From a virus: a stretch of DNA of 31,857 bases. Under the pieces are notes generated by a model. That model saw nothing but the letters and a program-made list of their open reading frames with translations. It was not told the origin of the DNA and ran no database searches. Shown one piece after another: positions 1 to 31,857 of this stretch (within the stretch, counting starts at the first letter, position 1; every line of letters starts with the position of its first letter). The stretch lies in the IMG/VR virus record IMGVR_UViG_3300046532_002742, positions 1-31,857 of that record. The stretch is one strand, 5' to 3'. A program made the translations under genes and the position numbers.

Positions 1-16
1 CCTTCTTGTAGCCTTC

Positions 17-51
17 CCCGGTGTTTGGAGTAAATCCGGGCCGCAGTTTTT
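17..51 (+). terminator. Weak hairpin with T-run at window start
   Basis: Arms CCCGG (17-21) and CCGGG (36-40) can pair, and a T-run follows at 47-51 just before the first gene. The stem is only 5 bp and the loop is long, so it may be a weak terminator or a packaging-site structure rather than a functional terminator. Confidence 0.25.
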
Positions 52-72
52 AGCCGATTTTTGGAGTTTTTA

Positions 73-471
73 GTGCTTATTATAGAGCATATAACAGCAC
101 AGTTTTGGGGGGTTGCGCAAGTCGGCGCCGTGCTCGGTGCGGGCGGGGTTCCGTTTGTCGTTTGGCTTCGGCGTCGGGGAAAAACTCGCATAGTGAATTG
201 GGCAAGGGAAGCGCTCACTCACCCGAACGGAGACGGCGGAGATAATCAGCTTTTAACGGTCACCGAAAACAATAAGGTTGCCGGCGAGATTAACGAATCT
301 ATTTCGGCTATCGGGTCGCGTTTGTTTCTGTCCGAGTTATCAATGAACGCCCGCCTAGATTTGCACGACGCGCAAGCGGACCGTTTGGAAGCTTCGGTGC
401 AGCAATTAACGGCGGTTTTACTTCACGATCCTAGAGAAAAAAATAGCGATGGAGCCGTAAAGAATGGTTAG
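73..471 (+). CDS. Small membrane protein, holin-like
   Basis: 132 residues. One hydrophobic segment lies near the N-terminus (about residues 8-31), followed by a basic stop-transfer patch (RRRGK) and a hydrophilic, partly helical C-terminal domain of about 95 residues. This single-pass layout and the position two genes upstream of the endolysin suggest a holin or lysis accessory protein, but no family motif is recognised, so the role is inference. The GTG at 73 is chosen over the in-frame TTG at 61 because GGAG at 63-66 is a Shine-Dalgarno site 6 nt before it and would lie inside the longer version. The 3' end overlaps the terminase small subunit gene by 8 bp. Confidence 0.6.
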   Translation: MLIIEHITAQFWGVAQVGAVLGAGGVPFVVWLRRRGKTRIVNWAREALTHPNGDGGDNQLLTVTENNKVAGEINESISAIGSRLFLSELSMNARLDLHDAQADRLEASVQQLTAVLLHDPREKNSDGAVKNG

Positions 472-904
472 AGCTAAGCACCCGGAGGAACGGACCGGAC
501 ACGGTTCGGGCGCCCCTAAGTTGCCGGTCCGTAATGAAGCTTGGGAAACTCCGGAAATGCCGGCTTCGTTGAGCGATTCGCAGCGGTGGCGTAAAATTTG
601 GAGCTTGGGAGGGCCGTCCGGAGCTTATAACCCGGTCGCCGATTTCGGCCTAGTTTCTAGATACTGCTCTTACTCGGAGCGGCGGGAAAATTTGTTGGTG
701 CGTCTAGATTCTGAGGGATGGACGGCCGAGGGCGCTAGCGGACAATTAACGGTGCATCCTTGCGCAAAATTGTTGGCGGATGTCGAGGCTAAACTAGTAG
801 GCGTAGAGGACCGGCTAGGTCTGAGTCCGCAGGCACGAAATACGATCTCCATCGGTGCGGCGCAAGCTAAATCGGTAATCGAGTCTTGGTTAGGTGATGA
901 GTAG
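464..904 (+). CDS. terS: Terminase small subunit, P27 family
   Basis: 146 residues. The C-terminal half has the signature of the P27/Terminase_4 family: a conserved HP followed by two helices and then LGLSPQAR, about residues 97-124. The small subunit binds the packaging site on concatemeric DNA and presents it to the large subunit. The N-terminal 40 residues are polar and probably disordered. Its position shortly before terL supports the call. The stop overlaps the GTG of the endolysin by one base, implying translational coupling. The large subunit follows only after two intervening genes, which is an unusual spacing. Confidence 0.85.
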   Translation: MVRAKHPEERTGHGSGAPKLPVRNEAWETPEMPASLSDSQRWRKIWSLGGPSGAYNPVADFGLVSRYCSYSERRENLLVRLDSEGWTAEGASGQLTVHPCAKLLADVEAKLVGVEDRLGLSPQARNTISIGAAQAKSVIESWLGDE

Positions 905-1482
905 TGAAGTACATGAAGCGGGCCGAATGGTCTAAAGGGGTGACACCTAAGCAGGTCGTTAACCACCCGGTTACGTATAGCGGCGGCGCCGTTTCGACCG
1001 TCGTTCTACACCATAGCGTTACGGGGCAATCGCCGTTTCTCGGGAAGGTGCGGGCGATCGAGCGTTACCATATTACCGGCGAGTATTTCGACATCGCCTA
1101 CAATTTTCTTGTTTCTGCGTCCGACGGTTTCGCCGTGGAAGGTCGAGGGGCTGTTACTCAGGGCGGGGCTACGGGCGCCGGTATAGACGGACAAAGCCTT
1201 TCGGTTTGTGCGGTCGGGAATTTCGAGGCGGATAAAGTACCGACTATTCTAGTCGATAACTTAGTTTCTCTGTTGTCTAAGTTGGTAGTCGACGGGCACG
1301 TTAAACCCGGTTTCATTTTGGAACCTCATAGCAAATATAAAGCTACCGCTTGCTGCGGTAAAAATTTGGTGGTTTTGATTCCCGAAATTTTGCGGCGGGT
1401 AGCTGCTACGGTTGCCCCGGTGTCGGTGGCTTCTTCGGACGCACAAAAGTTGGCGGCTATCCGAGAAATTCTTAGGTCGTGA
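904..1482 (+). CDS. Endolysin, N-acetylmuramoyl-L-alanine amidase (Amidase_2/PGRP fold)
   Basis: 192 residues. It is predicted to cut the amide bond between N-acetylmuramic acid and the peptide stem, releasing progeny at lysis. Visible zinc ligands of the T7-lysozyme/PGRP fold are H37 (in VVLHHS), H142 (in EPHSKY) and C150 or C151 (in TACCGK). YNFLV near residue 66 is the conserved core strand. The region after residue about 165 is a short Ala/Val-rich tail, too small to be a typical wall-binding domain. No signal peptide or SAR domain is seen, so export would need a holin. The GTG start at 904 overlaps the terS stop. It lies between the two terminase genes rather than with a separate lysis cassette. 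Confidence 0.88.
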   Translation: MKYMKRAEWSKGVTPKQVVNHPVTYSGGAVSTVVLHHSVTGQSPFLGKVRAIERYHITGEYFDIAYNFLVSASDGFAVEGRGAVTQGGATGAGIDGQSLSVCAVGNFEADKVPTILVDNLVSLLSKLVVDGHVKPGFILEPHSKYKATACCGKNLVVLIPEILRRVAATVAPVSVASSDAQKLAAIREILRS

Positions 1483-1736
1483 TTGTGGAAGTTATTCGGG
1501 TCGAAGAAGTAGCGGAAGACGAACAAGGGCCGCATATTTTGGTAGTAGAAATTAGCGACGCCGGCGGCCGTCGGGTTGTTGGTCGGGTTAGTGTCGAGGA
1601 CAGCGAAGAAGGCCGGCGGGATGCTTTGGTGCAGCTTGACGATTTGCTAAAGGTTCCTACTGTTTCGGCTCCGATTTCTTGGCTTTCTGGGGCAGGTTTG
1701 GCGGAGTTCCAAGAGTCGGCGGCGGCGGGCCGTTAG
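1479..1736 (+). CDS. Small acidic hypothetical protein
   Basis: 85 residues, acidic and rich in Val, Glu and Asp. The first 50 residues look like beta strands (IVEVIRVEEV, HILVVEISD, RRVVGRVSV) and a helix follows. No family is recognised. The GTG start overlaps the endolysin stop in a GTGA arrangement, so it is probably translated by coupling. The position between endolysin and terminase large subunit hints at a lysis or packaging accessory role, but nothing in the sequence proves it. Confidence 0.65.
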   Translation: MIVEVIRVEEVAEDEQGPHILVVEISDAGGRRVVGRVSVEDSEEGRRDALVQLDDLLKVPTVSAPISWLSGAGLAEFQESAAAGR

Positions 1737-1776
1737 CTTTTAAAGTTAAGTTTAAGGTTTGGCGCCGGTTTAGTCT

Positions 1777-1782
1777 TATAGT
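1777..1782 (+). promoter_or_regulatory. Possible -10 box upstream of terL
   Basis: TATAGT lies in the 81-bp gap between the small acidic gene and terL, about 35 bp before the chosen start. The same hexamer is the -10 of the better promoter at 30814. No convincing -35 lies 16-18 bp upstream (best TAAGGT), so this is weak. Confidence 0.25.
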
Positions 1783-1817
1783 AAGCTAGTGTTAGTGTGT
1801 GGCTTGGGGGTGCGTCT

Positions 1818-3305
1818 ATGGAGTCCGATAGAGTAGTCGAGTTTATAGAAACTTTTCTTACTTTGGGGCATAGTTTCGCCGGACAGCCTTTCCAACTATT
1901 ACCGTTTCAGCGTGAAATCATAGAAGACATTTATAAAGAGGACGGCGACGGGGTACGGCTTAGGCGTAATTACCTTTTAGGGTTGCCGAGAAAAAACGGT
2001 AAAAGCCAGCTTGGCGCCGCTCTAGCTTTATACCATTTAATCGCAGATAATCGGGACGCTTCGCCGCAGGTAGTGAGCGCCGCAGGTGACCGAGGACAGG
2101 CGAGAATCTGTTTCGACGAGGCTTGCCGTATGGTTAGGGCTTCGCCTGCTTTGTCGGAATGTTGCACGGTTCTTAGAACCGAAATCAGATGTAACCTAAA
2201 CTCGGGGACGTATAGAGCGGTAAGCGCTGACGCCGGTTTACAACAAGGTTTAAACTGTAGTTTCGTTATATTTGACGAATTCCATATTTTCAAAAACGAC
2301 GAGTTAATCGACGCTTTGCGTTTGAGTATGTCGGCAAGAAAAAGCCCTTTAATGTTGGTTATTTCTACGGCAGGTTTTGACCTCGGTAGCCCTTTAGGAA
2401 AAATGTATATGCAGGGCCTGAGGATTGACGGCCACCGAATAAACGGCGAGCGGAAATCGGCGGAGGAGAATCGGCCGGCGTTCGGGATGTCTTGGTATGG
2501 TCCGACGTTGGAAGAAATGAAGGCTAAGGGGTGGAAGTATAAAGACCCGGCGGAATGGGAACGGGTAAATCCGGCTTGGTCGATTTTTCCGTCGGCTGTC
2601 GAGGATTTCGAGGCGGCCGCAGTGGCTACGCACGAAGCAAGTTTTATTCGTTATAAATTGAATGGTTGGACTTCTTCGGGTGCCGCATTTTTGCCGGCGG
2701 GCGCTTGGTCTGCGCTGGAAGATAAGACAAAGAAATTAGAAAAAGGCGACGAAATAATTTTGGGTTTCGATGGCGCTTGGAAAGGCGATTCAACCGGGCT
2801 CTGTGCTATAAGGCTTTCGGACATGTTCGTAAGCGTGCTCGGTCATTGGGAAGCTCCGGCTAACGATCCGGATTGGAGAACGCCGGCGGACGAAGTAGAA
2901 AAAACGATTTTGGAAGCTATGGAAAATTTTGTTGTTCGGGAATTGGTAGCCGATCCTTGGAGATTCGAACAAAGTTTGCTTCGTCTTCAAGAGGAGCACG
3001 GCGCCCCTTTGGTAGAATTTCCTAGCAATAGCAGGGCGAGAATCATCCCGGCGACTAACGGGTTTTACGCTAGAGTTATGGAGGGCGTCGGCGGGCTTTC
3101 CCATGACGGAGACCCGGCACTTGCTAGACACCTCGGAAATGCGCAACTTAAAGAAACGCCTATGGGCGCACTTATTAGCAAAGAATACCGGTCTAGCTCT
3201 AGACATATCGACTTAGCGGTAGCTTTAATTATAGGTATGGCGCGCGCTTCTAGGTGGCACGACGAAGCGCCGGCGTCGGATGATTCTTTGCTGATGAGTT
3301 TATGA
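1818..3305 (+). CDS. terL: Terminase large subunit
   Basis: 495 residues, the ATPase and nuclease motor that packages DNA through the portal. The ATPase domain has a Walker A-like LPRKNGKSQ with K62 and a Walker B VIFDEF with D153 and E154. A motif III-like LMLVISTAG follows. The C-terminal RNase H-like nuclease shows LGFDGAWKGDST, LVADPW and HIDLAVALIIG, which supply the acidic metal-binding residues. The ATG at 1818 is chosen over the in-frame GTG at 1797 because GGGGG at 1806-1810 is a Shine-Dalgarno site 7 nt upstream. The stop overlaps the next reading frame. Confidence 0.95.
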   Translation: MESDRVVEFIETFLTLGHSFAGQPFQLLPFQREIIEDIYKEDGDGVRLRRNYLLGLPRKNGKSQLGAALALYHLIADNRDASPQVVSAAGDRGQARICFDEACRMVRASPALSECCTVLRTEIRCNLNSGTYRAVSADAGLQQGLNCSFVIFDEFHIFKNDELIDALRLSMSARKSPLMLVISTAGFDLGSPLGKMYMQGLRIDGHRINGERKSAEENRPAFGMSWYGPTLEEMKAKGWKYKDPAEWERVNPAWSIFPSAVEDFEAAAVATHEASFIRYKLNGWTSSGAAFLPAGAWSALEDKTKKLEKGDEIILGFDGAWKGDSTGLCAIRLSDMFVSVLGHWEAPANDPDWRTPADEVEKTILEAMENFVVRELVADPWRFEQSLLRLQEEHGAPLVEFPSNSRARIIPATNGFYARVMEGVGGLSHDGDPALARHLGNAQLKETPMGALISKEYRSSSRHIDLAVALIIGMARASRWHDEAPASDDSLLMSL

Positions 3306-3316
3306 AGGGTTCAGAT

Positions 3317-3463
3317 ATGAGCGAAACGGTTATTTTCCTTTTGTTGGCGGCCGGTTTGGTGTCGATTATGTTCGGCGTTGCTATGGTTTCGCCCGCTTTG
3401 GCTTTGGTTGCTGGCGGGGTGCTTATGGTTCGTGTAGCTTTGCGGGTGACGCATGAAGATTAA
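3317..3463 (+). CDS. Small two-segment membrane protein between terL and portal
   Basis: 48 residues starting MSETVIF. Almost the whole protein is hydrophobic, with two membrane-spanning stretches (about residues 4-22 and 24-42) around SPA and a short charged tail, RVTHED. ATG 3317 has AAGGG at 3305-3309 as Shine-Dalgarno. An in-frame ATG at 3302 overlaps the terL stop but would place that site inside the gene. The 3' end overlaps the portal start by 11 bp. A second small holin/antiholin-type protein is possible, but the position inside the packaging genes is atypical, so the function is open. Confidence 0.6.
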   Translation: MSETVIFLLLAAGLVSIMFGVAMVSPALALVAGGVLMVRVALRVTHED

Positions 3464-4745
3464 CCGGGTTCTTTCCGGGGCGTTAGGTGCGCGCAGTATT
3501 TCGATACAAGACGTTTTTGATTCCGGCGGAGATCTTACCGGGTTAGCTCACCGGGGGAACCATGCCGGCGTCGCTGTAGACATAAATTCGGCTGCTCAAT
3601 TAACAGCCGTTTTCGGTTCTTGGCGGATAATTTCCGAGTCGGTCGCTACACTGCCGCGCGATTTGGTGGAATCTGGCGACAACGGGTTACCTTCCGTTTA
3701 TGGGCCCCGGCCTTTCTGGCTAGACCAACCCTCGCAGTTCGAGAATTGGGGAGAGTTTTCTTCGCAAATAGTTTTGTCTCTTTTGCAGACGGGCAACGCT
3801 TTTGTCCTTCTAGATTGGGGCGTAAAAACTGGCCTGTTGACGCAAATGAAGGTTTTAGCTCCCCGGTTGTGTCGCCGTGTTTCTCGGGAAGTTGTTAGCG
3901 TTTCTAACGACTCGGGCGTTTCGCTATTGCCGGTTTTCGAGTCCGGGGCGTCTCTTCGGTCTGTCGAGGTTATGCATATTAAAGGGATGGCTTCGCCGGG
4001 CGCTCTGGAAGGCCTTTCGCCTATTATGGCTTGCGCTGAGGCGCTCGGTATAAGTATTGCAGGCCAGCGCTACGGGGCAAGTTTTTTTGCTAATGATGCC
4101 ACTCCGGGCGGGATAATCCAGGTTCCCGCAGAAATTAAGCTTTCGGAGTCCGGCCGGCAGGCTACCCGGGAAGCTTGGTCCGACATGTTCGGCGGGCCTA
4201 ACCGTGCAAAAAAAGTCGCTGTTTTAACCGAGGGGGCGTCTTATAAACCTTTACAGGTAACGCCTAACGAAGCCCAATTTTTGGAATCGAGAAAATTTGG
4301 TATCCAAGAAATAGCGCGAATTTATGGCGTTCCGCCTCACCTTCTTATGGATAACGCCGGGACTTCCGGATGGGGTACGGCGATGGCCGAACAAAATACG
4401 GCGTTCGTTACGCATACCTTGCGCCCGACTTTGGAGCGTTTAGAGTCGCATTTTACGGCGCTCGCACGGCGTGAACTTGGCCGGGGCGAAACCGTAAGCT
4501 TAGCTATACACGAAGAAGCTTTGATGCGGGGCGCTACGGCGTCACGTTGGGACGTTCTACGCAAAAACGTTGGTTCCGGATTGGTTACGGCAGACGAGGC
4601 AAGGCTTAGCGAAGGCTTGCCGCCCCTTGCCGACGGTATCGGCTCGGTTCCTTGGGTTCCGTTGCAGCAGCTACCCCAACTTTCAGACGAAACTGTAGAC
4701 GAAAAAATTGTTTTGCCGACCGTTATTGAAGAGGAAGAAGCGTAA
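3453..4745 (+). CDS. Portal protein, HK97 family
   Basis: 430 residues, forming the dodecameric ring at the capsid vertex through which DNA enters and leaves. Family features are the early helical stretch AVFGSWRIISESVATLPRDL, the W-x-F-like region around residues 95-120 with LLQTGNAFVLLDW, the GLSPIMACAEALG helix, and the C-terminal YGVPPHLL and ADEARLSEGLPPL segments. Length is normal for the family. It follows terL and precedes the protease, the canonical head order. The ATG overlaps the small membrane gene upstream and no separate promoter is evident. Confidence 0.93.
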   Translation: MKINRVLSGALGARSISIQDVFDSGGDLTGLAHRGNHAGVAVDINSAAQLTAVFGSWRIISESVATLPRDLVESGDNGLPSVYGPRPFWLDQPSQFENWGEFSSQIVLSLLQTGNAFVLLDWGVKTGLLTQMKVLAPRLCRRVSREVVSVSNDSGVSLLPVFESGASLRSVEVMHIKGMASPGALEGLSPIMACAEALGISIAGQRYGASFFANDATPGGIIQVPAEIKLSESGRQATREAWSDMFGGPNRAKKVAVLTEGASYKPLQVTPNEAQFLESRKFGIQEIARIYGVPPHLLMDNAGTSGWGTAMAEQNTAFVTHTLRPTLERLESHFTALARRELGRGETVSLAIHEEALMRGATASRWDVLRKNVGSGLVTADEARLSEGLPPLADGIGSVPWVPLQQLPQLSDETVDEKIVLPTVIEEEEA

Positions 4746-4747
4746 AA

Positions 4748-5401
4748 ATGTTCTCTAAGGAAACAAGAGTTTTGCCGACCGTACCGGTTCAAGAACTTCG
4801 CATGCACGAAGGGACGGAAGGCGCAAACATGTTGGTTGGATACGGCGCCGTTTTCGGTAAGCCTTCGCAAGACCTCGGCGGATTTCGGGAAATTATAGAA
4901 CCCGCAGCGTTTAATCGTACGCTAGCAAATCTTGGGGCTAGCGACGCCGGCGGCGACGTGCTTTGCTGCGTTAACCATGACGTTAACATGTTGCTTGGCC
5001 GTTCGGGTTCGGGGACTTTGCGCTTGAGCGTCGACGAGGTAGGCGTTCGCTACGAGGTCGACATTCCAGACACGACGGTTGGACGGGATGCGGCGGTTAT
5101 GGCCGGCCGGCGAGACTTGTTCGGTAGTTCGTTTACGTTTTCTGTTGCGCCGTCGGGCGAGCGTTGGGAAGAAGACGACGAAGGCCGGAAAACTCGGTTT
5201 TTGACGGAAGTTCGTTTGTTTGAATTGGGGCCGGTCACGTCCCCCGCTTATTTGGACAGCACGGTGGCCGCTAGGTCGCTAGACGAGTTTGTTAATGCTG
5301 CGGCTTTGGCCGCTGTTGAGAGCTTGCAAGAGCCCGCCGACGATAGCGCTAGTCGAGAAGACGCCGCTACCGTCGCACGGCGGCCGATTGTTCGCAAGTG
5401 A
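4748..5401 (+). CDS. Prohead protease, HK97 (U35) family
   Basis: 217 residues. The serine protease cleaves the capsid delta domain during prohead maturation. Visible features are YGAVF at the start of the core, the catalytic histidine H77 in VNHDVN, the nucleophile region GSSFTF with S128 as likely serine, and FELGPVTSPAY (about residues 158-168), the conserved strand carrying the third active-site region. The C-terminal 50 residues are Ala/Glu-rich and probably self-cleaved. It begins 2 bp after the portal stop. Confidence 0.93.
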   Translation: MFSKETRVLPTVPVQELRMHEGTEGANMLVGYGAVFGKPSQDLGGFREIIEPAAFNRTLANLGASDAGGDVLCCVNHDVNMLLGRSGSGTLRLSVDEVGVRYEVDIPDTTVGRDAAVMAGRRDLFGSSFTFSVAPSGERWEEDDEGRKTRFLTEVRLFELGPVTSPAYLDSTVAARSLDEFVNAAALAAVESLQEPADDSASREDAATVARRPIVRK

Positions 5402-5446
5402 GCCCCGCCGGCTAGGCACCTCACGTTTTTAGACGGGCGTTAACTT

Positions 5447-5459
5447 GGGCAAATTGCCC
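5447..5459 (+). other. Short inverted repeat upstream of capsid gene
   Basis: GGGCAA and TTGCCC flank a single central A in the 85-bp gap before the major capsid gene, giving a GGGC/GCCC hairpin with a 5-nt loop in RNA. AT-rich sequence with a T-run follows. It could be an operator, a processing site or a weak attenuator between the protease and capsid genes. Confidence 0.35.
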
Positions 5460-5486
5460 TAATAAACAAATTTTTTGGAGAAAAAA

Positions 5487-6737
5487 ATGTCAGATTTTAA
5501 TGGTGAATCTATCCGCAAGGCTTACGAGTCACGCCGTAGCGCCGTCGAGGCTCTTCGGGCGTTCGACGCCGGTATTGGTGAGCGGGCCCTAACTGCTGAA
5601 GAGGTCGCAACGATTGGCGTAATGAATGCCGACGTAGACGCATTGGACGAAACGGTACAACGTCTCATGCGGGACCAGGAACTTAGCGAACGCTCGGCCA
5701 CTCTGGACGCTCTTATTGGTGTCCAGCATGACGCCGGCGAACGTTCAGAGGTCGACTCTCTTACCCCTATCGAGCGGGAAGCGCGACAGTTGTTCCTCGG
5801 CCGTGATCATGACGAAGCGCGGAGCACCGCAGAATTTAGCGCCCCTAGTTCGGAAATCGCTCGGCTTGCCCGTCGTGACCTTACCGCCGGCACTGCTTCG
5901 GCCGGCGGGAATCTGGTCCCGACTACTTTGTTTGGCGAACTTTATAGTTCGCTCCGAGAAAACGCCGATTCGATGTTTAGCCTTGCCCGTGATGTAGTCA
6001 CTACCGGCGGCGAACAAATGGGCTTTCCTACGGTAACAACTTTTTCGGCGGCCGCTCTAATTGCTGAGGCCGGCGCCGTAGGCGAATCAGATCCGGCTTT
6101 CGGATTGGTTAATCTTGACGCTTACAAGTACGGAATGAGCATCCAAATTTCAACAGAATTGGAAGAAGATAACGCCGTTCCTGGCATGTTACCTTGGATT
6201 TTGGAGCAGGCCGTTAGCGGAATTCGTCGAGGTGTTGGCGCTCACCTAGTGACCGGCACAGGTAGCGGTCAGCCGAACGGTATTGACAATGGGACAACCA
6301 TTTCGTCTATTGCCGTTTCGACCACGCCTACCGCAGACCAGCTTGTTGCTATTCAGCACGACATTGCTAGCCCTTACCGCCAAAACGCTTCGTGGCTGTT
6401 TAACGACGCTACCGTTTCGGCTATTCGTCTTCTTAAAGATACGACTAACCAATACATTTGGGCGCCAGGTTTGGGTGCCGGTGTTTCCGATACTCTTCTA
6501 GGTGCTCCGGTTTACACCGACGCAGCGGTCGAGACTGCCGGCGTTAGCAAAAAGGTTGGCATTTACGGTGACATTAAGGCCGGTTATCTTGTTAGAACTG
6601 TTGCTAATATCCGGGCAGAACGTTCGGTAGATTACGCATTTCTTAACGACCTTAACACTTGGCGTTTCTTGTCCCGTCACGACGGCGACATAATCGATAA
6701 CAGCGCTTTCACTGTTATTAAGAATGCTGCTAGCTGA
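5487..6737 (+). CDS. Major capsid protein, HK97 fold
   Basis: 416 residues. The first 110 or so are charged and helical, the delta/scaffolding domain expected to be removed by the protease. The coat domain follows with GGNLVPTTLFGELY (after about residue 130), EAGAVGESDPAFGLV, the E-loop to spine-helix region, ISTELEEDNAV, GTGSGQPNGI and AERSVDYAFLNDLNTWRF near the end, all typical of HK97 coats. ATG 5487 is chosen because GGAG lies 6 nt upstream. A TTG at 5475 would include that site. A strong hairpin follows the gene, consistent with high separate expression. Confidence 0.95.
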   Translation: MSDFNGESIRKAYESRRSAVEALRAFDAGIGERALTAEEVATIGVMNADVDALDETVQRLMRDQELSERSATLDALIGVQHDAGERSEVDSLTPIEREARQLFLGRDHDEARSTAEFSAPSSEIARLARRDLTAGTASAGGNLVPTTLFGELYSSLRENADSMFSLARDVVTTGGEQMGFPTVTTFSAAALIAEAGAVGESDPAFGLVNLDAYKYGMSIQISTELEEDNAVPGMLPWILEQAVSGIRRGVGAHLVTGTGSGQPNGIDNGTTISSIAVSTTPTADQLVAIQHDIASPYRQNASWLFNDATVSAIRLLKDTTNQYIWAPGLGAGVSDTLLGAPVYTDAAVETAGVSKKVGIYGDIKAGYLVRTVANIRAERSVDYAFLNDLNTWRFLSRHDGDIIDNSAFTVIKNAAS

Positions 6738-6741
6738 TAGG

Positions 6742-6757
6742 TTAACATTTTTGTTAA
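6742..6757 (+). promoter_or_regulatory. Palindrome TTAACA-tttt-TGTTAA after capsid gene
   Basis: Six-base arms (6742-6747 and 6752-6757) around four Ts, with a further GTTAAC at 6774-6779, so that GTTAACA at 6741 and TGTTAAC at 6773 are also inverted. It lies between the capsid stop and the terminator-like hairpin. It could be a protein binding site or an RNA stem. No partner is known. Confidence 0.35.
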
Positions 6758-6780
6758 TTCTTTTTAGTTAATTGTTAACA

Positions 6781-6810
6781 GGGGGCGGGGTGGTTTCCCG
6801 TTCCGCCCCC
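6781..6810 (+). terminator. Hairpin after major capsid gene
   Basis: Perfect 8-bp GC arms GGGGGCGG (6781-6788) and CCGCCCCC (6803-6810) with a 14-nt loop, followed by TTGTTAG. There is no long T-tract, so it may be a partial terminator or a 3' stabiliser that raises the capsid mRNA level relative to downstream genes. Confidence 0.65.
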
Positions 6811-6849
6811 TTGTTAGCGGGCTTGTTGTTGTATTTTGAAGGGGCTATA

Positions 6850-7044
6850 ATGCCAAATATTAATGGTCGATATGTTCCGGATTGGCACGCCGACGCTATG
6901 GCTTTTAAGCCTGTAGCCGAGAAGGTCGAGAAGGTCGAAGAGGTAGAAGAGTTGTCGGAGCCTAAGAGGGCGACTCGGAAACGCAAAGGTAAGACCGTAG
7001 AAACTGCGGCGGTAGACATTACCGGGGCAGAGACGGGGGGCTAG
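6850..7044 (+). CDS. Small charged hypothetical protein downstream of capsid
   Basis: 64 residues starting MPNINGRYVPDWHADAM. A Lys/Glu/Val stretch (about residues 22-37) is followed by a basic patch with RKRKGK and a polar tail. No family is recognised. ATG 6850 has GAAGGGG as Shine-Dalgarno 5 nt upstream, and longer in-frame starts would run through the hairpin, so they are rejected. The place between capsid and first connector fits a head accessory or capsid-binding protein, which is inference only. Confidence 0.65.
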   Translation: MPNINGRYVPDWHADAMAFKPVAEKVEKVEEVEELSEPKRATRKRKGKTVETAAVDITGAETGG

Positions 7045-7045
7045 T

Positions 7046-7657
7046 ATGTCGGCGTACTGCACACGCGCAGAGTTGCGCGCTCTTGACGGTCTCGGAGATT
7101 CGACAGTTTTTCCTGATGCCGACCTAGACGTTAGCATTGTTTTTGCTAAGGAAACGGTAGACGGATATTGTGGTACTAGTTTCGGCGATGTCGCTTCGGC
7201 TGCTTACGATTCTTTCGCCGTAACGGTGGACGGGTCCGGCCGGGACGATGTGCGACTACGGGGCGAGTCGGGCGAAATGGTTATGTATCCTAGAAGCGTT
7301 TCGGCCGCTTCGGTTGATGGTGTCGCCGACTCGGGTATCACGTACACTCTTCGGCCGACGGCTCTAGTTGTGCGGAGTTCCGGGACGTGGACGTTTGATC
7401 ATGCAGGGCGGAACGTGACGATTGAAGGCACCGCCGGATTTTCGTCTTCGCCTTCTCAGTCGATAAGGTGGGCCGCCCGTTCCATAGCCCGTTTTTGGCT
7501 GCTTAGTCTACAGTCGAGAGTGCCGGAAAGGGCTTTGCAGCTTAGCAACTCGGATGGATCTTTTGAGCTTAGAGCGCAAGCCGGCGGCGCCGGTAGGCCG
7601 ACGGCCATGCCCGACGTTAACGCAATTTTGAACCGCAACAGACACGGCGCTATTTGA
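7046..7657 (+). CDS. Head-tail connector (adaptor, gp6-like)
   Basis: 203 residues. An N-terminal helical part, YCTRAELRALDGL through VDGYCGTSFG, resembles the gp6/DnaT-like adaptor family. A middle beta region (GVADSGITYTLRPTALVVRSSGTW), the GTAGFSSSPSQSIRWAARSIARFW helix and a disordered C-terminus follow. Such adaptors form the first ring under the portal. GGGGGG ends 5 nt before the ATG. The assignment rests on the helical pattern and position after the capsid, not on catalytic residues. Confidence 0.7.
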   Translation: MSAYCTRAELRALDGLGDSTVFPDADLDVSIVFAKETVDGYCGTSFGDVASAAYDSFAVTVDGSGRDDVRLRGESGEMVMYPRSVSAASVDGVADSGITYTLRPTALVVRSSGTWTFDHAGRNVTIEGTAGFSSSPSQSIRWAARSIARFWLLSLQSRVPERALQLSNSDGSFELRAQAGGAGRPTAMPDVNAILNRNRHGAI

Positions 7658-7658
7658 T

Positions 7659-8150
7659 ATGGCGACGACGACAACAATTGTTTCGGTTAAACGTTCGTTA
7701 CTTGACGAGATCGGGGCTTTAAATATTGCTTCGGCTACGGCCGCCGGTCCGACCTCGGTCCAGGTTTCTTACTCTCGGCCGGCGGTAGACCGGTTAAGGT
7801 CGGAGGCGATCTACTTTGGTAGCGACATGGCTACTTCGGAAGCTCCGGAGCAGAGGATTAGCGGATCTCGGCGTAAGAGCGTTTTAACTTGGGGCGTCGA
7901 CCTTGTTGTTGAGAGTACGATAATTAGTGATAGTGAAGACGCAGAAACTAGAGCTTTCGCTATTGTTGCGGCGATAGAAAATTTTCTTGCGGCTAACGCT
8001 CAACCGGCCGAGTGGTCTGTTTCGGCGGTTTCCTCGGGCGCCCTTTTTGTGTTAATTGATAGTATCGAATCCAAGTTGCAGGAATCGCCCGACGGGTTTC
8101 AGTCTGTAACAGTAACAATCGGCTTAACGGTCAAGGAGCGTTTAATATGA
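7659..8150 (+). CDS. Putative tail terminator / neck protein
   Basis: 163 residues with an alpha/beta pattern: an N-terminal helix, strand-rich centre (RRKSVLTWGVDLVVES), a long helix (AETRAFAIVAAIENFLAAN) and C-terminal strands (SVTVTIGLTVKERL). Proteins of this length and pattern between the adaptor and the tail tube are usually the tail terminator or head closure ring. No diagnostic motif is visible, so the choice between these is open. The gene starts 1 bp after the adaptor and overlaps the next by 4 bp. Confidence 0.55.
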   Translation: MATTTTIVSVKRSLLDEIGALNIASATAAGPTSVQVSYSRPAVDRLRSEAIYFGSDMATSEAPEQRISGSRRKSVLTWGVDLVVESTIISDSEDAETRAFAIVAAIENFLAANAQPAEWSVSAVSSGALFVLIDSIESKLQESPDGFQSVTVTIGLTVKERLI

Positions 8151-8344
8151 AGGTCACCAACACCGGAAACGGTGTCGAAATTCACCCGAAAGCCGGCGGC
8201 GTTTTTGTTGCTGGTCACGGCGAAACGATAGAAGTTCCGGCGGACGTTGGCGCCGAACTTTCGGGGCTTCCCGATTGGATAGTTGAAACGAAAAAAGATT
8301 CCCCTAAAAGTAGCGTCGTCGCTGCGGAGAAGAGCGAAAAATGA
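8147..8344 (+). CDS. Small hypothetical protein before tail tube
   Basis: 65 residues. The first 45 look like a small beta-barrel (VTNTGNGVEIH, GVFVAGHGETIEVP, LPDWIVET), and the last 18 are Lys/Ser-rich and likely disordered. It overlaps its upstream neighbour (ATGA) and the tail tube start. Comparable short beta proteins precede the tube in other siphoviruses, but the role is not known to me. Confidence 0.6.
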   Translation: MKVTNTGNGVEIHPKAGGVFVAGHGETIEVPADVGAELSGLPDWIVETKKDSPKSSVVAAEKSEK

Positions 8345-9324
8345 GTATTCTAGACGCTAGCGTAAACGTAGGACTCGAAACAACTTACGGGTCTGCTGTC
8401 ACGCCTACTAGGAGCATGGAAGCGCAGTCCGACAATTGGACCCGGGCGCAGTCCCGACTAGAGTCGGTAGGATTCCGTAACAATATGCAGGCGCTCCGAA
8501 GCGACCGGGTAAAAACGGTTAACATGGGCGGGGCCGGGAACATTACTTCCGATTTTATGACGAACGGCGCCGGCTTGCTATTGGGCGGGGCTTTCGGTTC
8601 TAAGGTCGCACCGGTTCAGCAGGAAGCGACGGCTGCATATTTGCAGACGTTCGCTACTACGGACGCAGCGCCGGCCGATTCTTTTACGGTGCAAGTTATC
8701 CGGCCTAAAATGGAGTCGGGCGTACAGCAATTCACGCACCACGGCGCCAAAATTACGGGCTGGAATTTGTCGCAAGGCGTCGACGGTCTTCTTGTTTGGT
8801 CGGTGGATTTTGACAGCGAAGACGTAGACATTACGACCGCCGCAGCGACGCCGGCGTTTCCGTCCGGCGCCGTACCGTTTGACTGGTCGCAATGCACGGC
8901 GACTCTCGATCCCGACGGTTCGCCATCGACATTAGATCTTTTGGATCTCAGTTTCTCGGCCGAATTAGGCCTAAAAACAGACCGGCGCTACCTTCGGGGT
9001 TCGGCTTTGAAGAAGGAGCCAGTCCGCTCGGGTATCCCTTCTTATTCCGGAGAAATGTCTATAGACTTTTCTTCCACCGACCAGTACGCACAATGGACGG
9101 CCGGGACAGATCTAGACCTAGAGTTGAAGTGGACGGGGGCAGTTATTGCCGGCGCCCATAGCGAATATTTTAGTCTCCGATTTAAGGCTATCAATTGGAC
9201 CGACGGAAACCCTGTCGTTTCTCTTTCGGATACTCCGGTACAGTCTTTGCCTTTCCAGGTGATGCACAACGGAAGCGACGCCGCGATTACGGCAACCTAT
9301 ATGTCTACGGACACGGCCGCATAA
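8341..9324 (+). CDS. Major tail tube protein
   Basis: 327 residues. The N-terminus ASVNVGLETTYGSAVTPTRSME matches the start of the phage tail tube family, in which this conserved segment leads into a beta-barrel that stacks as hexameric rings. Strand-rich segments GEMSIDFSS, LDLELKWTGAVIAG and EYFSLRFKAI, and the late PVQSLPFQVMH, fit the family. The length and isolated high-expression setting (a strong hairpin directly after) agree with the main tail protein. The ATG overlaps the preceding stop. Confidence 0.82.
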   Translation: MSILDASVNVGLETTYGSAVTPTRSMEAQSDNWTRAQSRLESVGFRNNMQALRSDRVKTVNMGGAGNITSDFMTNGAGLLLGGAFGSKVAPVQQEATAAYLQTFATTDAAPADSFTVQVIRPKMESGVQQFTHHGAKITGWNLSQGVDGLLVWSVDFDSEDVDITTAAATPAFPSGAVPFDWSQCTATLDPDGSPSTLDLLDLSFSAELGLKTDRRYLRGSALKKEPVRSGIPSYSGEMSIDFSSTDQYAQWTAGTDLDLELKWTGAVIAGAHSEYFSLRFKAINWTDGNPVVSLSDTPVQSLPFQVMHNGSDAAITATYMSTDTAA

Positions 9325-9340
9325 TTTGCCCCCGGCGAGC

Positions 9341-9368
9341 GGGCGCCCCGATTATGTTCGGGGCGCCC
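9341..9368 (+). terminator. Perfect 11-bp hairpin after tail tube gene
   Basis: Arms GGGCGCCCCGA (9341-9351) and TCGGGGCGCCC (9358-9368) pair perfectly around TTATGT. No T-run follows, so it may act as a partial terminator or protect the 3' end of the tail tube message. It shows that an apparent longer upstream start for the next gene is not used. Confidence 0.75.
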
Positions 9369-9415
9369 CTAGTCGGTTAAATGTAACGTCGGTTAACAAA
9401 AATTTTGGGGTTGCG

Positions 9416-9814
9416 TTGGCTAAAGAAGCGGTAAGCATAGAGGTAGAGGGACTTAAAGAACTGCGGTCGGCGCTGCGCAGTGTAGACAAAGGCTTAACTA
9501 AAGAACTTCGGCTAGTAAATAAGTCGGCTGCGGACACTGTTAGAGACACCGCTAAAACTATGGCGCCGAAAGTTTCCGGAAGGCTAATACGGTCTATTAC
9601 TTCTAAGTCCGGGCAAAGAGAAGCTAGTATAAAGGCGGGAAGCCCGGGACGTGTACCATATGCAGGACCGATAATTTTCGGGCACAGACCTAGAGCACAG
9701 GGCGGATACACTGAACCTAACAATTTTTTGATCCGGGCTCTAGGGTACGATTACGATTACATTAAAAAATTGTACGAAAAAAATATTAACAAGTTAGCGG
9801 AAAAGCACCTTTAG
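9416..9814 (+). CDS. HK97 gp10-like tail/neck protein
   Basis: 132 residues. The order EGLKELRSALR, long helix with KSAADTVRDTAKTMAPK, SGRLIRSI, VPYAGPIIFGHRP and PNNFLIRALG is that of the HK97 gp10 family, which joins the neck and tail. TTG 9416 is chosen because TTGGGG lies 5 nt upstream and all earlier in-frame starts would extend into the perfect hairpin. It sits after the tube gene, whereas gp10-like genes commonly precede it, so the order here is slightly unusual. Confidence 0.75.
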   Translation: MAKEAVSIEVEGLKELRSALRSVDKGLTKELRLVNKSAADTVRDTAKTMAPKVSGRLIRSITSKSGQREASIKAGSPGRVPYAGPIIFGHRPRAQGGYTEPNNFLIRALGYDYDYIKKLYEKNINKLAEKHL

Positions 9815-9827
9815 GAGGGGTTACAGA

Positions 9828-10103
9828 ATGACAGCGAAAAAGAATTTAGAAGAACCGGAAACGAAGGAGATTAGAGTCGTTTCTTTGGACGAAATGAGTT
9901 ATGGAGAACTTTCAGATTTTGAGGAAATTGTAGGGAGTCTTCCTACTGACGGGACAATGGAAGGCGTCCCGATTGGTAAAATGATGATAGCGCTCGGATA
10001 TATAACGGCGCGCCGCACGGACCCGACGGTAACAATTGAGGAAATTCGGAATCTTCCTATCGGGTCTATCGTTATGGATTCGGAAGAAGTAAACCCCAAC
10101 TAA
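9828..10103 (+). CDS. Tail assembly chaperone, short form (gpG-like)
   Basis: 91 residues, acidic, with helical segments (LDEMSYGELSDFEEIVG, GKMMIALGYITARR). It lies directly before the tape measure gene, where siphoviruses encode the chaperones that coat the tape measure during tail assembly. It has an excellent Shine-Dalgarno (AGGAGGGG). The 3' end carries the slippery heptamer A AAC CCC at 10091-10097, read in the correct register, so a fraction of ribosomes should enter the -1 frame and make the long form. Confidence 0.82.
   Translation: MTAKKNLEEPETKEIRVVSLDEMSYGELSDFEEIVGSLPTDGTMEGVPIGKMMIALGYITARRTDPTVTIEEIRNLPIGSIVMDSEEVNPN
10091..10097 (+). promoter_or_regulatory. Programmed -1 ribosomal frameshift site A AAC CCC
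   Basis: The heptamer fits X XXY YYZ in the reading frame of the short chaperone (AAC and CCC are codons 89 and 90). A possible stimulatory stem, TAACCC (10101-10106) with GGGTTA (10122-10127), begins 3 nt downstream. The -1 frame is open from here to 10261. This matches the lambda G/GT arrangement in site, position and direction. Confidence 0.85.
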
Positions 10104-10261
10104 CCCGTTCTAGGGCGGGAAGGGTTAGGCGACTCGCCGCACTGGTCGAGCCCTCGGGGCTGTCGTGGACAGAACTCCGAGGGCTTAAACAGTGGGAGTT
10201 ATTCGCACTAGAAGAATTTTTGAACGACCGGGAGAAGATGCGCCAACGGCGCCAAACTTAG
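10097..10261 (+). CDS. Tail assembly chaperone, frameshift extension (gpT-like)
   Basis: 54 codons in the -1 frame relative to the short chaperone, made only as a fusion (about 144 residues in total: 90 from the short form plus 54). There is no start codon of its own with a ribosome site. It reads QLTRSRAGRVRRLAALVEPS, then GLSWTELRGLKQWELFALEEF, then LNDREKMRQRRQT. The W-x-E-L and helical C-terminus resemble T-domains that recruit the tail tube. It ends 12 bp before the tape measure start. Confidence 0.8.
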   Translation, partial: QLTRSRAGRVRRLAALVEPSGLSWTELRGLKQWELFALEEFLNDREKMRQRRQT

Positions 10262-10273
10262 GCAGGGGTAAAC

Positions 10274-13102
10274 GTGGCGTCGAAGCCGGTAACTATAAAA
10301 ATTTTAGGTGATGCTAGTTCGCTCCAAAAAGCTTTGGGAAAAGCCGAGTCGGGGCTAGGGGCGTTTGCCGGCAAGGCCGGGGCTTCGCTTAAAGTTATGA
10401 CGGCGGCGGCCGGGGCGTTTGCCGCTGTTGCCGGAAAAGCTGCTGTAGACTTTCAAGACGATATGGCGCAGGTGTTTACGCTTTTGCCCGGCGTTTCTGG
10501 TACGGCTATGTCGGAAATGTCCGACCAGGTTCTAGAGTTCAGCAAAAAAATCGGTATTCTTCCCGACGAAATAATTCCGGGAATTTACGATGCTCTTTCG
10601 GCCGGCGTTCCGCAAAAAAATCTTTTCGAGTTTATGGAGGTTGCCGGGCGGGCCGCCATCGGCGGAAACCTAGAGGTCGCCGACGCTGTAGACTTGCTTT
10701 CGACTGCTGTAAACGCTTACGCAGAAACGGGGCTTTCGGCTGCTGAAGCGTCCGACATATTTTTTACGACGGTTCGGTTGGGTAAAACTACTGTCCCGGA
10801 ATTGCAGTCGGCGTTTTCTAAGGTCGGTCCTGTAGCCGCCGCACTAGGTATTGGTCTAGAAGAGGTCGGGGCCGGAATGGCGGTCTTGACGGCCGCCGGC
10901 GAGCCGACTTCTTCGTCTGCGACGAAGATGGCGGCGGCTTTGGCGGAGCTTGGGAAAGACGGTACTAAAGCGTCGAAATCGTTCGAGGAGCTTAGCGGCG
11001 TCGTGTTCTCCGATTTTGTGGCGCAGGGCGGAACGTTCACCGAAGCAGTCGGCATTATGTCCGACTCCGGGTTGAGTTTCCTAAACATGTTTTCCAGTAA
11101 AGAGGCCGCTTTCGGCGCTATGGGTTTAGCTGTCAATGACGCAGAATCTTTGCAGGCTGCTCTAGCGGAAATGAACGGCGCAGCGGGCGCCACCGACTCG
11201 GCTTACGAAATGATGTCGGGCACCGTCCAGTTTTCGATAGAAAAAATTAAAGCCAGCGTGTCCGCTATAACCATCCAGCTAGGATCAAAATTTTTACCCG
11301 TGCTGGCTGTTGTGGCCGGCTACATAGCCGCCAATCTCCCCAAATGGGAAACAATGTTTGGGAACTTTGTCGGTAATGTCGTAGACCTTTTCGACAAAAT
11401 GAAGGGTCCAGTAGTCGAGGCGTTCGACTTTGTTGTTTCTTCTTTCCGGGATAATTGGAAGACAATCCAAAAAGTTGTAGATTCTGTAGTCGGGGTTTTG
11501 ACGAAGAAAGTTTTTCCTAAACTGTTGAAGGCTTTCGACAAAATTAAATCCACGGTTTCGGATACTGTTCTTCCTGCTTTGTCTACTGCGTTCGATGCGG
11601 TTAAGGGCGCTGCTGTTGTTGCGTTTGATTACATTAAGGATACTGTTCTTCCTGCTTTGTCTACTGCGTTCGAGACTGTCAAGGGCGCACTTGTTAACTA
11701 TGTTTTTCCTGCTCTAGTTGCGGCGTTCGATTCGGTTCTAGCTGCTGCTGTAGCGGTTTACGATTGGGTCGTTGCGAATTGGGATACGATAAAAGAAACA
11801 ATCGTTTCTGCGTTTGATCTTATTGTGGAGTCGGGCAAAAAAGTTGTGGATTCTTTAGTGACTTTTGTAGAGAAGCTTGTAGCGGTCGGTAAATGGGTTA
11901 AAGATAACGACCCCGCAATTGCTGCTATTGCTACTGTTATAGGTGTTGTGTTGGTAAAGTCTTTAGTACAGGCCACGGTCGCTGTTTGGGCTAAGGTTGC
12001 TGCTTTATATGCTCAGGCTGCGGCGTTTGTTGCCGCTAATGCAACGCTGATTATTGTAGTTGCTGCGTTGGCGGCGTTTGCGGCTGCTGTTGTTTGGGCT
12101 TATCAAAATGTCGGGTGGTTTCGTGAAACCGTTCTAGCGTTAAAGGACGCCGCCGTAGTCGTCTTTGAATGGTTACAGGTTAGAGTGCCGCAAGTAATCG
12201 GGGTTATAGTTTCGGCGCTCTCTTGGGTTGTGGAAAAGCTTGTAGCGTTTGTCGGCTTGTTCCAAACGGCTTGGGCTAATTGGGGCGACTACATTATGGA
12301 AAAAGTTAATACCGTTTGGGGTAGTATAAAAGAATACGTGTCGGCTGCGTTCAACGTTTTAGTCGAAACTTTTAACACGTTTAAAGCGTTGTTTACTGGA
12401 GATTGGGACGCATTGTGGGACGGAATCGTTGCTACGGTGCGGGCGGTAGGCGTGTTAATAAAGGCTGCTTTTAAACTGGCTTGGAGTGTAGCGAAGGTAG
12501 GTTTCGTTTTTGTTTGGGACGCTATGAAGCTTCTAGCTTCTGAGGCGTTCGATAAGATCGTAGAGTTTGCTAAGGCTTCGCCCGGGCTGCTGAAGGATGC
12601 GATTTGGTTAGGTGCCGGGTTATTGTACGACGCCGGAAAGCATATAATCGACCAGATGAAGGCGGGCGTACAAGCGGCGTTCGAGGCCATCGTTTCTTAT
12701 GTATCGGGAAAAGTAGCTTGGATAAGTGCTCAAATCGCCACGGCGCAGAATCTTGCCAGCACGCTTTCGTTTGGGCTTATACCTAGGGCGGATGATGGGG
12801 AAGATGGGCCTAAGCTTGGGACACCCGAAAACCCGATGTCGCCCGACCAGATGAAACAGTACTTCGGAGATCCTGCTCAACCTATGCAGCACGGCGGGCC
12901 GTTGCGTAATGGTCTTTCTTTGGTCGGTGAGCGTGGCCCCGAGTTGTTAAGAATGAACCAGTTCGGCGGCGCTTCGGTTGTAGCAAATCAAGACATGAGC
13001 GGCGCAGGTGTCGGCGGCGATGTGATAGTTAACGTTTCCACTAATGCGGATCCTTGGGCTATCGGGTCCGCTGTTGCTTGGGAATTACGGAGGGCGGGAT
13101 AA
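10274..13102 (+). CDS. Tape measure protein
   Basis: 942 residues, the largest gene here. It sets tail length; at the usual 1.5 angstrom per residue this predicts a tail of about 140 nm. The N-terminal third has the TP901-type tape measure core (AVDFQDDMAQVF, ELQSAFSKVGPVAAALG, GAGMAVLTAAGEPTSSSATKM). The middle holds hydrophobic segments (AAVWAY region, near residue 600) and amphipathic repeats with period about 26 residues (DTVLPALSTAF twice). The C-terminus has GLSLVGERGPELLRM, the conserved end motif. The GTG start follows GCAGGGG. An identical 36-bp repeat lies inside the gene. Confidence 0.95.
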   Translation: MASKPVTIKILGDASSLQKALGKAESGLGAFAGKAGASLKVMTAAAGAFAAVAGKAAVDFQDDMAQVFTLLPGVSGTAMSEMSDQVLEFSKKIGILPDEIIPGIYDALSAGVPQKNLFEFMEVAGRAAIGGNLEVADAVDLLSTAVNAYAETGLSAAEASDIFFTTVRLGKTTVPELQSAFSKVGPVAAALGIGLEEVGAGMAVLTAAGEPTSSSATKMAAALAELGKDGTKASKSFEELSGVVFSDFVAQGGTFTEAVGIMSDSGLSFLNMFSSKEAAFGAMGLAVNDAESLQAALAEMNGAAGATDSAYEMMSGTVQFSIEKIKASVSAITIQLGSKFLPVLAVVAGYIAANLPKWETMFGNFVGNVVDLFDKMKGPVVEAFDFVVSSFRDNWKTIQKVVDSVVGVLTKKVFPKLLKAFDKIKSTVSDTVLPALSTAFDAVKGAAVVAFDYIKDTVLPALSTAFETVKGALVNYVFPALVAAFDSVLAAAVAVYDWVVANWDTIKETIVSAFDLIVESGKKVVDSLVTFVEKLVAVGKWVKDNDPAIAAIATVIGVVLVKSLVQATVAVWAKVAALYAQAAAFVAANATLIIVVAALAAFAAAVVWAYQNVGWFRETVLALKDAAVVVFEWLQVRVPQVIGVIVSALSWVVEKLVAFVGLFQTAWANWGDYIMEKVNTVWGSIKEYVSAAFNVLVETFNTFKALFTGDWDALWDGIVATVRAVGVLIKAAFKLAWSVAKVGFVFVWDAMKLLASEAFDKIVEFAKASPGLLKDAIWLGAGLLYDAGKHIIDQMKAGVQAAFEAIVSYVSGKVAWISAQIATAQNLASTLSFGLIPRADDGEDGPKLGTPENPMSPDQMKQYFGDPAQPMQHGGPLRNGLSLVGERGPELLRMNQFGGASVVANQDMSGAGVGGDVIVNVSTNADPWAIGSAVAWELRRAG
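11560..11673 (+). repeat. Two identical 36-bp direct repeats in tape measure gene
   Basis: Copies at 11560-11595 and 11638-11673 are identical, with 78 bp (26 codons) from start to start, encoding DTVLPALSTAF twice in the same frame. The perfect nucleotide identity points to recent duplication, or gene conversion, of one helical repeat that would change tail length. Confidence 0.85.
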
Positions 13103-13972
13103 ATGGCTACAGGCGATTTGATAACGGCAGATTGGCAGATCGAGCGTAACGGTTTGCTTATGGGAGACGGGAGCGTTTACGATTTGCGGAAGATCGACGG
13201 GTTAGCGGGGGCGCCACCGACGGCGCCGAGCGACCGGTCACTATCGCAAAGGCACGGAAGCGTCGCCGGCGAAGATTACCTAAAACCCCGGACGATAGTT
13301 TTAACGTTCGAGATTGTTTCTGATGAATCGACGCTAACCGCAAAACTTGACGCACTAAATCTTGCTATGGTCCCGTCAATTAACCCGGTTGCTACGGCGT
13401 ACCGTATTCCGGGAGTAGCCGGCGGCGGCGTAGTCACAAACACCACGCACTCTAGAAACCGTTCGGTCGTAGTAGACTCTTCTTATGCCCGGGGGGTTGC
13501 AACGGTTGTTGTTCAGTTGGTAGCGGCGGACCCGCGCCTTTACGGTCTTACGCAAAGCTCGGCGACTGCACGGACCGACGACATAGCGACGGTCGGTCTA
13601 GAATTTGATGCAGTCCCCGATCTAACTTTTGGCGGCGCTATCTTTCCCGGTTCGTTGACAGTGAACAACGCAGGAAATTTTACGGAACCGTTCAAGTTGA
13701 GAATCTACGGGCCGGCAACCGATCCGGTAGTTACCCGGTCGAGCGACGAACTTTTTTTGTCGTTTACTGGAACTGTTGCGTTAGGTGACTATCTAGAAAT
13801 CGACGGCGCAGACCGGACGATAAAACTTAACTCGGTAACTAATAAATATTCGCTTCTTGACGGCGATTCAACTTGGTTTGATTTGGACCCGGGGGCTAAC
13901 ACTTTAAGACTGACCCGGACGGGTTCGGACGCTTCGACCCTTGTTGTATATCTTTATAGCGCTTTCGTTTAA
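13103..13972 (+). CDS. Distal tail protein (Dit-like)
   Basis: 289 residues directly after the tape measure, starting in the same stretch. Dit proteins form the hexameric hub under the tail tube. The N-terminal part has IERNGLLMGDGSVYDLRKIDGL followed by RHGSVAGEDYLKPRTIVLTFEI, a pattern common in siphovirus Dit/gp19.1-like proteins. After about residue 140 a galectin-like beta domain follows. No catalytic residues are expected. Confidence rests on position and N-terminal pattern. Confidence 0.75.
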   Translation: MATGDLITADWQIERNGLLMGDGSVYDLRKIDGLAGAPPTAPSDRSLSQRHGSVAGEDYLKPRTIVLTFEIVSDESTLTAKLDALNLAMVPSINPVATAYRIPGVAGGGVVTNTTHSRNRSVVVDSSYARGVATVVVQLVAADPRLYGLTQSSATARTDDIATVGLEFDAVPDLTFGGAIFPGSLTVNNAGNFTEPFKLRIYGPATDPVVTRSSDELFLSFTGTVALGDYLEIDGADRTIKLNSVTNKYSLLDGDSTWFDLDPGANTLRLTRTGSDASTLVVYLYSAFV

Positions 13973-13997
13973 ACTTGTTTAATTTGGAGATGAAGAA

Positions 13998-15230
13998 ATG
14001 ACAGAAAAAAATCCGCCTGTATTTATTCAGGCCGGTAGTCACCCGGCCGAAGATGTCCGAAGAATTTTCGATATCTTTGTTGGTGTCGGTTCGTCCGGCT
14101 ACGTGTCGACAGGCGACCTTGCCGTTTCGGAATCTGGAACGCCGGCTATGTCTGTTTCTGTAGCCGCCGGCCGGGCTCTAATTCAGGGGACAGAAAGCAA
14201 CTACTCGGGCGTCTACGCTGTAGAGAACCGGCTAGCGACAACGTTAACAGTTACGGCGGCGAACGCTAGCAACCCTAGAATCGACGTAGTTGTAGCAAAA
14301 ATCCAGGACCAGGCCTATAGCGGCAGCGTTAACGCTTGGTCTCTGGCTGTCGTTGAAGGCACGCCGGCTTCTTCGCCTACGGCGCCGGCTATCCCGGCTA
14401 ACAGTTTGAAACTTGCAGAGGTTGCGGTAGCGGCAGCGTCTAGCGCAGTACTTGACGCCAACATAACCGACCATCGGGTTAGGTGGAAAGATGCGTATCG
14501 GGTCGGCGGTACCGATGTGGCTGTTGCTGATGGCGGTACGGGTTCTTCTACTGCGCTGGCTGCTAGGGCTGCGCTCGGGTTAACTATTTCGTCGGACGTG
14601 CAAGCCTATTCGGCCGTCTTGGACGCTACAACCGCATCGTTCACAACCGTGGCGGAAAGCAAACTGGCTGCTATCGAGGCGGGCGCAGATGTCACCGACG
14701 CCACAAACGTCACAGCAGCGGGCGCCCTGATGGATAGCGAAGTAGACGCTAACATTAAAACGCTTGCCCTTCCCGCATCAACCACCATATCGGCATTCGG
14801 TGCGACGCTTACCGACGACGCCGACGCAGCGGCCGCGCTCGTAACCCTCGGCGCTCTCGACAAGACAATTATCCCGACCGAGATCATGACGGCCGCCAGC
14901 GACGAAATCACGGCCGTCGTCACAGCTGTGGGCGTGATGCAGTTCCGGATGCCTTACGCCATGACCGGCTCAGAAATTCGGGCGTCGCTCGGGTCGGCGT
15001 GTTCGACCGGCACGTTTACGGTCGATGTTAACGTCGGCGGGGCGACAGTACTGAGCACGAAAGTGACGGTGGACGCCACCGAGAAGACCTCAACCACCGC
15101 AGCAATTCCGGCCGTACTATCTGTAACGGCGTGGGCCGACGATGCCATCGTCACTATCGACGTGGACGGGCAGGGCGACGGCACGGCGACGGGTTTAAAA
15201 ATAACGATGATCGGCACGAGGTCGGCATAA
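13998..15230 (+). CDS. Tail fibre / receptor-binding-type minor tail protein
   Basis: 410 residues. The N-terminal 165 residues look like a baseplate-anchoring domain (beta-rich, ending ANITDHRVRWKD). ADGGTGSSTALAARAALGL (residues 178-195) is the collagen-free fibre repeat often seen in tail fibres, followed by YSAVLDATTASFTTVAESK-type stalk repeats. Residues 316-410 form a separate beta-sandwich (FRMPYAMTGSEIRASLG and GGATVLSTKVTVDATEKTS) of a type recurrent at phage fibre tips. The ATG has TTTGGAGA upstream. Base composition rises in G+C after about 14600, suggesting that the distal half was acquired as a module. Confidence 0.75.
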   Translation: MTEKNPPVFIQAGSHPAEDVRRIFDIFVGVGSSGYVSTGDLAVSESGTPAMSVSVAAGRALIQGTESNYSGVYAVENRLATTLTVTAANASNPRIDVVVAKIQDQAYSGSVNAWSLAVVEGTPASSPTAPAIPANSLKLAEVAVAAASSAVLDANITDHRVRWKDAYRVGGTDVAVADGGTGSSTALAARAALGLTISSDVQAYSAVLDATTASFTTVAESKLAAIEAGADVTDATNVTAAGALMDSEVDANIKTLALPASTTISAFGATLTDDADAAAALVTLGALDKTIIPTEIMTAASDEITAVVTAVGVMQFRMPYAMTGSEIRASLGSACSTGTFTVDVNVGGATVLSTKVTVDATEKTSTTAAIPAVLSVTAWADDAIVTIDVDGQGDGTATGLKITMIGTRSA

Positions 15231-15982
15231 TGGCAACCGGACTAGTTAACCCGTACGCTATATCGGGTGGACTTTCGTATGAGGAAGAATGTTTGGCCGA
15301 TAATCCTGTCGGCTTGTGGATGATGAATGAGACATCGGGAACCACGATTGTCAACCAGGGCAGCAGCGGCACCGCAGGTAACGGCAGCTACGGCACTACG
15401 TATTCGCCGGTCTTAGCAGGCGATACTCTCTTCGGGTTAACCACTCCAGATTTCCAAAACTCCCAGGATTTCGTTGAGATGACGTATCCCGTAGGGTTCA
15501 CACCAGACGCAGGTTTAACGGGGGCTGCCACTTGGGAATATTTGTTCAGGATTGACGGGGCTTTGGGTGCTTATCATTTCGGCATACTCCCGGCACCGTA
15601 TAACGTACTCATGGCCTTCTCCCAGGCCAATGGAAATTTTAGCGCTCAGATCCTCTCGTCGGGCGGTACGGCAGTCATGTATGTCTACGCCGGAGCCGCT
15701 GTTCTTGTTTCAGGGACGGAATATCATTGTGTAGTGACTTACGATAGAGCGTCTCCACGGCTAGAAGTCTGGCTGAATGGCGTTTCCGTGGCATCAATTA
15801 CCACGCTCAATTGGGCCGGTTCAACGGGAACCGCTGCTTTAACGCAACCGGTCGGAGGTTACTCAAGAACTTCAGGATCGACCGGCATTGGCTCGACACT
15901 CGGCGGGTCACTCGGCGGGTATGCCATGTATGCCGGGGTCCTTTCTAATGCACGTATAGCCGCCCACTACGCCGCCCTATAA
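15230..15982 (+). CDS. LamG/concanavalin A-like lectin-fold tail protein
   Basis: 250 residues. YEEECLADNPVGLWMMNET, the TYDRASPRLEVWLNGVSVAS strand pair and the terminal GGYAMYAGVLSNARIAAHYA are hallmarks of laminin-G/jellyroll lectin domains. These bind glycans, so a role in adsorption to host surface carbohydrates is likely. The ATG overlaps the preceding stop (TAATG). The upstream in-frame extension is Arg-rich and lies over the end of the previous gene, so it is rejected. Codon use resembles the distal half of the fibre gene. Confidence 0.8.
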   Translation: MATGLVNPYAISGGLSYEEECLADNPVGLWMMNETSGTTIVNQGSSGTAGNGSYGTTYSPVLAGDTLFGLTTPDFQNSQDFVEMTYPVGFTPDAGLTGAATWEYLFRIDGALGAYHFGILPAPYNVLMAFSQANGNFSAQILSSGGTAVMYVYAGAAVLVSGTEYHCVVTYDRASPRLEVWLNGVSVASITTLNWAGSTGTAALTQPVGGYSRTSGSTGIGSTLGGSLGGYAMYAGVLSNARIAAHYAAL

Positions 15983-16004
15983 TTTCACAGGAAGAGACTA
16001 GATC

Positions 16005-16442
16005 ATGCACACAGAATTCTTTGATGGCACCCTCGGGGCGGTACGCCACCCGCAGCGGGTCGAGGTTAAACCGTTGGACGGTACCCGTATTGGTCGGCCT
16101 GAGGGCGGTTGGCAGGCGTCGCAGCTTGCGGCGCTCGGTCTGTATCCGGTCGCTCATGTTGACCGGCCAGCGGACACCGACACGGTGACGCATACCGAGT
16201 CGGTGGAGCTTGCTACGCCGGGCGATCCGACAACGGCCACGACCGTATGGACCGAGCGGGACTGGACCGTGACGGAGTTAGCCGACCGTGCTACGGCAGC
16301 GGCGACGGAAGCGGCACGGGACACCGTGCGGGCGTCCCTCGCCCTAGTAGCCGACGGCGCCGGTTTGGGGACAGACCAGGAACTACGGGACGCGCTGCAA
16401 CTTGTAGCGCAAGAACTAGCGACAGGCGGTCCGCTGCTGTGA
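16005..16442 (+). CDS. Small tail-associated protein of the receptor-binding cassette
   Basis: 145 residues. The first 60 (FFDGTLGAVRHPQRVEVKPL and GLYPVAHVDRPA) look like the short beta domains encoded beside phage tail fibres. A helical Ala-rich C-terminus follows. It may be a tail-fibre chaperone or baseplate component; I do not recognise the exact family. G+C-rich third codon positions set it apart from the hub gene that follows. It overlaps that gene by 4 bp. GGAAGAG precedes the ATG. Confidence 0.6.
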   Translation: MHTEFFDGTLGAVRHPQRVEVKPLDGTRIGRPEGGWQASQLAALGLYPVAHVDRPADTDTVTHTESVELATPGDPTTATTVWTERDWTVTELADRATAAATEAARDTVRASLALVADGAGLGTDQELRDALQLVAQELATGGPLL

Positions 16443-17506
16443 CAGTTTCCGCAGAGTATCGGGCGGTTATTGCTACTGCTGCGGCGCCTACCGTTTACCT
16501 CGGAGAGTTGCCTTTTTCGGCGTTGTCTTATTCGTCTGTCTTGAACGGTTCGGCGTCTGCGTCTGTGACGTTGCCGCTGGATTCGGTCGCCAATACTACG
16601 ATGGAAATTCTTCCGGGGTCGACGGTTTTATGGGTCGAGCGGTCGGGGACTCTAGTTTTTGGCGGGATAATTTGGACTATGAGCGGCGACGCCGCTAGTA
16701 ACTCTCTTACTTTGAACGCCGGCGATTTTATGAGTTATTACGCTCGGAGAATTATCCGTAGCACTCTCTCTTTTTCTTCGATAGATACTCACCTAGTGGC
16801 CCGCGGGATTATTGATTACGCTAACGGCGTAACCGACGCTCTTTCTATTGTTGGGACGGCGGACACTTCTCTAAGCGGAGTTACGGTTAGCCGAACCTTT
16901 TCGTCGTGGGATCGCAAAAATGTTGGCGGCGCAGTAGCGCAACTTTCGGCGATAAATAACGGCTTCGATTTTAAGTTAGAGCTAACCTATGCGGCCGGCA
17001 ACGTTCCGACGGTAGAGTTTGTGTGCACTTCGCCGAACAACGGGCGGGCTACCAACCTAGTTTTTGACCTCCAATCGAACGTTGAGAGTGTTAGTTTCAA
17101 CGTTGACGGTTCGCAAATCGTTACGCAAGTCGACGCTTTGGGTGTAGGACAGGGGCCGGACCAGTTGGTTGCTACTTCTACGCAAGCGTCGAGCCAATAC
17201 TCTTTGACTCAATCGGCTGTTTCCTTTTCGGGGGTCGATTCGTTGCCGGTTTTGCAGGCGCACGGAGACCGGCTACTAGTTTTGGGGCGTTCTTCGGTAA
17301 GTAGTGTTACGGCGAACGTTAGAGCCGACATCGACCCTTTACCTTCCGACTATTTTGTAGGCGACATAGTTTCGGTTCGGGCGTCTAAAGGATTTTTTAC
17401 TAGCCCTTCGTCTATGCGGATAGTGGAAATAAACGTTTCTACCGCCGGCAATCAGGAAACCGTTTTGTTAAAATTGGCGGACGCTTCGGCGTTCGCTACG
17501 ATCTAG
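16439..17506 (+). CDS. Tail hub-like minor tail protein (baseplate hub/Tal-type)
   Basis: 355 residues. YRAVIATAAAPTVYLGELPFSALSY, LPLDSVANTTMEILPGSTVLWVERSGTLVFGGII and RSTLSFSSIDTHLVARGIIDYANG give the beta-rich order of actinophage minor tail proteins of the Gp37-like/hub group. Such proteins close the tail tube and contact Dit. GTG 16439 is the start, overlapping the previous stop; the longer in-frame extension is Arg-rich and runs through the upstream gene, so it is rejected. The hub normally follows Dit directly; here three receptor-binding genes intervene. Confidence 0.65.
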   Translation: MTVSAEYRAVIATAAAPTVYLGELPFSALSYSSVLNGSASASVTLPLDSVANTTMEILPGSTVLWVERSGTLVFGGIIWTMSGDAASNSLTLNAGDFMSYYARRIIRSTLSFSSIDTHLVARGIIDYANGVTDALSIVGTADTSLSGVTVSRTFSSWDRKNVGGAVAQLSAINNGFDFKLELTYAAGNVPTVEFVCTSPNNGRATNLVFDLQSNVESVSFNVDGSQIVTQVDALGVGQGPDQLVATSTQASSQYSLTQSAVSFSGVDSLPVLQAHGDRLLVLGRSSVSSVTANVRADIDPLPSDYFVGDIVSVRASKGFFTSPSSMRIVEINVSTAGNQETVLLKLADASAFATI

Positions 17507-17518
17507 CCCGGGGGCTTT

Positions 17519-17875
17519 GTGACTATTGGAAACGATCCGACTAGGCCGGCTACTCTGCCAGGGTATCTCTCCGAGCTTGGGCGCCGGGTTACGGAAATAG
17601 AACGGGCTAACCCTATAGCTAGGGCAAGTTTTCACGACGGGACCAGAACGCGCGCCTTTTTCGGTTCTTTCAGTCACCCCGACGACGCTAACCCGGAAAT
17701 GGGTTTGCGTTTGTTGTCGGCGTCCGGCTCCGAGCTTCTTCTAGTAGACGACGACAAAATTAGGGTGGGCGTTCTTCTAACTATTTCGGGTTCGACTGTT
17801 TCGTTAACTCTGCCGACTTCGGCAGGTTCGGCCGGCGAACTTTGGAATAATGGCGGAGTCGTTTCGGTGTCATAA
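17519..17875 (+). CDS. Small minor tail protein, last gene of the structural block
   Basis: 118 residues. A short helix (LPGYLSELGRRVTEIERANP) is followed by a beta-rich part ending in LPTSAGSAGELWNNGGVVSVS. That terminal motif, GSAGELWNNGG, is common at the ends of tail fibre or upper baseplate proteins, which supports a virion role. The GTG start has a GGGGG run just upstream. A terminator follows after 50 bp. Confidence 0.65.
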   Translation: MTIGNDPTRPATLPGYLSELGRRVTEIERANPIARASFHDGTRTRAFFGSFSHPDDANPEMGLRLLSASGSELLLVDDDKIRVGVLLTISGSTVSLTLPTSAGSAGELWNNGGVVSVS

Positions 17876-17924
17876 TTTTTTGCGATGCGCGGCTTTCCCT
17901 CCGATGCCGTGTTGCGTATGCTGG

Positions 17925-17952
17925 AACCCTCCCGACCGAAATCGGGGGGGTT
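17925..17952 (+). terminator. Terminator at end of the late block
   Basis: Arms AACCCTCCCGA (17925-17935) and TCGGGGGGGTT (17942-17952) pair over 11 bp with one G-U pair around CCGAAA, followed by CTTTGCG. It separates the rightward structural genes from the leftward genes ahead. Confidence 0.85.
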
Positions 17953-17994
17953 CTTTGCGTTCAAAAATATTTTTGTTTCGTGGTTGGTTTTTTT

Positions 17995-18012
17995 AAAAAA
18001 ATTGGTAGGCTG
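17995..18012 (+). repeat. Left arm of 18-bp inverted repeat around the minus-strand genes
   Basis: AAAAAAATTGGTAGGCTG is the exact reverse complement of 20892-20909. The two arms point inward and bracket the whole minus-strand cluster of about 2.9 kb. Within the arm, TTGGTT (17984-17989) and TAGGCT (18006-18011) are 16 bp apart and could make a rightward promoter. Confidence 0.8.
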
Positions 18013-18050
18013 GAAGGTCAAGCCGCTTTATCGCATACAATCTTGGGAAC

Positions 18051-18087
18051 AAAAAAAATCCCGCCTACCTCGGAGGTTGGGCGGGAT
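18051..18087 (-). terminator. Intrinsic terminator of the 70-residue gene
   Basis: On the minus strand, arms ATCCCGCC and GGCGGGAT (18080-18087 and 18058-18065) with an inner CCT/AGG stem are followed directly by eight Ts. This is a textbook Rho-independent terminator immediately after the leftmost minus-strand gene. Confidence 0.9.
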
Positions 18088-18101
18088 CCTTGCGGTTGGG
18101 G

Positions 18102-18314
18102 TTATTTGCCTTCGGTGAATATGTCTGATTGGTAGAGGTCTTGCAATGTTGTTGCGGGTGTAATGCTAAGCGTGTCTGTTACGTAGCGGAGGGTGTGAAG
18201 GTCTTCGTAGATTCCGGCGTCGCCTGCGTCTTCGATTGAGTCGAGCCATGCGCAGGTGTCGGCGTCTGCTAGTAGTTCTTCGATTGTGGTTGCGGTTGTT
18301 GTGGTGTTGTTCAT
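18102..18314 (-). CDS. Acidic hypothetical protein with shared MNNTTTT leader
   Basis: 70 residues starting MNNTTTTATT, then an acidic helical part (IEELLADADTCAWLDSIEDAGDAG). No family is recognised. Its first seven codons and its promoter are identical with those of the three other minus-strand genes of this set. The ATG lies only 6 nt after the -10 box and has no Shine-Dalgarno, so translation is probably leaderless. A terminator directly follows, so it is a single-gene unit. The acidic character might suit a small inhibitor, but this is only a thought. Confidence 0.7.
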   Translation of the reverse strand: MNNTTTTATTIEELLADADTCAWLDSIEDAGDAGIYEDLHTLRYVTDTLSITPATTLQDLYQSDIFTEGK

Positions 18315-18349
18315 GACTAAAATATAGGGGGGTTTGTTTAGAAAACCAA
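18315..18349 (-). promoter_or_regulatory. Leaderless-type promoter, copy A
   Basis: Minus strand: -35 TTGGTT (18344-18349), 17-bp spacer containing CCCCCC, -10 TATATT (18321-18326), then 6 nt to the ATG. Transcription starting 6-7 nt after the -10 would begin at or beside the A of the start codon. The 82 bp at 18293-18374 are identical to copy B (19133-19214), including the AT-rich stretch upstream of -35 that could be an UP element. Confidence 0.8.
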
Positions 18350-18380
18350 CCTCGGCCTAAAAATAAATAAAAAAGAAGGG

Positions 18381-18406
18381 GGCCCCCCGATTTTGGTCGG
18401 GGGGCC
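18381..18406 (-). terminator. Terminator between AlkB-like gene region and copy A promoter
   Basis: Perfect 10-bp arms GGCCCCCCGA and TCGGGGGGCC around a 6-nt loop. On the minus strand they are followed by CCCTTCTTTTTT, a T-rich tail that also forms the upstream element of promoter copy A. It lies 220 bp past the stop of the AlkB-like gene. Confidence 0.8.
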
Positions 18407-18626
18407 GGCTTCCTAGCTTGGCGGCGAAACACCACGAAACGCCGCTAGCTAAAGTTTGCCCCTACCCGTAGGGAAATCAGTCCGGGGAAGGGGCGCAATG
18501 TTTGCCGCTACGTGGCCATCAGTAACCGCACGGCTTGCCATTCCTGGCCCGCATAACTCGGCCGGGGGGCGGTGGCGTTGTTGCCACGTCGCGCATTTTG
18601 TAGCGGTTCGCATTGTTGAATTTTGT
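18407..18626. other. 220-bp gap with several hairpins, no convincing gene
   Basis: Downstream of the AlkB-like gene and before its terminator. Stems seen are GCGGCG/CGCCGC (18421-18426 with 18440-18445) extended by TAGCT/AGCTA, CCCTA/TAGGG around CCCG (18460-18473), GCCA/TGGC (18537-18548) and GTGGC/GCCAC (18572-18587). A 54-codon minus-strand frame at 18449-18613 has no ribosome site. A structured 3' UTR or small RNA is possible. No tRNA T-arm was found. Confidence 0.4.
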
Positions 18627-19154
18627 TCACCATTGATCGGTGACGGATCTAAACGCTATGCTTATTCTCGGCTCTGCGTGCTTAGCCGTTTTCGCTATTC
18701 GGTGTTCGTGTGTGTGTTGTGCGTCGCCTGACATTACGAACACGTCGCCGTGTTCTACGTTAAAGGTTTCGGCCTTCTCGCCGTCTCGGCGTGTCTGGAA
18801 TCGTCTTCCGCCGCCGATGCTAAGAACTGCGACGGTTGCGTTGTCCCGCTCGGCGCCTTTTAGGTCTTTGTGCCATGCTACGCTATCGGCGCCGTTTCGG
18901 TAAAGGTTGCATCCGGCTTGTTCAAATTTGCATCCTAGAAGGGTTTCGAGTTCGGCGGCCACGGCGGCCAGCGGGCCGGCCAGTTCGTCCGGCGTCGTGT
19001 TGTGCGTAAGCCGTGGAGTAGCTACAGGCCGGCCGTACATTTGCCTAACTTGCTGCTCCCAAGGGATAGAAACCATTGTTTCGCAAAAGTCGAGCGCATC
19101 GGCAAACCCTTTAATGTGTCGGATTGTTCCGCCGGTTGTTGTGGTGTTGTTCAT
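18627..19154 (-). CDS. AlkB-like 2OG-Fe(II) dioxygenase
   Basis: 175 residues after a start of MNNTTTTGGT. It has the complete AlkB active site: H95 and D97 in AWHKD, H151 in EHRIAK as third iron ligand, and R163 and R169 in EPRISIAFR as 2-oxoglutarate-binding arginines. NLYRNGADSVAWHKD and HGDVFVMSGDAQHTH match the ALKBH2/3-like core. Family members use oxygen and 2-oxoglutarate to remove alkyl groups from DNA or RNA bases. The usual N-terminal nucleotide-recognition lid is short. It has its own leaderless-type promoter. Substrate (damage repair, modified base or RNA) cannot be read from sequence. Confidence 0.9.
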   Translation of the reverse strand: MNNTTTTGGTIRHIKGFADALDFCETMVSIPWEQQVRQMYGRPVATPRLTHNTTPDELAGPLAAVAAELETLLGCKFEQAGCNLYRNGADSVAWHKDLKGAERDNATVAVLSIGGGRRFQTRRDGEKAETFNVEHGDVFVMSGDAQHTHEHRIAKTAKHAEPRISIAFRSVTDQW

Positions 19155-19189
19155 GACTAAAATATAGGGGGGTTTGTTTAGAAAACCAA
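19155..19189 (-). promoter_or_regulatory. Leaderless-type promoter, copy B
   Basis: TTGGTT (19184-19189), 17-bp spacer, TATATT (19161-19166), 6 nt to the ATG of the AlkB-like gene. It is identical to copy A throughout, exactly 840 bp away. No Shine-Dalgarno sequence lies in the 6 nt. Confidence 0.8.
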
Positions 19190-19214
19190 CCTCGGCCTAA
19201 AAATAAATAAAAAA

Positions 19215-19242
19215 ATCCCGCCGCTGTGTTAGCCGGCGGGAT
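19215..19242 (-). terminator. Terminator of the 77-residue gene
   Basis: Perfect 9-bp arms ATCCCGCCG and CGGCGGGAT. On the minus strand they run into a T-run and TTTATTTATTT. Nearly identical to the terminator at 19551-19578, so the terminator was copied together with the promoter. Confidence 0.88.
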
Positions 19243-19256
19243 CCTTGCGGGAGGGG

Positions 19257-19490
19257 TTAGGCTCTGATGACTGGCGCCATCGAGAAAGTGCCTAGCGGGA
19301 GAGCCCATTCACCTTGGTGGCCGTTCTTAACGCCGACTCGCTTACCGTCGGTAAAGGTGATGAACTTAGCCGAGCGCTTGGCTACTGTGAAGGTCCAAAC
19401 GGTGTTATGGTCGCAAGCGCTGCGGGCCGAGTAGGTTTCGCCAACTGTAAATGTTGCGGCGGTGGTTGCGGTTGTTGTGGTGTTGTTCAT
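19257..19490 (-). CDS. Small beta-rich hypothetical protein with MNNTTTT leader
   Basis: 77 residues starting MNNTTTTATTAA. The body, FTVGETYSARSACDHNTVWTF and KRSAKFITFTDGKRVGVK then LPLGTFSMAPVIRA, has the look of a small beta-barrel found as a hypothetical protein in actinobacteria and their phages. The function is unknown to me. ATG 19490 is used rather than the in-frame TTG at 19499, because all four sister genes start with the same ATG and the TTG would lie inside the -10 region. Confidence 0.72.
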   Translation of the reverse strand: MNNTTTTATTAATFTVGETYSARSACDHNTVWTFTVAKRSAKFITFTDGKRVGVKNGHQGEWALPLGTFSMAPVIRA

Positions 19491-19526
19491 GTAGATCAAT
19501 ATAGGGGGGTTTGTTTAGAAAACCAA
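19491..19526 (-). promoter_or_regulatory. Leaderless-type promoter, copy C
   Basis: TTGGTT (19521-19526), 17-bp spacer, TATATT (19498-19503), 7 nt to the ATG. The bases between -10 and ATG differ from the other copies (GATCTAC), while the hexamers, the spacer and the first seven codons are kept, which suggests selection on those parts. Confidence 0.78.
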
Positions 19527-19550
19527 CCTCGACGCAAAAATAAATAAAAA

Positions 19551-19578
19551 ATCCCGCCGCTGTGTTAGCCGGCGGGAT
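19551..19578 (-). terminator. Terminator of the 264-residue zinc-motif gene
   Basis: Perfect 9-bp arms ATCCCGCCG and CGGCGGGAT followed on the minus strand by TTTTTTATTTATTTTT. It lies 14 bp after the stop codon, before promoter copy C. Confidence 0.88.
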
Positions 19579-19592
19579 TCTTGCGGGAGGGT

Positions 19593-20387
19593 TTAGGCTA
19601 GAAAGTTTTTTCCTGGGAGATCTTCGACCTGCTCAGAAACCCAAGCTTTTACGTCGGCAAGCTTGCCTACCTGCGCCTGTGCTCCACCTTCTGGAAACTT
19701 CAGCATCCGACCGGCTCCCTTGAACTTGCCGTCTGGTGTTTGCGACACGTTGGCGACTCGGTGGCCGTTGAACAGGAGGTCGTAGCAGATCTGGGCTGAC
19801 TGGCTGCTGTAGATGCTGTGGCGTGCTTCGCTGACTGTTACGGCGTCGTTTGCTGCAACAAGCTTGGCGACTGTCGGGTTCAGCTTGTAGGTGTTGTTTT
19901 CGAGTGCGGCTTCTGCGTCGGCGATTGCTGAGAGTATGTCTGCGTCTCGGTCTGCGATGCGTGCGGCTTTGGCTGCTGCTGCTTCTTCCCGTCCTGCTGC
20001 GGCTTGGGCTGCTGCTGCTCGGTTGGCTTTGGTGGCGTGGCTAATTCCGTCTGTCCATTCTACGGGTGCGGTGGGGAAGCAGTGAGAGCATAGGATCTCG
20101 CCGAGCAGGTCTACGGCTTCGGATTCGGTCTTGCCGGATAGCTCGGTAATCCATACAAAGTTTGTGGTGTCGAAGCATGTAGGGCAGTTTGTGCTTTTAT
20201 GGATGTGTCCGTTTGTGTTTGTGACTAGGAAGAAGCGGCTCCATCCGGCGAAGCGTGCGTGTTGGCGTGCTTGCTCGGTGCGGGCGAATGCTAGGTGCCG
20301 TTCCGCTGCGGCTGCTGCGTCGTTGGCTTCTGCAATTGCTGAGTCTATGCGGGCTTCGGTGGTTGCGGTTGTTGTGGTGTTGTTCAT
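19593..20387 (-). CDS. Hypothetical protein with CxxC zinc motifs and MNNTTTT leader
   Basis: 264 residues. After MNNTTTTATT comes an Ala/Glu-rich helix, then a likely zinc module with NGHIHKSTNCPTCFDTT and EILCSHCFPTAPVEW (about residues 59-110), an Ala-rich coiled coil (about 118-168) and a C-terminal alpha/beta part (LFNGHRVANVSQTPDGKFKG). Proteins with this HIH...CPTC...CFPTAP order occur as hypotheticals in actinobacteria and their phages; no function is known to me. Zinc binding is inferred from the cysteine pairs. It has a leaderless-type promoter and its own terminator. Confidence 0.78.
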   Translation of the reverse strand: MNNTTTTATTEARIDSAIAEANDAAAAAERHLAFARTEQARQHARFAGWSRFFLVTNTNGHIHKSTNCPTCFDTTNFVWITELSGKTESEAVDLLGEILCSHCFPTAPVEWTDGISHATKANRAAAAQAAAGREEAAAAKAARIADRDADILSAIADAEAALENNTYKLNPTVAKLVAANDAVTVSEARHSIYSSQSAQICYDLLFNGHRVANVSQTPDGKFKGAGRMLKFPEGGAQAQVGKLADVKAWVSEQVEDLPGKNFLA

Positions 20388-20422
20388 GACTAAAATATAG
20401 GGGGGTTTGTTTAGAAAACCAA
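20388..20422 (-). promoter_or_regulatory. Leaderless-type promoter, copy D
   Basis: TTGGTT (20417-20422), 17-bp spacer with the C-run, TATATT (20394-20399), 6 nt to the ATG. Same as copies A and B up to CCAACCTCG on the plus strand, then diverging in the AT-rich upstream part. Confidence 0.8.
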
Positions 20423-20445
20423 CCTCGACCTAAAAAGAATTATTT

Positions 20446-20643
20446 TTAGAAGAGTTTTCCGGGTTTCGGTGCGGCGGGTTGCGTCTTTTTGTTGAGGCGT
20501 TCGGCTAGTGCTGCGGCGGCTTTGTAGGTTTTGCGTTCGCTGTCCGCTACGGGTTCGGGGTGCGGGTTGCCGGCTAAATATTTTCGGACGCACCAAACCA
20601 TTTGCGGCGCCGAGTAGTTGGCGCAAGGCGAGGCTACGAACAC
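20446..20643 (-). CDS. Small hypothetical protein, second gene of a minus-strand pair
   Basis: 65 residues: MFVASPCANYSAPQMVWCVRK followed by a helix (DSERKTYKAAAALAERLNKK) and a Pro/Lys tail. No family is recognised. GTG 20643 overlaps the stop of the upstream gene (TAGTG), so the two are coupled. It lacks the MNNTTTT leader, and no hairpin follows its stop, so its transcript could run into promoter copy D. Confidence 0.62.
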   Translation of the reverse strand: MFVASPCANYSAPQMVWCVRKYLAGNPHPEPVADSERKTYKAAAALAERLNKKTQPAAPKPGKLF

Positions 20644-20813
20644 TATTCGGCGGCGGTCGTCCGGAAAGTGTGCACGGTCTGAATTTGGGAGCCGGGTAGT
20701 AGTCGGTGGGTTAGCGTTAGCGTTGTCTTTTGAAAAGGTTTGTCGGCGAGCCCGTTAACTAGGGCGTCGACTAGCGACCTTTTTTCGGGCGATAATTCTA
20801 GGTATCTATCCAT
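20643..20813 (-). CDS. Small hypothetical protein, first gene of the minus-strand pair
   Basis: 56 residues starting MDRYLELSPEKRSLVDALVNGLADK, a helical start, then a Thr/Leu-rich part (TTLTLTHRLLPGSQ). No family is recognised. AAGG directly abuts the ATG, too close for a normal ribosome site. It is the first gene leftwards from the divergent region, so an early regulatory role is conceivable but not shown. Confidence 0.5.
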   Translation of the reverse strand: MDRYLELSPEKRSLVDALVNGLADKPFQKTTLTLTHRLLPGSQIQTVHTFRTTAAE

Positions 20814-20891
20814 CCTTGCAGTGTAGCCCGGCGTGACCGTTTCGGGTCGAAATTCTGAGGTTTATTTACGGTTCATTTACACAAAACTTTT

Positions 20892-20909
20892 CAGCCTACC
20901 AATTTTTTT
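20892..20909 (-). repeat. Right arm of 18-bp inverted repeat
   Basis: Exact reverse complement of 17995-18012. On the minus strand the arm also carries TTGGTA and a TAGGCT hexamer, in a sequence reminiscent of the four promoter repeats. Confidence 0.8.
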
Positions 20910-20921
20910 GTCTTTAAACAA
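20893..20921 (-). promoter_or_regulatory. Possible leftward promoter for the 56/65-residue gene pair
   Basis: TTGTTT (20916-20921), 17-bp spacer, TAGGCT (20893-20898), preceded by CCGAGG just as in copies A and B. It looks like a diverged fifth member of that promoter family. An overlapping alternative is TTGGTA-17-TAAATG. Either leaves a 5' leader of about 50-75 nt before the ATG at 20813. Confidence 0.35.
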
Positions 20922-20968
20922 CCTCGGAAAAAACTTTCTCGGATTTCTTTTTGCCGGTCTGATTCTCC

Positions 20969-21208
20969 GGTGTAGTAAAAGGTGTAGTAACTACGTCACT
21001 TTGTGCGACATTTTGGCCGCTCTGCGTGGTGGTGTAGTAAAAGGTGTAGTAAAAGGTGTAGTAAAAGGTGTAGTAAAAATTGCTCGGGTTGGCGCCGTTG
21101 CAACGATCGGGGCCGGCGGTGTAGTAGGTGTAGTGTTTTTCGGAGGCTATTACCTATTTAACAGAATCAAACCTAACAACAATGGTAAAACGCTTCACTT
21201 ACTACACC
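20969..21208 (+). repeat. Iteron-like array of GGTGTAGTAA motifs
   Basis: Direct copies start at 20969, 20981, 21031, 21043, 21055 and 21067; four of them form a perfect 12-bp tandem (GGTGTAGTAAAA, 21031-21078). Shorter GGTGTAGT copies lie at 21118 and 21127, and TTACTACACC at 21199-21208 is an inverted copy. The motif appears in two reading frames and both orientations, so it is conserved as DNA rather than as protein. Protein binding for replication, partition or repression is the likely use. Confidence 0.8.
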
Positions 21209-21252
21209 CGACAAAATCGGCCGTTAGAAACTATTTGCAACCCGACGGGTAG
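21001..21252 (+). CDS. Doubtful small ORF over the iterons (GVVK repeats, one TM segment)
   Basis: If translated from TTG 21001 it gives 83 residues: a short helix, four GVVK repeats, a glycine-rich hydrophobic segment (VGAVATIGAGGVVGVVFFGG) and a basic tail. The frame is open from 20833. The hydrophobic segment followed by positive charges looks like a membrane protein, but no ribosome site is seen and the repeats are explained as DNA sites. It may be coincidental. Confidence 0.25.
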   Translation: MCDILAALRGGVVKGVVKGVVKGVVKIARVGAVATIGAGGVVGVVFFGGYYLFNRIKPNNNGKTLHLLHPTKSAVRNYLQPDG

Positions 21253-21271
21253 TTTTTGGGGTTGCCGGCGG

Positions 21272-21277
21272 TATAGT
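21272..21277 (+). promoter_or_regulatory. Possible -10 box for the replication operon
   Basis: TATAGT, 34 bp before the first rightward gene, the same hexamer as at 30814 and 1777. No good -35 is present 16-18 bp upstream, so an activator binding to the neighbouring repeats could be needed. Confidence 0.4.
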
Positions 21278-21305
21278 GGGGGCAACTACAAGAGGAGATC
21301 CAGAA

Positions 21306-22208
21306 ATGACTACCCCAAAAATTGCTACGATTAGAAGAGGCGGGGCCCGCCATTACGTGCACCCGGTAGACGGTTCGACAGCCGTAGGGGTGACTTCGGT
21401 AGTCGGGATGTTGCCGAAAGATTTTTTGCGGTATTGGGCCGCAAAGTTGGTCGCCGAGTCGGCTTACGACGAATTTTCGACGTTGGCGGGGTTTGTGGTG
21501 AGCGAAGACCCGGAGTCGAGGGCGGCCGCTGTCGCTTGGTTAAAGAACGCCCCGACCCGGTTAACTTCGGGCGCAGCGCAAAACGGAAACGATGTCCATT
21601 CTTTAACGGAAGACATAGACCGTTTAGGGGGTATTCCTCCGAGGTTGCCGGCGGATAAAATGCCTTACGCTTTGGGGTGGCTAAATTTTCGGGAGCAAAC
21701 GCAGTGCGAAGTGTTGGCGGCAGAGCGGACTATATGGAATTCGGAAGTCGGCTATAGCGGGACGTTAGACCGTTCGGTTTTGATTCCTGCTAGCGCTTGG
21801 GAAAGGTTCGACGCTCCGCCGGCTTGGTGGGAAGGGCCGGACGTTCCTATAATTTGCGACTGTAAAACTACAAGGTCGGGCGTTTTTCCGGAAGTCGGTT
21901 TGCAAATGGCGGCGTATTCTTATGCGACGGAATCGTTGGAGTTCGACGAACACGGGGTAGCGGAGGCTAAGCCGTGGCCTAAGCATAGCGAGACTAGTTT
22001 AGTGGTTTGGTTGCGGCCGGAGGCGTGGAGGTTGACGCCGGTAGATTCTTCGGCCGAGGTTTTCGAGGCGTTTAAACATTTGGCGGAAATTTTTAAGTTT
22101 GATCGGGGTTTAAAGAAGGATCTAATTTTGCCTGATGTTGCGGGGGAGACGTGGGAGCCGGAGCAGGTGGCTTTGTTTGCTGACGTTTTGCGGGGGCTTC
22201 GGAAATGA
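21306..22208 (+). CDS. RecB/Cas4-like PD-(D/E)XK exonuclease
   Basis: 300 residues. Nuclease motifs in order: E140 in AERTIWN, D155 in YSGTLD, D185-x-K187 in ICDCKTTR, and Q200 with Y204 in LQMAAYSYA, the RecB-type motif. Enzymes of this class resect DNA ends for recombination or replication. The start ATG 21306 has AGAGGAG 8 nt upstream, better than upstream in-frame codons. It leads the rightward replication block and overlaps the next gene (ATGA). Confidence 0.85.
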   Translation: MTTPKIATIRRGGARHYVHPVDGSTAVGVTSVVGMLPKDFLRYWAAKLVAESAYDEFSTLAGFVVSEDPESRAAAVAWLKNAPTRLTSGAAQNGNDVHSLTEDIDRLGGIPPRLPADKMPYALGWLNFREQTQCEVLAAERTIWNSEVGYSGTLDRSVLIPASAWERFDAPPAWWEGPDVPIICDCKTTRSGVFPEVGLQMAAYSYATESLEFDEHGVAEAKPWPKHSETSLVVWLRPEAWRLTPVDSSAEVFEAFKHLAEIFKFDRGLKKDLILPDVAGETWEPEQVALFADVLRGLRK

Positions 22209-22588
22209 CGGGGCTAGGGCCTTACGGTTCTTCGGTTGGGGTCGGGGACGGGGAAGTTAGGGTTGTGTCGTCGAGCGGTGGGGTTAAAGGTCGGAAGCTT
22301 GCGCGTTTCGATATGATGCCGCCGGCGGCGATTTTAGAGTTAGCTAAAGTTTATGGTTATGGCGAAGAAAAATATCCGTCGGATGTTTCGGGCCCTAATT
22401 TCCGGAAGGGTTATCTTTTTAGTTTGAGTTTCTCGGCGATGCAGCGGCATTTGTGGGCGTGGCAGGGCGGCGAGGATGTAGACCCGGAGAGCGGCCGGCA
22501 GCATTTGGCGCACGCTGCTTGGCATTGTTTTTGTTTATTGTCTAATATGGTGGAGCATCCCGAGTTCGACGATAGGTTTAAGGCATGA
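22205..22588 (+). CDS. DUF5664 / dATP-dGTP diphosphohydrolase-like (MazG-related) protein
   Basis: 127 residues. RFDMMPPAAILELAKVYGYGEEKYP, QRHLWAWQGGEDVDPESGRQHLAHAAWH and DDRF are the hallmarks of the phage DUF5664 family, which includes MazZ-type enzymes that split dATP or dGTP in phages using 2-aminoadenine. The acidic and histidine residues of EDVDPESG...H would bind metal and nucleotide. No purZ (adenylosuccinate synthetase-like) gene is found in the window, so a Z-genome is not supported; control of nucleotide pools is a simpler role. Confidence 0.78.
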   Translation: MTGLGPYGSSVGVGDGEVRVVSSSGGVKGRKLARFDMMPPAAILELAKVYGYGEEKYPSDVSGPNFRKGYLFSLSFSAMQRHLWAWQGGEDVDPESGRQHLAHAAWHCFCLLSNMVEHPEFDDRFKA

Positions 22589-22692
22589 AGTTTTTTGATT
22601 GGTTTACTTTGCTTGTGTCGGGGGCTTTGGGGGTCGGCGTTTTTTTGTCGTTCTTGGTGTTTTTGAATATTGTAAAAGTTTTGTGGCCGTAG
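22585..22692 (+). CDS. 35-residue single-span membrane protein
   Basis: MKFFDWFTLL, then hydrophobic to IVKVLWP; a single membrane span with one lysine near each end. The ATG overlaps the upstream stop (ATGA) and the stop overlaps the next GTG (TAGTG), so the three genes are coupled. No family is recognised. A competing longer frame upstream of the next gene would overlap it entirely but lacks a ribosome site. Confidence 0.5.
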   Translation: MKFFDWFTLLVSGALGVGVFLSFLVFLNIVKVLWP

Positions 22693-22841
22693 TGGATCGA
22701 AGCAATAGGGTTGTACGTTGCGGCCATCACGGAACGGTGCTTGCGGTGTTTGGTGATGGGTCGGGGCCGGATACGTTTGCCGTTAATTGTCCCGATTATT
22801 GTTCGGAGTTTGTTCCGGGCGTTATAGAAGATGTTAAATAA
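22692..22841 (+). CDS. 49-residue hypothetical protein with Cys/His residues
   Basis: MDRSNRVVRCGHHGTVLAVF then NCPDYCSEFVPGVIEDVK. The CGHHG and CPDYC elements could form a small metal site, but spacing is not that of a known finger. GTG 22692 is used because it overlaps the preceding stop. Confidence 0.45.
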   Translation: MDRSNRVVRCGHHGTVLAVFGDGSGPDTFAVNCPDYCSEFVPGVIEDVK

Positions 22842-22898
22842 TTTGTGTTAGGTTTATTCGGTGGGGGCGTTTGCCTTCAATTTATTAGGAGCGTTTAA

Positions 22899-23570
22899 AT
22901 GGCTATAAAAATTTTGGATGTTAAAGCGGCGCCGATGCAGGACGGCATGGAGGGCGGCGACATTGTGGGGCAAATCGTTAATGGTGTCGGGCAGGTTCCC
23001 GACTATAGAGATTTGGGGGGGTGGGCTATCCGTTTCGACGATTTAGACGTAGCGGAGGCTTTTGCAAAGGTGTTGCCGGCGTCCCGTTTGGAGGATCACG
23101 GGACCGAGGGCCGGGTTCACCATGTAGTTTTGGGTGATGGCGTTCCTTTGGATATTCGGGTAGAGCATGTTTCTACGAAGATGCTTCTTCGGTCGCAATC
23201 GGATTGGTCTATTGTTCGGGATTGCGACGGTATGGTTATGGCGGACGGGGACGATTGCGTTTGTTCCCGTTTGGCGCCGCACGGCACGCCGGAAATGCGG
23301 AAGTATCAAAAAGACGGGCAGGCTTGTAAGCCGTCCGGTTTTATTGTTGCGACTTTGGAGGGTTTCCCGGAGCTTGGAAAGTTGAGTTTCTCGAAAAATT
23401 CGGAGTCTACAGTTCGGCCGTTTGTGGCTCTGGAAGCGAGTTTGCAGAAACCGCCGTTTATTGTGTTTCTGTCGTTGAAAACTGTAGAGTCTAAGAAGAA
23501 CGGGTTTTCGTGGTCGGTCCCCGAGTTCGGGGATTTGCGGCCGGCTTCGGTGGACGACGGGCCGTTTTAG
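22899..23570 (+). CDS. Gp3-like protein (phiC31 recombination directionality factor family)
   Basis: 223 residues. The middle RDCDGMVMADGDDCVCSRLAPHG with CKPSGFIVATLEGFPELGKLSFS and a late strand FIVFLSLKTVESKKNGFSWSVP follow the layout of Gp3-like phage proteins: a VPLDI strand region, a Cys-containing centre, LGxxxF, then strands. In phiC31, gp3 switches the serine integrase to excision; many homologues sit among recombination genes and may bind single-stranded DNA. No integrase is present here, so a DNA-binding recombination role is more likely. ATG 22899 follows TTAGGAG. Confidence 0.65.
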   Translation: MAIKILDVKAAPMQDGMEGGDIVGQIVNGVGQVPDYRDLGGWAIRFDDLDVAEAFAKVLPASRLEDHGTEGRVHHVVLGDGVPLDIRVEHVSTKMLLRSQSDWSIVRDCDGMVMADGDDCVCSRLAPHGTPEMRKYQKDGQACKPSGFIVATLEGFPELGKLSFSKNSESTVRPFVALEASLQKPPFIVFLSLKTVESKKNGFSWSVPEFGDLRPASVDDGPF

Positions 23571-23573
23571 TTA

Positions 23574-23963
23574 ATGGCTAATCCTAACAAGCGGAAGGGT
23601 ACGGCTTTCGAGTCGAGCGTTTCTCGGTTTGTGGCGGCCGCTATTCCCGGTTCGGTCCGGGTTTTTCGGCCGCCGCCTATGGGCCGTTTCGATGTTGGAG
23701 ACGTGCATATTGGCGGGGCTGTAGTTTTGCAGTGCAAAGATTATGGGACGTGGGGAAAATCTCTTGTTTCTAAGTGGCTTTCGGATGTAGAGGTGCAGGC
23801 GGGGCACGCCGGGGCGCCTTTGGGTGTTGTTGTTATTAAGCAGCGCCGAGAGGCGGGCGTTTCTTCGGGGGCGGCTTCGGATTCGGTGGTTGTTATGTCG
23901 GCGGGTACGTTCGCCGAATTTTTAAGCGTGTATTTTGACGGGGCGCCGACGGTGCCGGAATAG
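23574..23963 (+). CDS. Holliday junction resolvase-like PD-(D/E)XK nuclease
   Basis: 129 residues. N-terminal KRKGTAFESSVSRF carries the helix with the conserved glutamate (E13). GRFDVGDVHIGGAVVLQCKDYG gives the PD-(D/E)XK core with D43 and K55; the expected E-x-K is Q53-C-K here, a known but less common variant. WLSDVEVQAGHAGAPLGVVVIKQRR is the following helix and strand. It would act on branched DNA or replication intermediates. It begins 3 bp after the Gp3-like gene. Confidence 0.7.
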   Translation: MANPNKRKGTAFESSVSRFVAAAIPGSVRVFRPPPMGRFDVGDVHIGGAVVLQCKDYGTWGKSLVSKWLSDVEVQAGHAGAPLGVVVIKQRREAGVSSGAASDSVVVMSAGTFAEFLSVYFDGAPTVPE

Positions 23964-23974
23964 TAGGGGGTTTT

Positions 23975-24706
23975 GTGGTAGTGAGAAAGTTTGACCAGGT
24001 TAGAGCGGCGGCTTTTGGGCCGGCGGTGTCGGAGTGCGTTCCGTTTGTGGGGGCTATTAGCGCTCACGGTTATGGTGCGGTCCGTTTCGGTGGGGATTGG
24101 TTGCTAGCGCATCGGGCTTGTTTGTCTTTGTTTGCGGGGGAAGCCCCGGAGGGTAAGCCGTTTGCTTTGCATTCTTGCAGGTTGCGGGCTTGTATAAATC
24201 CGGCGCATTTACGTTGGGGGGATGCTGCGGAAAACTCGGCCGACCAGAGGGCGGACGGGGTAGGTAACGGGGGGGTCGGGTTTGCTGTCGGGTTGAGCGA
24301 TGAAGAGAGCCGGGCGGTGCTTCTCGATTTGTGGTCTACGGTGGACCCTATGGCTGTCGTTGCTGGCCGGCATGGTTTGTCGAAAATTACCGTTTCGAAT
24401 TTGCACACGGGCCGTTCTAGGCCGCGGGTTCGGGCGGCTTTGGTCGAGCACCCGGCGATTTTTTGGTTAGAGCGGGATTATTTGGTGCGTCGGCGTGACC
24501 GGTTTATAAGTGCGGGCGTTTGGCGGGCGGCCGTTTTGGACGTTTGGGCTAGTGGGGATTCGTTAGAGTCGGTTTCTGTCCGTCATGGTGTTAGCTCTTC
24601 GATGCTTAGCAAGGTTGTTAAAGGGGGGCGCCGGCCGGAGGTTCGGGCGTCTCTTTTGGAACAAGCGGCGTTTCTTAAGTTAGAATCGGCCTATGTTGGG
24701 GGTTAA
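23975..24706 (+). CDS. HNH endonuclease with two duplicated HTH domains
   Basis: 243 residues. Residues 30-95 form an HNH_3-type nuclease: GYGAVRFGGDWLLAHRACL, then HSCRLRACINPAHLRWGDAAEN with H66, N75 and H78. Residues 114-170 and 185-241 are two similar helix-turn-helix units (LLDLWSTVDPMAVVAGRHGL and VLDVWASGDSLESVSVRHGV, then RSRPRVRAALVEH and RRPEVRASLLEQ), clearly an internal duplication. A site-specific homing-type nuclease is likely. Start GTG 23975 or 23981 after GGGGG. It lies between resolvase and primase genes. Confidence 0.82.
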   Translation: MVVRKFDQVRAAAFGPAVSECVPFVGAISAHGYGAVRFGGDWLLAHRACLSLFAGEAPEGKPFALHSCRLRACINPAHLRWGDAAENSADQRADGVGNGGVGFAVGLSDEESRAVLLDLWSTVDPMAVVAGRHGLSKITVSNLHTGRSRPRVRAALVEHPAIFWLERDYLVRRRDRFISAGVWRAAVLDVWASGDSLESVSVRHGVSSSMLSKVVKGGRRPEVRASLLEQAAFLKLESAYVGG

Positions 24707-24710
24707 CCGT

Positions 24711-27083
24711 ATGGCCGGCCTTTTGTCGGGGCTTTCGGGGGTGCAACGGTTAGGCGACCAGGTGGTTGCTAATTGTCCGGGGCACGACGACGGGGTAGCG
24801 TCTTTGGCGGTGGGTATCGGCGAGTCTGGAAAGGTGCTTCTTAAATGTTTCGCCGGTTGTTCGTTTGCTAAGGTCGGCGGGGCTTTGGTGGGGGTCGATT
24901 TGTCGGGGTCTGATTGGGTTTGGCCGGCGGATTTGCCGCTAGGGGTTGCTAGCGCCGATCCGGTACAACCTGAGGGGGAGCTTTTGGAGTTGCGGGCGTT
25001 TGTGTCCGATTGTGAGTCTGCGCTATGGGAGTCGCCGGAAGCGCTGGCCGAGGTCCGGTCTAGGTTCGGTTTAAGCGACGAACTTATTAGGGGTTTTCGT
25101 TTGGGGTTGTCTGCGGCTCGGCCGTATGCTTGGCGGGGTGTCGGTTCGTCTTGGTCTGCGGTGCAACGTTTAACGGTCCCGTTTTTTGGTTTCGATGGGA
25201 GCGTTAAAGGTTGCCAAGGTCGGGCGTTGACTCCGCATCGTGTGCGGTGGGCGGGTCTTACGGGTTCGGGTTGGGCTCGGTCTTCTATGTTTCGGCCGGG
25301 TTTGTTTGATGCGGTCGAGGACGGGCCGGTTGTTATTTGCGAAGGGCCTTCGGATGCTTTGACGGTTGCGGGGCGTCTCGGGTTTGATGCGGTGGCGATT
25401 CGAGGCGCTGCGCTTCGGTCTGATTCTGTCCTGGCCGAGTTTTTGGTTAGTGTCGGAGACCGCACGGTTATTGTTTGCGGAGATAATGACACGGCCGGCG
25501 AAAAGTTTTCGCAGAGCATAGCGCAATCTTTGATGGGTGCAGGGGTAGACGCACGCGTTTTGCATATCCCTATGGGTTCGGACGTTAACGATTGGGCGAT
25601 GCTTGCGGAAACGCATTTTGCGCACGATTTCAGGGATCAAGCGGCAGCGGCGCCGGCAACGATTTTGGGGTTGGAGAGGGTGGCGGCTGTTAGGGCTTCG
25701 GCACCTAATTTGTTTGATTCTTGGCCGCATGTTTCGCCGCCGGGTTTGCAGCATGTGACAGCCGGCGAGGTGTTTTTATGGTTCTTAGATAAGACGGGTA
25801 GAGACATGGCCTACGTTGTCGGATATAAGGGCCCGACTTTGTGGTCTGATGGTCTTTGGCAGTTGGGGCAACCGCACGCCGTGCGGTCCGCTTTGCAGGA
25901 ATGCGGGTCGATAGCCCGGGCGCATTCAGACCCCGACCACCCTTGGCACTTCGAGATTTTGCAGTTGGGAAACAAGCTTGCTTCCACAAATTTTTTAAAC
26001 AGCGTTATAAAAGAATTAGAGGCGTTGTGCAAAGTCTTTTTTGCTGATTCTTTTGATAGCGTCGAGCATTATTTGGCTGTAAAAAATGGGGTTATAGATC
26101 TTAGAGACGGGTCTTTGATTGATCCGACGCCGGCACAGATGATTTCTACACGTTTAGACGTTAAGTTTAACCCCGAGGCGGATTGCGATTTGTGGCGTTC
26201 TTTCTTGGCGCAGTGTATGGGAGAGGAATCGGACCCCGCCCGGCCGATGTCGAGCTATTTGCAGAGGGTTTTAGGGTATGGGCTAACGGGTAGCGTTTCG
26301 GAGCAGTCGTTTTTCGTTCATTATGGGACAGGCGCAAACGGTAAAAGCACGTTTACGGATACTTTACAGAGCGTTTTTCGGAGCGTGTCGAAAAATGTTC
26401 AGTTCTCCGTTTTCGAGGATTCGGCTTCGTCTAGTGGAGGGCCGAGTAGCGAGATAGCTAGGCTTCGGGGATCTCGGCTAGTTTTTACGGCGGAAGGTTC
26501 GGGGCGGCCTATGAAGGAAGCATTGCTTAAAGTGCTTTCGGGTGGCGATTTGATAACGGCGAGGCATTTGTTCGCTGAGGAAATAGAGTTTCATCCGCGG
26601 TTCCTTCTTCAAATGTCGACGAATAATAAGCCAGATTTTCGGGGTGTAGATGAGGGGCTTTGGCGCCGTGTGAAACTTATAAGGTGGGGCCGCTATTTCG
26701 GGGAGTCGGAAAGAGATTTGCGGTTACCGCAAAAGCTTTTAGCGGAGAGCGAAGGCATTTTAGCTTGGGCTGTCCGGGGTGCACAAATTTGGTATCGGGG
26801 CGGGGGGCTTGGGGAGCCGGCGGCCGTTTCGGAGGCGACGGAAGAATATCGGGATTCGGCGGATATTCTCGCCGGGTTTTATCCGGGCGTCTTGAATAGC
26901 GAACGGGGCGAAAATGTTTCTCTTGCCGATATATATTTTGCCTTCTGCGGTTGGGCAGATTCTGAGGGGATAGAAGAGTACTCTAGGCGGTGGTTACGTG
27001 CTAACCTAGAAACTAGGGGCGTAGCGTTTCGGCGCTTAAAAACCGGTTTCCATTCTGTAGACCATAAACTAGTTTTAGGTTAG
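24711..27083 (+). CDS. TOPRIM primase / SF3 (D5-like) helicase
   Basis: 790 residues, a replicative primase-helicase. N-terminal zinc-ribbon-like CPGHDD and CFAGCSF, TOPRIM with E211 in ICEGPSDAL and D258/D260 in CGDNDTAGEKF. After about residue 345 a D5_N region (KNGVIDLRDGSL) and SF3 AAA+ core: Walker A YGTGANGKST with K545, Walker B-like LVFTAE, sensor LQMSTNN, then LWRRVKLIRW. A winged-helix C-terminus follows. ATG 24711 has GGGGG 8 nt upstream; ATG 24693 is in frame but has no such site. Confidence 0.92.
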   Translation: MAGLLSGLSGVQRLGDQVVANCPGHDDGVASLAVGIGESGKVLLKCFAGCSFAKVGGALVGVDLSGSDWVWPADLPLGVASADPVQPEGELLELRAFVSDCESALWESPEALAEVRSRFGLSDELIRGFRLGLSAARPYAWRGVGSSWSAVQRLTVPFFGFDGSVKGCQGRALTPHRVRWAGLTGSGWARSSMFRPGLFDAVEDGPVVICEGPSDALTVAGRLGFDAVAIRGAALRSDSVLAEFLVSVGDRTVIVCGDNDTAGEKFSQSIAQSLMGAGVDARVLHIPMGSDVNDWAMLAETHFAHDFRDQAAAAPATILGLERVAAVRASAPNLFDSWPHVSPPGLQHVTAGEVFLWFLDKTGRDMAYVVGYKGPTLWSDGLWQLGQPHAVRSALQECGSIARAHSDPDHPWHFEILQLGNKLASTNFLNSVIKELEALCKVFFADSFDSVEHYLAVKNGVIDLRDGSLIDPTPAQMISTRLDVKFNPEADCDLWRSFLAQCMGEESDPARPMSSYLQRVLGYGLTGSVSEQSFFVHYGTGANGKSTFTDTLQSVFRSVSKNVQFSVFEDSASSSGGPSSEIARLRGSRLVFTAEGSGRPMKEALLKVLSGGDLITARHLFAEEIEFHPRFLLQMSTNNKPDFRGVDEGLWRRVKLIRWGRYFGESERDLRLPQKLLAESEGILAWAVRGAQIWYRGGGLGEPAAVSEATEEYRDSADILAGFYPGVLNSERGENVSLADIYFAFCGWADSEGIEEYSRRWLRANLETRGVAFRRLKTGFHSVDHKLVLG

Positions 27084-27091
27084 GTTATATT

Positions 27092-27859
27092 ATGAAGCTT
27101 TTATATTTGGACATTGAGACGGCGCCGAACGTTAGTTACACTTGGGGCGGCAAGTACGACCAAAACGTTATAGCGTTCCAGCGCGAAAAGTACATTTTAT
27201 GTTTTTCTTATCAATGGGAGGGGGAAGGCGAAACGCACGTAGTCGCTCAACCCGATTTTAAGAAAGCTTTTAAGGCCGATAGACACGACGATAAAATGGT
27301 ACTTAGGGCGCTATGGGATCTTTTGGATACCGCCGACGTGGTTTGCGGGCACAATATTAGGGGCTTCGACCTAAAAAATATTAACTCGGGGTTTGTTACT
27401 CAGGACATGCCGCCGCCGTCGCCGTATTTGACTGTCGACACTCTAAAAATTGCTAGGGCGAATTTCAAATTTAACAGCAATAGCCTTAAAGACCTTTGCA
27501 TAACTTTGGGCTTGCCGCATAAGGAAGACGCCGGCGGTTTCTCTACTTGGTTAGGTGCTATGGAAGGCGACGCGGATAGTTGGGAAAAAATGGTTTCTTA
27601 TGCCCGGCAAGATACGGCTTTACTTCCTTTGCTTTTGAAGCGGCTCCGCCCGTTCGCTAAGGGTTTGCCTTCGATGAATTTTGGCGACGTTCACGCTTGC
27701 CCGGTTTGTTGTGCTGAAGAAAAAAACTTAACCCGTCGAGGTTTTCGTTACACGAAAACAGGAAAATTTCAAACGTGGCATTGTGGGCAGTGTTTGGGGT
27801 GGTCTTCTAGCCGGATTTCTTCGGTGAATTCTGACGATAGGCCCCGGCGGGTTTCGTGA
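27092..27859 (+). CDS. DnaQ-like 3'-5' exonuclease with C-terminal zinc finger
   Basis: 255 residues. DEDD-type motifs: YLDIETAPN (D8, E10 approx.), GHNIRGFDLKN, and YARQDTALL, with the tyrosine typical of DEDDy proofreading enzymes. Residues 205-235 have CPVCC and CGQCLGW, likely zinc-binding. The gene is immediately upstream of the polymerase and overlaps it by 4 bp. It may proofread, or serve in nucleotide clearance or recombination, since the polymerase has its own exonuclease domain. Confidence 0.85.
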   Translation: MKLLYLDIETAPNVSYTWGGKYDQNVIAFQREKYILCFSYQWEGEGETHVVAQPDFKKAFKADRHDDKMVLRALWDLLDTADVVCGHNIRGFDLKNINSGFVTQDMPPPSPYLTVDTLKIARANFKFNSNSLKDLCITLGLPHKEDAGGFSTWLGAMEGDADSWEKMVSYARQDTALLPLLLKRLRPFAKGLPSMNFGDVHACPVCCAEEKNLTRRGFRYTKTGKFQTWHCGQCLGWSSSRISSVNSDDRPRRVS

Positions 27860-29640
27860 TACGTCACGGCCGGATGGTCGCCGGCGAAGATGTCGTTATT
27901 AACGTCGTCGAGGGCCCGGCAGATTTGCCGGCTTTCGAGGCGTTCGTTTCGGCTAACGCCGGCCGCCCGGTCGGTTGCGACACGGAAACTACCGGACTCG
28001 ATCCTTGGGCGCCGGGGTGGCGTTTGCGGTGTGTGCAGTGGGCGACGCCGTGCGAAGCTTGGGTTTTGCCGTCGGAGTTCTTCGGGGCTATACAGGCGGC
28101 TTTGTTAGAGTTCCGTTTTCCGGTTTTCCATAACCGGGTTTTCGATTGTTTCGCTCTTACCCGTGCCGGCTTCGATCATTTAGGGTGGGGCGACGAAGCG
28201 GCGGACACGCAAATTTTGGCGCACCTTGCGGATTCGCGTTCGTCTAGGGACGGCGGGGTAGGTCACGGTCTAAAAAATCTGTCCGATAGTCTTATAGAGC
28301 CGGGCCTTTCCGGGGACCAGGCAGAAATTAAAGCTTGGGCTAAATCGGAAGGGGTTTCGAGTAGTGACCTTTTCCGGGTTGTCCCGTTTCCGTTGTTGTC
28401 GGCATATGCGGGAATGGACGCAGTTTTAACCGTCCGTCTTTGGTCGCTTCTTAGCGCTAAGGTTGCCGGTATGGGTTGCGGCCATTTGGTGCCGTTTGAA
28501 TTGGCTTTACAAAGGTGTTGCGCCGAAATGGCCGAGACGGGGTTTCGGGTAGACTTGGATTATGCGGAGTGGCTCGGCGGCCATTTGGAAAGCGTGTCCG
28601 AAGCGGCGGCGTTTAAATTGCGGGCTTTGGGGGTAGATAACCCTGCTAGTCCCGCTCAAGTTGCGGAACGGCTTATAGCCGACGGCGTAGATTTGAAGGT
28701 TAAGACCGACGGCGGTAAGCCTAGCGTTAGCTCTGACGCTTTGGTTGGGGTCCGTCACCCTATAGCCGAGCTTATAGGAGAATACAGGGGGGCGGCCAAG
28801 CTAAAGGCTAGCTATGTAGATAGGGTTATTTCTTCGGCTTCGGATTCTCGGGTACATGCTAATATTAGGACGCTCGGAGCCAGGACGGGACGTTTTGCAG
28901 TCAGTTCTCCGGCGTTGCAGCAATTGCCGGCGGGCGACGCTTTGGTTAGGAGAATGTTTATCGCCGACGAAGGCTATTCGTTGTGCAGCGTGGACTATAG
29001 CGCTATCGAGCTTAGAATTTTGGCGGCGCTATCCGGAGAAAAAAGTATGTTAAAAGCTATTTCGGCGGGCGAAGATTTGCACCAAAACGCTGCGTCGTTG
29101 ATGGGAGTAACACGAAAAACGGCTAAAATGGCTAACTTCTTGACGGTTTACGGGGGCGGGAGTTCTCAGTTAGCTGTGCAGGCGGAAATCTCGCCGGCGG
29201 ATGCCCGGGCGGCCTTGGCGGCGTTCCGGCGTTCGTTCCCGGCGATTGGCCGTTATAGTAAGAGGTTGCAGCGGGCGGCGTGTTCGGGTGCGGTGCCGGT
29301 AAAAACGCCGTCGAAAAGGCTTCTACACTTGGACAGAGACCGGCTCTACGCTGCTACTAATTATGTCGTCCAGAGCGCCGCCCGTGACGTTTTAGGAGAA
29401 GCAATTTTAAGGGTTGACGATTCGCCGCTTGGCGGTTCTATGTTGTTACCGGTGCACGACGAGATCATTTTTCAAGTGCCGACCGGCGAGGCTAATAGGT
29501 CGGTCGCTGCTATGGTGGAATTAATGTCTACAGATTTTGGGCCTTCGGTACACCTAGCGGCAACGGGCGAGGTTATGGGCCGTTCTTGGGGTCACGGATA
29601 CAACTTCGCAGCGACGCCGGCGGAACGGTGGTTTAAGTGA
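27856..29640 (+). CDS. DNA polymerase, family A, with 3'-5' exonuclease domain
   Basis: 594 residues. Exonuclease motifs: D42 and E44 in GCDTETTGLD, FHNRVFDCFAL and YAGMDAVL. Polymerase motif A SVDYSAIELRILAALSGE (D380), motif B RKTAKMANFLTVYGGG (R420, K424, F428, Y432), motif C LLPVHDEIIF (H534, D535). No 5'-nuclease domain, as in most phage enzymes. F428, the position equivalent to E. coli F762, is phenylalanine; the next residue is leucine in place of glycine. GTG start overlaps the DnaQ-like stop. It is the replicative polymerase of this phage. Confidence 0.95.
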   Translation: MIRHGRMVAGEDVVINVVEGPADLPAFEAFVSANAGRPVGCDTETTGLDPWAPGWRLRCVQWATPCEAWVLPSEFFGAIQAALLEFRFPVFHNRVFDCFALTRAGFDHLGWGDEAADTQILAHLADSRSSRDGGVGHGLKNLSDSLIEPGLSGDQAEIKAWAKSEGVSSSDLFRVVPFPLLSAYAGMDAVLTVRLWSLLSAKVAGMGCGHLVPFELALQRCCAEMAETGFRVDLDYAEWLGGHLESVSEAAAFKLRALGVDNPASPAQVAERLIADGVDLKVKTDGGKPSVSSDALVGVRHPIAELIGEYRGAAKLKASYVDRVISSASDSRVHANIRTLGARTGRFAVSSPALQQLPAGDALVRRMFIADEGYSLCSVDYSAIELRILAALSGEKSMLKAISAGEDLHQNAASLMGVTRKTAKMANFLTVYGGGSSQLAVQAEISPADARAALAAFRRSFPAIGRYSKRLQRAACSGAVPVKTPSKRLLHLDRDRLYAATNYVVQSAARDVLGEAILRVDDSPLGGSMLLPVHDEIIFQVPTGEANRSVAAMVELMSTDFGPSVHLAATGEVMGRSWGHGYNFAATPAERWFK

Positions 29641-29927
29641 AACGGGTTCACCCTGAACGGTGGCTAGGTAGGCGGGCGTCGGATAGCGTAGTATTGGCGC
29701 AAGACGTTATAGAGATCGCCGGCGAGTTGTTCGAGCTTGCACACAAATTGGAGGCGTTAGCGAAGCCCGGGCTAACCGACCCGTCCGCCGAAGTTTGTTA
29801 TAAAATAATTTTATGGCGGGCGCAAGACGACAGCGTTAGGGAACTGGCTAGGGCTAAAAATTCTTTAGGCGCTGTTTTGTGGAATACCCGGCGGCTTGTC
29901 GCTAAAGGTTTCGACAGTGACACCTAA
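29637..29927 (+). CDS. Helical hypothetical protein after the polymerase
   Basis: 96 residues, mostly helical: VVLAQDVIEIAGELFELAHKLEALAKPG, then VCYKIILWRAQDDSVRELARAKNSL. No family is recognised. GTG 29637 overlaps the polymerase stop. It overlaps the next gene by 11 bp. Position suggests a small replication or transcription helper, unproven. Confidence 0.62.
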   Translation: MKRVHPERWLGRRASDSVVLAQDVIEIAGELFELAHKLEALAKPGLTDPSAEVCYKIILWRAQDDSVRELARAKNSLGAVLWNTRRLVAKGFDSDT

Positions 29928-30237
29928 CGAAGAGATAGAAGAGTTAGAAGAAGAAATTTCGTCGCTTTGGGGGGCTCGGGAAGCTTCCACGACAGAGCAT
30001 TTTAAAACGCTCTCGGGAGGTTGGGAGTTCTCGGAGTTTGCCATATCTGCTAGCGACGAGGAGGTTTTTGCTGTTGTCGAGGTTGTCTGGTCTATCGGGT
30101 GCGATTTGGGTTTAACAGCGCAGCAAGCCGCTAGCCTTATACTTTTCGAGTTAGAGTCTGTTATGATACGCTTACCGGGTTCACATTTTTGCAGCGGCGA
30201 CCGGTGCGGCTTCGGGGGGTTCCATGCTGGCAACTGA
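29917..30237 (+). CDS. Acidic hypothetical protein before the sigma-like gene
   Basis: 106 residues. A Glu-rich coiled start (MTPNEEIEELEEEISSLWG), an amphipathic middle (DEEVFAVVEVVWSIGCDLGL) and a C-terminus with FCSGDRCGFGGFHAGN. No family is recognised. GTG 29917 follows AAAGG by 8 nt and is preferred to TTG 29896. It overlaps the sigma-like gene by 14 bp, so the two may be co-regulated, for instance as a sigma partner or antagonist; that is speculation. Confidence 0.58.
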   Translation: MTPNEEIEELEEEISSLWGAREASTTEHFKTLSGGWEFSEFAISASDEEVFAVVEVVWSIGCDLGLTAQQAASLILFELESVMIRLPGSHFCSGDRCGFGGFHAGN

Positions 30238-30790
30238 CGCAATAGTTAGACATTACGGGGTGGCCGTCGAGGTTGCGCGGGAGTGGTCGGAGTGGGGAGA
30301 TATGGACGACCTTATTCAGGCGTCTTTGGTGGGTTTGGTTACGGCCGCAAATAGGGCGAATTGGGTTTATATTTCGGCGGTGTCGGATGGAGACGAGGCG
30401 GAACGGGACCGGATGTTTCTCGGGTATGCCCGGCGGTGTATGGTTTCGGAATTGAGGGTGCAAGCGATGCTAGCGGCGTCGCCGGTTTCGGCTTCTGGCC
30501 GGCATTGGGGAGTGTCTTACGGGTTGCCGGGGTTCGCAGAGTTAGACGAAGCGGACTCGGTGGCGGTGTGTGATGGTAGCGAAGAAGACGCCGAGGTTTT
30601 CGATACGTTGCTAGGTTTGGCTTCGGGTTTGGGGCTTCGGGCCGAAACGGTTGTTATGGGCAGGTATCTTTACGGGTCGAGCGACTCGGCGATAGGCGAG
30701 TTGTTGGGGTTGAGTGAAGAGTATGTTAGGCGGCTTCGGCTAGGCTACGAGTCAGACCTTAGAAGGCTTTATTACGAATATGTTTCTTAG
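30224..30790 (+). CDS. Sigma-70-like RNA polymerase sigma factor
   Basis: 188 residues. An N-terminal region 2-like segment, EWGDMDDLIQASLVGLVTAANRA (residues 23-45), matches the core-binding helix of sigma-70 (DDLxQxxxxGL). The C-terminal 40 residues, GSSDSAIGELLGLSEEYVRRLRLGYESDLRRLY, are a region 4 helix-turn-helix that would read a -35 element. The link between is short. It probably directs host RNA polymerase to phage promoters. GGGGGG lies close upstream of the ATG. Confidence 0.75.
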   Translation: MLATDAIVRHYGVAVEVAREWSEWGDMDDLIQASLVGLVTAANRANWVYISAVSDGDEAERDRMFLGYARRCMVSELRVQAMLAASPVSASGRHWGVSYGLPGFAELDEADSVAVCDGSEEDAEVFDTLLGLASGLGLRAETVVMGRYLYGSSDSAIGELLGLSEEYVRRLRLGYESDLRRLYYEYVS

Positions 30791-30819
30791 TTGGGTTTTT
30801 GCCGTTCCGTGCGTATAGT
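30791..30819 (+). promoter_or_regulatory. Predicted promoter TTGGGT-17-TATAGT
   Basis: -35 TTGGGT (30791-30796), exact 17-bp spacer, -10 TATAGT (30814-30819), expected start near 30826. It lies right after the sigma-like gene stop and precedes the 30-residue ORF, HNH, DUF1353 and, on a circular map, the terminase genes. Confidence 0.7.
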
Positions 30820-30839
30820 TAAATACAGAGGTTTATTTT

Positions 30840-30932
30840 ATGACCACTAGAGATTTAGTGATGGCTTACGCAGGCATTAAGCCGGTCGAGCTTCCGCCGG
30901 GTAGCTATATTGTGATGCCGGCTTATAAGTGA
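30840..30932 (+). CDS. 30-residue hypothetical peptide
   Basis: MTTRDLVMAYAGIKPVELPP then GSYIVMPAYK. The ATG has AGAGG 8 nt upstream and a promoter just before it; the stop overlaps the HNH start (GTGA). A single good ribosome site and the coupling favour translation. No function is known. Confidence 0.5.
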   Translation: MTTRDLVMAYAGIKPVELPPGSYIVMPAYK

Positions 30933-31270
30933 GCTTCCGCCGGCCGTGCTTGGATTGCGGAGAGTTAGGCGAGCCGGGCGCTAGCCGTTGCGTTGCGCAC
31001 TCGGCGAGCAAGGAGCGGTATCGGAAGCAGTCCAGAGGAAAAACCCCGGTAGCGAATCGGGCGTATAGAGAATTAAGGAAGTTGCCTTGCGAACGTTGCG
31101 CTACTTGCGGTCTGCTGTTTCCGCCCGCTTACTTGAATGTCGATCATATTATGGCGCTTGCCGATGGCGGCGGAGATAGTTCCGGAAACATACAATTTTT
31201 GTGTCGTGATTGTCACCGAGAGAAGAGCAAGGCGGAAGCTTCGGCCCGTAGCTATAAGGGGATGCAGTGA
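30929..31270 (+). CDS. HNH endonuclease, terminase-associated type
   Basis: 113 residues. CERCATCG (zinc cysteines), YLNVDHIMALADGGGDSSGNIQFLCRDCHREKS with H73, N87 and H96 and the second zinc pair CRDCH are the complete HNH fold. In HK97-like phages such proteins lie beside the terminase genes and are required for cos cleavage with the terminase. The N-terminus has another CLDCGELGEPGASRCVAH cysteine set. GTG start overlaps the 30-residue ORF. Confidence 0.9.
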   Translation: MSFRRPCLDCGELGEPGASRCVAHSASKERYRKQSRGKTPVANRAYRELRKLPCERCATCGLLFPPAYLNVDHIMALADGGGDSSGNIQFLCRDCHREKSKAEASARSYKGMQ

Positions 31271-31737
31271 ACATTAAAATAAAGCAGTTGCCCGATAGCT
31301 ATTACAACCTCGGCGAAGCGGCCGCATACAATTTTCTTGTAAATGGAGCGGCGGAACCCGAAGGCGGTTCTAAGCTTTGGGAAACTTGGGTTACCCAAGG
31401 CCGGCTAGTGTTTGATGCAGGCGGCGTTACTTACTCTGTAGCTAGCGGGTTTCTTACGGATTGGGCTAGTATTCCTCGGGTGTTCCGTTGGCTACTCGAT
31501 CCGGTGTCTAAGCCTTACCAAGTCGCTGCTCTTATGCACGACTTCCTATATAGCTCGGGGGCGCTGACTCGGAGGCAAGCGGATCTAGTTTTGCTGGAGG
31601 GTGCTAGGTTGGTAGGCTCCCCCGAGTGGCAGGCTCGTATAATGTATTACGCCGTCCGTTTGGGCGGTTGGAATGCTTGGCGAAAGAACCGGGCTAACCT
31701 AGTAGCTTTGGGCCCTCGGTGGCGTTTTATTGAGTAG
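31267..31737 (+). CDS. DUF1353 family protein
   Basis: 156 residues. YSVASGFLTDWASIPRVFRWLLDP and AALMHDFLYSSGALTRRQADLV are the two conserved blocks of the DUF1353 phage family, whose function is unknown. It is often encoded near lysis and packaging genes. Start GTG 31267 overlaps the HNH stop. No membrane span is seen. Confidence 0.85.
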   Translation: MNIKIKQLPDSYYNLGEAAAYNFLVNGAAEPEGGSKLWETWVTQGRLVFDAGGVTYSVASGFLTDWASIPRVFRWLLDPVSKPYQVAALMHDFLYSSGALTRRQADLVLLEGARLVGSPEWQARIMYYAVRLGGWNAWRKNRANLVALGPRWRFIE

Positions 31738-31776
31738 TTAGAAGGGTTCGCTAGTAAGTCCTGTAGGGGCCTTTAA

Positions 31777-31857
31777 ATGCGTTCTAAGGGCTTTCGGGCG
31801 GGTTACCGTAAAGGGGGGGCGGGGTCAAAGAAAAGGGCCCCCCGGTCTTCTGGAGAC
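31777..31857 (+). CDS. Basic ORF running off the window end (partial)
   Basis: At least 27 residues, MRSKGFRAGYRKGGAGSKKR and then APRSSGD, open at the end. AGGGG lies 7 nt before the ATG. If the window is circular, the frame continues through positions 1-33 to a TAA, giving 37 residues. The very basic composition suits a nucleic-acid-binding peptide, or the frame may be chance over the hairpin. A hairpin lies inside it. Confidence 0.35.
   Translation, partial: MRSKGFRAGYRKGGAGSKKRAPRSSGD
31814..31843 (+). terminator. Hairpin near the window end
   Basis: GGGGGGC (31814-31820) pairs with GCCCCCC (31837-31843) around 16 nt. No T-run follows. It may be a terminator or a packaging-site structure. 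Confidence 0.35.

Follow-up and report, generated by a model that had tools for sequence, protein, structure and literature searches.

An iteron array and dyad upstream of the exonuclease gene in a phiC31-like phage, probably one of a pair of replication origins

The window, i.e. the whole analysed stretch of 31,857 nucleotides, belongs to a virus whose left part encodes a capsid and tail module, with small minus-strand genes at 18.1-20.8 kb, and whose rightward replication module runs from an exonuclease to a family A DNA polymerase. A minus-strand reading frame starts at about 20812 and the ATG of the exonuclease is located at 21306. The region between them shows the non-coding average in all six frames when taken over its full length and contains an array of short repeats (iterons). 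The following features are relevant for this locus:

20813..21305, no strand: divergent, mostly non-coding region with the whole array (flanking frames and coding averages)
20969..20990, plus strand: iteron cluster A, two GGTGTAGTAA decamers 12 bp apart (motif positions)
21031..21078, plus strand: iteron cluster B, four perfect 12-bp units GGTGTAGTAAAA (repeat search)
21118..21137, plus strand: left arm of the dyad, two iterons 9 bp apart (GGTGTAGTAGGTGTAGTG), 17 of 20 positions complementary to 21189-21208
21138..21188, no strand: candidate unwinding element, a 51-nt AT-rich core with 67% AT (composition)
21189..21208, minus strand: right arm of the dyad, a perfect inverted iteron and a degenerate one (GGTGTAGTA-AGTGAAGCG on the minus strand; arm matching)
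21306..22208, plus strand: exonuclease (phrog_298), the syntenic anchor in relatives (PHROG match)
22899..23570, plus strand: phrog_9220 protein, similar to gp3 of phiC31 and assigned to the PHROG of gp3 (PHROG match)
24693..27083, plus strand: primase-helicase of the P4 family with Toprim, D5_N and SF3 parts, 796 aa, proposed initiator (Pfam D5_N and Toprim; TIGR01613)
26874..27080, plus strand: C-terminal domain of the primase-helicase, candidate winged-helix iteron-binding domain (conserved in relatives; low-confidence model)
27856..29640, plus strand: family A DNA polymerase of the same replication module (domain match)

The primase-helicase reaches 221.7 bits with TIGR01613 ('phage/plasmid primase, P4 family'; cut-off 108.7) and 59.5 bits with D5_N (cut-off 22.4). 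A protein with a dATP/dGTP diphosphohydrolase domain, a RusA-like resolvase and an HNH protein are also encoded in the replication module. Relatives of the phrog_9220 protein are annotated as recombination directionality factors, and the presence of this phiC31 gp3-like gene hints at an integrase located off the contig. The nearest named relatives of the exonuclease and the primase, with less than 60% identity, are found in phages of Arthrobacter, Microbacterium, Curtobacterium, and Streptomyces, including phiC31, whose primase is encoded by gene 9a. Searches returned no close relative of the primase and only remote ones of PolA. Two short contigs from other samples (L066 and L069) are 100% identical to parts of the portal protein of the window and, judged by this identity, are the same virus population. 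The gene order exonuclease, gp3-like gene, primase, and PolA corresponds to that of the phiC31-type early region in Lomovskayavirus and Azeevirinae relatives, and in both cases a dyad is located upstream of the exonuclease. The window differs from the phiC31 type in its lower GC content, its divergent left genes, an extra six-copy array, and the position of the integrase end, which is off the contig.

An earlier, sequence-only reading had described eight direct copies (six full, two shorter) and one inverted copy of an iteron within 240 bp, four of them in perfect 12-bp tandem, and these repeats could be confirmed. The six direct GGTGTAGTAA decamers start at 20969, 20981, 21031, 21043, 21055, and 21067, with the tandem at 21031-21078. 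The shorter direct copies are GGTGTAGTA at 21118 and GGTGTAGT at 21127, and the inverted copy TTACTACACC corresponds to 21199-21208. When the whole window was searched, exact copies of GGTGTAGTA were confined to the 240 bp of the array; with at most one mismatch, 12 matches were found in the window versus 3.9 expected, a number reached in none of 100 shuffles. The copies at 20969 and 20981 lie in one reading frame and the remainder in another, in agreement with the claim that two frames and both orientations are used. The AT-rich flank was found at 20860-20939 (68-72% AT). The description as a divergent junction next to replication genes also holds, with minus-strand coding to the left and the exonuclease, the primase-helicase, and the family A polymerase to the right.

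According to one alternative explanation, the tandem is coding sequence, namely a Gly-Val-Val-Lys repeat within a small membrane protein encoded at 21001-21252. This frame is open, its translation has one membrane-like segment, and its codon usage is gene-like with 0.21 bits per codon, a value reached by 5% of open wrong-frame stretches; moreover, Gly-Val-Val repeats with this DNA occur in many viral proteins. However, two copies lie in another frame, one is inverted, and an apparent ribosome-binding site is missing for 21001-21252. The sequence-only reading had regarded it as decisive against a DNA-level function if relatives kept the GVVK peptide and lost the DNA repeat. The reverse was observed, as no relative of the peptide was found in phages, while relatives retain the architecture of the DNA dyad without such an annotated gene. 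A coding repeat as the explanation of the tandem is thus very unlikely, and coding and iteron function are compatible in any case, as in phage lambda, where ori is located inside gene O.

An exact tandem search in viral contigs showed that nearly all matches are coding Gly-Val-Val repeats or integrase-linked arrays, so that the tandem word alone is no guide to function. The integrase-linked arrays are found in low-GC, Firmicutes-type contigs (L002, L014, L020, L032, and L040), in which direct AATGGTGTAGTAA arrays adjoin integrase-like genes, mostly just 3' of Tn916-like integrase genes; these arrays are probably integrase arm sites. It is scarcely credible that the array of the window also consists of arm-type sites for a tyrosine integrase of the kind found in Tn916-like elements, although the adjoining integrase-like genes in these contigs would suit such a function. 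The Firmicutes-type arrays are direct only and their contigs are without D5_N. In addition, no integrase was seen in the window, so that none adjoins the array, and the relatives of the window use serine integrases, for which arm sites are not required.

The shorter direct copies at 21118 and 21127 pair with the inverted copy in a 22-bp inverted repeat (86%) flanking the AT-rich core, so that iterons and an AT-rich core are present within one short region. Pairing of the arms 21118-21137 and 21189-21208 as good as the one observed was found in none of 40 shuffles. In the 31.9 kb scanned, the dyad is the sole 20-bp inverted repeat with at least 16 matches at a distance of 40-75 nt. It ends 97 bp before the ATG of the phrog_298 exonuclease. 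This dyad had been missed in the sequence-only reading; judged by the sequences compared, the conserved element is the dyad 21118-21208 and not the 12-bp tandem. The six extra copies at 20969-21078 are restricted to the window among the genomes read.

The comparison with relatives that had been suggested as a check was carried out by reading the stretch before the exonuclease in 13 phages with a gap at this position and in nine viral contigs. It revealed that position and architecture of the dyad are kept, while the iteron word is genome-specific. In the common anatomy, direct iterons with a step of about 9 bp are followed by about 45-70 nt of DNA richer in AT and then by the same iterons in inverted orientation. 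Within the phiC31-like phages the word differs and the position upstream of the same exonuclease gene is constant. The word is GTGACG in phiC31, TG1, Adolin, Nitro, and Mysterium, ATGACG in Pumpkins and Gretchen, GGGACG in Cen1621, GTGCCC in Attoomi, and GTGTAG, as in the window, in Rowa and the contig L044; GTGTCG and others are further words among relatives. In 21 of 23 exonuclease-upstream regions including the window, some of which come from near-duplicate contigs, the best inverted repeat by an ungapped measure beats all shuffles or all but one. Nitro and AbbeyMikolon fail this test, and their GTGACG copies are visible by eye. The region before the exonuclease is without a dyad in Eden, CliffHanger, Stoor, and Sleepyhead. 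Stoor (L174) has a 19/20 inverted repeat with a 61-nt gap at 36190, which is a candidate origin.

As the site is located just upstream of the first early gene, the iterons could alternatively serve as an operator for a transcription regulator of the early operon that starts with the exonuclease, and a second site would then control another promoter after the integrase. This is further supported by an annotated repressor gene near the site in phiC31, TG1, Rowa, and AbbeyMikolon. However, the dyad is kept without an adjacent annotated repressor in Arthrobacter, Microbacterium, and Curtobacterium phages. It is also kept in relatives with co-directional as well as with divergent upstream genes, and the AT-rich core of about 50 nt between the arms is unusual for an operator.

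A genome-wide search of each complete relative with its own dyad element revealed exactly two copies in all ten relatives (phiC31, Rowa, Adolin, Cen1621, Pumpkins, TG1, Mysterium, Liebe, and the contigs L044 and L048). The first copy precedes the exonuclease and the second is located 13-20 kb downstream, with the smallest spacing of 12.9 kb in Mysterium. In phiC31, the two copies correspond to 21660-21765 and 40428-40547. In seven annotated genomes, the second copy directly follows the serine integrase gene, with a small HNH gene in between in Rowa. Within a genome, the two copies share 76-96% identity in blastn. In a comparison of five genomes, end-to-end identities were 65-85% within and 42-60% between genomes. 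As the two copies are closer to each other than to those of other genomes, the pair evolves together, with a word private to each phage. In the window only one dyad is found; its contig ends 10.6 kb downstream and thus short of the minimum spacing of 12.9 kb. The proposed explanation is that the contig stops before the expected second place, and the second copy of this phage is probably located beyond the contig end. A paired arrangement is again seen in a viral contig (G025), in which two GGTGTAG dyads at 35248-35378 (L119) and 11152-11260 (L155) are 24 kb apart and 94% identical; the L155 dyad lies about 30 bp after a D5_N gene.

In the operator reading, the two sites of a genome could correspond to two regulated promoters. 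Likewise, two copies could bridge DNA if they served as a partition, incompatibility, or other DNA-bridging site for another phage or host protein, and plasmid iteron arrays are known to serve partition. A ParA/ParB-like pair was not recognised among the window genes examined.

For similar dyads elsewhere, viral contigs were searched for GGTGTAG/AGTGTAG dyads. The GTGTAG word was fixed in advance, so that this search shows linkage and not the frequency of the word among all such phages. Among the matches were intergenic dyads from unrelated phages, whereas matches to the same letters within coding Gly-Val repeats served as a built-in control; the two groups were sorted by eye before D5_N was searched. 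D5_N occurred in 8 of the 30 contigs whose dyads are mostly intergenic, in none of the 18 with the letters mostly in coding repeats, and in none of the 19 with tandem matches. An inspection of the neighbouring genes raised this number: in about ten unrelated families, a D5_N, VapE, DUF5906, DUF3987, or Cch-type gene has its 3' end 3-240 bp away from the dyad, at the following distances:

3 bp: L129
9 bp: L159, L161
23 bp: L152
about 30 bp: L148, L155
87 bp: L126
89 bp: L156
99 bp: L173
119 bp: L149
157 bp: L158
240 bp: L160, L162

In L173, which comes from a Kuenenia genome, the dyad contains GGTGTAGTAGGTGTAGTA and has the word and the 9-bp step of the window. Other intergenic dyads, e.g. those of the L116 family adjoining a resolvase gene, have no such primase-helicase-type gene in view. 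The dyad of the window is not adjacent to the primase gene but lies 3.5 kb upstream of it. The L126 contig (G029) has thirteen GGTGTAG sites in both orientations in less than 300 bp (48115-48386), adjoining a D5_N primase-helicase gene.

An operator, which is regarded as rather unlikely on balance, does not predict that similar dyads are linked to primase-helicase genes in unrelated phages. This linkage also favours replication over partition, and a partition or bridging site is considered highly improbable. The sequence-only reading had left the choice between origin, partition site, and repressor target. The origin is favoured by the kept position and dyad, the two copies, and the genome-specific word, and is further backed by the close linkage of similar dyads to P4/D5-type primase-helicases. 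The array can thus be regarded with good confidence as the putative initiator-binding part of a phage replication origin, and the site would probably be one of a pair of origins in a phiC31-like phage, as far as can be judged from sequences.

Iterons for a P4/D5-type initiator are of a known kind. The P4 origin consists of ori1 and crr, with decamer-sized iterons beginning with GGTG and two separate iteron sites per genome. P4 and the window share a Toprim primase with an SF3 helicase of the P4 family (TIGR01613) and decamer-sized iterons starting with GGTG, whereas the full iteron word differs. The two sites of P4 (ori/crr) have their counterpart in the ten relatives, the window contig itself having one dyad. 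In contrast to P4, the window and its relatives have dyads whose arms enclose an AT-rich core; these sites are found next to the exonuclease and integrase genes and, in the relatives, are 13-20 kb apart. The P4 alpha protein binds origin repeats with a winged helix and then unwinds and primes (PMC4234260). SaPI Rep and SCCmec Cch2 use their C-terminal domains to bind iterons that are located immediately 3' of the respective genes (PMC7581432). Short iterons are a likeness to these systems, and recognition by a C-terminal domain is proposed for the window by analogy. In L173 and L122, GGTGTAG dyads are found on the same contig as a Cch-type gene. The SaPI and SCCmec origins directly follow the helicase gene, in contrast to the upstream dyad of the window.

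By analogy with these systems, we infer that the primase-helicase (24693-27083) is the iteron binder and that replication would start at the dyad. The protein would bind iterons on both sides of the core 21138-21188, probably via its C-terminal domain, assemble as hexamers at the dyad, and then melt the AT-rich core. It would unwind and prime, and the family A polymerase of the phage would extend the primers. The six extra upstream copies may, as a guess, add initiator loading or copy-number control. The C-terminal 69 residues of the primase-helicase (about 728-796) are conserved in relatives. A model of this domain, of low confidence (pLDDT 66), has strands and two helices. In structural comparison it gave only weak matches, namely to African swine fever virus PrimPol (C-terminus, Z 3.6), AhrC (2.6), and ORC2 (2.2); no significant match was found for it with Foldseek, and the model of the whole primase is poor (pLDDT 44). 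A link between the iteron word and single residues of the C-terminal domain looked possible and broke down across all relatives. GC skew, which had been suggested for locating an origin, showed no switch at the dyad in five relatives, and its increase within the window falls where the gene direction changes. Counting exact 7-mers across whole genomes gave too much noise.

In a more specific model, which is about as likely as not, paired dyad origins would bracket the early region from the exonuclease to the integrase, with a private word co-evolving with the P4-family initiator and a tandem expansion at the site of the window. For the paired sites, three roles are conceivable: alternative origins, an ori/crr pair whose members must meet, or a looped copy-number switch. 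In a limited literature search, no earlier description of paired, genome-private dyads across phiC31-like phages was found, and the open literature searched contained no description of the phiC31 replication origin. PhiC31 serves as a standard phage in the laboratory, and its integrase is widely used. The conserved paired dyad provides exact coordinates for tests in phiC31, TG1, and many Arthrobacter and Microbacterium phages. The matched initiators and iteron words represent a natural set for DNA recognition by P4/D5-type helicases, and the dyads are candidate origins for small actinobacterial vectors.

To the left of the array, a leader of about 93 nt occurs four times (18282-18374, 19122-19214, 19458-19550, and 20355-20447; 66-95% identical). 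It spans the starts of four minus-strand genes, which therefore all begin with MNNTTTT, and GC-rich hairpin-like repeats are located between some of them. These genes resemble cassettes that share a leader for their expression, similar to the start-associated sequences of mycobacteriophages. At 20446-20812 on the minus strand, two overlapping frames (MDRYLELSPEKRSLVDAL... and ...IVFVASPCANYSAPQMVW...) seem to represent a single gene that is interrupted by a frameshift or an assembly error.
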